DNA of 64,000 nt from an uncultured Alphaproteobacteria bacterium (lineage in GTDB: Bacteria; Pseudomonadota; Alphaproteobacteria; GCA-2731375): the NCBI GenBank assembly GCA_951812805.1, contig CATOSZ010000003.1, positions 1,132,557-1,196,556 of the forward strand, given 5' to 3'. The position numbers were made by a program, and so were the translations under genes. Numbering within the stretch: the stretch's first letter is position 1; every line of letters begins with the position of its first letter. Shown one piece after another: positions 1 through 64,000 of this stretch. Under the pieces are notes generated by a model. The model had not been told where the DNA came from, did no database searches, and saw only the letters and a list, made by a program, of their open reading frames with translations.

Positions 1-1009
1 CCATCTCCGCCGCGATGTCGTCCGGCGTGCCGACGAGCGGGAAGGTGCCGGGATAGGTGCCCTCGTAGGACCGCCCCGTCGCGCGGGTGAAGCGGTTCTC
101 GGCCGGGCGGGCGGCGACCCGGTTGCCGCTGCCGGCAACGGCGCCCCGGTGGCCCCGGTGGTAGGCGCGGCCCTCGACGTCGGCCATCTCCTCGGCGAAA
201 TAATGGAAGAACTCTTCCGCCTCGCGCCGGCTCGGGCGGCAGACGATGTGGCTCATGGCATAGATGGGAAGGCTTCGCCCGTGCCGCGCCATGTGGCCGT
301 GCACGTCGGCCAGCAGGTTCGCCACCTGGCCGTGCTCGGTCACCGTGGTGAAGAGGGCGTCGGCCGCCTGGGCGGCGAAGTCGCGGCCCTTGGGCGAAAA
401 GCCGGCCGACATCACCAGGGGCCGCGGGCGCTGGATCGAAATGGGGTCGGTCTGCAGGTTTTTCAGCTGGAAGAATTCGCCCTCCCAGTCGAACTCCGAC
501 CCGCCCTCCAGCAGTTTCGCCCAGATCCGCCACCACTCCACGCCATGTTCATAGCGTGTCTCGGGATCGATGGTGACGCCGTGCAATTCGAACTCCGGCT
601 GGTTCCAGCCGCAGACGATGTTGAGGCCGGCGCGCCCGTGCGTCACGTGATCGATCGTCGCCATCGCTTTTGCCGCGAAGGCGGGCGTCACCAGCGGCAC
701 ATGCACCGTGGCGAAGACGCAGATTCGTTCCGTGAGCGCGCCGATGGCGGCCGAGTGGGTGAGCGTCTCGTAGGACTTGCCGTAGATGTTGGCCTGGCCC
801 TGATAGCCGCGCCACTTGGCGACCGGCAGGATGAATTCCAGGCCCGCCGCGTCGGCCAACCGGCACATGGCGACGATATCGTCCCACTCGGCCCGCCAGC
901 GTTCCGGCGCCAGGGAAATCGTCAGGCCGCCGTCGCAATTGGCGCTGAAGACGCCCAGCTTGAAGCGGTTCGGCCCGAACATCGGGTTCGTCGCGGCACG
1001 CGGATCCAT
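1..1009 (-). CDS. LLM class flavin-dependent oxidoreductase (truncated by window edge)
   Basis: Reverse-strand reading from ATG at 1009: MDPRAATNPMFGPNRFKLGVFSANCDGGLTISLAPERW...HVTHGRAGLNIVCGWNQPEFELHG, luciferase-like monooxygenase motifs; no stop before window edge. Confidence 0.85.
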   Translation of the reverse strand, partial: MDPRAATNPMFGPNRFKLGVFSANCDGGLTISLAPERWRAEWDDIVAMCRLADAAGLEFILPVAKWRGYQGQANIYGKSYETLTHSAAIGALTERICVFATVHVPLVTPAFAAKAMATIDHVTHGRAGLNIVCGWNQPEFELHGVTIDPETRYEHGVEWWRIWAKLLEGGSEFDWEGEFFQLKNLQTDPISIQRPRPLVMSAGFSPKGRDFAAQAADALFTTVTEHGQVANLLADVHGHMARHGRSLPIYAMSHIVCRPSRREAEEFFHYFAEEMADVEGRAYHRGHRGAVAGSGNRVAARPAENRFTRATGRSYEGTYPGTFPLVGTPDDIAAEM

Positions 1010-1013
1010 GGTC

Positions 1014-1832
1014 TCAGTCCCCGAAGTCGAGCGTGTCGAGGCCGTAGAAGGCCAACACCTGGTCGACCCGCGCGGCGCTCGGGACCGAGTTATGAAAGCC
1101 GTGCCGGCTGGCGCTCAACCCGGTGGCACGCCGTAACTCGACCATCGTCTCGGCCATCTTCAACGTGACGGCGAAAGTGTCGATCAGCGGCACGTCGTCG
1201 ATCCGCGCGATCCCATTGCGCGCCAGCAGCAGGCTGATCGGCACCTCGCCCGCGATCAGCACGTCGCAGCCGGTCTCCGCGATCATCGCCCGCGCGGCGG
1301 CGGTGAACTGTTCGATCACCGGCCCTGGATCCGTATAGCCGGCGAGGACCTGGGCGAAAGAAATACCGTTGGCGCGCACGCCGGCGGAACGTTCCGCCAG
1401 GCCATAGGCGCGGATCTGTTCCTCATAGTGCGGGATCATGCGGTCGATGAAGATCATCACGCCGAAACGCTGGCCGAGCATGGTGGCGAGATGCAGGCTC
1501 GCCTCGCCCAGGCCGATCACCGGAATGTCGACCAGGCTGCGCGCCTCGCGCAGCATCGGGTTCGGCAGGGTGCACATGGCGTAAGCGTCGTAGCCCTGCC
1601 GCTCCGCCGCCCGCGCGGCGGCGAGCCACTGGTGGCCGTGCATCATGTAGGTGAAGCCATAACCGATGTCGTCGCCTGGATAGTCGGAAGGGTAGGTCCC
1701 GGGAAGCTGGCCGTGGAACATGATTTCGCTGTCGGGGCGCAGCACCTCGGCGGCGCGTTCCGCCAACGCCTCGCCATAGGCCGGCAGGTCCTCCAACACG
1801 GTAAAGCTCTGATGCCAGATCCGCATACCCAT
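1014..1832 (-). CDS. Aspartate/glutamate (hydantoin) racemase family protein
   Basis: 272 aa; MGMRIWHQSFTVLED...YDAYAMCTLPNPMLREARSLVDIPVIGLGEAS...GCDVLIAGEVP. Confidence 0.75.
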   Translation of the reverse strand: MGMRIWHQSFTVLEDLPAYGEALAERAAEVLRPDSEIMFHGQLPGTYPSDYPGDDIGYGFTYMMHGHQWLAAARAAERQGYDAYAMCTLPNPMLREARSLVDIPVIGLGEASLHLATMLGQRFGVMIFIDRMIPHYEEQIRAYGLAERSAGVRANGISFAQVLAGYTDPGPVIEQFTAAARAMIAETGCDVLIAGEVPISLLLARNGIARIDDVPLIDTFAVTLKMAETMVELRRATGLSASRHGFHNSVPSAARVDQVLAFYGLDTLDFGD

Positions 1833-1923
1833 CGCCGCATTCTCCCTTTCGCCAAGACGGGGCCGATCTTGGCCGAGGCCTCACATCGAGACAACAGAGG
1901 GGATGGAGATCGCGTTGGTCGCC

Positions 1924-2121
1924 TCAAGTGCGCGGATCTTCCTTTGCTTCGTCGAAGATCCTTTTGGCGATCAAATAGACCCAGCGAAGCAAGGGAACGG
2001 CGACGAGGGCCAGCAACAGACCAAGGTCCGACACCTCGTCATTGCCCCTGAACCAGCCGGCGATCAACAGGGCAACGGCAATTGCCCAGAGGCCCCAACA
2101 TAACCAGAACAGGAACCGCAT
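1924..2121 (-). CDS. Small hypothetical membrane protein
   Basis: 65 aa with hydrophobic segments (FWLCWGLWAIAVALLIAGW; LLLALVAVPLLRWVYLI). Confidence 0.45.
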   Translation of the reverse strand: MRFLFWLCWGLWAIAVALLIAGWFRGNDEVSDLGLLLALVAVPLLRWVYLIAKRIFDEAKEDPRT

Positions 2122-2133
2122 TCCGCGATGCTG

Positions 2134-2988
2134 CTACGTGGCCGCCGCCCGCCCGCTCGGCTCCCAGCCGTAGAGGCGTGCGAGGTTGCCGCCCATCAGC
2201 AGGGCGCGTTCCGCGTCGTCGAACCGAGTCGTCAGGCGGAACGGCTCGACGCCCTGGGCGTAGCTCAGCACCCGGATCGCCCGGGTCCAGTCGGTGCCCC
2301 AGATACAGCGCTCGATGCCGAAGGCCTCGACGATGCGCAGCACCGGGTCCCAGATGTCGTCATAGGGATAGGGCTGGTGCGAGAGGGTGCAGGCACCGGA
2401 AATCTTGATCGCCACGTTGTCGTATGCCGCCAGCGCCAGGACCTTGGGCAGGTCGGCGAAGGGGTCCGCCGGGGCGGGGGGATCGAAGGGCTGCTGCAGG
2501 CCCAGGTGATCGACCACCAGCCGGGTGTCGGGATGCGCCGCCGCGACGGCCGCAGCCTGTTCCTGGCGATCCCAGCACAGCAGGTTGACGGGCAGCGACA
2601 GGCGTCCCGCCGCGCCCAACACCGCGGCGATGCCGGGATCGGCGGGATCGTCGCTGACCTCGTCGTTCATCATGATGCGGATGCCGACGGTGCCCTCGCG
2701 CGCCGCCCAGGCCTCGATCTCCTCGACCACGGCGCCATCGTTGGTGTCGACCGGTTTGACCAGGGCGAAGCGGTCCGGGTGGGCCTCGCGGACCTCGATC
2801 GCGTAGCTCGGATCGAAGCGGTACATGGTGTGGACCGAGACCAGCAGGGCCCCGTCGACGCCGACCGCGTCCATCGCCGCCACCATCTGGTCGCCCGTCA
2901 CCTCCGGCGGGCCGGCCAGCACACCGTGCCAGGGCCGTCCCGGATGGTCGCGTTCATAGGCGTGCACCTGCGCGTCGATCGTCACCAT
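2134..2988 (-). CDS. Amidohydrolase family protein (TIM-barrel, PDC-lactonase-like)
   Basis: MVTIDAQVHAYERDHPGRPW...RLVVDHLGL...WGTDWTRA; upstream ORF extension to 3036 unlikely. Confidence 0.75.
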   Translation of the reverse strand: MVTIDAQVHAYERDHPGRPWHGVLAGPPEVTGDQMVAAMDAVGVDGALLVSVHTMYRFDPSYAIEVREAHPDRFALVKPVDTNDGAVVEEIEAWAAREGTVGIRIMMNDEVSDDPADPGIAAVLGAAGRLSLPVNLLCWDRQEQAAAVAAAHPDTRLVVDHLGLQQPFDPPAPADPFADLPKVLALAAYDNVAIKISGACTLSHQPYPYDDIWDPVLRIVEAFGIERCIWGTDWTRAIRVLSYAQGVEPFRLTTRFDDAERALLMGGNLARLYGWEPSGRAAAT

Positions 2989-3107
2989 GGTCGCCGTCCT
3001 CCCGGTTGCGGAGCACGAGCTTAGCGCGCCCTGCATGTTTCGTCGCCCCGCCGGCTCGGCTACACTTTCGCCTCGGTCTTTGGAAATCGCCAGGGAGGCA
3101 CGCGAGC

Positions 3108-4160
3108 ATGTCCCAGTCCCACATCCATGTCGGTGTCGCCGGCTATGTCGGCCGCCCGGACGCGGTGGGCGCCGTCGGCGTCTTCCGCCGGCCCTGCGCG
3201 GGCGGCGCCTGGCAGCATGTGCTCGACAGCCACGAGGTTCACACCGTCTTCGTCTACCCGGACGAGCCGAGCCTGGTCTTCGCCGGCAGCAACGACGGCG
3301 TCTGGTTCAGCGGCGACTACGGCGCCACGTACGAACGGGCGCGGTTCCCCGACGACAACATGCAGATCTGGTGCTTCCTGGTTTCCGAGGCCGACCCGGA
3401 TTTGATGTATGCCGGCGCTTCACCGCTCGCGGTCTATCGCTCCCAGGACCGGGGCCGCAGCTGGAGCGAGCTCGCCGAGCCGGACATCCCCGAGCGTTGC
3501 GCCGGCCCCTTCAACCCGCGGGTCATGCGCCTGGCCGAGACGCCCGGCAAGCCCGGCGAACTTTATGCGGCGCTGGAGATCGCCGGCGCCATGCGGACGA
3601 CCGACGGCGGCGAAAGCTGGCAGGATCTCGGCGACGACCTGGTCCGCCTGTCCGACGAGCCGCATCTGCGAAGCGCGATCGTGCAGCAGGACACCCAGGC
3701 CGAGGGCATGCTCGACGGCCACGCGATCGCGATCTGCGCGGCCAAGCCGGACACGCCGATCATCGCCGTGCGCATGGGCCTGTTCTCGACCGGCAACGGC
3801 GGCTCGACCTGGGCGGACATGGACATCCGCCGCTTCTCGCCGACCACTTACGGGCGCGATATCAAGGCCTCGCCGCACGATCCCGCGACCCTCTACAGCG
3901 CGCTCTCCGTCGCGGCGGCGAGCCATGACGGCGGGGTCTATCGCTCGACCGACGCGGGCGAAAGCTGGCAGCGCTTCGACAAGGTGCAGGTCAACGGCAC
4001 CATCATGAACATCGGCCTGCACACCTCGGACCCGAACCAAGTCTATATCGGCGCGCGCTACGACGGCGAGATCTTCGGCACCCACGACGGCGGCGAGAGC
4101 TGGGAGGCGATGTCGATCCCCGGCCCGATCAAGGACATCTATGCCGTCGCCGCCGGGTGA
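3108..4160 (+). CDS. BNR/sialidase-like beta-propeller (exo-alpha-sialidase/glycosyl hydrolase-like) protein
   Basis: Repeated S/TxDxGxxW motifs: RSQDRGRSWSEL, TTDGGESWQDL, STGNGGSTWADM, RSTDAGESWQRF, THDGGESWEAM. Confidence 0.75.
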   Translation: MSQSHIHVGVAGYVGRPDAVGAVGVFRRPCAGGAWQHVLDSHEVHTVFVYPDEPSLVFAGSNDGVWFSGDYGATYERARFPDDNMQIWCFLVSEADPDLMYAGASPLAVYRSQDRGRSWSELAEPDIPERCAGPFNPRVMRLAETPGKPGELYAALEIAGAMRTTDGGESWQDLGDDLVRLSDEPHLRSAIVQQDTQAEGMLDGHAIAICAAKPDTPIIAVRMGLFSTGNGGSTWADMDIRRFSPTTYGRDIKASPHDPATLYSALSVAAASHDGGVYRSTDAGESWQRFDKVQVNGTIMNIGLHTSDPNQVYIGARYDGEIFGTHDGGESWEAMSIPGPIKDIYAVAAG

Positions 4161-4178
4161 GTTTCGGACCACGCTCTA

Positions 4179-7100
4179 ATGTCGGCTGAGATCAAAGATT
4201 GGTTGGAGGCGCTGGGCCTCGGCAAGTATGGCGATGCATTCGTCGAGAACGAAGTCGAACTTCGAAGCCTTCCACATCTGGATCAAGACGATCTCAAGGA
4301 ACTCGGCGTCGCCCTCGGTCACCGCAAGTTGATGCTTTCGGCGATCCGGGAGCTGACGGCAGTATCGACGCCGCCAGCATCCGCTTCGCCCGGTGACGCG
4401 GCCACGATGTCCACCGCACCCGGTGGTGATGGGGAACGCCGCTGGCTGACGATCATGTTTTGCGACCTCGTCGATTCGACGGCGCTTGCGGGACGGCTGG
4501 ATCCGGAGATCATGCGCGAGGTCCTGCGCCACTATCAGGATCGATGCGCCGGCGAAATCTCCCGGTTCGACGGCTTCGTCGCAAAGTTCATGGGCGACGG
4601 CATCCTCGCCTACTTCGGCTATCCCAAGGCGCACGAGGATTCCGCCGAACGGGCGGTGCAGGCCGGGCTCGCCATCCTGGATGCGATGCGCGGAACGGCG
4701 ACGCCCGACGGCCAGCCTTTGGGGGTGCGGATCGGTATCGCGACCGGGTTGGTCGTGGTCGGAGACCTTGTCGGTGAAGGATCCTCACAGGAGGAAGCGG
4801 TCGTCGGCGAGACGCCGAACCTCGCCGCGCGCCTGCAGGGCCTGGCGGCACCGGGGCAGCTGGTCATCGCCGAGGCGACCCGCCGCCTCCTCGGGGTGAA
4901 CTTCGAGCTTGAGGATCTCGGCCGCCGGCAGCTCAAGGGTATCGACGAGCCGACCACCGCTTACGCCGTCGTCGGTGTGCGGACGAGCGCAAGCCGGTTC
5001 GACTCCAGGACCGGTGCCGCCCTCTCGCAGCTGGTGGGTCGCGACCAGGAGCTGGCGCTGTTGTTGGAGCGCTGGACCCAGGCCAAAGGAGGCGAAGGCC
5101 AGGGCGTGTTGTTGGTGGGCGAGGCGGGGATCGGCAAGTCCAGGATCACCCGGGCCTTGTTCGACGGGATCGAGGCGGAGTCCCACCTGCGGATCCGCTA
5201 CCAATGCTCGCCCTATCATGGCGACAGCGCACTTTGGCCGGTGATACAGCAACTCGAACGCGCGGCGAAGTTCACCGGGACGGACACAGGCGAGGCCAAA
5301 CTGGACAAGCTGGAAGCTCTGCTTGCGCAGGCCGGCAACGCCGACGAGGCGAGTCCCTTGATCGCCGAACTGATCGGCCTGGACGGCGAGGGCCGCTACG
5401 GTCCAATGGATATGATACCCCGCGTCCAGCGGCAGCGGACGTTGGACGCCCTGGTCGTGCAGCTGCTGGGGCTGGCCTCCGGCATGCCGGTCCTGATGGT
5501 GCTGGAAGATGCCCATTGGATCGACCCGACGACGTTGGAATTCATCGAGCTCTGCCTCGAAGGCATTTCCGCGGCGCCCGTCCTGCTTCTGCTCACCAGC
5601 CGCCCCGACAATCAGCCGAGCCTCGCCGGACACCCCCACGTCACCCGTCTCACCTTGAACCGGCTCGGCCGTCAGGGCATCGAGGCCATCGTGGCGGGGC
5701 TGGGCGGAGACGCCTTGCCGGCCGACGCCGTCGGCGAGATCGTCGCGCGCACCGACGGGGTGCCGCTCTTCATCGAAGAGCTGACGAAGGCGATCCTGGA
5801 ATCGGGCGAAACGACGATACCGACCTCCCTGCATGATTCCCTGATGGCACGCCTGGACCGGATCCCCGAAGTGAAGGAGGTGGCGCAGGTCGCCGCCTGT
5901 ATCGGCCGCGAGTTCCACCATTCTCTGCTGTCGACCATCGCGGAAGCGTCGGAACAAGACCTCAGACGATCCCTGGACAAGCTCGCCGAGGTCGAACTGA
6001 TATTTCGTCGCGGCGCGCCACCCGATGCCCACTATACTTTCAAGCACGCGTTGGTTCGCGATGCCGCCTATCAGAGCCTTCTCAAGAGCCGACGGCAGAA
6101 CGTACACGGCCGCATTGCCGACGCCCTGGACGTCTCGTCTTCGACCTCTGCGGGGGCCGAGCCTGAAATTCTAGCCCGCCACCTCGAACTGGCGGACCGA
6201 GTCGCGGAGTCCATCGCGCAGTGGCAGATTGCGGGCACCCATGCCAATCGACGCTTCGCCTACAGGGAGGCCATCGGCCATCTCGAGAATGGACTGCGGT
6301 TGCTGAAGACCTCGACCGGGGACCCGGAACGGGATGGCCACGAACTGATGCTGCGCCGGGCGCTCGGGCCGGCGCTGATCAACGCGCGGGGATGGTCGAC
6401 GGACGAGGTCAAAACCAACTACGACCGTGCACAACGGTTGTGCCAGGCGCTGGGCAACGAAGAGGCATTGTTCGAGGTCCTGCGTGGTCTTTGGCAGTTT
6501 CATCTAACGCGCACCGATCTCGCACAGTGCCTCGCACTCGGCAAGCAGATGTTGGATCAGGCCCACCGCGCGCCCGGCGAAGGCCGGGAACTCGACGCCG
6601 ACTATGCCCTGGGGGCGACCTATATCTGGCGGGGTGAATTCGAGCACGCGCGGGAGCATTTCGAAGCCGGGCGGAAGCGTTACGAACGACAGGGGGATAC
6701 CGGAGCGGGCGACAAGTCCGGCCACTCCGCCGGCGTCGTCTGCCTGTATCTGGGCGCACAGACGTTTTGGTGCCTCGGCTATCCCGACCGGGCACGCGCC
6801 CTGATCGAGGAGGCTCGGGACCTGGCGGCACGGCTGTCGCTGCCGTTCTCCATCGCCATCTCGACATTGCAGTCGGCGTTCACGCAGCTCCATTGTCGCA
6901 ATCCTGGTCAGACCGCCGAGTTGGCGGAGGAGGGGTACCGCGTCGCGGCCGAGTACGGTTTTCCCGCCCTCTCGGCCGAGCTGGATATCGTGCGGGGTTG
7001 GGCCGCGGCCATGTCCGGGCGGCTGTCCGAAGGCATGGCGCAGATGCAACTCGGCCTGGATGCGTTCGCGGAAATGGGGCTCCTCTTGCAACGGCCTTGC

Positions 7101-7493
7101 TATCAGATACTCATGGCGGAAATGCACATCGAATGCGGGGCCATCGATGCCGCCGAGAACGCCCTCGACGAGGCCGGAGCCCTGGCGCGTGAAACCGCCG
7201 AGGGATACGCTGAAGCCGAATGGCATCGGGTCGCCGCAAAACTTCATATCGCGCGAAACAACGACGTCGCCGCTGCGGTGGCCAGCCTACGCGATGCCTT
7301 ACGCATCGCCCAAGCGCAGGGTGCCAAATCCTGGCAGATCCGCGCGGCCAAGGACCTCGCACGGCTCTGGGCGAACCGTGGCCAGAGGCAAGAGGCCGTG
7401 GCGTTGCTGGCGCCGATCTACGGCTGGTTCACGGAAGGGTTGGACACACCCGATCTCGAAGAGGCAAAGGCGCTCCTCGATGAACTGGCTTGA
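4179..7493 (+). CDS. SAM domain-class III adenylate/guanylate cyclase-AAA ATPase-TPR protein
   Basis: 1104 aa; N-term SAM-like (IKDWLEALGLGKYGDAFVENEV...LKELGVALGHRKLML), cyclase (RRWLTIMFCDLVDSTALAGRL), Walker A GEAGIGKSR, C-term helical repeats. Confidence 0.88.
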   Translation: MSAEIKDWLEALGLGKYGDAFVENEVELRSLPHLDQDDLKELGVALGHRKLMLSAIRELTAVSTPPASASPGDAATMSTAPGGDGERRWLTIMFCDLVDSTALAGRLDPEIMREVLRHYQDRCAGEISRFDGFVAKFMGDGILAYFGYPKAHEDSAERAVQAGLAILDAMRGTATPDGQPLGVRIGIATGLVVVGDLVGEGSSQEEAVVGETPNLAARLQGLAAPGQLVIAEATRRLLGVNFELEDLGRRQLKGIDEPTTAYAVVGVRTSASRFDSRTGAALSQLVGRDQELALLLERWTQAKGGEGQGVLLVGEAGIGKSRITRALFDGIEAESHLRIRYQCSPYHGDSALWPVIQQLERAAKFTGTDTGEAKLDKLEALLAQAGNADEASPLIAELIGLDGEGRYGPMDMIPRVQRQRTLDALVVQLLGLASGMPVLMVLEDAHWIDPTTLEFIELCLEGISAAPVLLLLTSRPDNQPSLAGHPHVTRLTLNRLGRQGIEAIVAGLGGDALPADAVGEIVARTDGVPLFIEELTKAILESGETTIPTSLHDSLMARLDRIPEVKEVAQVAACIGREFHHSLLSTIAEASEQDLRRSLDKLAEVELIFRRGAPPDAHYTFKHALVRDAAYQSLLKSRRQNVHGRIADALDVSSSTSAGAEPEILARHLELADRVAESIAQWQIAGTHANRRFAYREAIGHLENGLRLLKTSTGDPERDGHELMLRRALGPALINARGWSTDEVKTNYDRAQRLCQALGNEEALFEVLRGLWQFHLTRTDLAQCLALGKQMLDQAHRAPGEGRELDADYALGATYIWRGEFEHAREHFEAGRKRYERQGDTGAGDKSGHSAGVVCLYLGAQTFWCLGYPDRARALIEEARDLAARLSLPFSIAISTLQSAFTQLHCRNPGQTAELAEEGYRVAAEYGFPALSAELDIVRGWAAAMSGRLSEGMAQMQLGLDAFAEMGLLLQRPCYQILMAEMHIECGAIDAAENALDEAGALARETAEGYAEAEWHRVAAKLHIARNNDVAAAVASLRDALRIAQAQGAKSWQIRAAKDLARLWANRGQRQEAVALLAPIYGWFTEGLDTPDLEEAKALLDELA

Positions 7494-7542
7494 GGCCGCG
7501 TGTGGCTGTCAGATCCGATAGCCGACCTCGAACCGGCGTCGC

Positions 7543-8310
7543 CTACGCGCCCTCGCCGACGAGGTCCCGCGTGAAGACGTCGTAAGCGTCCCGCATCGGA
7601 AGCTCGAGGTCGACCTTTACCCGGCGCCGGGTCGCGGTGACGCTCTCGCCGGTCTTTGGATTGACGCCGGCCTTCTCGTAGCTCTCCCAATAGAGCGCGA
7701 TGCCGCGGCGCTGCCAGGCCGGCAGGTCGTTGAAGTTGACGCCGCCCTCCTGGAACAACAGCTCGTTCTTCTGGCCGACCGACAGGCCGTTCAGGCGCCC
7801 GGTCGCGGTATCGGCGGAAAGCCCCTGGCCGCGCAGCAGCCAGTAGCAGTGACCGTTGAGCGCGTTGCGATGGGCGTCCTCGCTGCGCCAGCGCAGATAG
7901 GCCACCACCCGGTCGAGGTCCGGCAACTGGCTGATCCGGCAATCGAAGGCGGCGGGCGCGCCGAGACGAAGCGAGAACGCGGCGCTCGCCTCCGCGGCCA
8001 GGAGAGAATCGAGCTTGCGCAGCTTGCGGGCGAAGGCATCCTCGTCGCGGTCCAGAACCAGGTTGATCTCGTCGCTCTGGGTATAGGCGTAACGCACGCG
8101 AAAGCCGCAGCTCATCAGGTGTTGCGAGGTCGCGATCATGTGGTCGCGAAACGCTGTGTCGTAGGGCGCCTCGAATTCGTGCACCTCGCGGGTCAGCCGC
8201 GTGAAACCGCGCCCGTCGATCCGCGCCACCATATGAATGCCGGGCAACACGCAGTGGTCGTGCGCCGTCTCGTAGATCCGCATCCGGGACTCGAGCTCGT
8301 CGAACTTCAT
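7543..8310 (-). CDS. Thg1-like tRNA(His) guanylyltransferase family protein
   Basis: 255 aa; VARIDGRGFTRLTRE and SDEINLVL motifs typical of Thg1/TLP catalytic core. Confidence 0.8.
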   Translation of the reverse strand: MKFDELESRMRIYETAHDHCVLPGIHMVARIDGRGFTRLTREVHEFEAPYDTAFRDHMIATSQHLMSCGFRVRYAYTQSDEINLVLDRDEDAFARKLRKLDSLLAAEASAAFSLRLGAPAAFDCRISQLPDLDRVVAYLRWRSEDAHRNALNGHCYWLLRGQGLSADTATGRLNGLSVGQKNELLFQEGGVNFNDLPAWQRRGIALYWESYEKAGVNPKTGESVTATRRRVKVDLELPMRDAYDVFTRDLVGEGA

Positions 8311-8353
8311 GGTCAGCGGTTCTCCATCGTCGGGCGCGCGCGCATGTCACACC

Positions 8354-8437
8354 CTACTCACGGCCCCGGCTTTCGTCGACGGCGGCCTGCTCCGCCTGAC
8401 GGCGGACCTCGACCATCTCCCGCGCCGCGTGGTCGGG
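8354..8437 (-). pseudogene. 3' fragment of monovalent cation:proton antiporter-2 (Kef-type) gene displaced by IS21
   Basis: Reverse strand ...DHAAREMVEVRRQAEQAAVDESRGRE*; in frame with ...EIVLMDLGIPD of 11413-13080 after removing IS plus one gtcggg copy. Confidence 0.85.
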
Positions 8438-8553
8438 TGTGAATCGGCATGCAAAACTGACCCACTTTGGTGGGTTATGAGCGGTAAGAATTGACCCACC
8501 TGGAACGCTAGCATCCGCACGGAACAGTGCGGAGGAAAGAGCAGGTGGTATTG

Positions 8554-10053
8554 ATGGAAAGCGTATTGAAGATCCGACGTTGGATATTACGGGAGGGTCG
8601 GAGTATCCGATCTGTATCTCGTCAGACTGGTTTGTCGCGGAACACGATTAAGAAGTATCTGAAGGACGGCGATCCACCGAGCTATCAGCGGCGCGTTTCA
8701 CCCGTCCGGCGTAAGCTTAGCGATGGCTTCGCCAGCCGGCTTCGGGCGCTCTTTGAGCAGGACCTGGGGCGCCCGCGCCGTGAGCGCCGGACGGCCAAGA
8801 AGCTTTATGAGCAGCTTGTGTCGGAAGGCTATAGCGGATCCTACTCGACGGTTCAGAGGTTTGTCCGCGACCTGAAGCGTTCTGGCGCCGGATCGGGGGA
8901 TGCGTTCATTCCGTTGCACTTTACGGCAGGTGACGCGCTCCAGTTTGACTGGAGCACGGAATACGCTGTCCTGGGCGGTGTCGAGCAGAAGGTAAAGGTT
9001 GCCCACTTCCGCCTATGTCATAGCCGCAAGCCCTTTGTTGTTGCCTATCCCAGCGAATCTCAGGAGATGGTGCTGGACGCCTTTGCACGGGCGATGTCTT
9101 TCTATGGCGGCGTACCGCGCCGGGTGATCATCGACAACCCCAAGACGATGGTAACCTATGTTTCGCGCTCTAAGGACCGTGTGTTCCATCCGCGCTTTCT
9201 GGCGTTGATGAACCACTATGTGATGGAACCGGTTGCTTGCACACCCGCGGCGGGGTGGGAGAAGGGTCAGATTGAGAACCAGGTTGGGTTCCTGCGGGGA
9301 CAGCTGTTTGCGCCCAAGCCCGCCTTTGACGATCTGGATGCGCTGAACGGCTGGTTGCGTCTGCGCTGCGAGGAATTGGCGAATCGCGCCCACCCCGAAC
9401 AATCGGATCGCAAGATCTCGGACGTGTTCGCAGACGAGTGCGCCGAACTGCGTCCCCTGGGCCGGGCTTTTGACGGCTATGTTGAGAAGGCCGCTCGTGT
9501 CCGCTCTACCTGTCTGGTCCAATATGCCACCAATCGCTATAGCGTCCCCTCCCGGTTCGCCGGGGAGCTTGTCTCTCTGCGCGCCTATGCGGACCGGATC
9601 GTGGTTGTGTCAGGGCAGAATGTGATTGCCGAGCACAAGCGCCGCTTTACCCGCAACGCCAGCTATTTCGAGCCCTGGCATTACCTGCCCCTACTCGACC
9701 GCAAGCCCGGCGCGCTGAGAGATGGCGCGCCCTTTGTGGGTTGGCAATTGCCTGAGGCGATGCACCGGGTCAGGGCGCATTACATGGCCGGCAAAGGCGG
9801 GGACCGGGAGTTTGTCGATCTGCTCCTGCTGGCCCAGGATCACGGGATCGAGGTGGTCGAGATAGCCTGTGAACTGGCCGTGGAGCAGAACACGCTGCGC
9901 CTTCCGGCCATCATCAATCTGATCAACCAACTGGTGGAGCCGGTCATCGCGCCATGGGGCGAGAGCCACGCCTATCCGCAACTGACCTTGCGGCCCGAAG
10001 CGGACTGCAAGCGCTATGAGACGCTGTGCGTTGCCGGGGAGGCCGTCGCATGA
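8554..10053 (+). CDS. istA: IS21 family transposase IstA
   Basis: DDE integrase core: [14 protein letters not shown]...[13 protein letters not shown]...[15 protein letters not shown] at N-term. Start 8554 vs 8527 uncertain. Confidence 0.92.
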
Positions 10054-10781
10054 AAGCTTTGATAGACCAACTGATCGCCCTGAGGCTGTATGGAATGGCG
10101 GCTTGCGCCGAAGCTTTGCTGGCCGCGCGCAAGCCGCCAAGTCTGACCACTGCGATAAAGCAACTGATCGACGCCGAGACTGTAGAGCGCCGGGTGCGCT
10201 CTATCCAGCACCAAATGCGGGCCTCGAAGTTCCCCCACCATAAGGACTTCGCCACTTTCGATTACGGCCTAGCCGCCGTCACCCAAGCGCAAATCGACCC
10301 CTTCTGCTCAGGGCAGTTCACCCAGGAGGCCCACAACCTCATTCTGGTGGGCGGAACCGGTACGGGCAAAACCCACATCGCCATTGCTCTGGGGACGCTG
10401 TTGATCAATCAGGGAAAGAAGGTCCGTTTCTTCAACGCCGTCGATCTGATCAATGCGCTGATCAAGGAACAGGCCGAAGGCAACGCCGGCAAGATCATCC
10501 GGCAACTGACGGCCATGGATTGCGTCATCATCGACGAACTGGGCTATATCCCATTCCCCAAATCCGGCGGTGCGCTCTTGTTCCACCTGATCAGCAAACT
10601 CTATGAGAAGACCAGCGTCATCATCACCACCAATCTGGAGTTCGGGGAATGGGTCTCCGTCTTCGGAGATGCAAAAATGACAACCGCGTTGCTGGATCGT
10701 GTAACGCATCACTGCGCAATCATCGAAACAGGCAACATGTCTTACCGCTTCGCACAAAGCAAACAGCGACGACAAAAGTAG
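10050..10781 (+). CDS. istB: IS21 family helper ATPase IstB
   Basis: [19 protein letters not shown] Walker [13 protein letters not shown] Walker B; overlaps istA end. Confidence 0.93.
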
Positions 10782-10798
10782 CCGCCCTGTAAGCAAAG

Positions 10799-10838
10799 CC
10801 CCAGGCTGATCCGCTATATGGAGCCAATCAGCCTGGGG
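10799..10838 (+). terminator. Stem-loop downstream of istB
   Basis: CCCCAGGCTGAT-N16-ATCAGCCTGGGG, 12-bp perfect stem 18 nt after the istB stop. Confidence 0.55.
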
Positions 10839-11412
10839 GCTTTCATCGCAAAGGCGGGCAAATCAAAACGGGTCCTGTACAGATTGTTCTGCAAAAGGGG
10901 TTTCGTAGCTGGGGCACAAGTCCGGGCCGATGGGGTGGATGAGCTGCCTCCGGCTGGTCCGGGCTCTCGCGATCGAAATCCATGAGGACTGGCTGGATGC
11001 CAACCGCTAGCTCAACATGATCCATCTCAAGGAGAGCAAAAGCGAACGCATCCAGAAAGCCGCCTGACGGCGGCTCGGCATGCCTGGCGCTCCGAGCAAT
11101 CGAAATCTCCGCGCCAGGCATGCCGGTGGCCCTCATCGGCAGCCATGACAAACTTGCAGAACAGTCTGGACACTACTTCAAAAGCTCATTGCCACTTCAA
11201 GAACCCCACCTGATCCCCACGTTCCGCCGCCGGCCCGGTTGTCCCGGTGGGCCCACAGGCCCCTCCCACGCGGCTTCGCTCCGCGTAACGCAAAGCGCTA
11301 CACGAAGCCGCGCGGGGCCCTCCCGTGGACTACCGGGACAACCTCCGTCGAAGCAAGGGGGGGGGTCAATTTTGCACGCCGATAGGGGGTCAGAATTAAA
11401 TGCTGATTGACA

Positions 11413-13080
11413 GTCGGGGATGCCCAAGTCCATCAGCACGATCTCGCTCAGTTGCAAGCTGGCTTCCGTCGTTTCCGGTACGGCATGGTTCGCGCCCAGT
11501 GCGATCAGTTCTCTCGCATGCGCGCCGTCACGGGCCCGCGCGAAAATCGCGAGGTCCGGCCAACAGCGCCGCGCCGCGACGACGACGCGTTGCGCCGCGC
11601 GGGCGCTGTCCATGGTGACGACCATGGCGGCGGCGCGTTCGGCGCCGAAGCGCCTGAGGATATCGGTGTGCGCGGCATCGCCGTGAAAGATGCCCGCCCC
11701 GTCCGAGCGAAGCGCCGCGACCAGGTCCGTGTCGCTGTCCAGCGCGACATAGGCAAGCGCGTGGGCATCCAGGAACGTCGCCAGCATCTGCCCGACACGG
11801 CCATAGCCGACGATGATGACGTGGCCGGCGAGGTCGGCCGGGAAGGCCGTCTCGGGTCGGTCGTGCCGCGCCTCCCAAGCCTCGATGCGCCGTGCGATGG
11901 CGCGGGCCATATGGGCGACCAGCGGCGTCGCGATCATCGTCATGCTGGCGACGATCAGCATGAACTGCGCTGTGCCGCCGGGCACCAGCCCGAGCGCGAA
12001 GGCCATGCCGACGACGACGAAGGCGAATTCGCCCCCCTGGCCGAGGAGCAGGGCGGATTCGACGGCGACGGAACGCGGCTCGCCGAACAACCGGGCCAGC
12101 AGAAAGATAATCGGTCCCTTCACGGCGAACAGGCCGACGACGGAGGCGGCCAGCCAGAGCGGCTTCGCGCCCACTTGCGAAATGTCGATCGACATGCCGA
12201 CGGAAATGAAGAACAGGCCCAGCAGCAGACCCTTGAAGGGCTCGATCTCGACGTCCACCTCGTGGCGATACTCGGTCTCGGCAAACAGCAGGCCGGCGAG
12301 GAAGGCGCCGAGCGCCATGGAGAGGCCGGCCATCTCGGTGGCCAGCGCCGTGGCGATGATCACCAGGAGGACCAGCGCCAGAAACATGTCCCGGCTCGCC
12401 GTGCTGCCGATGAAGCGAAACAGCGGCCGGATGACCAGGCGGCCGACGACCAGAATGACAGCGATGGCGATCAGCGCCTGGCCGAACGACCAGATCAGCG
12501 GCAAGAACACGGCGCCTTCGCCCTGATTGTGCAGTGCGGCCACCATCAGCAGGATCGGCAGCACCGCCAGGTCCTGGAACAGCAGGATGGCAAAGCTGGT
12601 ATGCCCCGTGGCCGTGCCGAGCCGGCGGCCTTCCGAGAGCAACTGCATGACGATCGCCGTCGACGACAGCGCGAAGGCGGCGCCGAGAATGATCGCCGCG
12701 GCCGGCGTGTTGTCGAAGAACGAGGCGATGACGGCGATCACCGCCCCCGTGACGACGACCTGTAACGCGCCCAGACCGAAGACATGGCGACGCATCGCCC
12801 ACAGCCGGTCGATCGAAAGCTCGAGCCCGATCATGAACAGCAGGAAGACGACGCCGAGTTCGGCGAGTGCGCGGACCCCGTCCAGGTCGGCGATCGCGAC
12901 GTATCGAAGCCACGACGCATCCTCGACCCAGCGGACGAAGCCGAACGGGCCGATAGCGATACCCACCACGAGGTATCCCAGCACCGGACTGATTCTAAGG
13001 CGGTGCAGCAAAGGCACGATCACGCCGGCGGCGACCAGGAAGACGACCACCTCGTGCAGGTTCAGGGCTTCGAGATGCAT
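11413..13080 (-). pseudogene. Monovalent cation:proton antiporter-2 (KefB/KefC-type, RCK/TrkA-N domain), 3' end interrupted by IS21
   Basis: MHLEALNLHEVVVFLVAAGVIVPLLHRLRISPVLGYLVVGIAIG...GHVIIVGYGRVGQMLATFLDAH; predicted ORF runs into IS to 11197. Confidence 0.88.
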
Positions 13081-13143
13081 GGCATTTCTATATTGGCTCC
13101 GGCACGGCGGACCGCATGAGACATGTTAACGCACCGGGGCGGC

Positions 13144-14061
13144 TCAGGCTCTCAGTCCCGTGGTTTCCGCCAGAAGCCAGTCGCGAAAGGTGCGAACGGC
13201 GCGGCGGACCAGACCACCCGGCGGATAGACCAGCCAGTTGGAGAAGGCCAAGGGCAGCGCGAGCGGGAAGGGCCTGACGAGACGCCCGGCGGCGAGATCG
13301 GCGGCGACGACGCGCCCGCGCCCCAGCGCCACGCCCTGGCCGTCGATCGCCGCGGCGATCACCATGGGGTAGGGCATCAGGGTCAGGCCATAATTCGGAT
13401 CGACATCCTCGACCCCGGCGGCCCGCAGCCACATCGCCCAGTCGGGCATGATGTCCGCGACGTTGCGGGTGCCGTCGTGCAGCAGCATGTGGTGCGCGAG
13501 ATCCCCCGGCTGGCGGAGCGGATGGGACCCGGCGAGCAAGGCCGGGGCGGTGACGGGGAAGACCTCGTCCTCGCCGCTCAACCGTTCCACCTCGTAGCCG
13601 GGATAGCGCCCGGCGCCGAACCGGATCGCCAGGTCGACACCGTCCTCGTCGAAATGCGCCAGCGCCATGGAGGCGTCGATCCGCACGGAGAATTCGGGAT
13701 GGCGGGTGTGGAAATCGTCCAGCCGGGGGATTAGCCAGCCGGTGGCGAAGGTCGGCGAGACGCTGACCTGCACGCTCCGATCGTCGTGCCGCGTGCGCAG
13801 CCGGGCGACGGCGCTCGCCAGGGAATCGAGGCCGAGGGCGATTCCCGGCAACAACGCCTCGCCCGCGTCCGTGAGCGCGATGCGGCGCTTCTCCCGGGTG
13901 AAGAGGGGCCGGCCCAGGTCCGCCTCCAGATGACGCACCTGCTGACTGACGGCGGCGGGCGTGACGAACAGTTCCTCCGCCGCGCGGGTGAAGCTGAGAT
14001 GCCGGGCCGCCGCCTCGAAGGCCTTCAGCGCGTTGAGCGAGGGGAGCTGTCGCATGGCCAC
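13144..14061 (-). CDS. LysR family transcriptional regulator (GcvA-like)
   Basis: MRQLPSLNALKAFEAAARHLSFTRAAEELFVTPAAVSQQVRHLEADLGRPLF. Confidence 0.9.
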   Translation of the reverse strand: MAMRQLPSLNALKAFEAAARHLSFTRAAEELFVTPAAVSQQVRHLEADLGRPLFTREKRRIALTDAGEALLPGIALGLDSLASAVARLRTRHDDRSVQVSVSPTFATGWLIPRLDDFHTRHPEFSVRIDASMALAHFDEDGVDLAIRFGAGRYPGYEVERLSGEDEVFPVTAPALLAGSHPLRQPGDLAHHMLLHDGTRNVADIMPDWAMWLRAAGVEDVDPNYGLTLMPYPMVIAAAIDGQGVALGRGRVVAADLAAGRLVRPFPLALPLAFSNWLVYPPGGLVRRAVRTFRDWLLAETTGLRA

Positions 14062-14223
14062 TATATTTAAAGTTTTTCTATCGATCTGACTAGTAAAGAT
14101 CGTTTGTATCCCGGGGTCTTCTTACCCATTTCTCCAATATCAGACACGAAAACGACACGTCGAGTGAGCGACAGGAAAATCTAAGGAGATTTAGATTTTC
14201 CAAACCCTGAAAGGACGGGACAG

Positions 14224-14406
14224 ATGTACCAGCACGCAACGGAGAACAGCTTCCAGGTCGACGCCGGCCAGCAGTCGGGCGAGCCGATCTGGTACGTGAG
14301 CGACGCCGCCTACGACCGGGCCATGCGCCGCGCCATGCGGGAACGCTCGGCACTGGCTGCCGGCCTGGCCCGCAAGGCGATCCGCTTCCTGCGCGGACAA
14401 CGCTGA
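14224..14406 (+). CDS. Small basic protein of unknown function
   Basis: 60 aa, preceded by gaaaggacggg RBS-like sequence; divergent from LysR gene. Confidence 0.5.
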   Translation: MYQHATENSFQVDAGQQSGEPIWYVSDAAYDRAMRRAMRERSALAAGLARKAIRFLRGQR

Positions 14407-14465
14407 GGACGAAACGGCCATTGACCTCCCCGGGTCGGAGACCGACCTCTCCGGCCTCCCCCGAC

Positions 14466-14540
14466 GGACGCGCTTCTCCCCCCCAATGGCGCGTCCGACG
14501 TTCGGGCGGGTGCGAACGTTCCACCGTTCGCGCCCGCCCG
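14466..14540. repeat. Two tandem hairpins between small ORF and cysteine synthase gene
   Basis: GGACGCGC...GCGCGTCC (14466-14496) and CGGGCGGGTGCGAACG-ttccac-CGTTCGCGCCCGCCCG (14503-14540). Confidence 0.6.
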
Positions 14541-14635
14541 CCACGGGCGCTTCGCCCGGCCGTGCAAATGGCTTGTCGAAGGGCCGTCGGTTCGTGTAAG
14601 GCGGGTCCGTAATCACGGAGCCGGAGTTACACGCC

Positions 14636-15592
14636 ATGACCGACGTCGCCACCACCGCCTGCGACCTGCTCGACACCGTCGGCAACACGCCGCTGGTGCG
14701 CCTTGCCAAGCTGTTTCCCCAGGATGGCGTCGAGGTCTTCGCCAAGCTCGAGTTCTTCAATCCGACGGCGAGCGTGAAGGACCGCATCGTCCGCCACATC
14801 GTCGCCGCCGCCGAGCGCTCGGGCGAGCTGAAGCCGGGCGGCACCATCGTCGAGAACACCTCGGGCAACACCGGCGCCGCGGTGGCGATGATCGCGGCGG
14901 CCAAGGGCTACCGGGCGATCCTGACCATGCCGGACAAGACCAGCGCCGAAAAGCAGAAGGCCTTGCAGGCCTTCGGCGCCGAGATCGTCGTCTGCCCGAC
15001 AGACGCCCCGCCCGACAGCCCGGAGCACTATGTGAAAAAGGCGCGCGCCATCGCGGCCGAAACGCCGAATTCCTTCATGATCAACCAGTACGACAATCCG
15101 GTGAACGCCGAGGCGCACTATGCGACCACCGGCCCCGAGATCTGGCGGCAGATGGACGGCAGGCTCGACTATTTCGTGGCTTCGGGCAGCACCGGCGGCA
15201 CGGTGACCGGCACCGGGCGCTACCTGAAGGAGCAGGACCCGAGCATCAAGGTGGTGATGCCCGATCCGATCGGCTCGATCTACAAGACCTATTTCGAGAC
15301 CGGCGAGATCGACGAGAGCGAGATCGGCACCTACCAGGTCGAAGGCATCGGCGAGGACCATATCGCCAAGTGCATGGACTTCGCCGTCGTCGACGAGATG
15401 TTGAAGTTCAACGACGACGATGCTTTCGGCATGGCCCGCGAGATCGCCCGCACCGAGGGCATCCTTTGTGGCGGCAGCTCCGGCGCCAACCTCTACGGCA
15501 CCCGCAAGCTGGTCGAAGGGCTGAGCGGTCCGGCCCGCATCGTCACCGTATTGCCGGATACCGGGCTCAAATACCTCTCGAAAATCTTCTGA
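14636..15592 (+). CDS. Cysteine synthase family PLP-dependent protein
   Basis: LLDTVGNTPLVRLAKL...FFNPTASVKDRI...ENTSGNTGAAVAMIAAAKGY. Confidence 0.9.
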   Translation: MTDVATTACDLLDTVGNTPLVRLAKLFPQDGVEVFAKLEFFNPTASVKDRIVRHIVAAAERSGELKPGGTIVENTSGNTGAAVAMIAAAKGYRAILTMPDKTSAEKQKALQAFGAEIVVCPTDAPPDSPEHYVKKARAIAAETPNSFMINQYDNPVNAEAHYATTGPEIWRQMDGRLDYFVASGSTGGTVTGTGRYLKEQDPSIKVVMPDPIGSIYKTYFETGEIDESEIGTYQVEGIGEDHIAKCMDFAVVDEMLKFNDDDAFGMAREIARTEGILCGGSSGANLYGTRKLVEGLSGPARIVTVLPDTGLKYLSKIF

Positions 15593-15647
15593 GAATTCCC
15601 AGGCGCCCGCTCCTGTCCTAGACTGTGCGCACGAGCACGGGAGGGAC

Positions 15648-16502
15648 ATGATGGCGTTCACCACCAAACAATTGGGCGATGGCTTCGCGGCCGAGATCCA
15701 GGGCGTCGATCTCGCCGCCGACATCGACGAGGCGACGTTCACGGCGTTGCGTCGGACCTGGATGGAAAACAAGGTCGCCGTCCTGCGCGGACAAAAGCTC
15801 GACGACGGGGCAATGATGCGCTTCTCGCGCCGCTTCGGTGAGCTGTTCGTCCATGTCCGCAAGCAGTTTCATTCGCCCGAACATCCCGAAGTCCTGCTGA
15901 TCTCCAACCTCGAACAGGATGGGCGGCCGATCGGGGCGCTGGGGCACGAAGGCCTCGCCTGGCATTCCGATCAGGCCTATACGGCGAAGCGGGTCTTCGG
16001 CACCTTGCTCTATGCGGTGGAGATCCCGGAGGCGGGCGGCAACACCCTGTTCGCCGATCTGGCCCAGGCCTACACGGCCCTGCCCGCGGCGCGCCGGGCG
16101 GAACTGAGTACGCTGGAGACAATCTATTCGATCGAGGTGACGACGAAGACGGAAGGCCTGCCGCTGCCGAACGAGCAACGCCAGGCGACGCCGGACGTCG
16201 TCCATTCCCTGGTCCGCCGCCATCCGCATTTGGCGCGCGAGGGGCTCTATCTCTCGCCGGCGCATACCCTGGCGATCCGCGGCATGGCGCGGGCGGAGAG
16301 CGACGCCCTGCTGTCCGAGCTGGCAGCCTGGGCGAGCCAGGACCGCTTCATCTACGAGCACGAGTGGGCCGAAGGCGACGTCATCATCTGGGACAACACC
16401 CATCTCATGCACACCCGGCGCCCGTTCAACCCCACGGCCCGGCGCCTGTTGCGCCGCACCGGCTGGTACTACGCCGACGACGCCGGCGAACGGGCGGCCT
16501 AG
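15648..16502 (+). CDS. TauD/TfdA family dioxygenase
   Basis: AEIQGVDLAADIDEATF...LAWHSDQAY (HxD) ...DNTHLMHTRRPF. Confidence 0.85.
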   Translation: MMAFTTKQLGDGFAAEIQGVDLAADIDEATFTALRRTWMENKVAVLRGQKLDDGAMMRFSRRFGELFVHVRKQFHSPEHPEVLLISNLEQDGRPIGALGHEGLAWHSDQAYTAKRVFGTLLYAVEIPEAGGNTLFADLAQAYTALPAARRAELSTLETIYSIEVTTKTEGLPLPNEQRQATPDVVHSLVRRHPHLAREGLYLSPAHTLAIRGMARAESDALLSELAAWASQDRFIYEHEWAEGDVIIWDNTHLMHTRRPFNPTARRLLRRTGWYYADDAGERAA

Positions 16503-16514
16503 GGCCGCGCCCGC

Positions 16515-17588
16515 GTGGCCGACGGCGCCACCACCCTGCCCCTCACGATCCGCCAACGGCGGGGCCGCGTTTTCTGGCGGATCCTGCAGGTCATCGTCTT
16601 CATCCTCTGCGTCTTGGTCCTCTCGGGCAGTGGCCTCGATCCGACGGACGAGCCGTTGCTGGTCGTCATCGCTATCACCGCCGGCCTGATCCTCCTGTTC
16701 GAGATCGTCTTGCGCTGGCGTGGGCGGGTCCGGGACCGGATCTATACGATCGACCGGGACGGCGTGCGCTTCGCCACGGGGCGGGAGAGCTGGGCCGAGC
16801 CGCTGGCCGCCTACGACGGCGTGCTCTGGCGCGAGGAGGTTCGACGCAGCGGCGGCAGCGGCGGAAGTGGCGGCAGCCACCGGGTCTGGATCCTGGAATT
16901 GCGCTGTCCGGGCGAAGCCTCACACACGGTGCCGCTGCTGGAGAAGCGCAGCGAAACCGGCGTCCGCGCGCGGTGGGAGGCGTTGGCCCGCGCCCTCGAC
17001 CTGCCGGCCTTGCGCGACGTCGGCGGTGGCGAGATCCAGCAGCGTGCGCCCGACGACCTCGACCTCTCCGTGCGCCAGCGGGCCGCCAAAGGCCGGCTGG
17101 ACGGGCCGGCCGAGATCGGGACCATCCCGCCGAAGGATGTCGAGTGGAACCCGCGCGATGCGCGGGAAGCCCGGATACGCCAGCATTCGGGCGCCCGGGC
17201 CGTGCTGTTCGCCTTCAGTTTCATCCCGGCACTCGGCGGCCTGATCGCCTTCTGGGGTCATGACCAGCAGCTGCCCTTGCTGCTTCTGGCGACGCCGCTG
17301 TTCGGCCACGCCTACCGTGTCGCCGCGCGCTACCGCATCGCCGCGGTCGACGACCGGCTGGAATTGGCGCTCGAGTTCGGCCCGCTACGCTTCGCCCGGC
17401 GCCGTTTCCCCATCGACGACATCGAACAGATCTGGACGACGAGCACCGGCCCGGCGGAGCTGGGCGTCATGCGGATCAAGGTCGAATCCGATGCCCGGTC
17501 CGCCAGCCTCGCCCTGTTGTCCCGCGACACCGGGGACTGGACGGCGGCCTTCATCCGCCATCTGGCGAGCGCGCCCAAGGCCCGTTGA
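16515..17588 (+). CDS. Hypothetical membrane protein
   Basis: 357 aa with N-terminal TM segments and GGSGGSGGS linker; GTG start. Confidence 0.6.
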   Translation: MADGATTLPLTIRQRRGRVFWRILQVIVFILCVLVLSGSGLDPTDEPLLVVIAITAGLILLFEIVLRWRGRVRDRIYTIDRDGVRFATGRESWAEPLAAYDGVLWREEVRRSGGSGGSGGSHRVWILELRCPGEASHTVPLLEKRSETGVRARWEALARALDLPALRDVGGGEIQQRAPDDLDLSVRQRAAKGRLDGPAEIGTIPPKDVEWNPRDAREARIRQHSGARAVLFAFSFIPALGGLIAFWGHDQQLPLLLLATPLFGHAYRVAARYRIAAVDDRLELALEFGPLRFARRRFPIDDIEQIWTTSTGPAELGVMRIKVESDARSASLALLSRDTGDWTAAFIRHLASAPKAR

Positions 17589-17600
17589 GGGAGCATCGAC

Positions 17601-18050
17601 ATGAGCGACGAAGACATGTTGCAAATCGCCCTGGCTGAGGCGCGGGCCGGCCTCGCCGAGGGGGGCATTCCGATCGGCGCGGCACTGTTCGCCGGCGACG
17701 GCACGCTGCTCGGCCGGGGGCGGAACCGCCGCGTGCAGGACGGCGATCCCTCGTGCCACGGCGAGACGGACGCCTTTCGCAACGCGGGCCGGCAGGCGGA
17801 CTACCGCTCAGTGACCATGGTGACCACCCTGTCGCCCTGCTGGTATTGCAGCGGCCTGGTCCGCCAGTTCGCGATCGGCCGCGTCGTCATCGGCGAGAAC
17901 GAGACCTTCCGCGGCGGTGAGGACTGGCTGCGCGAGCATGGCCACGAGGTCGTCGTCCTCGACGATACGGCCTGCAAGGCGATGATGCGCGATTTCATCG
18001 CCGCCAATCCCGCACTCTGGCACGAGGATATCGGCGTCGCCGGGGATTGA
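17601..18050 (+). CDS. Nucleoside/cytosine deaminase family protein
   Basis: Zn-binding motifs CHGETD and [16 protein letters not shown]. Confidence 0.85.
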
Positions 18051-18172
18051 AGTCGCCATCGCCGCGCGCTATACCCCGCGCCCGCCCGAGGCGAAGAGGC
18101 GCCGTACCGGGCGGAGGAGGTGTGTCATGGCCAGCAAGTCCCACAGCGAGCACCAGCCGTCCTTTCGAGCCG

Positions 18173-18384
18173 ATGAGCAAGCGGCGTCGCGGCTTCCCGT
18201 CTGAAAGCCGGGTCAAGCGTGGCGATCGCGTCGTCCACGGCGACAAGGAACTGATCGAAAAGCTCGGCCGCAACGACCCCTGCCCCTGCGGTTCGGGAGA
18301 GCGTTTTCAAGCGCTGCTGTCTCGCCAGCGGGCGTTTCGACGGCGCCGAACGAAACCACTTCTTTCAAGGACTGATCAAGGCAG
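18173..18384 (+). pseudogene. SEC-C motif protein, frameshifted (end approximate)
   Basis: [13 protein letters not shown] in one frame, [27 protein letters not shown] in next frame; extra T in cgttttc run near 18305-18308. Confidence 0.6.
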
Positions 18385-18386
18385 TC

Positions 18387-18830
18387 TCAAAGTTCCCAGT
18401 CGACGACGAAGTCCTCCAACGGGCGGCGCAGCTTGCGCTCGCTGACGACACGGCCGCGCACGGAGATGCCGGCCTCGTGCACCGTCTCTGGATCGCCGGA
18501 GACCAGCGGATGCCACCACTCGAGATCCCGGCCCTCGGCCAGGCGGCGGTAGGCGCAGGTCTTCGGCATCCAGGGGATTTCGGCGACGTTCGCCGGCGTC
18601 AGTACGACGCAATCCGGCACAAGGCGGGTGCGCCGGTCATAGTCGCCGCAACGGCACGAGCCGAGGTCGAGCAGGCGGCAGGCGACCCGGGTCGGCAGGA
18701 TCTCGCCGGTGTCGATATCCTCGATCTTGTTGAGACAGCATTTGCCGCAGCCATCGCAAAGGCTTTCCCATTCCCGGGCGTTCATCTCTTCCAGGCGTTT
18801 GCGTCGCCAGAAGGGAAGATCGTCGCTCAC
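18387..18830 (-). CDS. YcgN/UPF0260 family cysteine cluster protein
   Basis: [18 protein letters not shown]...[20 protein letters not shown] start overlaps phaZ stop. Confidence 0.85.
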
Positions 18831-20056
18831 GCCCGCGGGCCCGAATGACGCTCGATGAAGGCGGCGATACGGGGCGCGATCTCGCCCCGCCAGCGCCGGC
18901 CGTTGAAGACGCCGTAGTGACCGACGCCCGGCTGCACGTGGTGGGCACGCAGGTCCGACGGCAGCGCGGCGCACAGCGTCTGCGCCGCCGCGGTCTGGCC
19001 GACGGCGGAGATATCGTCCTTTTCCCCCTCGACCGTCATCAAGGCGATGTCGCGGATCACCTCCGGCCGCACAGCCTCGCCCCGGTGGCGGTAGCGGCCA
19101 TGGGCCAGGTCCTTGTTCTGGAAGACCCGTTCCACCGTCTCCAGGAAATAGTCCGCCGGCAGGTCCATCACCGCCTGGTATTCGTCGTAGAAGGCCCGGT
19201 GCGCCTTCAGCCCGTCGCCGTCGCCCTTGACCAGCTGATTGAAGATCTCGAGGTGGGCGTCGACGTGACGATCGAGGTTCATCGACAGAAAGCCGGAAAG
19301 TTGCAGGAAGCCCGGATAGACCCGCCGCCCGGCGCCGATATTGCCGGCCGGCACCCGCTGGATCACCGTCCGTTCGAACGAATCGCGGCTGTGGTTCTCG
19401 GCATAGAGGTTCGGCATCGTCGGGTTGATGCGGGTGTCGACGGGGCCGCCCATCAGGGTCATCGTGCGCGGGCGGACGGGATCGTCCGCCGCCGCCAGCA
19501 GGGCGCTTGCCGCCAGCATCGGGACCGAGGGCTGGCAGACCGCCATGACATGGGTCTCGGGGCCCAAGTGGCGCAGCATATCCAGCAGATAATCGACATA
19601 GTCGTCGAGATGGAACGGCCCCTCCGCCAGCGCCACGTCGCGGGCGTCGTGCCAATCGGTGATATGCACGTCGTGCCCCGGCGCCATGGCGCGCACGGTA
19701 TCGCGCAACAGCGTCGCATAGTGACCGGAGAGCGGAGCGACGATCAGCAGCTTCGGCCCCGCCGGCACGCCGGCCTTGACGAAGCGTTTCAACTGGCAGA
19801 ACGGGCGATGCCAGGTGACCTCCTCCGTCACCGCGACCCGGCGATTGCCGACCCGCACACTGTCGATCCCGAAAGCGGGCTTGCCGTAGGCGCGCAGCGC
19901 GCCCTCCATCAATTCGCAGGCGGCGGCCAGCGCCCGCCCGCCCTGGGTATAGGCGGCGGGGTTGAGCGGGTGGCGATAGAGCAACTTGGTGGCGCCGGTG
20001 GCGAGACGGAATGGTGTCATCGCCGCCCGTTGGAACTCATGCAGTTGGTAAAGCAA
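18827..20056 (-). CDS. phaZ: Intracellular polyhydroxyalkanoate depolymerase
   Basis: [18 protein letters not shown]...[11 protein letters not shown]...[12 protein letters not shown]. Confidence 0.9.
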
Positions 20057-20195
20057 TCGACCCTCTGGAGGCTGGGGCCCGCACAGGCGCGGTACCGGAC
20101 GCGTCGTTCATGCAGCGCACAACAAATCGTGTTGCGGTGCGAAGTCTAGGCGTTCGGCGCCGTGCGGTGCAATAGCCCCCCAACTCCCCCGCGCC

Positions 20196-20822
20196 TCACG
20201 GCCACTCGGGGCGGCGCATGCGGAAGATCTCCGTGGTATCGGAATAGTCGGCGAGATAGCCGAGGCGGGCGACCGGACGGGTGCGGGCATAGTCGATCAT
20301 GCCATCGACGATCACCGATTCGTCGATGTGGATGCCGACGACCTCGCCGAGGACGATCCGGTTGGGGGTGTAGCCGTCGGGCGACTTGGTATCGATCACC
20401 TCCAGCAGGCGGCACTCGAAGTTGACCGGGCTCTCCGCCACGCGCGGCGCGTTCACCCGTTCCGCAGCCACGGCCGTCAGGCCGGCGAGCGCGAACTCGT
20501 CGACGTCGGGCGGGCATTCGGCCGAGGTTTTGTTCATCGCCTCGCGCAGGTCCCAGGTCACCAGGTTGTGGACGAAGCTTCCCGTCGCCTCGACGTTGGC
20601 GAGGCTGTCCTTCACCGGCGCGGGCGCGTCCTTGGGCCGGGCGCCGACCGAATACATCACCTGCGGGGGCACGTAGGAGACCGCGTTGAAGAAGGAATAG
20701 GGCGCGACGTTCGGCTGGCCGTCGGGCCCGTAGGTGGAGATCCAGCCGACCGGTCGGGGCGCCACCAGGGCGTTGAAGGGGCTGTGGCGGAGGCCGTGAT
20801 GCTCTTCGGTGCGCCAGTACAT
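20196..20822 (-). CDS. Flavin reductase family protein
   Basis: FNALVAPRPVGWISTYGPDGQPNVAPYSFFNAVSYVPPQVMYS. Confidence 0.85.
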   Translation of the reverse strand: MYWRTEEHHGLRHSPFNALVAPRPVGWISTYGPDGQPNVAPYSFFNAVSYVPPQVMYSVGARPKDAPAPVKDSLANVEATGSFVHNLVTWDLREAMNKTSAECPPDVDEFALAGLTAVAAERVNAPRVAESPVNFECRLLEVIDTKSPDGYTPNRIVLGEVVGIHIDESVIVDGMIDYARTRPVARLGYLADYSDTTEIFRMRRPEWP

Positions 20823-21039
20823 GGGTTGCCTTGCTCCTCGACGGTGTCGGTTCGCCCTCGCAATAGAGCAGCGGGCGCGGAAAATCCACCGGGTGGCCGC
20901 ATGGTATCCGCGCGGAGTGGACCTTTCAGCCGGTCGGCCGGCGGCATAGGTTCGCCCCGACACCCTGGGCGGCGCGGCCGGTTTCCACTAGGCTGGCAGC
21001 CGCCCCGGGGCCCCGGAGCGCGCACGAGGACAGGCAGCG

Positions 21040-22251
21040 ATGAGTGGAAACGCCGAGGAGCGGATGGACAGGCGGGCGATCGTCTTCTCGAACGTCGGCC
21101 ATACCTATACCCATATGTTCACGGTGCTCTATGCGACCGCCGTGCTCTTCCTGCCGAAGGTCTTCAACCTGCCCTACGGCGAACTGCTGGGCCTCTCGAG
21201 TTTCGGCCTGGTGCTGTTCGGCGTCGCCGCCGTGCCGGCTGGCTGGCTCGGCGACCGTTGGAGCCGGGTCGGAATGATGGTCGTCTTCTTCATCGGCATG
21301 GGCGCCGGCTCGATCGTGACCGGGCTCGCCGACGGGCCCGCCATGCTGTGGCTGGGGCTGACCCTGATCGGCCTGTTCGCCGCGATCTATCACCCCGTCG
21401 GCATCGCCTGGATCGTCGCCTCGGCGAAGCGCCAGGGCATGTCGCTCGGCATCAACGGCGTCTTCGGCAATGTCGGCAACGGCCTGGCGCCGATCTTCGT
21501 CGGCCTGATGATCGATTTCGTCGACTGGCGCGCCGCCTTCATCCTGCCGGGCCTGTTGTCGATTCTGACCGGCCTGTATCTGCTGTTCTGCTGGAAGCGC
21601 GGCGATATCGGCGATACCACCGCCGACCGCGCGCCGGCGCCGGCGGCCGACGGTGGTGCCATGATGCGGGTCTTCTTCATCCTGACCATCACCATGGCCT
21701 GCACCGGCTTCGTCTATGCCGGCATCGCCAACACCATGCCCAAGCTGTTCGAGAACGGCCTCGGCCCCGCCATGGCCGGCGACTACACCCGTATCGGCCT
21801 CTTCGTCGGCCTGATTTCCGGCATCGCCTCCTTCGCCTCGATGGCGGGCGGCTGGCTCGCCGATCGCTATTCGGCACGCGCGATCTACGTCGTGTTCTGG
21901 CTGCTGCAGGTGCCGCTGCTGTTCGTCATCGTCGACCTCTCCGGCGGCTCGCTGCTGCTGGCGACCTTCCTGGCGATCAGCTTCAACCTGACCTTCACCG
22001 CCGCAGAGAACATGCTGGTCGCGCACTACACGCCGTTCCGCTGGCGGGCGCTGGCTTACGGGGCCAAGTTCGTGCTGGCGCTCGGCGTCGGCGGCCTGAC
22101 GGTGAAGCTCGCCGGCTGGATGTACGACGCCCAGGGTGGTTTCGACCTGCTCTATTTCTATTTCGCCATCGCCGCGATCCTGGCCGCCCTGGTGGCGATC
22201 TTCCTGCCCGGCCGCCGCCGGCCGGAACCGGTGCCCGTCGGGGCCGATTGA
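21040..22251 (+). CDS. MFS transporter
   Basis: About 12 hydrophobic helices; GWLGDRWSRVG motif. Confidence 0.85.
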   Translation: MSGNAEERMDRRAIVFSNVGHTYTHMFTVLYATAVLFLPKVFNLPYGELLGLSSFGLVLFGVAAVPAGWLGDRWSRVGMMVVFFIGMGAGSIVTGLADGPAMLWLGLTLIGLFAAIYHPVGIAWIVASAKRQGMSLGINGVFGNVGNGLAPIFVGLMIDFVDWRAAFILPGLLSILTGLYLLFCWKRGDIGDTTADRAPAPAADGGAMMRVFFILTITMACTGFVYAGIANTMPKLFENGLGPAMAGDYTRIGLFVGLISGIASFASMAGGWLADRYSARAIYVVFWLLQVPLLFVIVDLSGGSLLLATFLAISFNLTFTAAENMLVAHYTPFRWRALAYGAKFVLALGVGGLTVKLAGWMYDAQGGFDLLYFYFAIAAILAALVAIFLPGRRRPEPVPVGAD

Positions 22252-22291
22252 CCGGGCCGGCGGAGGGATCATCGTTGCCGAGGAGAAAGCC

Positions 22292-23080
22292 ATGACCGCG
22301 TTCGAACACCCCATCGTCCTGACCGGCGCCGCCTCCGGCGTGGGCGACGCCACCGCCCGCCGCCTGATCGAGCGCGGCCACCAGGTCGTCTCGATCGACC
22401 TCAAACAGCCGACCGCCGCCGTCGCCGCCCACCACGACTGCGACCTCTCGGATCCCGAGGCGATTGGCGCGACGCTGGCCCGGCTGGAGGGCCCCTACGC
22501 CTCGCTGCTCAACGTCGCCGGCGTGCCGAGTGCGGTGGGCGACGAGAAGACCGTGGCGGTGAACGTCCTCGGCCTGCGCCAGCTGACCGAAGGCCTGTGG
22601 GATCGCATCACCGACGGCGGCACCATCGTCAACGTCGCCTCCATCGCCGGCAACCAATGGCGCAAGCGGCGCGAGCCGATCCTGGCGCTGCTGGCGAGCG
22701 ACGATTTCGCCGCCGGCCTCGACTGGTGGCGGGCCAACGGGGGCGACGTCGACACCGACAGCTACACCTTCTCGAAGGAGGCGGTGGTGCTCTACACCAT
22801 GCAACTCGCCATGCGGGGCATCGCGCGCGGCATCCGCGTGAACGACGTCGGACCCGGGCCGATCGAGACGCCGATCTTCCCCGACTTCACCGATGCCGTC
22901 GGCCAGGAGGTGATGGGCAACATGATCGACATGGTCGGCCGCGTCGGCCAGCCGCAGGACATCGCCGAGGCCCTGGTCACGCTGGCCGAGGGCGAGATGG
23001 GGTGGCTCAACGGCCAACACATCATCGTCGACGGCGGCATGATGGCGGGCTTCTGGTCGGGCGCGAAGCGCGACGCCTAG
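22292..23080 (+). CDS. SDR family oxidoreductase
   Basis: VLTGAASGVGDATARRL...YTFSKEAVV; stop codon TAG lies in the IS1182 ctag repeat. Confidence 0.88.
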   Translation: MTAFEHPIVLTGAASGVGDATARRLIERGHQVVSIDLKQPTAAVAAHHDCDLSDPEAIGATLARLEGPYASLLNVAGVPSAVGDEKTVAVNVLGLRQLTEGLWDRITDGGTIVNVASIAGNQWRKRREPILALLASDDFAAGLDWWRANGGDVDTDSYTFSKEAVVLYTMQLAMRGIARGIRVNDVGPGPIETPIFPDFTDAVGQEVMGNMIDMVGRVGQPQDIAEALVTLAEGEMGWLNGQHIIVDGGMMAGFWSGAKRDA

Positions 23081-24624
23081 CAGCCTGTCGGACTTGAGCC
23101 GAGTTTCGAGATGAGATTCACTGTCACGGTCTGATTCTCTCCTGCGCGGTGATTTTGTGATGAGCAACTTTCGACAGGTTGACCGGGAGACCAGCTATCT
23201 TCTGCCGCCTTCGGTGGACGAATGGCTGCCTGATCGTCATCTGGCGCGCTTCGTGGTCGATGTGCTGGAGCAGCTGGATCTCTCTGCGTTCGTGAAGGCC
23301 TATCGTGGTTCGGGCTCGGCGGCGCATCACCCGAGCGTCCTGCTGGGCCTGCTGATCTACGGCTACGCGACGGGGGTGCATTCCAGCCGGAAGCTGGAGC
23401 GGGCGAGCTATGATTCGGTGGCCTTCCGCTTCATCGCGGCAAACGACCACCCCGACCACGACACGATCGCCACGTTCCGCCGTCGCTTCCTGCCGCTGAT
23501 CGAGGGGCTGTTCGTGCAGGTTCTGCTGCTGGCGCGGCAGGCCGGCATGCTGCAACTGGGCACGGTGGCGCTGGACGGGACGAAGATCCATGCCGACGCG
23601 AGCCGGCACAGCGCCCTGTCGTGGCAGCGTGCGGGCGAGATCGAAGCCCGGCTGCGGGCCGAGGTGGCGGAGTTGATGGCGTTGGCGGAAGCGGCGGACC
23701 GGTCCGAGGTTCCCGACGGCATGAGCGTGCCGGAGGAGCTGGCACGGCGCGAGGACCGGCTGGCGGCGATCGCCGCGGCGAAGGCGGAGATCGAGGCGCG
23801 GGCGGCCGAGCGTCATGCGCGGGAGCAGGCGGAGTACGAAGAGAAGCTGGCAGCCCGCGAGGCGAAGGAAACGCGGACCGGCCGCAAGCCGGGCGGGCGG
23901 CCACCGAAGCCGCCGGAGCCGGGGCCACGGGCGAAGGACCAGGTCAACCTGACGGACCCGGACTCGCGCATCATGCCGGTGGCCGGCGGCGGCTTCGAGC
24001 AGTGCTACAACGCCCAGGCTGCGGTGGCCGCCGGCAGCCTGCTGGTGGTCAGCGCCGACGTGGTGCAGGCGGCGAACGACAAGCAGCAGATCGAACCGAC
24101 GCTCGAAGCACTCGCCGGCCTGCCGGACGGGCTTGGCGAGGTCGAGACCCTGTTGGCGGACAGCGGCTACTTCAGCCAGGCCAACGTCGAGGCCTGCGGG
24201 GAAGCGGAGATCGCGCCGCTGATCGCGCTCGGCCGGGAGCACCACCATCTTTCCTGGCGGGACCGCTTCGCCGAGGCGCCGCCAGCGCCCGAGGATCCGA
24301 CGCCGCTCGAGGCGATGTGCCATCGCCTGGCCACACCCGAGGGCCGGGCGCTCTACGCGCTTCGCAAGCAGACGCCGGAGCCGGTGTTCGGCATCATCAA
24401 ATCGGTGATGGGCTTGCGTCAGTTCAGCCTGCGCGGCCTCGACAAGGCGAAGGGGGAATGGACCTTGGCCACGCTCTCCTGGAACATCAAGCGGATGTTC
24501 GTCCTCAGCCACGCCTGAACGGGCGGGCCAACCCGCGTTCGCAACTTCATGGGGGTAAATCCATGACATCGACGCCCGCCAAGCCAATCTTACCAATCCT
24601 TGCATGCCCGAGTCCGACAGGCTG
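23081..24624 (+). mobile_element. IS1182 family insertion sequence
   Basis: IR cagcctgtcggact... / ...agtccgacaggctg; 4-bp ctag repeats at 23077-23080 and 24625-24628. Confidence 0.9.
23157..24518 (+). CDS. IS1182 family transposase
   Basis: MSNFRQVDRETSYLLPPSVDEWLPDRHLARFVVDVLEQLDLSAF...ALDGTKIHADASRHSALSW. Confidence 0.9.
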   Translation: MMSNFRQVDRETSYLLPPSVDEWLPDRHLARFVVDVLEQLDLSAFVKAYRGSGSAAHHPSVLLGLLIYGYATGVHSSRKLERASYDSVAFRFIAANDHPDHDTIATFRRRFLPLIEGLFVQVLLLARQAGMLQLGTVALDGTKIHADASRHSALSWQRAGEIEARLRAEVAELMALAEAADRSEVPDGMSVPEELARREDRLAAIAAAKAEIEARAAERHAREQAEYEEKLAAREAKETRTGRKPGGRPPKPPEPGPRAKDQVNLTDPDSRIMPVAGGGFEQCYNAQAAVAAGSLLVVSADVVQAANDKQQIEPTLEALAGLPDGLGEVETLLADSGYFSQANVEACGEAEIAPLIALGREHHHLSWRDRFAEAPPAPEDPTPLEAMCHRLATPEGRALYALRKQTPEPVFGIIKSVMGLRQFSLRGLDKAKGEWTLATLSWNIKRMFVLSHA

Positions 24625-24672
24625 CTAGGCGTCGGCCATTCCCTTGCCGCCCGTGCGAAGAAGGAACCGCCG

Positions 24673-26034
24673 ATGACGCGTCCGCGCCGCATGCTGCTGA
24701 ACGCCTTTTCCATGAACTGCGTCACGCACATCCAGCCGGGTATGTGGACGCGCGAGGATACGCGCCAGCTCGACTACACCCGTCTCGATCCCTGGGTCGA
24801 CCTCGCGAAGACCTTGGAGGCGGGCGGCTTCGATTCGATCTTCTTCGCCGACGTGCTCGGCACCTACGACGTCTTTCGCGGCGGGCCGGAGACGGCGATC
24901 CGCGAAGCCATGCAGATCCCGATCAACGATCCCTCGCTGCTGATCCCGGCCATGGCGCAGGCGACGGAACATCTGGGCTTCGCCTACACCAGCTCGATCT
25001 TCCAGTCCCCGCCCTTCACCTTCGCCCGGGCGATCTCGACCCTCGATCACCTGACCCGGGGGCGGGTCGGCTGGAACATCGTCACGACCTATCTCCGGAA
25101 CGCCGCCACCAACCTCGGCCTGGAGGAATTGCCCTCGCACGATGCCCGCTACGACCGGGCGGACGAGTATCTCGACGTCGTCTACAAGCTCTGGGAGGGC
25201 AGCTGGGAGGACGGCGCGGTGCTGCGCGACCGGGCGGGCGGGCGCCATGCGGATCCGGCGAAGATCCACGCCATCCACCACAAGGGCGAACACTACAGCG
25301 TCGAGGGGCCTCACCTGGCGGAGCCCTCACCCCAGCGCACGCCCCTGCTGTTCCAGGCCGGCACCTCGACCCGGGGCCGCGCCTTCGCGGCGCGCCATGC
25401 CGAATGCGTCTTCCTGCTCGAGACCCTAGCGGCCCTGCAAGGCCCGGCGAGCGCGATTTCCGACATCCGCGCCCAGGCCCGCGCGCTCGGCCGCGATCCC
25501 GCCTCGATCCGCTTCTTCCAGGGCCTCTCCCCGGTCGTCGCCGGCAGCGAGGCGGAAGCCAAGGCCAAGCTCGACGACCTGATGGACAGCTACAGCCTGG
25601 ACGGCGCGCTCGCCCATATCAGCGGGGCGATCGGCGTCGACCTCGGCGCCATCGACCCGGACGTTCCCTTGGGCGACGTCGACGCCATGGCGATCCGCGG
25701 CTGGGTCAAGGGCATCATCGAGGCGGCGCCCGACAAGACCATCACCTTCCGCGACCTGATCCGCGCCCGCACCGAGGAACGCTTCCTGGTCGGCGCGCCG
25801 GAACAGATCGCCGACGCGCTGGAGACCTGGTTCGAGGCCGGCGTCGACGGTTTCAACCTGACCTATACGGTGACGCCCGGCACCTTCGTCGACTTCATCG
25901 AGCATGTGGTCCCGGAGCTGCGCCGCCGCGGGCTAGTGCAGACCGACTATGCGCCCGGCACCTTGCGAGAAAAGCTGTTCGGACATCCGAAGCTTCCCGC
26001 CGGCCACCACGGCGCCTCGTTCCGGCGAGGGTAG
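24673..26034 (+). CDS. NtaA/DszA family LLM flavin-dependent monooxygenase
   Basis: AFSMNCVTHIQPGMW...FDSIFFADVLGTYDVFRGG...GRVGWNIVTTYLRNAATNLG. Confidence 0.88.
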   Translation: MTRPRRMLLNAFSMNCVTHIQPGMWTREDTRQLDYTRLDPWVDLAKTLEAGGFDSIFFADVLGTYDVFRGGPETAIREAMQIPINDPSLLIPAMAQATEHLGFAYTSSIFQSPPFTFARAISTLDHLTRGRVGWNIVTTYLRNAATNLGLEELPSHDARYDRADEYLDVVYKLWEGSWEDGAVLRDRAGGRHADPAKIHAIHHKGEHYSVEGPHLAEPSPQRTPLLFQAGTSTRGRAFAARHAECVFLLETLAALQGPASAISDIRAQARALGRDPASIRFFQGLSPVVAGSEAEAKAKLDDLMDSYSLDGALAHISGAIGVDLGAIDPDVPLGDVDAMAIRGWVKGIIEAAPDKTITFRDLIRARTEERFLVGAPEQIADALETWFEAGVDGFNLTYTVTPGTFVDFIEHVVPELRRRGLVQTDYAPGTLREKLFGHPKLPAGHHGASFRRG

Positions 26035-26073
26035 GACCGTCGTAGTCAGGACCGTCGCGGGCAGGACCGGCGC

Positions 26074-26364
26074 TCAGAGCCCTTCGGTCAGGATCAGCTC
26101 GGTCTTGGCGCCGGCGTTCCGGGCCTGCAGCCAGGGCTGGTATTCGGCCGAGGTATAGAAGGTCTGGGCGGCGGCCTTGTCGGGGAATTCGATCACCACG
26201 ACGACATGCGGCGCTTCGCCGTTGCTCTCGACCACTTCCAGCTCGTTGGAGCGCACGAGATACTTGCCGCCATGCGCCTCGACCAGCGCCTCGACGGCGG
26301 GAATGTAACCTTCGATCCAGGCGGGATCGGTGACCTCGACGCGGCCGACCACGAATACGGACAT
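26074..26364 (-). CDS. DUF1330 family protein
   Basis: MSVFVVGRVEVTDPAWIEGYIPAVEALVEAHGGKYLVRS...VVIEFPDKAAAQTFYTSAEYQP. Confidence 0.85.
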   Translation of the reverse strand: MSVFVVGRVEVTDPAWIEGYIPAVEALVEAHGGKYLVRSNELEVVESNGEAPHVVVVIEFPDKAAAQTFYTSAEYQPWLQARNAGAKTELILTEGL

Positions 26365-26492
26365 GACGTTTCCTTCCCAGGTTCTCTGCGTGTCAATGCC
26401 GACGGTACCAGGAGTGCCGGCGCCTTGCAGCAAGAATGACGCCTTGCGCCGTGCGACGCCCGATCGCCCGCGACGGTGTCGGTGGGGTCAGC

Positions 26493-26554
26493 GCCCAAAA
26501 GGAGTCAGGACTTGAATGTTGAATTCAACATTCAAGTCCTGACTCCTTTTGGGC
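26493..26554. repeat. 62-bp perfect palindrome (no spacer)
   Basis: gcccaaaaggagtcaggacttgaatgttgaa|ttcaacattcaagtcctgactccttttgggc. Confidence 0.95.
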
Positions 26555-26617
26555 CTCGCGAAGTGGTGTGGGTGTGGCCTTTGGTTGGGGAAATCGCGTC
26601 GGCATTGCCGCGTAGGT

Positions 26618-27154
26618 TCAATCCTTCGCGGCACGGGCGCGGTCGGTGCGGATGTCGTCGATCATGTCGGCGTAGTCGGGTGTCGGGAAGGGCTGGCCGG
26701 CGGGGACGCGCATCATGTCGGCGTAGAGTTCCAGCGAATTCCCGTCCGGATCCTCGAAATAGAACGAGCGGCTGCCGCTGCCGCCCGCGAGCGTGCCCGG
26801 GCCGGTGCCGCCCTCGAAGCCGTGCACCAGGGGCCCGGCGGTGATCTTCACGCCCGCCGCCCGCAGGGCGGCCAGCGCCTTCAGCCACTCGTCCCGGTTC
26901 TCCATCTCCATGGCGATGTGTTGCAGGCGGTTGCCCGCCGGATCACCCGCCGCAACCTCCGGTTTGGGCATCAACACGATGTCGTGGTGGTTCTCCTGGA
27001 AGCGCAGGAAGACGATCTCGCCGCCGCCCGGCATCGCCCAGCGTCCGGTGAGCGTCAGCCCCAGCACGCCCGTATACCAGTCGATCGCGGCCTCGAGATC
27101 GGCGACGTAGATGCCGACATGGCCGACGCGGGCGATGGTGAATTTTGCCGTCAT
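26618..27154 (-). CDS. VOC (glyoxalase/bleomycin resistance) family protein
   Basis: VGHVGIYVADLEAAIDWYTGVLGLTLTGR...FYFEDPDGNSLELY. Confidence 0.88.
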   Translation of the reverse strand: MTAKFTIARVGHVGIYVADLEAAIDWYTGVLGLTLTGRWAMPGGGEIVFLRFQENHHDIVLMPKPEVAAGDPAGNRLQHIAMEMENRDEWLKALAALRAAGVKITAGPLVHGFEGGTGPGTLAGGSGSRSFYFEDPDGNSLELYADMMRVPAGQPFPTPDYADMIDDIRTDRARAAKD

Positions 27155-27186
27155 GGCTTTGTGCCTCCTGCGCCGGGATGTGGATC

Positions 27187-28242
27187 TGACTAGGTTCAGA
27201 TAGATGTGAGACGCGCCTCTGGCGGCAGAGGCGGGGATCTCCGAAGCTGTGAGTTGCGAGACCAACAGCTTGAAGGAGAACCCCATGCAGGTTTTTGGCC
27301 TGCCCCGACATGTTATCAGGGGTTGGAGGACGGCGTTGGCATCGGGCCCGGCGTGACGGCTTGACGGCCGAGGCGGCGGCCCAGGCGGTGGGCGTGCCGC
27401 GTAGCACGCTCTATCGCTGGGACGAGCGGTTGGAGCCGCGCTCGCGCGCGCCTCGCCGCCGTCGTCGCCGAGAGTGGTCGAGTGCGGTGCTGCGTCGGCT
27501 TGAACGGCTGCGCCGCGACTTCCCGATGTGGGGCAAGGCCAAGCTCGGACCGCTGCTGCGCCGAGAGGGCTTCACCTTGTCGGACAGCACCGTTGGTCGC
27601 ATGCTCGCCCATCTGGTCGCGCGCGGCGTCGTTGTGCCGGTGCCCGTGGCGCGACGACGCGCCAAGGGCAAGAGAGCCAAGCGCCCACACGCCAAGCGTT
27701 TGCCGAAGGGGATGAAGGCAACGGCCCCCGGCGATCTGGTCCAGCTCGACACCTTGAGCATCACGCCGGCCGGCGAGCGCACGGTCAAGCAGTTCACCGC
27801 CTACGATCCCGTCAGCCGCTTCACCTGTGCCAAGGCCTTCCGCAGAGCGACCGCCAGGAACGCCGAGAGCTTCCTCGACAAACTCGTGGCCGACCTGCCC
27901 TTCCCCGTGAAGGCCATCCAGGTCGACGGTGGATCCGAGTTCATGGCCGAGTTCGAGGCCGCCTGCGAGAGCCGAAAGATCCCCGTCTATGTCTTGCCGC
28001 CGAGGACGCCGCAGCTCAATGGCGGCGTCGAGCGAGCCAACGGCGCATGGCGCTACGAGTTCTACGCCTGCCATGACATCGAGGACCAGCTCGACAAACT
28101 AAACCCACAGATCGACAAGTTCGCCAACATCTACAACACCTTCAGGCCTCATGGAGCCTTGAAAGGCAAAACCCCCGAGGAGTACCTTCGACAGATCACA
28201 GCCAAGAAGACCTCGTCGTCTCATATGTAGTGAACCTGGACA
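27187..28242 (+). mobile_element. IS481-like insertion sequence
   Basis: Ends TGACTAGGTTCA.. / revcomp TGTCCAGGTTCA..; 5-bp ggatc repeats at 27182-27186 and 28243-28247. Confidence 0.85.
27295..28230 (+). CDS. IS481-like DDE transposase
   Basis: LVQLDTLSITPAGERTVKQFTAYDPVSRF...IQVDGGSEFMAEFEAAC...TPQLNGGVERANGAWR. Confidence 0.88.
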   Translation: MACPDMLSGVGGRRWHRARRDGLTAEAAAQAVGVPRSTLYRWDERLEPRSRAPRRRRRREWSSAVLRRLERLRRDFPMWGKAKLGPLLRREGFTLSDSTVGRMLAHLVARGVVVPVPVARRRAKGKRAKRPHAKRLPKGMKATAPGDLVQLDTLSITPAGERTVKQFTAYDPVSRFTCAKAFRRATARNAESFLDKLVADLPFPVKAIQVDGGSEFMAEFEAACESRKIPVYVLPPRTPQLNGGVERANGAWRYEFYACHDIEDQLDKLNPQIDKFANIYNTFRPHGALKGKTPEEYLRQITAKKTSSSHM

Positions 28243-28321
28243 GGATCTATCCCCTGCCCGGCTTCCGCCCTATGATGCCCGCGACATCGAAGCACCACAA
28301 ACGCCCGAGGGAGATGAAGCC

Positions 28322-29113
28322 GTGATCGTCGAGCAGATCTGGACCGGCAATGCCTACCGCAACTTCAATTATCTGATCGTCTGCCCGGAGACGGGCGAGG
28401 CGCTCGCGGTCGACCCGCTCGACCACGAGAAATGCCTGGCCAAGGCGAAGGAGAAGGGCTGGGAAATCACCCAGATCGTCAACACGCACGAGCACGGCGA
28501 CCACACCGGCGGCAACAAGCCGATGATCGAGGCGACCGGCGCCCGCCTGCTGGCCCACGCCAACGCCCGCGATACGATCCGCGGCATGGACACCGGCCTC
28601 GGCGCCGGCGACGTGGTCAAGGTCGGCCGCACGGTCGAGCTGGAGGCGCTCGACACGCCCGGCCACACCATGAGCCATGTCTGCCTGCTCTCGCGCACGG
28701 AACAGCCGGCGCTGTTTTGCGGCGATACCCTGTTCAACGCTGGCGCCGGTAACTGCCACAACGGCGGCCACCCGAACGAGCTGTACCAGACCTTCGTCGA
28801 GCAGCTGAACCGGCTGCCCGGTACCACACAGATCTATCCGGGCCACGACTACATCATCAACAACCTGGAATTCACCCTCGATCGGGAGCCGGACAACGCC
28901 AAGGCGCAAAGCCTGCTCTCGGAGCTGCGGAGCCAGGATCCGGACGAGGCCCTGGTAACGACGCTGGCACTCGAAAAGGAAGTGAACACCTTCTTCCGTC
29001 TTGCCAGCCCATCGGTGCACGAGGCGCTACGCGCCGCCTTCCCCGACCTGCCGGTCGAGCTGGACGCCAAGACGGTGTTCGTGAAATTGCGCGAGCTTCG
29101 TAACAGCTGGTGA
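28322..29113 (+). CDS. gloB: Hydroxyacylglutathione hydrolase (glyoxalase II-like MBL fold)
   Basis: VNTHEHGDHTGGN, LDTPGHTMSHVCLL, CGDTLFNAGAGNC, IYPGHDYIINNLEF. Confidence 0.88.
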   Translation: MIVEQIWTGNAYRNFNYLIVCPETGEALAVDPLDHEKCLAKAKEKGWEITQIVNTHEHGDHTGGNKPMIEATGARLLAHANARDTIRGMDTGLGAGDVVKVGRTVELEALDTPGHTMSHVCLLSRTEQPALFCGDTLFNAGAGNCHNGGHPNELYQTFVEQLNRLPGTTQIYPGHDYIINNLEFTLDREPDNAKAQSLLSELRSQDPDEALVTTLALEKEVNTFFRLASPSVHEALRAAFPDLPVELDAKTVFVKLRELRNSW

Positions 29114-29151
29114 GCCGGGCTCGGGGCGAGCCCCTCGCAATCTTCGATTCA

Positions 29152-29233
29152 CCTGGTCGGCTCGCGCCCCCGCCCCAAGCACCCATAGTGTGCACCTTTG
29201 GGGTGGTTGGGGCGGGGGCGCGAGCCGACCAGG
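29152..29233. repeat. Intergenic hairpin with 27-bp perfect stem
   Basis: cctggtcggctcgcgcccccgccccaa (29152-29178) / ttggggcgggggcgcgagccgaccagg (29207-29233). Confidence 0.95.
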
Positions 29234-29258
29234 CATTCCGCCATCGGCGGCGTCACAG

Positions 29259-30518
29259 ATGAGCCCCGCCCGCGGCACCGGCCCCGCTTCGTTGCTGCGC
29301 CAGGCCGATTTCGTCAAGGTCTGGCTCGCCGGCGGTTTCGCCAACACGGTGCGCTGGGTCGAGATCCTGGCGATCGGCATCTATGTTTTCGACGCCACCG
29401 CCTCGCCCTTCCTGGTGGCGCTGTTCGTCGTCGTACGCGCCTTGCCGATCTTCCTGTTCGGCTCGCTCACCGGCGCGCTCGCCGCCAACCGGGACCGGCG
29501 ACGGATCTACATGGTCGCGATCTCCGGCATGGCGCTGGTCTCACTGGCGCTCGGCCTGCTGGCCTGGCAGGACCAGCTGCCGCTCTGGGCGATCGGCGTC
29601 GGCGCCTTCCTCTCGGGCCTCGCCTGGTCTACGGAGCATCCGGTGCGCCGCGTGCTCTCGGGCGAGATCGCCGGGCGCGAACGGCTCGGCCCGGCGATGG
29701 CGATGGAGAGCGCGTCGAACAACGCGACCCGTCTGCTCGGCCCGCTGCTCGGCGGGCTCGCCTACGAGGCGGCCGGCCTGGTCGGCGCCTATTTCACCAG
29801 CGTCGGCCTGCTGGCGGCCTCGCTCACCCTGCTCGCCCTGCTGCGCCGGCGCTCGGCCGGCGGCGGCGTCCCGGGCGGGCGCTTCTTCGCCGACCTCGCC
29901 GCCGGCTTCGCCTATGCGCGGCGCAGCCGGGCCGTGCTCGGCGTCCTTTCGGTCACCATTATCCTGAACATGTTCGGCTTTCCCTATACCGCGATGATCC
30001 CGGTGATCGGCAAGGACGTCATGGATCTCGGCCCGAGCCTGGTCGGCGCGCTCTCCTCGGTGGAGGCGGCCGGCGCGCTCGTCGGCTCGACGCTGGGCGC
30101 CATCCTGCTGCGCCCGCCCTGGTACGGCCGGGTCTATGTCTACGGCTCCGCCTTCTTCATGTGCATGGTGCTGGTCTTCAGCTTCGTCGACGGCTTCGTG
30201 CCGGCGCTGTTCGTGCTGGCGTTCGGCGGTTTCGGCGCGGCCGGCTTCGCGATCATGCAGGGCACGCTGATCATGCTGGCGGTCCCGGTGGAAATGCGCA
30301 GCCGCGCCATGGGCCTGCTGGCCGTCGCCATCGGCACCGGACCACTCGGCATGCTGCACCTCGGCATGATGGCCAACTGGCTGGGCGCCCAGCGCGCCGT
30401 GACGGTGATGACGATCGAGGGCCTGGTCCTCCTGCTCGCCGCCGCGCTCTATTTCTCCGAGCTGCGCGCCCCGCCGCGCAGCCCGATCGGCAACGAGGAC
30501 GACGCGCCGTCCCGCTGA
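29259..30518 (+). CDS. MFS transporter
   Basis: MSPARGTGPASLLRQADFVKVWLAGGFANTVRWVEILAIGIYVF; ORF-track start at 29190 lies in the hairpin and is unlikely. Confidence 0.85.
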   Translation: MSPARGTGPASLLRQADFVKVWLAGGFANTVRWVEILAIGIYVFDATASPFLVALFVVVRALPIFLFGSLTGALAANRDRRRIYMVAISGMALVSLALGLLAWQDQLPLWAIGVGAFLSGLAWSTEHPVRRVLSGEIAGRERLGPAMAMESASNNATRLLGPLLGGLAYEAAGLVGAYFTSVGLLAASLTLLALLRRRSAGGGVPGGRFFADLAAGFAYARRSRAVLGVLSVTIILNMFGFPYTAMIPVIGKDVMDLGPSLVGALSSVEAAGALVGSTLGAILLRPPWYGRVYVYGSAFFMCMVLVFSFVDGFVPALFVLAFGGFGAAGFAIMQGTLIMLAVPVEMRSRAMGLLAVAIGTGPLGMLHLGMMANWLGAQRAVTVMTIEGLVLLLAAALYFSELRAPPRSPIGNEDDAPSR

Positions 30519-30523
30519 CGCCT

Positions 30524-31756
30524 TCAGGTGACCGCGTGTCGCGCGCGGAACGCCGGCCGTTCCCATTCCCGCCCCGTCATCACGCCCTCCAGTTCGTCGA
30601 CGACGCGGGCGATGTCGACATGGCGCAGGCAGAGCGGGGAGAGGCCGAAACGGACGATGTCGGGCGCACGGAAATCGCCGACGACACCCCGCGCGATGAG
30701 CGCCTGCACGATGGCGTAACCCTCGGCGTGCCGGAACGCGACCTGGGCGCCGCGCACCGCGTCGTCGCGGGGCGAGGCGAGCTGGAAGCCATGCCCGGCC
30801 AGGCGGGTCTCGACCCCCTCGATCAAGACGGCGCCGAGCCGGCGCGCCTTGGCCGCCAGCGCCTCGACCGGGACGCCGTCCAGGGCGATCAAGGCATGTT
30901 CCAAGGCCAGCAGGGAGAGCACCGGCGGCGTGCCCGAGAGGAAACGGTCGATGCCGTCGGCCGGGGCATAGTCGGTCTCGAAGGCGAAGGGATCGCGGTG
31001 GCCCATCCAGCCGGAGAGCGGATTGGCCGCCGCCGTCCGGTGGCGTTCGGCGACATAGAGATAGGCCGGCGCCCCCGGCCCCCCGTTCAGGAACTTGTAG
31101 CCACAGCCGACCGCCAGATCGACGCCGTCACCGCAGAGGTCGACCGGCAGCACGCCGGCGCTGTGCGAGAGATCCGCGAGGAGGAGCGCGCCCGCCGCCC
31201 GCGCCGCATCGGCCAGCGCCGCCAGGTCCCAGACCCGGCCGGTGCGGTAATCGACATGGCTGATCATCACCACCGCCGTGTCCGGCCCGATCGCCGCGGC
31301 GAGTGCCTCGTCCGGCACCCTGCGGGCGCGGGCCCCGGCGAGGCCGGCGAGGCCCTGGGCGACATAGAGATCCGTCGGAAAATTACCGACGCTGGACAGG
31401 ATCTCGCGCCGGCCGGGGCGGAGCGCCAAGGCGGCGCCCAGCAGCTTGAACAGGTTTACGGTGGTCGAATCGCCGACCGCGACGTCTTGCGCACCGGCGC
31501 CGATCAACGGCGCGATGCGCCCGGCGACACGTCGCGGCAGCCCGATCCAGTCGTGCCGGTTCCAGCTGGCGATCAGGTCGCGGCCCCATTCCTGGCGTAC
31601 CGCGCCGTCCAGGCGGTCGGCCAGACCGCGCGGCAGCGGGCCGAGGGAGTTGCCGTCGAGATAGACCAGGCCCGCGGGCAGCTCGAAGCGTGCCATCCAG
31701 GGCGCCAGCGGATCCTCGGCGTCCCACCGGGCAAGTTCCGATTCCCTCCAGGTCAC
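30524..31756 (-). CDS. kynU: Kynureninase
   Basis: VYLDGNSLGPLPRG...GYKFLNGGPGAPAYLYV...SGTPPVLSLLALEHAL; GTG start, ORF extension to 32245 runs into ISAs1. Confidence 0.88.
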   Translation of the reverse strand: MTWRESELARWDAEDPLAPWMARFELPAGLVYLDGNSLGPLPRGLADRLDGAVRQEWGRDLIASWNRHDWIGLPRRVAGRIAPLIGAGAQDVAVGDSTTVNLFKLLGAALALRPGRREILSSVGNFPTDLYVAQGLAGLAGARARRVPDEALAAAIGPDTAVVMISHVDYRTGRVWDLAALADAARAAGALLLADLSHSAGVLPVDLCGDGVDLAVGCGYKFLNGGPGAPAYLYVAERHRTAAANPLSGWMGHRDPFAFETDYAPADGIDRFLSGTPPVLSLLALEHALIALDGVPVEALAAKARRLGAVLIEGVETRLAGHGFQLASPRDDAVRGAQVAFRHAEGYAIVQALIARGVVGDFRAPDIVRFGLSPLCLRHVDIARVVDELEGVMTGREWERPAFRARHAVT

Positions 31757-31854
31757 ATCGTCATCCCACGGTCCCCGCCCGGTCACGGCACTGTAACGAT
31801 GGGCGGTGAAACTCGCCACATCGCGTCGGCGGGCACCACCGAGAGATCGGTGCT

Positions 31855-33065
31855 CAGGGCAATCGCATTTCAGAATTTGCCGAGGAGTGACAGGAGATAG
31901 TCGTTGTTCCAAGCGGCGATTTTGAACTTGGCGCGCAGCGAGTCTTTTCGTGGATCCTTTCGCATGACATTGAGCGCCATGTGGCGCAGGACGGCGAGAT
32001 TGTGCGGTCCATTGTCCTTGCGGGTTCTGTCTTGGTCTTCGTTCATTTGGACATCGAGGCACCAGTGCAGGCGGTTTTCGACCCCCCAGTGCGCCCGGGC
32101 AACGGGATTGAAGCGCTCGGCGTCGAGCGGCTGGCTGAGCAGGTAGTAGGCGGTTTCGCTCGACGTCTTCTCCGCGCACTCGCGGGTCCGGGTGACTTTG
32201 GCGACCGCCTTCAGGCCCGGCCAATGATGGCGCTCTTGCAGCCACTCGACGTGGCTGGAGACGAGAGCGGCACGGGTCTCGATGCGGCCATGATCGCCAT
32301 CGACCGTGGTGTCGGTGGTGGTCGCTTCGGCTTTCGGATCGTCGAGGAAGGTTCTCACGTCGTCATGCAGCGTGCCTTGATTGCCCTTCAACGCCAGGGC
32401 GTAGTCACCCCCCTGCTCGATAATCTGGCTGGCGATGGCGCGCTGGCAATTGAGGGCGTCCACGGTCACGATCGTCCCCTCGAGGCTCAATAGTTTCAAC
32501 AGCTTCGGCACGGCGGTGATCTCGTTGGACTTGGCGTCGGTGGCGACTTGCCCCAACACCAGCCGCTGATCACAGCCCCAGGCCGAGACCATATGCAGCG
32601 CCGACGTGCCGCTCGCCTTGTCGTAGGATCGCCGCACCACCTTGCCGTCGATCGCAATGACCCCTTGGCAGGTCTCGGAAAAGCGCGCCATGAAGCGCTG
32701 GAAGCAGGCGCCGAACGCCTCCGGATCCAGCAACCGGAACACCCGGCTGAAGGTGTCGTGGCTCGGCACGCCATGTTCGAGTACGAGAAATTCCCGCAGG
32801 AACGCCTCCTTTTCACGCGCGAAGATCGCCATGTCGACCGCCGTCTGACCGCCCGAGAGGACCGTGCACAGGGCGATCGTCAAGATCTCCAGCAGATCGT
32901 GACGCCCGGCATTGCCAGTCCGCGGATCCTCGAGACCCTCAAAGCACTCCAGAAAGCCTTCCATCGCAACCTCCACCCGTGAAAAGACCGGGTAGAATCG
33001 ATTCGCGCCAATACCTCAAGATCAAACACGCACGTCAAGGCAATTCCAAATGCGATTCCCCTGGG
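31855..33065 (-). mobile_element. ISAs1 family insertion sequence
   Basis: Ends cagggcaatcgcattt / revcomp cccaggggaatcgcattt; 8-bp tcggtgct repeats at 31847-31854 and 33066-33073. Confidence 0.88.
31870..32976 (-). CDS. ISAs1 family transposase
   Basis: FEGLEDPRTGNAGRHDLLEILTIALCTVLSGGQTAVDMAIFAREKEAFLREFL...IAIDGKVVRRSYD. Confidence 0.92.
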   Translation of the reverse strand: MEVAMEGFLECFEGLEDPRTGNAGRHDLLEILTIALCTVLSGGQTAVDMAIFAREKEAFLREFLVLEHGVPSHDTFSRVFRLLDPEAFGACFQRFMARFSETCQGVIAIDGKVVRRSYDKASGTSALHMVSAWGCDQRLVLGQVATDAKSNEITAVPKLLKLLSLEGTIVTVDALNCQRAIASQIIEQGGDYALALKGNQGTLHDDVRTFLDDPKAEATTTDTTVDGDHGRIETRAALVSSHVEWLQERHHWPGLKAVAKVTRTRECAEKTSSETAYYLLSQPLDAERFNPVARAHWGVENRLHWCLDVQMNEDQDRTRKDNGPHNLAVLRHMALNVMRKDPRKDSLRAKFKIAAWNNDYLLSLLGKF

Positions 33066-33337
33066 TCGGTGCTTGACTCTCCCACCGGAGGGTCGAACAC
33101 TCGCCAACGTGAGGAGAGGGTTCCGTGACATTGATGTCGAAGGCCGTGCCGATCGACGGGGATGGCGCAAGCGGATCGTGGATCACAACGCCGGGACCCT
33201 GGACGGTAACAATGCGTGCACGGGCCATTTGCGTGGCGAGCCCGCCCACGGCAAGTCGATTTCGCCACGCCCGGCGCGCCGCCGACGGCGACGAACGACC
33301 GTAATATACGGCGCGCCTTATCAGGAGGGACGATCCC

Positions 33338-34591
33338 ATGAGTTTGCGACGGACAGCATGGCTGTTGGCGGCGAGTACCGCCATCAGCGCGATCGCCGGG
33401 CCGGCGATGGCCGCGACCGAGATCCATTGGTGGCACGCGATGGGCGGGCGCCTTGGCGAAGTGGTCGAGGAGATCACCAAGCGCTACAACGCCTCGCAGT
33501 CGGACTACAAGCTGATCTCGACGTTCAAGGGCGGCTACGAGGACACCATGACGGCGGGCATCGCGGCCTTCCGGGGCAAGCAGCAGCCGCATATCATCCA
33601 GATCTTCGACGCGGGCGCCGCGACCATCATCAACGCCAAGGGGGCGTTGTTCCCGGTCGCCGACCTGATGACCAAGCACGGCGTCGGCTTCGACATCAAC
33701 GACTACATCGAAGGCGTGCGCTACTTCTATGCCGATTCCGGCGGCAAGATGATCGGCCTGCCGTTCAACAGCTCGACCCCGCTGCTGTACTACAATAAAG
33801 ACGCCTTCAAGAAGGCCGGCGTCTCGGCCCCGCCCGCGACCTGGGAAGAGTTCGAGGCGATCGCGCCGAAGCTGAAGGCGGCCGGCTACGTGGCGCTGGC
33901 GCAAAGCCACAGCCCGTGGATCTTCTCCGAGAACTTCCACAGCCGGCACAACATCCAGCTCGCCTCGGCCAACAACGGCTACGACAGCACCGATGCCAAG
34001 ATCATGTACAACAACGAGCACATGATCATGCATTGGAAAAAGGTGAAGAGCTGGCTGGACGACGGCTACTACGGCTATTACGGCAAGAAATGGGGCGACA
34101 ACCAGGACGCCTTCAACCAGCAGAAGGCGGCGATGTGGCTCGGCTCGTCCGGCTCCTTCGGTGGCCTGCGTAAGAGCGCCAAGTTCAACTTCGGCACCTC
34201 CTACCTGCCCTATTGGAAGAGCATCATCGACAAGCCCAAGGGCACCTTCATCGGTGGCGCCGCGCTGTTCGCCTTCTCCGGCCATGACGATGCCGAATAC
34301 AAGGGTGTCGCCGACTTCTTCGCCTTCATGATCAAGCCGGAGACGCAAGTCTACTGGCACAAAGAGACCGGCTACGTCGCGATCACCAACAAGGCCTACG
34401 AGATGGCCAAGTCGGCGGGCTACTACAAGGAAGTGCCCGACGCCGAGTTCGGCATCCTGCAGCTGAACCAGCCGGGTGGTGAGTGGACCAAGGGCTATCG
34501 CCTCGGCTACTACGTGCAGATCCGCGAAGTGATGTACAAGCACTACGACAACATCTTCGCCGGCAACAGCTCCGTCGAGGACGCCTTCAAG
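33338..34591 (+). pseudogene. ugpB: Glycerol-3-phosphate-type ABC substrate-binding protein, 3' end interrupted by IS66
   Basis: Signal peptide then ATEIHWWHAMGGRLGEVVEEITKRYNASQSDYKL; ORF terminates inside IS (…VTGAKPRAVKPFRCSVV). Confidence 0.88.
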
Positions 34592-36362
34592 GTAACAGGG
34601 GCAAAACCCCGGGCGGTCAAGCCATTTCGATGCAGCGTTGTCTGACGAGGATCGGCAGTGGGGGCACGGGTGGGGCGCCGGGGACCTTGAGGCGGTCGCC
34701 GAGATAATCCCAGAAGGAGAGGCCAAGTTTCTGGCAGGTCTTGTAGAGGCCGAGGAATGTGTCTCGGGCCTGCTTGCCGTCCTCGGAGCGTGTGCCGCCG
34801 GAGAATTTTCGCCTTGTGACCATGGCGCGGATGTCGCGTTCCGCGCCGTTGGTGTTGAGCGGGACCTCCGGGCGGTCGAGGACGACGAGCAGTTCGTCGC
34901 GGTTGGCATGCAGGCGAGCCAGGAGCCGGTCGAGGCGGAGGAATCCGGTCTTGGTCGCGAAGAGCGCATCGAAGCGGCATGCCAGGTGGGCCCGCCGTCC
35001 TGGCGCCGGCCTTTCGCGATAGGCTTTGAGATCGGCGTAGAGTTGCCAGAGCCGTGCCTGGATGTGTTCCTTCTCGCGCCGCTGGCTCCGGGAGAAGGTC
35101 ATCAGCTTGTGGATCAAGCGCTCCGCATGGACCCAGCAGAGCGCGTGGCGGCCGACGTTGAACTGGCCAGCATCGTCACTCAGGACGACGCAGGCGCCCG
35201 CGGCCGTGCCCCTGAGCAGGCCGTGCGCGGCGATGGCGCCCCACAGCGCCCCCTCGGTGGCGGTCCGCGCGGCCCCGCGCCCGTCCCCGTGCCCGGTGAT
35301 GGCGAGCCGCCCCAGGTGGGCCAGCCAGGCATCTTCGTTGGTGAAGCGCCGCGGGCAGCCCTCGGCCAGACGGGCGATCACCGATGCGGCCAGGTCGCGC
35401 TCGGCCATGTAGGCGAAGGCGGCGGCATTGAGCACATAGTCCGCGTGGCCGGCCCGCAGCCGTTCCAGGAAGTTCAAGCGGCTCTTGGAAAACGTCGTGG
35501 CGAACCAAGCGAAGGCGTCGTTGCCGATCCCGCTCGTCACCCCGTTGCGGTTGGCGTGGCGGGCGCCGGTATCGTCGACGCTGATCCAGGGCGCCGTCTC
35601 CAGGCCGGCGCGCAGCACCGCCTCGCCCTCGGCGACGAAGCCGTCATGGCCCTCGTTCAACAACCGCACCACCTGGCGCTTGGAGATCTTGATGCCGAGG
35701 TCGTCCAAGAGCCGCGCCAAGCGCTCCGCGCTGGTCTGGCCGCCATGATAGAGCGCCAGCACGAAACGCCTGAGCGCCGGGCCGAAGTGGCCGCGCGTCC
35801 CCGCCGGCAGCGGCGCCACGATCGTGGCCCCCTCGGGCGTCAGCCAGCGCTCGCGGCGTAACAGGACAGTGTTCGGCCGGCAGAGCAGGTCCTGAACCAG
35901 ATAGTCTTCATAGCCCTTGAAGCGCGAGCCCGCCGGCACGGCGGCCCGGACGATCCGCCTCTCGTCGATGGGAACCCGGCCCTTCTTGGCCCGCCGTCCC
36001 GCCTTCCGCCCCGTCCGGCCCCGGGATACGGCCTGCTTGTCCATGCCGCTCGGCTTGATATCCGGTGGCCCGGAAAGGCCTTTGAGACGGCGGATCTCTT
36101 CGCGCAATGTCGCGTTCTCGGCACGCAGGGCCGCCTGCTCCTCAAGCAGCGTCAGAACCAGCGCCTTCAGGGCGGCGACATCAAGATCGTCGAGATCCGG
36201 AAGCGATTCGGCCATGACGGGATCGAATCACAGACCTCCCGCCGCGAACATCGATATCTGGTCACTTGACGCGGAAGCCTCACAAGATGTGGCCGTTGAG
36301 ACTCACCCCTATACCCAGGCCAGATCCCCCCGTCCCCAGGCCCGGCCTTTTGCCCCGGTTAC
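34592..36362 (-). mobile_element. IS66 family insertion sequence (single large transposase ORF)
   Basis: IR gtaacaggggcaaaa / revcomp gtaaccggggcaaaa; 8-bp ccttcaag repeats at 34584-34591 and 36363-36370. Confidence 0.93.
34617..36215 (-). CDS. tnpC: IS66 family transposase TnpC
   Basis: 532 aa; LRAENATLREEIRRLKGLSGPPDIKPSG...ISVDDTGARHANRNG...CWVHAERLIHKL...NTNGAERDIRAMVTRRKFSGGTRSEDG. Confidence 0.92.
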   Translation of the reverse strand: MAESLPDLDDLDVAALKALVLTLLEEQAALRAENATLREEIRRLKGLSGPPDIKPSGMDKQAVSRGRTGRKAGRRAKKGRVPIDERRIVRAAVPAGSRFKGYEDYLVQDLLCRPNTVLLRRERWLTPEGATIVAPLPAGTRGHFGPALRRFVLALYHGGQTSAERLARLLDDLGIKISKRQVVRLLNEGHDGFVAEGEAVLRAGLETAPWISVDDTGARHANRNGVTSGIGNDAFAWFATTFSKSRLNFLERLRAGHADYVLNAAAFAYMAERDLAASVIARLAEGCPRRFTNEDAWLAHLGRLAITGHGDGRGAARTATEGALWGAIAAHGLLRGTAAGACVVLSDDAGQFNVGRHALCWVHAERLIHKLMTFSRSQRREKEHIQARLWQLYADLKAYRERPAPGRRAHLACRFDALFATKTGFLRLDRLLARLHANRDELLVVLDRPEVPLNTNGAERDIRAMVTRRKFSGGTRSEDGKQARDTFLGLYKTCQKLGLSFWDYLGDRLKVPGAPPVPPLPILVRQRCIEMA

Positions 36363-36427
36363 CCTTCAAGGGCATGGAGAAAGAGAGCAACGCGTTGCTC
36401 AAGCGGTTCCACGACACCTATAATTGA
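36363..36427 (+). pseudogene. ugpB: 3' fragment of ugpB displaced by IS66
   Basis: …(AFK)GMEKESNALLKRFHDTYN*, in frame with EDAFK at 34591 after IS excision. Confidence 0.9.
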
Positions 36428-36513
36428 TGCCGTGTCGCCTGGATGGGCGGTGGGCTGAACGCCTGCCGCCCATCGCGTTTTCACATGTTGCCGCACCGAT
36501 GGGGGCTTGAGGG

Positions 36514-37392
36514 ATGAAGCGGGTCCAGTACGAACATTCCATCGTGCCCTATCTGTTCATCGCGCCGCAGATCATCATCATCGCCGTCTTCTTCATCTGG
36601 CCGGCCGGGCAGGCGATGCACCAGTCCTTCCTGCTGGAGGACGCTTTCGGCCTGTCGAGCCAGTTCGTCTGGTTCCGCAACTACGAAGACATGGTGTGGA
36701 GCGAGCCGTGGCTGCAGTCGGCGATCTTCACGGTCATGTTCTCGGCCCTGGTCACCTTTCTGTCGCTGGCACTGGCGCTGCTGCTGGCGGTCCGCGCGAA
36801 CGAAGTGCTGCGCGGCGCCCGAAGCTACAAGACCATGTTGATGTGGGCCTATGCGGTGGCCCCCCCGGTCGCCGGCCTCATGGGCAACCTGATGTTCAAT
36901 CCGCTGATCGGCGACCTCTACAAGGGGCTGAACTGGGCGGGCTGGGACTTCAACCACAATATCGACGCCTTCGACGCCACCTTCGTGATCGTCCTGATCT
37001 CGGTCTGGAAGCAGGTGAGCGTCAACTTCATCTTCTTTCTGTCGGGTCTCCAGGCGATCCCGAATTCGGTGATGGAGGCGGCGACGCTGGATTGCCGCAG
37101 CGCGGAGAAGCGCTTCTGGACCATCACCTTCCCGCTGCTGGCGCCGACGACCTTCTTCCTGCTGGTGATCAACATCACCTATGCCTTCTTCGAAACCTTC
37201 GGCATCATCGACACGACGACGCAGGGCGCCCCCGGCGGGGCGACCAACACGCTGGTCTACAAGGTCTATGCCGACGGCTTCCTCGGCGCGGACCTCGGTG
37301 GCTCCTCCGCCCAATCGGTGATTTTGATGATCATGGTGCTGACCCTGACGGTGTTCCAGTTCCGCTTCATCGAACGCCGCGTGCACTATTGA
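36514..37392 (+). CDS. ugpA: sn-glycerol-3-phosphate ABC transporter permease UgpA
   Basis: YLFIAPQIIIIAVFFIWPAGQAMHQSF...NSVMEAATLDCRSAEKRFWTITFPLLAPT. Confidence 0.88.
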   Translation: MKRVQYEHSIVPYLFIAPQIIIIAVFFIWPAGQAMHQSFLLEDAFGLSSQFVWFRNYEDMVWSEPWLQSAIFTVMFSALVTFLSLALALLLAVRANEVLRGARSYKTMLMWAYAVAPPVAGLMGNLMFNPLIGDLYKGLNWAGWDFNHNIDAFDATFVIVLISVWKQVSVNFIFFLSGLQAIPNSVMEAATLDCRSAEKRFWTITFPLLAPTTFFLLVINITYAFFETFGIIDTTTQGAPGGATNTLVYKVYADGFLGADLGGSSAQSVILMIMVLTLTVFQFRFIERRVHY

Positions 37393-37402
37393 GGGCGCGA
37401 TC

Positions 37403-38257
37403 ATGAATCAATCCCTGCTCCGCACGCTGACCAATCACACGATTTTGATCCTCGGCACGATCTTTATGGGCCTGCCGGTCTGGGTCGCCTTCATGAGCTC
37501 GACCCATGCGCCGGAAACGCTGTTCCGCGAGGGGCTGCAGTTCTGGTACGGCGGCCATTTCTTCGAAACCTACACGGAAGTGCTGTTCGTCGAGGGCGGG
37601 GTGATGAAGAAGGTCACCGCGACCAAGATGCTGCTGAATTCCATGGTGCTGGGCTTCGGCTTCTCCATCGGCAAGGTGGTGATCTCGATGCTGGCGGCCT
37701 ATGCCATCGTCTACTTCCGCTTCCGCCTGGCGATGCCGCTGTTCTGGATCATCTTCATGACCCTGCTGCTGCCGCTCGAGGTTCGCATCGTACCCTCCTA
37801 CGAGGTGGTCGCCGGTCTCGGTCTGCTGAACACCTTCACCGGCCTGATCGTGCCGCTGATCGCCTCGGCGACGGGGACGTTCTTCTTCCGCCAGTTCTTC
37901 AAGTCGGTGCCGGAGGAGATCCTGGAGGCCGCGCGGCTGGACGGCGCCTCGCCGCTTCGCTTCTTCATCGATATCCTGGTGCCACTCTCGAAGACGATGA
38001 TCGCGGCGATCTTCATCATCATGTTCGTCGTGGGTTGGAACCAGTATCTCTGGCCCCTGCTGATGACCACGAGCGAGGAGCACTACACCATCGTCATCGG
38101 CATCAAGCAGATCTATCAGGTGCTTTCGGAGGGCGGGGAGTTGCCGCAGTTCCAGAAGGCCTTCGCCCTCACCATCCTGGCCACCCTGCCGCCGGTCCTG
38201 GTCGTCGTGATCTTCCAGCACTGGTTCGTGAAGGGCCTGCTCGAAAGCGAGAAATAG
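37403..38257 (+). CDS. ugpE: sn-glycerol-3-phosphate ABC transporter permease UgpE
   Basis: [27 protein letters not shown]...[28 protein letters not shown]. Confidence 0.88.
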
Positions 38258-38261
38258 CGCC

Positions 38262-39350
38262 ATGGCGACTTTGAGTCTGAGCGATGTCAACAAGCGCTAC
38301 GACAACGGCGCCCACGCCGTGCGCGGCGTGGACATGGAGATCGCCGACGGCGAGTTCATCGTCTTCGTCGGCCCGTCGGGCTGCGGCAAGTCGACCCTGC
38401 TGCGCATGGTCGCCGGCCTCGAAGCGATCACCGAGGGGGAGATCGCGATCGACGGCCGGCGGATCAACGACGTCTCGCCCTCGGAGTGCGACGTCGCCAT
38501 GGTGTTCCAGAACTACGCGCTCTATCCGCACATGACCGTCTACCGGAACATGGCCTACGGCCTGTCCAACCGGAAGGTGCCGAAGACGGAAATCGAGAGC
38601 ATCGTCCGCCAGGCGGCGGCGACGCTTAGGATCGAGGAGTTTCTCGACCGCAAGCCGCATCAGCTCTCCGGCGGCCAACGCCAGCGGGTCGCCATGGGCC
38701 GGGCCATCGTGCGCAACCCCAAGGTTTTCCTGTTCGACGAACCGCTCTCCAATCTCGATGCCAAGCTGCGCGTGCAGATGCGGATCGAGATCAAGCGGCT
38801 GCAACGCTCGATCGGCGTCACCTCGATCTATGTGACGCACGACCAGATCGAGGCGATGACGCTGGCCGACCGGCTGGCGGTGATCAGCGATGGCCGGATC
38901 GAGCAGATGGGCACCCCGATCGAGCTGTACGAAACCCCGGCGACGACCTTCGTTGCCAGTTTCATCGGCTCGCCGGCGATGAACTTCCTGCCGGCCCGGG
39001 TCGCTGACGACGGCGGCTCGATCACGCTGGACGAGGGACCGGTGTTGCCCATCCCGGCGGGCGCCCTCGCGGCCCATGCCGGCCGAGCGCTCACGCTTGG
39101 CGTCCGACCCGAGCATCTCGGCGAGGAGGGCGACGACGACCCCGTCGCCAGCCTGGAGGTCGAGCTGATCGAACAGCTGGGCGCGGACACCCTGATCTAC
39201 GGCCGGTTGGCTGAGGGCGGCGAGGATTTGACGGTCCGGCTGCAGGGCGTGCGCACCCTGAGCCCGGGCGACACCCTGCCGATCCGCGCGCCCTGGCGTC
39301 ACCTGCACCTGTTCGACGCCGAGAGCGGCGCGCGCATTTCGCTTGGATGA
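38262..39350 (+). CDS. ugpC: sn-glycerol-3-phosphate ABC transporter ATP-binding protein UgpC
   Basis: [51 protein letters not shown]. Confidence 0.9.
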
Positions 39351-40324
39351 GCCGCATGTATCGCCTCCTCGCGCTGCTGCTCATCCTCCTCGCCACCGCC
39401 GGTTTCGACCTGCAAGGCCATCGCGGTGCCCGCGGCCTGGCGCCGGAGAACACCTTGCCCGGCTTCGCCACGGCGCTCACCATCGGCGTCACCACCCTGG
39501 AGCTGGACACCGGCGTCACCCGGGACGGCGTCGTCGTCGTCAGCCATGACCGCGCCCTCAACCCCAGCCTCGCCCGGGGGCCGGACGGCGCCTATGTCGC
39601 CGGCGACGACGTTTATCTGCGCAACCTCGATTTCGTCGAGTTGCAGGCCTATGACGTCGGTCGGCTGAAGGCCGGCAGCCGTGCCGCCGGGCGCTTCCCC
39701 GACCAGGTCCCCCAAGACGGCACGTCCATGCCTTCGCTTGCCGAGGTCTTCGCGCTCACCGTCAAGGCCGGCAATACGAGCGTCCGTTTCAACATCGAAA
39801 CCAAGCTGCGCCCCGACAAGGCGGGCGAGACGGTCGGGCCGGAGGCGTTCGTGACGGCGCTGCTGGATGCCATCGACGCGGCCGGCATGGCGAAGCGGGT
39901 GACGATACAGTCCTTCGACTGGCGTACCCTGCGCCTGGTCGCCGCGCGCCGGCCGGAGATCGAGACGGTCTGCCTGACGGCGGAAGCCCGCTGGCTCGAC
40001 AACGTCCAGCGCGGCGGCGACGGCGCCTCGCCCTGGACCGGCGGCCTGGACATCGACGACGAGGCCAACCTCGCCGCGCTGGTCCACCGGGCCGGCTGCG
40101 GGACCTGGTCGCCCTGGCACAAGAATTTGGACGCGGCGAGCCTGGCCGAGGCGAAAGGGGCCGGGCTCGCCGTCGTGCCCTGGACGGTGAACGAGCCGGC
40201 ACGGATGGCAGAACTGATCGAGATGGGCGTCGACGGCCTGATCACCGACTACCCCGATCGCCTGCGCAAGCTGATGGCGACCCGCGGCATGGCCGTGCCG
40301 GCCCCGACCCCCGTTCAGCCCTGA
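39347..40324 (+). CDS. ugpQ: Glycerophosphodiester phosphodiesterase
   Basis: [47 protein letters not shown]. Confidence 0.88.
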
Positions 40325-40345
40325 CAGGCTCCAGGCGAGGGAGCG

Positions 40346-41092
40346 TTGGCGTTGGGCGCCGAGACATGGCTCCTGGTCGGATCGGTGTTTCTCTTCACGG
40401 CCTTCGTCAAGGGGACGACCGGGCTCGGCTTTTCGACCATCGCCCTGCCGTTCCTGGTGCTCTTCCTCGAGATCGAGCAGGCCTTCGCGGTGCTGATCAT
40501 CGCCTCGCTCGCCTCCAACATTCTCGTCATGGCGGAGGCGGGCCAGTTTCGCCCGACCGTGAAGGCCTACTGGCCGCTCTACCTGGCGCTGCTGCCGGGC
40601 ATCGCCATCGGCCTGGCCCTGCTGGATGCGAGCGATCCGCTGGTCGCCACCGCCGTGCTGGGCCTGGTCGTCCTGGTCTATGCGGGCGTCGCCTGGCGCT
40701 TGCCGGAGCTGTCCCTGCCGAAGTCTTGGCAAGCCCCCCTCGCCGTGCCGGCCGGCCTCGCCACCGGGCTGGTGAACGGCTTCACCGGCTGCCAGGTCAT
40801 CCCGATGCTGCCCTATTTTCTCGCCCTGCGGCTGGAGGCCAACCGTTTCGTGCAGGCGATAAACTGTTCGGGCACGACCTCGAGCCTGGCGATGGCGGTC
40901 GGTCTCTCGCAACTAGGCGTCATCACGTTCGAGATCGCTCTGCTATCCACGGCCGGCCTGGCGCCGGTCTGGCTCGGCATCAAACTCGGTGGCCGCCTGC
41001 GCCGCCGGCTGGCGCCGGAGATCTTTCGCCGGGCGGTTTTGGCGTTGCTGGCCCTCCTCGGCCTCGGCCTGTTGATCCGGCCGTTGCTGTAA
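40346..41092 (+). CDS. TauE/SafE family sulfite exporter-like protein
   Basis: FTAFVKGTTGLGFSTIALPFL...GLATGLVNGFTGCQVIPMLPYFLAL; TTG start likely. Confidence 0.8.
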   Translation: MALGAETWLLVGSVFLFTAFVKGTTGLGFSTIALPFLVLFLEIEQAFAVLIIASLASNILVMAEAGQFRPTVKAYWPLYLALLPGIAIGLALLDASDPLVATAVLGLVVLVYAGVAWRLPELSLPKSWQAPLAVPAGLATGLVNGFTGCQVIPMLPYFLALRLEANRFVQAINCSGTTSSLAMAVGLSQLGVITFEIALLSTAGLAPVWLGIKLGGRLRRRLAPEIFRRAVLALLALLGLGLLIRPLL

Positions 41093-41110
41093 TAATCCGG
41101 AGACGACGCC

Positions 41111-41725
41111 ATGACATCGCATAACATCCCGCCCGTCATGCGGGCCGTCGTGCTGACCGGGCACGGCGATCTGGACCGCCTGGTCTACCGCGAGGACTGG
41201 CCCCGGCCGGAACCCGGGCCGGATGAGGTGCTGATCCGGGTCGGCGCCTGCGGCCTCAACAATACGGACGTCAACACACGGACGGCCTGGTACTCGAAGG
41301 GTGTAGACACGGCGACGACCGGGGGCGCCTTCGACGGGGCCGAAGACGCCGACGCCACCTGGGGCGGCAGCGCCATCCGGTTCCCGCGCATCCAGGGGGC
41401 GGACGTTGCCGGCCGCGTGGTCGCGGTCGGCGCGCGGGGCGATCGTAACCTCGTCGGCGCCCGGGTCCTCGTCGATCCATGGCTGCGCGACGATAACAGA
41501 CCGGGGGACCTGACGCGGGCCGGCTACTTCGGCAGCGAGTGCGACGGCGGCTTCGCCGACTACACCCTGGCGGACCGGCGCAACGTGCATGCGATCGAGA
41601 GCGCGCTGTCCGATGCCGAGTTGGCAACCTTCGCGACCGCCTCGGTAACGGCGGAGAACATGTTGAACCGGGCCGGCGTCGGGGCGGGCGACCGGGTGGC
41701 GATCACCGGCGCCTCGGGCGGTGTC
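41111..41725 (+). pseudogene. Zinc-type alcohol dehydrogenase/quinone oxidoreductase, 5' part, interrupted by IS21
   Basis: MRAVVLTGHGDLDRLVYREDWPRPEPGPDEVLIRVGACGLNNTDVNTR...DRVAITGASGGV|IS. Confidence 0.9.
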
Positions 41726-41882
41726 TGCGCGTTTCGGAAAGTCCCGGACACCGATTACGGAAAGTCCTGGCCAGAGATTTCAGTAAGTCGCGGCCAGTGA
41801 TTCCGGAAAGTCCCGGACAGCATCACGGGGCGATCTGAGTTCAGCTTTCGGGTGCGCCGTCTCGGCGTCTACCTCTTGGCTT

Positions 41883-43451
41883 TTGCCGGGAGGGGACATG
41901 CCCAGACGGAAGCAGACGAGACGAACGACGGTGAGAGATGCACGAACGATCCTGCGGCTGACGCATGACCAAGGCCTCTCGGCGCGAGAGGTGGCGGAAC
42001 GGCTGAAGGTCTCCAAGACGACAGTGTCGACCTATTTGCTGCGGGCCCGCGAGGTCGGCCTTACCGCCTGGCCGCTGCCGGCGGAATACGAGGACGACGC
42101 GGTCCTGCAAGAGACGCTGTTCCGCCGCATGGGCCGGCCCCCGCGCGACAGGTGCGAGCCGCACTGGCCGACGGTCGCGGCCGAGCTGAAGCGCAAGGGG
42201 GTGACGCTGACCCTGCTCTGGCAGGAATACCGCGCCTCACATCCCGATGGCTACGGCTACACCTGGTTCTGCGAAGCCTTCACGGCGTTCAAGCGGCGCA
42301 CCGGCGCCACCTGGCGCAACCGCCACGAGGCCGGTGCGGTCATGCAGACCGATTATGCCGGCCAGACGGTGGACATCGTCGACCCCGAGACCGGCGAGGT
42401 GCACGACGCGCAGATCTTCGTCGCCGTGCTGGGCGCTTCCTCGCTCACCTTCGCCACCGCCAGCCTGACCCAGCGCCTGCCCGACTGGGTCGCCGGACAA
42501 TGCCGGGCGCTCGCCTACTTCGGCGGCGTGCCCAAGAGCATCGTCTGCGATAACCTCAAGGCCGGCGTCGCCAAGCCGCTCTGGTTCGAGCCGACCCTCA
42601 ACCCGACCTTCGCCGCGCTCGCCGAGCACTACGACACCACCGTCCTGCCGACCCGGGTCCGCAAGCCGCGCGACAAGGCCAAGGTCGAAGTCGCCGTCCA
42701 GGTCGTCGAGCGCTGGATCCTGGCAAGACTGCGCAATACGCGCTTCTTCTCCCTCGACCAGCTCAACCGGGCGATCCGCGACCTCCTCGAGGAGCTCAAC
42801 GAGCGGCCCATGCGCAACCTTGGAAAGAGCCGGCGCCAGATGTTCGAGGCCATCGAGCGCGAGGCCCTGGCACCCCTGCCGACGACGCCCTTCGAATATG
42901 CCGAATGGAAGACCGCCAAGGTCCATTCCGACTATCACGTCGACGTCGAGCGCAGCTTCTACTCCGTGCCGCACGGCCTGATCGGCCGCAAGGTCCAAGT
43001 CCGGCTCACTCACCGCACGGTCGAGATCTTCCACAACCACAAGCGCGTCGCCAGCCATCTCCGCCGCTCACCGCATGGCGGCCATGCCACGATCCCGGCC
43101 CACATGCCCAAGGCGCACCAGCGCTATGCCGAGCGAACGCCACAAAGCCTGATCGACCAGGCCAGCCGCATCGGCCCCAACGCCGCCCTCCTGGTCGAGC
43201 GGATGATCCGCGATCGGCCCCATCCCGAGCAAGGCTATCGCAGCGCCATGGGCGTCTTGTCGCTCGCCCGCCGATACGAACCGGAACGCGTCGAGGCCGC
43301 CTGCGCACGCGCGCTCACCATCAACACGACCAGCTACTCATCGCTCGCCGCCATCCTCAAGTCCGGCCTCGATCGCACACGCCCCGAGCGCGAACCGCTT
43401 CTGCCGCTGCCGCCACACACCAACATCCGCGGCCCCGGCTACTACCGATAA
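41883..43451 (+). CDS. istA: IS21 family transposase IstA
   Basis: [33 protein letters not shown]...[14 protein letters not shown]...[13 protein letters not shown]. Confidence 0.93.
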
Positions 43452-43468
43452 CCAGGAGAAGACACCTC

Positions 43469-44245
43469 ATGCTGACACACCCGACCCTCGACCAGATGCA
43501 GGCCCTCGGCTTCAAGGGCATGGCAGAGGCTTACCGCGACATGGCCGAGCGAGGCCAATCATCGGAATTGAACCGCGAGGACTGGCTCGCCCTCATGCTC
43601 GACCGCGAGGCCGCCACCCGCGCCGACAAGCGCCTCGCCAACCGCCTCAGACAGGCCAGGCTACGCTTCCCCGAGGCCTGCATCGAGGACATCGACTTCG
43701 CCGCCGAACGAGGCCTCGACCGCCGCGCCGTCCTCTCTCTCGCCCAGGGCGTCTGGCTCAAGGCACACGAGAACCTCATCGTCACCGGCCAGACCGGAAC
43801 CGGCAAGACATGGCTCGCCTGTGCCATCGCCCATCAGGCCGCCAGGCTCGATCATTCCGTCCTCTACGTCCGCATGCCCAGGCTCTTCGAGGACCTCGCC
43901 ATGGCCCGCCTCGACGGCCGGCTGCCCCGCCTGATCGACCGCCTCGCCCGGGTCCAGCTGCTCGTCCTCGACGACTGGGGAACCCATGGCCTGACCGACC
44001 GCCAGCGCCTCGATCTCCTGGAAATCTGCGAGGAACGATACCACCGACGCTCAACCCTCATCACCGCGCAGATCCCCGTGACCGCCTGGCACGACCTGAT
44101 CGGCGAGGCCACCATCGCCGACGCCATCCTCGACCGCGTCATCCACAACGCCCACCGCATCGGCTTGAAAGGCGACAGCATGCGAAAGAAGAAATCGACG
44201 ACCGACTTGACCCAGCCAACCACAACGGAAAACAATCCCGACTGA
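43469..44245 (+). CDS. istB: IS21 family helper ATPase IstB
   Basis: [25 protein letters not shown]...[37 protein letters not shown]. Confidence 0.93.
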
Positions 44246-44356
44246 CGGCAACAAGGCACCCGAAGCCAAACTCCCGGAACCGGCCGGGACTTTATGAAAT
44301 CGGTGGCCAGGACTTACTGAAACCGCCGTCCGGAACTACCGAAATCCGCACGGTGT

Positions 44357-44834
44357 CGGCTCCGCCTTGATCCAGCTCGCGCGGCGCCGGGGGGCGGAGA
44401 CTATCGCGCTCTGCCGGCCGGCCAAGGCCGACGCGGTCCGCGCCTTAGGCCCGGACCATCTGGTGACCGACGGGCCGGGCGGCCTCGCGGGTTTGGGAAT
44501 GCCGGTGAGCGTCGTCGCCGACGTGGTCGGCGGGGAGGATTGGCCGCGATTGATCGAGGCACTGGCCCGCGGCGGGCGCTATGTCGTTTCCGGTGCGATC
44601 GGCGGGCCGATGGTGTCGCTAGATCTGCGCACGCTCTATCTCCGCGATCTCAGTTTCTTCGGCGCGACGGTGGTGCCCTCCGGCGTCTTCGCCGACCTCG
44701 TCGGCTATATCGCACGGGGCGAAATCCGCCCCTTGCTCGCCGCGACCTATCCGCTGCGCGATCTGGCCGAGGCGCAGGCCGCCTTCATCGAAAAACGCCA
44801 CGTCGGCAACATCGTCGTCACGATGGAGCCATAG
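44357..44834 (+). pseudogene. Zinc-type alcohol dehydrogenase, 3' part displaced by IS21
   Basis: …GSALIQLARRRGAETIALCRPAKADAVRALGPDHLVTDGP…; in frame with 41725 after excision (ASGGV+GSALIQLA). Confidence 0.9.
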
Positions 44835-44837
44835 CCC

Positions 44838-45248
44838 TCATGCCGGATCGATCGTCACCTCACGTCGGGCGAAGCGCCAGCCCGCCGCCGTACGCTGCAG
44901 GGTATCGCGGTAGACGCCCGTCGCCCGCAGCAGCGCCGTTTCGCCCTGGCCCGCACCATAGGCGTTGAGGTAGCAGGCGAGCGTCGCCCGATCGCCGTCG
45001 ACCTCGATCAGCAGGTTCCAGTTCCAGTGCCGGGCGCGGCCCTGGGCGCGTTCGAAATGGCCGACCGCATAGGCGCGCAGTGCCGCGCTGCCCTGGTGGG
45101 TGCCGCCGCGCGGATCGCCGTCCGGCAGACCGACGCAGGTGAATTCGCCATCCTCGGTGAAGCACTCGGCCCAGCCGTCGACGTCGCCGAAGTCGATGGC
45201 CCAGTTGTAACGGGCGAGCAGCTGGCGGATCTCTTCGTGATCACTCAT
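44838..45248 (-). CDS. SnoaL-like/NTF2-fold protein
   Basis: EIRQLLARYNWAIDFGDVDGWAECFTEDGEFTC. Confidence 0.78.
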   Translation of the reverse strand: MSDHEEIRQLLARYNWAIDFGDVDGWAECFTEDGEFTCVGLPDGDPRGGTHQGSAALRAYAVGHFERAQGRARHWNWNLLIEVDGDRATLACYLNAYGAGQGETALLRATGVYRDTLQRTAAGWRFARREVTIDPA

Positions 45249-46456
45249 CGGGTTGTCTCCTCGAAGATGCGGGCCTTGATCGCGGCCATGTCGGCATTCG
45301 GGTTGGCGGCGACGCAGCGCAACCAGGGGGTGCCGTCAATCGCCGTGGTCGACGCGGTCAGCGGCGCCAGCCGGCGGGCCAGCGCGTCGACATCGCCGGA
45401 TTTCGGCCGGAAGACCACCACGCCCGTTTCGGGCGGGGCGAACAGGTCGAAGCCGGGATGCGCGCGAAGCGCTTCCGCGAGGTCGGCCGCGTTGGCCATG
45501 CAGGTCTCGACCCGGGCGGCCAGTCCCTGCCGCCCCCAGGCAAGCAGCGTCGCCAGGAGCGGGACGGCCATCGCGCCGTGGGAGCCCTGGATGCCGACGT
45601 TCGGCACCGCGAGATAGGCGCCGCCGAAGCTGATCGCCCGGTTGGCGGCGGCCGTATCGCGAAACAGCACAAGCGCCGATTCCTTCGGCTGGAAAAACCA
45701 CTTGTGGGCGGAGACGCAGACGGAATCGGCGGCCTCCAGGCCGGCCAACACCTCGCGGTGCCGCGTCGAAAGACGGAGCGGTCCGGCCCAGGCCGCGTCG
45801 ACATGGGTCCAGGCGGCGGCCCCGGCGGCGGCCAGCGGATCGACGGCACCGGTCCCGGTCGTCCCGGCGGTCAGCACCAGGCAGGTCGCCGACAAGTCTC
45901 CGAGCCTGTCGACCTGCAACCGGTCCTGCGCGTCGACTGTGCCGGCCTCGAACGCGAGGCCCAGGATATGCGCCGACTTGGCGATGGAAAGATGCGCCGA
46001 GGGCGAGGCCACCACGCGGCGCACGCCGGCGATATCGCGCGCCGCCCAGAGCGCCGTCAGATTGGCGATCGAGGAGCCGGGCGTCATGTGCCCGCCATCC
46101 ATGGCGAAGACCGGCGCCAGCCAATCCACCACCCGCGCCTCGATGTCGCGTGCCACCGGCGAAATCGCCGGGTGCAGCAGGTTCTGGTTCAGCCGCGCGT
46201 TCCACAGCCAGGCCGCCCAGGTAATCCACGGCGTCGGCGGATCCATATGGGCGAAGGCGCTTGCGTCGTCGAGCCGGGCGGCACCGCCCAGCACCACGGG
46301 CGCCAGCCGGTCGATCACCGTCGTTTCGCCGAGGCCCTTCTCAGGCAACTCCGCCGGCAGCGCGTCCGGCGTGTCGCGGGCGGTGTCGGCCGACAGGGCG
46401 TGGAGCGCCCGGGCGAGGCCGTCCGCGTCGACCGCGAAACTCGGATCCAAAGTCAT
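45245..46456 (-). CDS. Pyridoxal-dependent (group II-type) decarboxylase family protein
   Basis: GHMTPGSSIANLTALWAARD...HVDAAWAGPLRLS...SVCVSAHKWFFQPKESALVLF. Confidence 0.82.
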   Translation of the reverse strand: MTLDPSFAVDADGLARALHALSADTARDTPDALPAELPEKGLGETTVIDRLAPVVLGGAARLDDASAFAHMDPPTPWITWAAWLWNARLNQNLLHPAISPVARDIEARVVDWLAPVFAMDGGHMTPGSSIANLTALWAARDIAGVRRVVASPSAHLSIAKSAHILGLAFEAGTVDAQDRLQVDRLGDLSATCLVLTAGTTGTGAVDPLAAAGAAAWTHVDAAWAGPLRLSTRHREVLAGLEAADSVCVSAHKWFFQPKESALVLFRDTAAANRAISFGGAYLAVPNVGIQGSHGAMAVPLLATLLAWGRQGLAARVETCMANAADLAEALRAHPGFDLFAPPETGVVVFRPKSGDVDALARRLAPLTASTTAIDGTPWLRCVAANPNADMAAIKARIFEETTR

Positions 46457-46463
46457 GCGTCGC

Positions 46464-47528
46464 CTAAAGACCCAGCAGGCGGGCGGCGTTGCCGCCGAGG
46501 ATGGCGATGCGTTCCTCGTCGCTCAGTTCCGGCGCTTCCAAAATCAGCTCGATCGCCCGGTCGGTCCAGGGATAGGGGTAGTCAGTGCCGACCATGAGCT
46601 GGCCGGCGCCGACTTCGGCGACCAGATGGCGCACGCCCTCGGGGCGGAAGACCATGGTGTCGTAATAGAGCTGCTTCATGTAGTCGGACGGGCATTTCTC
46701 GATCCCGCCGTGCGCGCCGCCGGGACAAAGGTCGGGGCGCACGGCGCAGCCGCGGTCGAAGCGCCCGGCGTAGGAGGGCATGTAGCCGCCCGCGTGCGCG
46801 GCGCAGATCTTCAGCCCCGGAAAGCGGTCGAGCGTGCCCTCGAAGATCAGATGGGCGAGCGCGATGGTCGTCTCCAGCGGATTGCCGATGACGTTGGAAA
46901 GATAGCCGTTGCCCTGGAAACGCTGGGCGAGCTGGCTCGGCGCGCCGTCGCCCTGCGGGTGGATGAAGACGAGGACGCCGAGCTCTTCGACCTTGGCCCA
47001 GAACGGGTGGAAGCGGGGATCGCTCAACTCCGCGCCGGCGACGTTGCCACCGACGGCAACGCCCTTCAGGCCCAGGCGCTTCACCCCGGCCTCGACCTGT
47101 TCGGCGGCGAGATCGGGAAACTGCACGGCAGCACTGGCGAAGGCGACGAAGCGGTCCGGGTTGGCGGCGCAGGCCTCGGCCAGGGCCTCGTTCTGCAGCT
47201 CGATCGTTCGTGCGGCGAGATCGCGATCCTCTATCCCGTACCAGTTCGGATTGATCGACAGGGCCTCCATGTCGATGCCCTGGGCGTCCATGGTGCGCAG
47301 GCGGAGGTCGACCTCGCTGGCCATGTCGAGGTCGGGGCGCATGCCCGGCCCGCCGAGTTCGATCCCGCGCAGGCTGAGCGCTGCGGGCACCGCGCAATGG
47401 GCGTGGATGTCGATGGTGCGGATCCGTTCGCCCCGCACCTCGATGCCGCGCCGCCGCACCTCGCCCTCGGGGCCCGGGCCGGCGGCGCTGAGGCCGCAAT
47501 CGACAAAGACCAATCCATTCTCCGCCAT
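46464..47528 (-). CDS. Amidohydrolase, aminocarboxymuconate-semialdehyde decarboxylase (ACMSD)-like
   Basis: IDIHAHCAVP...FHPFWAKVEELGVLVFIHPQ...AHAGGYMPSYAGRFDRG...MVGTDYPYPW. Confidence 0.8.
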   Translation of the reverse strand: MAENGLVFVDCGLSAAGPGPEGEVRRRGIEVRGERIRTIDIHAHCAVPAALSLRGIELGGPGMRPDLDMASEVDLRLRTMDAQGIDMEALSINPNWYGIEDRDLAARTIELQNEALAEACAANPDRFVAFASAAVQFPDLAAEQVEAGVKRLGLKGVAVGGNVAGAELSDPRFHPFWAKVEELGVLVFIHPQGDGAPSQLAQRFQGNGYLSNVIGNPLETTIALAHLIFEGTLDRFPGLKICAAHAGGYMPSYAGRFDRGCAVRPDLCPGGAHGGIEKCPSDYMKQLYYDTMVFRPEGVRHLVAEVGAGQLMVGTDYPYPWTDRAIELILEAPELSDEERIAILGGNAARLLGL

Positions 47529-47548
47529 GTTCGTCTTCCTCCCCCGGA

Positions 47549-48331
47549 TCAAGCGTTCTTGATGGTGAGCCCGCCGTCGACCGGCAACACCGCGCCATTG
47601 ATATACCCCGCGGCCGGCAGGACAAGCGAGAGGGTGCCGTGCGCGATCTCCTCCGGCTCGGCATAGCGGCGCAGCGGCACACGGCGGCGCGCGAAGATCT
47701 GCTTGTGTTCGTCCTTGATGGCGCTGGTCATCGCCGTGTTGACGGCGCCGGGGCAGATACAGTTGACGGTGATGCCCTCGCGCCCGAGTTCGACCGCCAG
47801 GGAGCGCGTCAAGCCGATCACCCCGTGCTTGGCCGCCGTATAGGCGCTGGTTTCGGGCGTGGCGCCGAGACCCTCGGTCGATGCGATATTGACGATGCGC
47901 CCGCCGCCACCGCGCGCACGCAGGTGCGGCAGCGCGGCGCGAACCGTTCGCGTGTGTGCGGTCAGCAGGATTTCGAGATGACGGGCCCAGATCGCCTCGT
48001 AATCCGCGCCGTCGATTGTCGTGTGCTGGGAAATGCCGGCGTTGTTGACCAGGATATCGAGCCCGCCGAAATGTGCCGCGACCTCGTCGATCACCCGGGT
48101 GATGGCCCCCGCGTCGGCGAGGTCGAGCGGCCACCCCTGGGCAGTGCCGCCGGCCTGGCGAATTTCCGCCACGACCGCCTCGACATTGTCCGCGATGATG
48201 TCGGTGACCGCGACATGGGCGCCCTCATCGGCGAAGAGATGCGCCGTCGCCCGCCCCATGCCCCGCCCGGCGCCGGTAATCAGGGCCACCTTGCCCGCGA
48301 TCGAGCGGCTGAGTGTCGTCAGTCGTGCCAT
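47549..48331 (-). CDS. SDR family oxidoreductase
   Basis: KVALITGAGRGMGRATAHLFADEGAHVAVTD...YTAAKHGVIGLTRSLAVELG. Confidence 0.9.
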   Translation of the reverse strand: MARLTTLSRSIAGKVALITGAGRGMGRATAHLFADEGAHVAVTDIIADNVEAVVAEIRQAGGTAQGWPLDLADAGAITRVIDEVAAHFGGLDILVNNAGISQHTTIDGADYEAIWARHLEILLTAHTRTVRAALPHLRARGGGGRIVNIASTEGLGATPETSAYTAAKHGVIGLTRSLAVELGREGITVNCICPGAVNTAMTSAIKDEHKQIFARRRVPLRRYAEPEEIAHGTLSLVLPAAGYINGAVLPVDGGLTIKNA

Positions 48332-48353
48332 GTCCGCCTCCCTTTCCGCCAGT

Positions 48354-48521
48354 CTAGCCCGCCTTTCTCCCCCTCTCCACGGCCTCAGTCGACCTGGGTC
48401 GAGTCGTCTCGGCGAGGTGCGGGCCCGAAGGCGTAGCGGGGCTACGTCGAGGGACCGCGCCTCGCCGAGCGGCCGGCCCAGGTCGACTGACGCCATGGAG
48501 AGGGGGAGAAAGGCGGGCTAG
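48354..48521. repeat. Nested inverted repeat element E (45-bp outer stem plus inner hairpin module B)
   Basis: 48354-48398 pairs with 48477-48521 (43/45); inner cggcgaggtgcgg...ccgcgcctcgccg with loop gtagcggggctac. Confidence 0.92.
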
Positions 48522-48556
48522 CGGAGAAGGGAAGCGAGGGGGATCGCCGCCGGGAG

Positions 48557-49399
48557 CTAGTTGGCCGTGTGCAGCATCGCCTGGCGGAACTTCTTCATCG
48601 CCGCCGCCTCGATCTGGCGGATCCGTTCCCGGCTGACGCCGTACTTTTCGCTCAAAGTTTCGAGCGTCGGCTTGTCTTCCGTCAGGTGGCGCTGGGTCAG
48701 GATGTCCCGCTCCCGCGGGTTGAGGCGGGAGAGTGCACCCGGGATCATCGCCCGCCGGCGCGACATTTCATCCGCCTCCAGCGCGTAGCCTTCGGGATCC
48801 TGGCTTTCGTCGACCAGCGAATCCTCGAAGGTCGTGCTGCCGTCGGCGCCGAGCGGCGCGTTCAGCGACTGGTCGGACCGCCCGATACGACCGTCCATCG
48901 AATAGACGTCGGCGAGGCTGACGCCGAGCTGGGTGGCGATCTTTTTTGCCACCTCCGCGGTGACGCCGTCGGCGCCGAGATCGCCGTGCTTGGCCTTCAG
49001 GGCACGCAGATTGAAGAACAGCTTCTTCTGCGCCGCCGTCGTGCCGACACGGACGATATGGGCATTGTGCATGACATACTGGCCGATCGCGGCCCGGATC
49101 CACCAGGTGGCGTAGGTGGAGAAGCGATTGCCCATTTCAGGGTCGAACTTCTCCGCCGCCTGCATCAGGCCGACCGAGCCCTCGGCGATCAGATCGGCGA
49201 GCGGCAGGCCGTAGCCGAGCGAGCCGCGCGCGATCTTCACGACCAGGCGCAGATGGCTGCCGACCAGCTTGTCGATCGCCTCTTCGTCGCGCTCGTCACG
49301 CCAGCGGCGGGCCAGCTCACGCTCCTCCTCCGCGGCGAGCAGAGGATAGCGGGCGATGCGCCGCATGAAGAGATCTACCGTCGTGGCTTTCGTATCCAT
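48557..49399 (-). CDS. rpoH: RNA polymerase sigma-32 factor
   Basis: ARYPLLAAEEERELARRWRDERDEEAIDKLVGSHLRLVVKIARGSLGYGLPLADLIAEGSVGLMQAAEKFDPEMGNRFSTYATWWIRAAI. Confidence 0.93.
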   Translation of the reverse strand: MDTKATTVDLFMRRIARYPLLAAEEERELARRWRDERDEEAIDKLVGSHLRLVVKIARGSLGYGLPLADLIAEGSVGLMQAAEKFDPEMGNRFSTYATWWIRAAIGQYVMHNAHIVRVGTTAAQKKLFFNLRALKAKHGDLGADGVTAEVAKKIATQLGVSLADVYSMDGRIGRSDQSLNAPLGADGSTTFEDSLVDESQDPEGYALEADEMSRRRAMIPGALSRLNPRERDILTQRHLTEDKPTLETLSEKYGVSRERIRQIEAAAMKKFRQAMLHTAN

Positions 49400-49746
49400 G
49401 ATGCCCTCACATACCTGTTCTCAACCCTGCCCCATATCCCGGATCGCTGTATCGCCGATCACGGTTAACAAACCATGCGCCGCGCCGCGATCCCGCTTTT
49501 TTGCGGGTTTAAGCCAACACTTTCCCAACTTGACGTTGGTTCCGGAGCCTATCAGATATGGTGAACGCAGCGCGAACATTCAACCCGCCGCATGGGCCGT
49601 CTCACGTCCAAGTGATGTTTGTGGCGCGTCTGATCACAATTGAAAAATCATTTCGTTTCAGTGCGTTATGCGAACGGATCTTTCGCCTGCGCGACTGACT
49701 GAACAATATTCAGTCAATCGCCTCCGGCCCCGGGATCGACACCGTG

Positions 49747-50820
49747 CTAAAGCGCGACGGCACCGTCCGCGCGGCGCGCACGCGGGACCCGGTTGACGCC
49801 CGCCAAAAGTTCCGCCGCCGTCCAGCCGAGCTGCCCGTGGCGACCGATGCCATAGCGGACCACGGCGTCGTCGGAGAACGCCCGCATGTCCTCGATGTCG
49901 AGCCAGATACGTAGCAGCATGCGTTTGCGCGCTTCGTCGGTGACGGGAGCGTGGGCGGGTCGGCCGTGCAGCACCGTGTAGTTCGAGCAGAACTGCACGT
50001 CGCCGGCATGGAAGGGAAACTCGAAGCGGTTCTCGTAGGCGACCTCGTCGAGGATATCCAGGATGGCGCTGTCCTCGGCGCTCATCTCTTCGCCCTTGCG
50101 TTCATAGGCGTTGCGGATCCAGGACCGGTTGTAGCGACAGGAGATCTGGCCGCCCGAATGGGAAAACACCGGGACCCGGTAGCCGGACGTAATCCCCTCA
50201 CCCGGGCCGTGCTCGCCCATGCGGGACCATTCAAAGCCCTGGTAGAGCCGTTCCATCGCCTCGGGCGCGCGGGCCAGCATCTCGTTGTGCACGGTGACGG
50301 AGCTGGCGAGCCAGCTCGGCGGATCGTCCGGCGCCTGCTGCACGCAGAGCAGGGTCACCACATCCATCAGGTCGACATGCAGGCTGGAAACGCGGGGCAG
50401 CCCGACGCCGCGGCTGCCCTGGCTCGGCCGCTTGGCGCCGTCGGTCACATAGTGGATCAGGCCACCCTCGCCGTTCTGGCTGAGCCCGGTGCCGACATGC
50501 TGGCACAGACCCCAATACATGGCGTCGAGGTCGTCGCTGCCATGGCCCTCGACCGGAAAATTCCGCATCAAGGCGAAACCACGCCCGGTCCGCAGATCGT
50601 CGCGCAAGCGCGCCAGCCGCGGCGCCAGGCCCGGCAGCGGGAAATCCGCCGCCGTCACCGCGGCGAGCGGCAGCCCCCGCGCCTTGACCGCCACGAGCGC
50701 CGCCTCCAGCTCCGCCCGCTCGTCCGCCTCGAGCCGATACTCCCACGCTCGCGTCGCCTGCATTTCGGCGCCGGTCCAGGCGCTCGGGTGATCGACCCGG
50801 GCTCGTAGTACGTTGGTCAT
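49747..50820 (-). CDS. TauD/TfdA family dioxygenase
   Basis: SSLHVDLMDVVTLLCVQ...FHAGDVQFCSNYTVLHGRPAH. Confidence 0.8.
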   Translation of the reverse strand: MTNVLRARVDHPSAWTGAEMQATRAWEYRLEADERAELEAALVAVKARGLPLAAVTAADFPLPGLAPRLARLRDDLRTGRGFALMRNFPVEGHGSDDLDAMYWGLCQHVGTGLSQNGEGGLIHYVTDGAKRPSQGSRGVGLPRVSSLHVDLMDVVTLLCVQQAPDDPPSWLASSVTVHNEMLARAPEAMERLYQGFEWSRMGEHGPGEGITSGYRVPVFSHSGGQISCRYNRSWIRNAYERKGEEMSAEDSAILDILDEVAYENRFEFPFHAGDVQFCSNYTVLHGRPAHAPVTDEARKRMLLRIWLDIEDMRAFSDDAVVRYGIGRHGQLGWTAAELLAGVNRVPRARRADGAVAL

Positions 50821-50958
50821 GATCTCAGTCTCGCTTCCTCGCCATCCCTTCGACCGCCCGGCGACATTTGCGCCCGACCGTCGCTCGGCCCATCATGGCC
50901 GAAAGGCGGCGGGGGAGACAAATCCCCCGGCCGCAACACAACCTCGGAGGAAGTTCCC

Positions 50959-51597
50959 ATGGCGAAACCCGTCCTGCATGGTCCCGGCTTTTCCACCTAT
51001 GTGCGCACGGCGCGCCTGGCGCTGGCCGAGAAGGGCATCGACTACGATCTGAACGAGTTCAACTTCATCGCCGACGGCGTGCCGGCCGATCACCTGGCGC
51101 GCAATCCCTTCGGCAAGGTGCCGGCCTTCAGCCATGGCGATTTCGAAGTCTACGAGACCGTCGCCATCGCCCGCTATATCGACGAGGCCTTCGAGGGCCC
51201 GGCCCTGCAACCGGCCGACGCCGCCGGCCGTGCCCGGGTCACCCAGGCCTCGGCCATTATCGACAGCTACGCCTATCCGAGCGCCATCACCGGCGTCGTG
51301 ATCCAGCGCGTCGTCGTGCCGATGATGGGCGGCGAGGCCGACGAAGCGGTGATCGCCGAAGCGCTGCCGAAGGCCGCCCAGGCGCTCGGCGTGCTGAACG
51401 CGATGATCGGCGATCGCGCCCATCTGGTCGGCGACGCGCTAAGCCTCGCGGATCTGCATCTGGTGCCGGTCTACGACTACTTCCGCCAGACCCCGGACGG
51501 CCAGGGCGTCCTCGCCGATATGTCCGGCCTGCAGCGTTGGTGGGACGGCATAGCGGCCCGCCCCTCGGTCACCGCAACGACGCCGCAGCTCGGCTGA
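50959..51597 (+). CDS. Glutathione S-transferase family protein
   Basis: YVRTARLALAEKGIDYDLNEF...NPFGKVPAFSHGDFEVYETVAIARYIDEAF. Confidence 0.88.
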   Translation: MAKPVLHGPGFSTYVRTARLALAEKGIDYDLNEFNFIADGVPADHLARNPFGKVPAFSHGDFEVYETVAIARYIDEAFEGPALQPADAAGRARVTQASAIIDSYAYPSAITGVVIQRVVVPMMGGEADEAVIAEALPKAAQALGVLNAMIGDRAHLVGDALSLADLHLVPVYDYFRQTPDGQGVLADMSGLQRWWDGIAARPSVTATTPQLG

Positions 51598-51616
51598 GCG
51601 GCAGGCACCCGCGTCG

Positions 51617-52588
51617 CTATTTCCGGTAGCTGAAAGACGCGTCGAAGCGGGACTGGATATAGGCACCGACGGTCGTCGGCTCGTACGCCGGCGCCTCGCC
51701 GGCGCGGCAGGCGATCGCCGGGTCGACCACCGTGTCGACGTCGGGGTCGACCGCGACGACCAGGGAATAGCGCTCGAGGCCCGAGGTGTTGACCACCCGG
51801 TGCGGGGTCGAGGCGAAGCCGTCGTTGGTCCATCGGGCCAGCAGGTCGCCGACGTTGATCACCAGGGTCCCCGCAATGGGATGCGCGGTGACCCATTCGC
51901 CGGCCTTGTTCTGCACCTGCAGGCCGCCGACCGAATCCTGGCACAGCACGGTCAGGCAGCCATAGTCGGTGTGCGGGCCGACGCCGAACTGGTCGGCGCC
52001 CATGTCGGGGGTCTGCGGCGGGTAGTAGACGACGGAGGCGCGCGAGATCGGCTGACGGTAATGGGCGACGAAGCTGTCCTCCGGCAGGTCCATGGCGACG
52101 GCGAAGGCGCGCAGCAGCTCGCGGCCCAGCGCGTTGCCCGCCTCCAGCCAGGGATAGAGGCCGGCGCGGAATTCCGGCATGGCGGCCGGCCAGCGGTTCT
52201 TGGCGTGGAAGGCGTTGCCGGGATCGTCGGCCTCGACCTCGATCCCCCAAACGAAGCTTTCCTTGAGGTCGGACTTCACGTCGTCGCGCATGCGGGCCTG
52301 GCCGACGGCGAGAAAGCCGCGATGGCGGTCGTTGACCTCGACCTCCAGCTTGGCTTCCATCGGCTGGGCGAAGAAGCGGCGCGACGCGGCGCGCGCGTCC
52401 TCGATCACCGTGTCGGGAATGCCGTGGTTCGAGACATAGAAGAAACCCACCGTCTCCGCCGCATCGCGCATCGCCGCCGCCACCCGGGCGGCGCCGCCGG
52501 GCTCGCGCGCCAGCAGGGGGCCCGCATCGATCACCGGGATTTCCGAGGCTTCGATCTCGCGCGCGGTGGCATAGCTCATGACCGTCAA
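51617..52588 (-). CDS. 2OG-Fe(II) oxygenase (isopenicillin N synthase-like)
   Basis: ETVGFFYVSNHGIPD...GVGPHTDYGCLTVLCQD...HRVVNTSGLERYSLVVAVDPD. Confidence 0.88.
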   Translation of the reverse strand: MTVMSYATAREIEASEIPVIDAGPLLAREPGGAARVAAAMRDAAETVGFFYVSNHGIPDTVIEDARAASRRFFAQPMEAKLEVEVNDRHRGFLAVGQARMRDDVKSDLKESFVWGIEVEADDPGNAFHAKNRWPAAMPEFRAGLYPWLEAGNALGRELLRAFAVAMDLPEDSFVAHYRQPISRASVVYYPPQTPDMGADQFGVGPHTDYGCLTVLCQDSVGGLQVQNKAGEWVTAHPIAGTLVINVGDLLARWTNDGFASTPHRVVNTSGLERYSLVVAVDPDVDTVVDPAIACRAGEAPAYEPTTVGAYIQSRFDASFSYRK

Positions 52589-53163
52589 TCCTTCCCGTAG
52601 TAGCCGATGGCATCGCCCGCGAGGCTGACGCCGAGCCCGTTCAGCAGCCGGTTGGAATAGTTGAAATAGGCGCAGACCTGGTTCACCTCCAGGATCTCGC
52701 CGTCGCTGGCGCCGGCCTCGCGCGCCGCCAGCACGTCGGCCTCGACCATCTCGCCGGGCGTCGCCGTCAGCTTGCGGGTATAGCGTAGCAGCGCCAGCTC
52801 CTTGCCGGCGAACACCCGCTCGGGCGCGCCGGCCTCGAGGGCCTGATAGATCGCTTCCGAGCGCGCCTCGTCGTCGATCAGTTCCGCCGCATTGCGGAAG
52901 TGATGGGTCAGGCTGTATTCGCAGTCGTTGGTCATCGAGGTATAGACGGCGACCGTCTCCAGGAACCAGAGCGGCAGGACGTTGTCCTCGTGGTGCAGCA
53001 CGCTTTTGTAGAGCACCAGGTGCCCTTCCATCGTGTGTGGGCGCAGGCTGTGGGCGCGCATGACGTTGTCGACGGTGTTCTTGGGCGTCTTCACCCGCTC
53101 GTACATCTCCCGCAGGAAGCCGGTGGCCGCCTCATAGGAAATCATCTCGATCCAGGCTGACAT
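52585..53163 (-). CDS. AhpD/carboxymuconolactone decarboxylase-like protein
   Basis: VAVYTSMTNDCEYSLTHHFRNAAELI. Confidence 0.75.
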   Translation of the reverse strand: MSAWIEMISYEAATGFLREMYERVKTPKNTVDNVMRAHSLRPHTMEGHLVLYKSVLHHEDNVLPLWFLETVAVYTSMTNDCEYSLTHHFRNAAELIDDEARSEAIYQALEAGAPERVFAGKELALLRYTRKLTATPGEMVEADVLAAREAGASDGEILEVNQVCAYFNYSNRLLNGLGVSLAGDAIGYYGKD

Positions 53164-53180
53164 CGGCGCGTCCCCTCCCC

Positions 53181-53963
53181 TTACGGTGTGTCTTCGGCCA
53201 GGAACGCTTCATAGTCCGCGATCACGTCCGGCACCAGGATTTCCAGCAGGCGGCGGCCCGCCTCCGGCGTCGCGAGAGAGGGGTCGGAGCCGATCCGCCC
53301 GTCGGGAAACCAGTGCCGGTGATGGACCGCGTCATAATGCCGGTCGCCGCCGAAGTCGCGGTAGTAGCCGGGCGAGAGCCGCGCCGGCTTGGCCATCTCG
53401 ACCCGCTTGATCGCGTCGGGATAGGCCGCCTGGGTGATCGCCACCTCGCTCGGCGTCGCGTGCAGCCCCTCGTCCTCGCCGTAGAGGTCGTGGCGCAGCG
53501 TGTTCGCGCCCTCGTACTCCCACCAGCTTCTCAGGCGACAGCGCAGGGGCGACGCGCCGGCGCGATCGGCGCGGAAACTGGCGTCGGCATAGAGATCCTG
53601 GAAGGCGGCGTTGGCCGGCGCGATGTTGCCGCCATGGCCGTTCAGAAAGAACACCCGCTCGAAGCCATGGCGGACGAGGGAGCGGACATAGTCCCGGATC
53701 ACGGCCATCAGGGTCTCCGCCCGGAGCGTGACCGTGCCCGGAAAGTCGAGATTGAACTGCGCGACGCCCAAGGTGATCGTCGGCCCGACCAGAACCCCGT
53801 GCGCCGTGCCGGTGGCGAGCGCGATCTCCTCCGCGCAAATCGCGTCCGTGGCGATCAGGCCGTTCGGGCCGTGCTGTTCCATCGAGCCGATGGGCACGAT
53901 GATGCCCTTCGAGGTCTCGAGATAGGCCTCGACCTCGGGCCAGGTGCTGAGCGCCAGCCGCAT
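53181..53963 (-). CDS. Creatininase family protein
   Basis: GIIVPIGSMEQHGPNGLIATDAICAEEIA...FFLNGHGGNIAPANAAF. Confidence 0.9.
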   Translation of the reverse strand: MRLALSTWPEVEAYLETSKGIIVPIGSMEQHGPNGLIATDAICAEEIALATGTAHGVLVGPTITLGVAQFNLDFPGTVTLRAETLMAVIRDYVRSLVRHGFERVFFLNGHGGNIAPANAAFQDLYADASFRADRAGASPLRCRLRSWWEYEGANTLRHDLYGEDEGLHATPSEVAITQAAYPDAIKRVEMAKPARLSPGYYRDFGGDRHYDAVHHRHWFPDGRIGSDPSLATPEAGRRLLEILVPDVIADYEAFLAEDTP

Positions 53964-53980
53964 GATGCCACGCCTTGCCT

Positions 53981-54373
53981 CTAGTCGTCCGCGATGAAGG
54001 CCATGGCGTCGACCTCGACGTCGATGTCGGGATCGAAGAAGCCCGCCAGGCCGACCCAACCGGTGGTCGGCAGGATCTCGCCGAAGACCTCGGCATGGGC
54101 CCGGCCCGCGTCGGGCCAGCGCGACATGTCGGTGAGGTACATCCGGGTGCGAAAAACATCGGAGAACGAGGCGCCCGCCTGGCTAAGCGACTGGCCGATG
54201 ATCTCGAGGCAGAGCCGGGTCTGGCGGTAGACGTCGCCCGGATAAAGGATGGTGCCGTCGGGTGCTGCCGGCGAGGTCATCGAGAGGTCGATGATGTTGC
54301 CGAGGCGCACCGCGCGGCTGAATCCGGCCTGTGCCTCCCAGGGCCGGCCACTGGAAATGTTCTGGCGCTTCAT
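53981..54373 (-). CDS. RidA family protein
   Basis: RAVRLGNIIDLSMTSP...GDVYRQTRLCLEIIGQSLSQAGASFSDVFRTRMYLTD. Confidence 0.85.
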   Translation of the reverse strand: MKRQNISSGRPWEAQAGFSRAVRLGNIIDLSMTSPAAPDGTILYPGDVYRQTRLCLEIIGQSLSQAGASFSDVFRTRMYLTDMSRWPDAGRAHAEVFGEILPTTGWVGLAGFFDPDIDVEVDAMAFIADD

Positions 54374-54494
54374 CCTCGTCCCTCCCACGAACCCAACCGG
54401 TGCCGGCATAGCATATTTCCAGGCCTTTTCCCTTGTCGGCGTGGGCCGGGGCGTGCCATCAAGCGAGGGGGCGCGGCGAGGGGGCGGGGCGAGC

Positions 54495-55283
54495 ATGGTG
54501 AAACGACACCGCTGGTGGCTCGACACCGTGCAATTCATCGCGCTCGTCGCCGGCCTGATCTATATCGCCGTGCTGGGTGCCGAACAGCTCAACTACAATT
54601 GGCAATGGTACCGGGTGCCTAAGCTATTCTGGCGGGTGATCGACGGCGAGCTGATCTGGGGCCCGCTGATCGACGGCCTGCTGGTCACCTTCGAAATCAC
54701 CGCCTGGGCTTTGCCGTTGGCGATCCTCATCGGCCTGACCACGGCGCTGCTGCGACGCTCCAACTCCTTCGCCGGGCGTTGGGTGGCGACCGCCTATCTC
54801 GAGATCATCCGCTCGACGCCGATCCTGGTGCAGGTCTACATCTTCTATTTCATCATCGCGCCGATCTTCGGCATCCAGGCCTTCTGGGCCTGCGTCCTGG
54901 CGCTGGCCTTCCATGAGGGCTCCTTCACCGCGGAGATCTTCCGCTCCGGCATCGAGTCGGTCGCCAAGGGACAGTGGGAGGCCAGCGACTCGATCGGCCT
55001 GAACCGCGTCGACACCTACCGCTATATCGTCCTGCCGCAGGCCGTGCCGCTGATGCTGCCGCCCCTCACCGGCCAGGTCGTGACACTGATCAAGCATTCC
55101 TCGATCCTGAGCGCAGTGGCGATCTTCGACCTCACCACCATGGCCCTCGACCTCGTGGCCGAAACCTTCATGGCCTTCGAGATCTGGCTCACCGTCGGCG
55201 CCATCTACCTGGTGGTGACCGGCTCGCTCTCGCTGCTGGTCGGCCTGTTCGAACAGCGCATCCGCGCGAGGTACCGGCGATGA
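54495..55283 (+). CDS. Polar amino-acid-type ABC transporter permease
   Basis: TAYLEIIRSTPILVQVYIFYF...GQWEASDSIGLNRVDTYRYIVLPQAVPLMLPPLTGQVVTLIKHSS. Confidence 0.9.
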   Translation: MVKRHRWWLDTVQFIALVAGLIYIAVLGAEQLNYNWQWYRVPKLFWRVIDGELIWGPLIDGLLVTFEITAWALPLAILIGLTTALLRRSNSFAGRWVATAYLEIIRSTPILVQVYIFYFIIAPIFGIQAFWACVLALAFHEGSFTAEIFRSGIESVAKGQWEASDSIGLNRVDTYRYIVLPQAVPLMLPPLTGQVVTLIKHSSILSAVAIFDLTTMALDLVAETFMAFEIWLTVGAIYLVVTGSLSLLVGLFEQRIRARYRR

Positions 55284-56161
55284 CCGCCCGGATGCGCTTC
55301 GGCTGGCTCGACGTCGTGGTCATCGGCTGCGTTGTGGCGCTGCTCGCCTATGTCGCCTACCGGGTGCATGGCCACCTCGTCTACCACTGGAACTGGGCGG
55401 AGCCGTTGCAGTTCTTCTTCCGCCGCGACGAGGCGGACGGCGGCTGGGTCCCCAACCTGCTGATCGAAGGCGTGATCATCACGCTGCGCGTCTCGCTCTG
55501 GGGGGCGGTGCTGGGCATGGCGATCGGCCTCCTCGCCGGCCTCGGCCGGATCAGCCAGGTCGCCCTCTTCCGCATGATCTCGCGCGGTTACGTCGAGCTG
55601 GTGCGCAACGTCGCACCCGTGCCCTTCCTCTTCATCATGTTCTTCTTCGTCGGCAACCAAATCCTGAAACCGCTGGGGCTGGAGGGCGTGCAGGACGCGG
55701 TATCGCCCGCCACCGGCGGGGTGCTGGAACTGATGTTCGGCGAGTTGAACCTGCTGCGCAACTTCGCCGCCGCGACCCTGGCGCTGGCCCTCTACGAAGG
55801 GGCCTATATCGCGGAGATCGTCCGTGCCGGCGTGCTGTCGATCGAGCGCGGGCAATGGGAAGCGGGCGACAGCCTCGGCCTCTCACGCCTGCATCAGCTG
55901 CGCCATGTGATCCTGCCGCAGGCCGTGCAGCGGATCACGCCGCCGCTCGCCAACCAGTCGATCCAGCTGATCAAGGACAGCTCCCTCGTCTCCCTGCTGT
56001 CGATCCAGGAGATGACCTTCATGGGCCAGGAGATCGCGCATTCGACCTCGCGCTTTTTCGAAACCTGGATCATCGTCGCGGCGATGTACTTCGTGGTATG
56101 TTTCGGCCTGTCACGGATCTACGCTCGTCTGGAACGACGCATCAACAAGAGCCGCCGCTAG
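55280..56161 (+). CDS. Polar amino-acid-type ABC transporter permease
   Basis: YVELVRNVAPVPFLFIMFFF...QWEAGDSLGLSRLHQLRHVILPQAVQRITPPLANQSIQLIKDSS. Confidence 0.9.
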   Translation: MTARMRFGWLDVVVIGCVVALLAYVAYRVHGHLVYHWNWAEPLQFFFRRDEADGGWVPNLLIEGVIITLRVSLWGAVLGMAIGLLAGLGRISQVALFRMISRGYVELVRNVAPVPFLFIMFFFVGNQILKPLGLEGVQDAVSPATGGVLELMFGELNLLRNFAAATLALALYEGAYIAEIVRAGVLSIERGQWEAGDSLGLSRLHQLRHVILPQAVQRITPPLANQSIQLIKDSSLVSLLSIQEMTFMGQEIAHSTSRFFETWIIVAAMYFVVCFGLSRIYARLERRINKSRR

Positions 56162-56426
56162 TCCGCATTTCTCACACTATCCATGGCCTCAGCGGCGCTG
56201 TGGGCCCGACAGGGAAGGAGCGCTGCGCCGTTCGATGTGGTTCATCGTACAAGCAGTGCGACGCACCCTGTCGGGCCCACAGCGCCGCCCGGAGGGTCGA
56301 CCTGGGCCGGCCGCTCGGCGAGGCGCGGTCCCTCGACGTAGCCCCGCTACGCCGTCGGGCCCACTCCTCGCCGAATCGACTCGGCCCAGGTAGACTGAGG
56401 CCATGGATAGTGTGAGAAATGCGGAC
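56161..56426. repeat. Nested inverted repeat element F (32-bp perfect outer stem enclosing hairpin modules A and B)
   Basis: 56161-56192/56395-56426 perfect; module A stem 56193-56214/56266-56287 perfect 22 bp; module B within 56297-56394 shared with element E. Confidence 0.95.
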
Positions 56427-56536
56427 TGACACGGGCAAAGACACAACCGAACATCCAAGAACCAACCATGTGCGCACCGTGCCGACGAACGGCCGGTGCG
56501 CGCACCACAAGGGTCGATCACGGGGAGGAAACAACG

Positions 56537-57388
56537 ATGAAGACCTTGAGACGCAACTTTTTGAAACTGGCGATGGCGACCGCTCTTGCCGGCGCGCTCG
56601 TCACGGGCGCGGAAGCGCAGACCGTCAGCAAGCAACTGGCCGGCGAGAGCGTGCTGGAGACGATCAAGAAGCGCGGCAAGCTGCGCGCCGGCGTCTCCTC
56701 CTTCGTGCCCTGGGTCATGCGGGCCAAGGACGGCAGCCTGATCGGCTTCGAAATCGACGTCGCCAAGAAGATCGCCAAGGACATGGACGTCGAGATCGAG
56801 TTCGTGCCGACGCCCTTCTCGGGCATCATCCCGGCCCTGATCGCCGGCGAGTTCGACATTATCATGACCGGCATCTCGCTGGTGCCGAAGCGCAACCTGA
56901 CGATCAACTTCTCCAACCCCTACAACTGGGGCGGCATCGGCATGGCGGCCAACCGCAAGCTGACCGACGGCTGGAAGCCCGAGGACTTCAACAAGCCGAG
57001 CGTCACCTTCACGGTGCGCCGCGGCTCGAACGACTCGATCTTCTCGGTGAAGAAGATTGCGCCCAAGGCGAAGATCCGGCAGTTCGACGACGACGCCCAG
57101 GCGATCCAGGACGTGCTGAACGGCACCGCGCACGCCTTCGTCACCGCCGAGCCGAAGCCGACCAACTACGCCCGCGACTATGCCGACCGCGTGTGGCAGC
57201 CGCTCGGCAAGGAAAAGCTGCTGCGCTGGCCTTCGGCCTTCGCCGTGCGCAAGGGTGATCCGGACATCCTCAACTGGCTGAACAATTGGATCACGCTTTC
57301 CACCGAGCGCGGCTTCATCGAGGAGCGGCACGACTACTGGTTCCGCAACGTCGCGTGGAAGGACCTGGTGGCACCGAAGAAGAAGTAG
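56537..57388 (+). CDS. ABC transporter substrate-binding protein (family 3)
   Basis: [27 protein letters not shown]...[45 protein letters not shown]. Confidence 0.92.
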
Positions 57389-57455
57389 CCGCCAACATGT
57401 TGCCGGCCGGGCGCGGTATCTCGCGGCCGGCCGCACCTTTCCCGGGAGCCCGCCC

Positions 57456-58205
57456 ATGACCGATGCCGCGAACCTGATGATCGAGCTCGGCGGCGTCGCC
57501 AAGTGGTTCGGCGACTTCCAGGCCCTGAAGGGCGTCGACCTGGAGGTCGGCCTGGGCCAGCGGATCGTCGTCTGCGGCCCGTCCGGCTCCGGCAAGTCGA
57601 CCATGATCCGCTGCATCAATCGGCTGGAGCGCCACGACGCCGGCCGCATCGTTGTCGACGGCATCGAGCTTACCGACGACATGAAGAACATCACCGCCGT
57701 GCGCCGCGAGGTCGGCATGGTGTTCCAGCAGTTCAACCTCTTCCCGCACCTGAGCGTGCTGGACAATCTCACCCTGGCACCGATGAAGGCCCGCAAGATG
57801 TCGAAGCGGGAGGCCGCGGAACTGGCGCGCCACTACCTCGAACGCGTGCGGATCCCGGAGCAGGCGGACAAGTATCCGGGCCAGCTCTCCGGCGGCCAGC
57901 AGCAGCGCGTCGCCATCGCCCGCAGTCTCTGCATGCGCCCGAAGATCATGCTGTTCGACGAGCCGACCTCGGCCCTCGATCCGGAGATGATCAAGGAAGT
58001 GCTCGACACCATGGTCGAGCTGGCCGAGGACGGCATGACGATGATCGTGGTAACGCACGAGATGGGCTTCGCCAAAACCGTCGCCGACAGCGTCGTCTTC
58101 ATGGACGCCGGCGAAATCGTCGAATCCCTGCCGCCGGACGTGTTCTTCACCGCGCCCGAAAGCCCACGCACCATCGAATTCCTGAGCAAGATCCTGATTC
58201 ATTGA
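57456..58205 (+). CDS. Polar amino-acid-type ABC transporter ATP-binding protein
   Basis: [54 protein letters not shown]. Confidence 0.93.
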
Positions 58206-58230
58206 GCCACGACAGCGGGAGGGCCGCGCC

Positions 58231-59589
58231 ATGACCGCCGCCGACGAATCCCAGGTCCGCACACGCCGCCCGTTCGGCGCCTATTACCGCGATCCGACCA
58301 TCGAGGACGACGCGGAACTGACCGGCGTCGGCCGCGGCACGCCCGGCGGCGAATACCTGCGCCGTACCTGGCAGCCGGTCTGCCTCTGCGAAGAAGTGGG
58401 CGACCTGCCGTTGCCGGTACGCATGCTGGGCGAGGACCTCGTCGTCTTCCGCACCCGGGCCGGCGTGGTCGGCCTGCTGGACCGGGCCTGCAGCCACCGG
58501 GGCACCTCCCTCGAATATGGGCTGCCGTCGGAAACGGGGCTGGTCTGCTGCTATCACGGCTGGCACTTCGCCCCGGACGGGACCATCCTCGAAACCCCGA
58601 ACGATCCCGACAGCACCCTGAAGGACCGGCTCTGCCATCCCGCCTATCCGACGCACGAGCGCGACGGCATCATCTTCGCCTGGATGGGCCCGCCGGACGA
58701 GCGGCCGGACTTTCCCGTGCTCGACGCCTATGTCCAGGCGGATACGGAGATTGTGCCCTTCGCCCTCGATTTCCCCTGCAACTGGGTCCAGGTCCTCGAC
58801 AATACCCAGGACCCGGTGCATTCCTGTTTCCTGCATACCCGGGTGAGCGGCGCCCAGTTCTCGATCTCCTGGGGCGAGATCCCGGAGCTGGAATATATCG
58901 CGACGCCGATCGGCATGATCAATCTCAACGTTCGGCGATGGGGGGATCGCATCTGGGTGCGCACCACCGATGCCATGCTGCCGAACCTGAACCAGACCGG
59001 CGCGCTTTGGCTGACGGCGGACCGGGAGGAGACGTTCCTCGGCTGCGCGCTCACCCGCTGGATGCGGCCCGTCGACGATACCAACACGCGGATGATCGGC
59101 TGGCGCTATTTCAACGCGGCGACGGACCGCGAGCGGGTCGGCGACAAGGCCGCGGTCGGCGTCGGCAAGATCGACTTCATCGGCCAGACGGAAGACGAAC
59201 GGCCCTACGCGGAACGCCAGCGCGTGCCGGGCGACTTCGAGGCGATCGCCGGCCAGGGCCCCATCGCGCCCGCCGCCCGCTGGAACCTGAACCGGGGCGA
59301 CCGGGGCGTGACGATGCTGCGCCGGCTGATCCGGGAAAACATCCGCGCCGTGGCCGAGGGCCGCGACTATACGGTGCTGGAACGCGCTGCCGCACCGGGC
59401 GGCATCGTTCCCACCTACACCCGCGATACCGTCGTCACTCTGCCGCCCGGACAGGGCGACGACCGCGCGTTGCTGCGCGAGATTGCCGCCGAGGTCTGGG
59501 CGGCGGTGCGCGACGGCGCAAGCCTGGATGGCGACCGGGGAAGCCAGTTCGCCGCCGAGCTGGACCGGATTGTCCGCCATCACCGCTAG
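58231..59589 (+). CDS. Rieske 2Fe-2S aromatic ring-hydroxylating oxygenase
   Basis: CSHRGTSLEYG...VCCYHGWHFAPDG (CxH..CxxH); NTQDPVHSCFLHT. Confidence 0.9.
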   Translation: MTAADESQVRTRRPFGAYYRDPTIEDDAELTGVGRGTPGGEYLRRTWQPVCLCEEVGDLPLPVRMLGEDLVVFRTRAGVVGLLDRACSHRGTSLEYGLPSETGLVCCYHGWHFAPDGTILETPNDPDSTLKDRLCHPAYPTHERDGIIFAWMGPPDERPDFPVLDAYVQADTEIVPFALDFPCNWVQVLDNTQDPVHSCFLHTRVSGAQFSISWGEIPELEYIATPIGMINLNVRRWGDRIWVRTTDAMLPNLNQTGALWLTADREETFLGCALTRWMRPVDDTNTRMIGWRYFNAATDRERVGDKAAVGVGKIDFIGQTEDERPYAERQRVPGDFEAIAGQGPIAPAARWNLNRGDRGVTMLRRLIRENIRAVAEGRDYTVLERAAAPGGIVPTYTRDTVVTLPPGQGDDRALLREIAAEVWAAVRDGASLDGDRGSQFAAELDRIVRHHR

Positions 59590-59648
59590 CCTGCGTGGCG
59601 TGGCGAGAAGAAACCATCTACCCTCGGTTCCTTGGAACGGAGGCGGAT

Positions 59649-61526
59649 ATGCGCCGCATCCTTGGCATCGTTTTGTGGCTGACGTGCTTTTTCGCCGCCC
59701 CGGTGCAGGCGGGCGAGGTGGCCTTCGGCCGCTACCATGCGCTGGTCATCGGGATAAACGACTACGCCCACCTGCCGAAGCTGAAGACCGCCGTCAAGGA
59801 CGCGGAAGCCGTCGCCGAGGTCCTCAAAGCCCGGCACGGGTTCTCGGTTCGTCTCCTGCGCAATGCCACCCGTGATGACATCCTGCTGGCCCTGAACGAA
59901 TATCGGGCGGAACTGACCGAGTCGGATAATCTTCTCGTCTACTACGCCGGGCATGGCGTTCTCGACCGCCGGACCGATACGGGTTTCTGGCAACCCGCCG
60001 ATGCCATGGCCGACAACGACCTGAACTGGATCCCCAACGAAGACCTGACGCGCCGCTTGAGCGCCATGTCGGCGCGCCACGTGATGATCATCGCGGACAG
60101 CTGTTATTCCGGCGCCCTTGTGCGAAGCGCCGACTCCCGGCTCCCGACCGGCAGCGACCGGCGGCGGCTATTTGCGCGCCTGGCGGAGAAGCGTTCGCGA
60201 ACCGCTATCGTCTCGGGCGGTCTCGAGCCTGTCGCCGACAGCGGACGGAACGGTCACTCGGTCTTCGCCAACGCCTTCCTCGCCGCCCTGCGGGACAACG
60301 CCGAAATCATCGAAGGTCTGAGCCTCTTTACCCGGATCAGCCGGCCGGTCATCGTCAACGCGCGCCAGACGCCGCAATACGCCGATATCCGAAACGCCGG
60401 TCACGAGGGCGGTGAGTTCATCTTCGTTCCCAAGGGTGCGACCGTTGTCGTGGTGCCACCGGCGACGGTCGCGCCGGTCGACGAGCGCAGGTTCGACCTG
60501 GCGTTCTGGGAGAGCGTCAAGGACAGCAATGAACAGGCAGCTTTCGAGGCCTACCTGGCGAAGTATCCCGACGGCATCTACGCGACGCTCGCCCGCCTCA
60601 ACCTGAAGAAGTTCGCCGACCCAGGGGCCCGGACGCCGAAGCCCGCCCCTCGCCCGGCGGCGCCGGGACACGCCACTCTGATACCGGCCAAACCAAAGGG
60701 TGGCGCGGCGGCCGTGCCGGCCGTCGGTGTCCACGGCCCGGATCTGGTTCCGGGCCACGTGTTCAAAGACTGCGACATCTGCCCGGAGATGGTCGTGCTG
60801 CCGGCGGGAAGCTTCACGATGGGTACGCCGGACACGGAAGCGGGGCGCAAAGCGATAGAGGGCCCCCGGCACGAGGTTACCTTCGCCAGGCCCTTTGCCA
60901 TCGCCAAATTCGAAGTGACATTCGAGGAATGGGACGCCTGCGTATCCGAGGGCGGCTGCAAGCGTGGTGGGCGAAGCGACAAGGGCTGGGGCCGGGGGCG
61001 CCTGCCCGTGATCCACGTCACCTGGCATCAAGCAAAGGCATACACCGCGTGGCTCGCCGCGAGAACCGGCAAGCCATACCGCCTGCCGAGCGAGGCGGAA
61101 TGGGAGTATGCGGCACGCGCCGGCGCGCCAACACGCTATCCCTGGGGCGATGACGCGACACACGGCGAGATCTGCCGCCATGCGAACGGCCGCGACAGGA
61201 GCACCGGATCACACCTGGCGAACCGCGCCTGTGACGATGGCAGCGCGGAACGGACGGCCGAAGTCGGCCGCTACGAAGGGAACGACTTCGGCCTGTTCGA
61301 CATGATCGGCAATGTCGAGGAATGGCTGGAAGACTGTCTGAACAAAAGCTACGTGGCGGCGCCGGACGATGGCACCGCCTGGACCGGCGGCAATTGCGAC
61401 TATCACATGAAACGCGGCGGATCCTGGAACGCCAGACCACGCGAACTCCGCGTCGGGCGGCGCTCTTTCGCCGACGCCGTCTTCGCGATGCCCCACATCG
61501 GCTTTCGCGTCGCGATGGGTCGTTGA
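59649..61526 (+). CDS. Secreted caspase-like (p20) protein with C-terminal FGE/sulfatase-modifying-type domain
   Basis: Signal peptide; HALVIGINDY, YYAGHG (His), ADSCYSGA (Cys); C-term MVVLPAGSFTMGTPD...YRLPSEAEWEYAARAG...HMKRGGSWNARP...IGFRVAM. Confidence 0.88.
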   Translation: MRRILGIVLWLTCFFAAPVQAGEVAFGRYHALVIGINDYAHLPKLKTAVKDAEAVAEVLKARHGFSVRLLRNATRDDILLALNEYRAELTESDNLLVYYAGHGVLDRRTDTGFWQPADAMADNDLNWIPNEDLTRRLSAMSARHVMIIADSCYSGALVRSADSRLPTGSDRRRLFARLAEKRSRTAIVSGGLEPVADSGRNGHSVFANAFLAALRDNAEIIEGLSLFTRISRPVIVNARQTPQYADIRNAGHEGGEFIFVPKGATVVVVPPATVAPVDERRFDLAFWESVKDSNEQAAFEAYLAKYPDGIYATLARLNLKKFADPGARTPKPAPRPAAPGHATLIPAKPKGGAAAVPAVGVHGPDLVPGHVFKDCDICPEMVVLPAGSFTMGTPDTEAGRKAIEGPRHEVTFARPFAIAKFEVTFEEWDACVSEGGCKRGGRSDKGWGRGRLPVIHVTWHQAKAYTAWLAARTGKPYRLPSEAEWEYAARAGAPTRYPWGDDATHGEICRHANGRDRSTGSHLANRACDDGSAERTAEVGRYEGNDFGLFDMIGNVEEWLEDCLNKSYVAAPDDGTAWTGGNCDYHMKRGGSWNARPRELRVGRRSFADAVFAMPHIGFRVAMGR

Positions 61527-61634
61527 TCGCCTGGGTGCCGCGTCTCCTGCTGAAACCGCCTGTCTGGAATTCTGTTCGCGGTCCCTATTGGGAGTGGATG
61601 GGCCTCGTCCCGTCGACGCCGGACTTTAGGCCTC

Positions 61635-61902
61635 CTAGAGCACGGTCCGACCCTATGGAAGCGCTGGATGGCCCTGCCTGGCCGCTCGGGCAGGAGCGCT
61701 GCGCCGCGCGATGTGGTGCCATCGGGCAAGCAGCGCGACGCCCCCGAGCGGCCAGGCAGGGCCACCGAAGGCCGGGTTCTTTTGCGCCGTGGCGGCCATG
61801 GCATCGCTCACCGATACCCCGCATCGCCATCGCGATGCCATGGCCGCCACGACACAAAATCTCCCCGGTCCAGCGCTTCCATAGGGTCGGACCGTGCTCT
61901 AG
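61635..61902. repeat. Nested inverted repeat element G (34-bp perfect outer stem enclosing hairpin modules A and C)
   Basis: 61635-61668/61869-61902 perfect; A stem 61669-61690/61743-61764 perfect 22 bp; C stem 61788-61806/61833-61851 perfect 19 bp. Confidence 0.95.
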
Positions 61903-61904
61903 CC

Positions 61905-63065
61905 CTACTCCGCCGCCCGCTCGCGCGCCGCCAGTTCGGCCCGGATCTCGTCCGAGTGCTCACCCAACACCGGGGCCGGCCGGCGCACGCCGCCGGGCGT
62001 CGCCGACAGCTTGACCGGCGTGCCGATGTTGCGCTGGCGGCCGGCCTTGGGATGCTCGACCTCGACCACCATGTCGCGGTCCAGCACATGGGGATCGTTG
62101 AACACCTCGTCGTGATAGCGCACGGGGCCGGCGGGAATGTTCTCCGCATCCAGCTTGTCGAACCAGTTCTCCGTCGTATCGGTGATGAAGCGTTCCTGCA
62201 GCAACGCCACCAGGGCCTTGTTGTTGGCGACCCGGTCGGCCTTGCTCTTGAAGCGGGGATCCTCGATCAGATGCTCGCAGCCGAGCACCGCGCAGGCCTT
62301 GACCCAGAGATTGTGCTGCGCCGCACCCAGCACCAGCCAGCCGTTCTGCGTCTCGAAGACCTGGTAGGGGGAGGAGCCGCGGTGCTGCTGGCCGATGCGG
62401 GTCGGCCGCTCGTTCGTGGCGAAATAACCGGCCGCCTCGTAGACGCATTTCGAGATCGCGCTTTCATACAGCGAGACGTCGACCTGCTGGCCTTCCCCGC
62501 TGACCTCGCGCTGGGCGATGGCGGTAAGCACGCCGAAGGCCGCGAACATGCCGGCGCTGGTGTCCGAAATGGCGATCGGCAGGCGATGCGGCGGCCCGTC
62601 CTCGTCGCCGGAGATCGCCATCAGGCCACTCATCGCCTGGGCCACCAGGTCGAAGCCGCCGCGCGGGCTGTAGGGACCGGTCTGCCCGAAGCCTGAGATC
62701 GAGCAATAGACCAGCCGCGGATTGAGGGCGTGCATGTCGCCGTAGCCGAGGCCTAAGCGGTCCATCACGCCGGGGCGCGCATTCTCGACCAGGATGTCCG
62801 CCTCGGCGATCAGCCGCTTCGCGACGTCGAGGTCTTCGGCATCCTTCAGGTTCAGCTCGATCGAGCGCTTGTTGCGGTTCCACAGCATGAAGGGCGCGCT
62901 CTCACCCTCGATGAAAGGCGGCGTCTCGCGCAACACGTCGCCGGAGCCCGGCCGCTCGATCTTGATAACGTCGGCGCCCTGGTCCGCCAGCAGCATGCAG
63001 CAATAGGGCCCCGATAGATGGGTCGTGATGTCCACGACCTTCAAATGCGACAGTGCGCCCGGCAT
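61905..63065 (-). CDS. CaiB/BaiF family (class III) CoA-transferase
   Basis: LKVVDITTHLSGPYCCMLLADQGADVIKIERPGSGD...NKRSIELNLKD...GFGQTGPY. Confidence 0.93.
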   Translation of the reverse strand: MPGALSHLKVVDITTHLSGPYCCMLLADQGADVIKIERPGSGDVLRETPPFIEGESAPFMLWNRNKRSIELNLKDAEDLDVAKRLIAEADILVENARPGVMDRLGLGYGDMHALNPRLVYCSISGFGQTGPYSPRGGFDLVAQAMSGLMAISGDEDGPPHRLPIAISDTSAGMFAAFGVLTAIAQREVSGEGQQVDVSLYESAISKCVYEAAGYFATNERPTRIGQQHRGSSPYQVFETQNGWLVLGAAQHNLWVKACAVLGCEHLIEDPRFKSKADRVANNKALVALLQERFITDTTENWFDKLDAENIPAGPVRYHDEVFNDPHVLDRDMVVEVEHPKAGRQRNIGTPVKLSATPGGVRRPAPVLGEHSDEIRAELAARERAAE

Positions 63066-63200
63066 CGGCCTTCCTCCTCCCGTTCAAATGGCCGGGCATC
63101 ATAGCGGGGCGGCGACGGGCCATCGAATCTGATTCATAAAATCTTGAACGTTACACATCCATAATGGGCAACTCTGGAAAGCAAGAGACTTAATCGGGCC

Positions 63201-64000
63201 ATGAACTTCTCACATCACTCCATCGTCTGGCGGCTGATCCTGCCGATCCCCGCCGCAGTCATGATCCTGGTTGCCGGCCTCTGGTTCTGGTTGCCGGAAC
63301 GGGTCGGCAACGACGTCACCGAGGCGACCATCGCATCGGCCACACAGACGGCGAACCAGTTCAAGACGATCCGCGGCTATTACACCAAGAACGTCATCAA
63401 GAAGGCGGTGAAGAACGGTAGCCTGAAGCCCTCCTTCGACCATGCGAAGGAAGCGAACGGCATCCCGCTGCCCGCGACGTTGATCCACGATTTGAGCAAG
63501 CAGCTGGAGAAGCGCGACACCCGGGTCGCCCTCTATAGCGCCTTCCCCTTCCCGGTTCGGGGCGAACGAAAACTCGACGACTTCCAGCGCAGCGCCTGGC
63601 AGGCGTTGAGCGCGGACCCCGACGCGGTGGTCCATCGCCGGGTCGAGGTCGACGGCCGCCCGATGATCCGGGTCGCCATCGCGGACCGGATGGTGGCGGA
63701 CGCCTGCGTCAATTGCCACAACACGCACCCCGCCTCGCCCAAGACGGACTGGAAACTCGGCGATGTGCGCGGCGTGCTCGAAGTCGCGAGTTTCATCGAC
63801 GGGCCGCTCGCCGCCGGCGGAAATTTGTCGGAGACGATCATCCTCGCGGTTATCGGCGCGGGTGTCTTGCTGACCTTGATCAGCCTGATCCTCGCACGCC
63901 GGGTCGCCGGCCCGGTCGGCCAGCTCGCCGGCGCGATCAGCGCGCTCGGCGCGGGCGATACCACCCAGCGGGTCGAGTTCGCACACCGCCGCGACGAGAT
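63201..64000 (+). CDS. DUF3365 (Tll0287-like, CxxCH) sensor protein with HAMP domain (truncated at window end)
   Basis: N-term TM, ADACVNCHNTHPASPKTDWKLGDVRGVLEV, second TM, RRVAGPVGQLAGAISALGAGDTTQRVE (HAMP). Confidence 0.75.
   Translation, partial: MNFSHHSIVWRLILPIPAAVMILVAGLWFWLPERVGNDVTEATIASATQTANQFKTIRGYYTKNVIKKAVKNGSLKPSFDHAKEANGIPLPATLIHDLSKQLEKRDTRVALYSAFPFPVRGERKLDDFQRSAWQALSADPDAVVHRRVEVDGRPMIRVAIADRMVADACVNCHNTHPASPKTDWKLGDVRGVLEVASFIDGPLAAGGNLSETIILAVIGAGVLLTLISLILARRVAGPVGQLAGAISALGAGDTTQRVEFAHRRDE

Follow-up and report, generated by a model that had tools for sequence, protein, structure and literature searches.

Element F, an insertion in an alphaproteobacterial transporter operon, is probably a non-autonomous mobile element with two related, opposed hairpins

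Element F is an insertion in a transporter operon and not a switch that evolved for that operon. It was found in a stretch of 64,000 nucleotides from an uncultured Alphaproteobacteria bacterium (contig CATOSZ010000003.1, positions 1,132,557 to 1,196,556), which is called the window in this manuscript. F is probably a non-autonomous, MITE-like element in which terminal inverted repeats enclose two related, oppositely oriented hairpins as a conserved cassette, and which is moved by a DDE transposase acting in trans. The superfamily to which F belongs behaves as a MITE, and the traits of such elements are present: they are short and non-coding, they carry terminal inverted repeats and they occur as many dispersed copies.

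F lies between the permease and binding-protein genes of an ABC operon, and its first base is the G that ends the permease stop codon TAG (56159-56161), an overlap that had been noticed in the preliminary description. That description had also recognized a multi-branched palindrome at 56161-56426 with a hairpin A and a module B; the coordinates are the same in our analysis, with an outer repeat of 33 bp, a hairpin of 23 bp and a loop of 51 nt. The outer arms (56160-56192 and 56395-56427) are complementary at 33/33 positions in the window sequence, and the stem of module A (56192-56214 and 56266-56288) is paired at 23/23. The ends of the F type read TAGCCCGCATTTCTC. The predicted folding energy of F is -210 kcal/mol, and this value, together with the 11 full-length copies (F included, 89-100% identity) dispersed in its own genome, excludes an origin by chance. 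The tetranucleotide CTAG is seen 24 times in the window, versus 198 predicted from base composition alone. Over whole elements, GANTC occurs once in E, twice in F and not at all in G. The features of F and of the related elements E and G are listed in Table 1.

Table 1. Coordinates of element F, its parts and its relatives in the window.
Feature	Position	Strand	Basis or remark
Element F, complete, G...C	56161..56426	+	266 bp; inverted arms, genome copies, superfamily ends
Left TA, within both the CTAG target (56158-56161) and the permease stop TAG	56159..56160	.	Sequence, superfamily ends
Right target dinucleotide, TA decayed to TG	56427..56428	.	Inferred from the intact CTAG of sister copies
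Left terminal inverted repeat (outer arm)	56161..56192	+	Pairing; arms without strand bias
Right terminal inverted repeat (outer arm)	56395..56426	-	Pairing
Hairpin 1 (module A), functional strand +	56192..56288	+	Model match 56189-56296; 94.2 bits (R1), 89.0 bits (R2)
Linker CCGGAGG, CCCGAAGGG-like in relatives	56289..56295	.	Sister-copy and relative sequences
Hairpin 2 (module B), related to hairpin 1 but diverged; functional strand -	56296..56394	-	Detected in sister copies L073, L077, L078, L070
Element E, same family, hairpin 1 lost, inverted relative to F	48357..48518; wider span 48354-48521	-	Hairpin 2 core 48409-48473 (+)
Element G, sister type	61638..61899; wider span 61635-61902	+	Hairpin 1 61665-61773 (+), hairpin 2 61763-61871 (-)

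The search of F's own genome also returned partial copies and fragments. In an alignment of the F-type copies the ends are CTAG-like and the flanks are unrelated; the flanks of copies L077 and L078 are alike, and these two probably lie in a duplicated region. Element E is about 87-93% identical to the F-type copies across ~134 nt and lacks module A, and its hairpin 2 scores 21.8 bits with the R2 model described below. The left arms of E and F align over 32 nt without a gap, with 26/32 positions identical. From E to F, four C:G arm pairs have become A:T and one more T:A, with both strands changed in all five. Thus the four compensatory changes reported earlier are real and are joined by a fifth, and they are no proof of an RNA stem, given the balanced mismatches of the arms described below. 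The earlier view that module A had been inserted into an E-type element has its polarity reversed: because two-hairpin elements are present in tens of families, E is a derivative from which module A was deleted and not the ancestral form. One-hairpin or hairpin-deleted forms are E, L088, L304 and L306. Element G has two further full copies in the same genome (99% and 94%), and what it has in common with F is mainly the core of module A. Several irregular arrangements were also observed. L300 and the left flank of L304 are mini-elements (TAGAGC...GCTCTA) that consist of arms only or retain one hairpin, and they may have arisen by decay of family members. L171 carries four nested hairpins at 3513-3981 (+,+,-,-), an order that would result from the insertion of one element into another. 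At L105 (2350-2515), which lies at a contig end, the flanks of the element are mutually reverse complementary, most likely because the assembly folded back at the palindrome.

The wider family was traced with a tip pattern, CGATGTGGNKCATCGKNCAAG, and with two covariance models, R1, built from module A, and R2, retrained on both hairpins. The tip pattern occurs in at least 116 stretches of named genomes, nearly all of them from Alphaproteobacteria, with carriers in Roseibium, Nitratireductor, Ensifer, Pararhizobium, Aquibium, Anderseniella and Kiloniellaceae. Among the 80 loci listed, 52 tip matches lie inside inverted arms; most of these are elements of 260-310 bp and a few are the hairpin itself. 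R1 detects a second hairpin ~97 nt away on the opposite strand, also in G. Hairpin 2 of F itself is too diverged for significance with R1 or R2. R2 detects module B in F-type copies outside its training set (L073, L077 and L078, E 2e-4 to 5e-4; L070, E 0.014), and these matches show that module B is related to module A, in diverged and inverted form. A covariance-model search of relatives, suggested in the preliminary description, thus found the family well beyond the window, with R2 matches in 33 of the 289 alphaproteobacterial genomes sampled. Beyond Alphaproteobacteria, 11 genomes from other classes in the phylum had matches, with the same layout at the loci that were read. No Rfam family scored above its gathering threshold, the only matches being sub-threshold and microRNA-like, and a literature search of open-access papers with the motif sequences returned nothing relevant. 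Within the open-access literature and Rfam, the superfamily is therefore likely undescribed, which bears out the earlier remark that no named family matches it. A set of 72,556 plasmids gave one short match and phages gave none, and no viral contig carried the tip pattern. The elements are thus almost absent from plasmids and viral contigs, though genomes from the same orders commonly carry them.

The two hairpins have been selected as folded single strands, either RNA or single-stranded DNA, on opposite strands for the two. This follows from the covariation of their pairs and from the great excess of G.T over A.C mismatches on each hairpin's own strand. In an alignment of 99 hairpins, which was fitted to the model and is hence biased towards pairing, 95.3% of cells are paired versus 63.9% after shuffling. 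All 20 scored pairs have changed on both sides, with 565 double-change cells versus 139 +/- 13 in shuffled alignments. The same covariation of helix P2 was found in A1, a set of 55 sequences aligned without structure, in which a hand count gave 35 G.U and 4 A.C cells; A1 was gathered by tip sequence, so its tip helix is fixed by the pattern and invariant. In non-redundant sets the ratio of G.T to A.C is 40:10 for hairpin 1 and, on its own strand, 32:4 for hairpin 2, which was gathered with a structure model that favours G.U over A.C. The ratio is 74:10 in the broad set A3. Cells inherited by related copies are not independent, and binomial p values for such counts overstate certainty. The own strand folds better in 24/29 elements for hairpin 1 and in 27/29 for hairpin 2, and the bias is the same with DNA and RNA energy parameters. 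Next to P2, 55 hairpins have the base pair C.A, 34 have A.G and 10 have some other combination, and the unpaired residues AGG, CAAG and ACG are conserved. In the outer arms the ratio is 36:31. Such a lack of bias between G.T and A.C is expected of terminal inverted repeats whose symmetry is maintained in the DNA itself, and it is as inverted repeats that the arms persist.

Relatives of F have inserted at sites for which sister species still show the empty state. Element flanks from genome G006 were joined at one YTAR and searched within the genus, with 11 loci as queries. At L303, sister species G009 aligned without a gap across the junction (84% over 404 nt), and the filled site ...gaccccgcCTAG[element]CTAGgtctg... 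corresponds to the empty site ...gatccggcATAGcgctg... in the sister. At L296, two sister species (G002 and G009) were gap-free at the junction at 81-82%. Six matches cross the junction at L294 and are too diverged there for a base-by-base reading. The near-identical copies in G006 suggest recent activity in that genome. Insertion takes place at YTAR, in most cases CTAG, with ends consistent with a 2-bp duplication of TA. The left and right ends of 48 elements are CTAG/CTAG in 20, TTAG/CTAA in 8, TTAG/CTAG in 5, CTAG/CTAA in 3 and others in 12. The outer bases are unlike, with a fixed inner G and C, in 16 of the 36 elements that have plain YTAG/CTAR ends, which indicates that TA is duplicated and that the element itself runs from G to C. 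A 4-bp duplication of CTAG is ruled out by the unlike ends. The evidence for target duplication and for filled and empty sites comes from relatives of F, and F's own right TA is now TG. An insertion inside a gene at L102 was not used; no homologue of the joined open reading frame was found beyond the contig itself, and the frame matched no Pfam family.

The symmetric ends point to the class of enzyme only, a putative DDE transposase specific for YTAR/TA, IS1182- or IS630-like, that would act in trans. F's own genome holds an intact IS1182-family element (453 aa, NF033551, 356.5 bits) with the same layout of ends, Y-TA-G...C-TA-R. Rhizobial IS630 ends read Y-TA-GAGCGGGATGATTTTAG and match the arm of the MITE at L144 at 16/19 positions, and 18 of the first 19 bases are shared between the MITE arm of L383 and an IS1182-like element of Mesorhizobium AR07; these arm matches are the best picks from many families and are uncorrected for that choice. 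The arms of the F and G types matched no autonomous element identified, and no transposase partner with F-type ends was found. A search of 1.5 Mb for autonomous elements with F- or G-like ends 0.6-3 kb apart returned none, and the IS1182 and IS630 elements present there had other ends. A co-resident IS630 element was rejected as the general partner, its genes being absent in 14/20 carriers examined and in G001, G006 and G136. Three further observations concern these insertion sequences. At L084 (2939-4489) the intact IS1182 element adjoins an F-like fragment, with CTAG in common, and the left flank of the L070 copy terminates in the same IS1182 end sequence. The genome of F also contains 24 identical copies of one IS630 element with ends TA-CCAGTCGACA, unlike those of F or G, which has evidently been active recently.

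Three other explanations were considered. An ordinary MITE whose hairpins are functionless, with the symmetry of arms and stems arising from template switching that copies arm onto arm during replication, predicts the balanced mismatches seen in the arms and accommodates the loss of entire hairpins in the deleted forms named above. However, the G.T excess on opposite strands, the conserved unpaired residues and the linked C.A / A.G pair are not among its predictions. In addition, the hairpins outlast the turnover of arms between families, and the strand bias of hairpin 1 persists when the sequences are gathered and aligned without a structure model. We therefore regard this explanation as unlikely. 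In a REPIN- or BIME-like system, a Y1 (RAYT) transposase would act on the opposed hairpins as REP-type single-stranded DNA, and the outer arms would be secondary. The opposed, strand-specific hairpins are indeed the layout of a REPIN, six Y1_Tnp genes are present in F's own genome, and DNA energy parameters give the same bias. However, none of the 20 Y1 loci examined was flanked by an element, nor was any of the six genes in F's own genome, and one weak match lay ~1 kb from a Y1 locus in a genome with more than 100 copies. The symmetric Y-TA...TA-R ends indicate a DDE enzyme, the GTAG foot or CGTC tag is absent, and the size of 260-310 bp contrasts with the 20-40 bp of REP sequences (PMC3733652). 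For these reasons such a system seems quite improbable.

The preliminary description had named F as a candidate for differential expression of permeases and binding protein within the ABC operon. On this view F would be a cis-regulatory RNA that sets permease versus binding-protein expression. The position of F between these genes and the very stable structure predicted for its transcript would fit such a role. However, 95%-identical copies and others are found at unrelated places, the family is mobile as judged by its empty sites, and the position is accounted for by the insertion target. The target CTAG contains TAG and overlaps the stop codon, and it is for this reason, and not by recruitment to the operon, that F stands directly behind the permease. 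F is one of many dispersed CTAG/YTAR insertions, and a dedicated regulatory function is very improbable; an influence on the expression of the operon is possible as a by-product of the insertion.

Several known repeats resemble the F family in part. MITEPsy1 of Pseudomonas syringae, which moves in vivo, is also non-coding, with inverted ends and the target CTAG/YTAA; unlike F, it is 100 bp long with a reported 4-nt duplication and 18-nt arms related to ISPsy2 (possibly of IS5 type), and a conserved double-hairpin core was not reported (PMC3189936). RUP of Streptococcus pneumoniae is likewise a MITE with a TA target, and its ends resemble those of a resident IS630 element, but it is a Gram-positive element of 107 bp for which paired, opposed hairpins are not described (PMC2229807). 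The CIR repeats of Caulobacter and Brucella share with F an alphaproteobacterial host, two hairpin arms, a linker and TA ends; compared by description, they are ~110 bp with unpaired ends and GANTC in the loop, whereas F has 266 bp and perfectly paired ends (PMC2229807). REPINs and BIMEs with RAYT also consist of hairpin pairs in opposite orientation, each on its own strand, but their units are 20-40 bp with a GTAG or CGTC tag, they use a Y1 transposase and they have no long terminal repeats (PMC3733652, PMC8266576). RIME and Bru-RS, compared by description only, resemble F as palindromic intergenic repeats and belong to Hyphomicrobiales, with Bru-RS listed as 103-105 bp (PMC2573895, PMC2267715).

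If F is a MITE-like element as proposed, a DDE transposase of the IS1182 or IS630 kind would act in trans on the outer arms, and the hairpins would become active once one strand is exposed. The simplest case would be RNA made by read-through from a neighbouring gene. RNA polymerase arriving from either side would first meet a correctly oriented hairpin, so that the insert would supply a stable, structured end to each flanking transcript in either orientation. For ERIC, a comparable repeat, orientation-dependent effects on the stability of mRNA have been reported (review PMC2229807).

Bacterial MITEs are usually regarded as short-lived, species-bound debris. The elements described here have a structured core that is recognizable across proteobacterial classes while the arms vary by family. 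Tentatively, they may represent a class of mobile elements whose inherited core is a structured nucleic-acid cassette, two related hairpins functional on opposite strands, that is conserved across proteobacterial classes and persists by swapping terminal repeats and so borrowing different transposases. If this doubtful but possible reading is true, the hairpins, as RNA or single-stranded DNA, would be active in the spread of the element or in its tolerance by the host. Base-pair substitutions reveal the strand that matters in each hairpin, and they make it a testable question whether a non-coding mobile element contains a working RNA or single-stranded DNA device. With the covariance model, many intergenic palindromes of Hyphomicrobiales and their relatives that lack an explanation can also be annotated.

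Long palindromes of other kinds are present as well, both at Y1-transposase loci of this genome family and in the window. For example, positions 26493-26554 form a perfect 62-bp palindrome of two 31-nt arms without a loop, which contains GGAGTCAGGACTTGAA and is unlike F. The palindrome at 29152-29233 has 33-nt arms (97%) and a 16-nt loop, and by eye it is unrelated to F.
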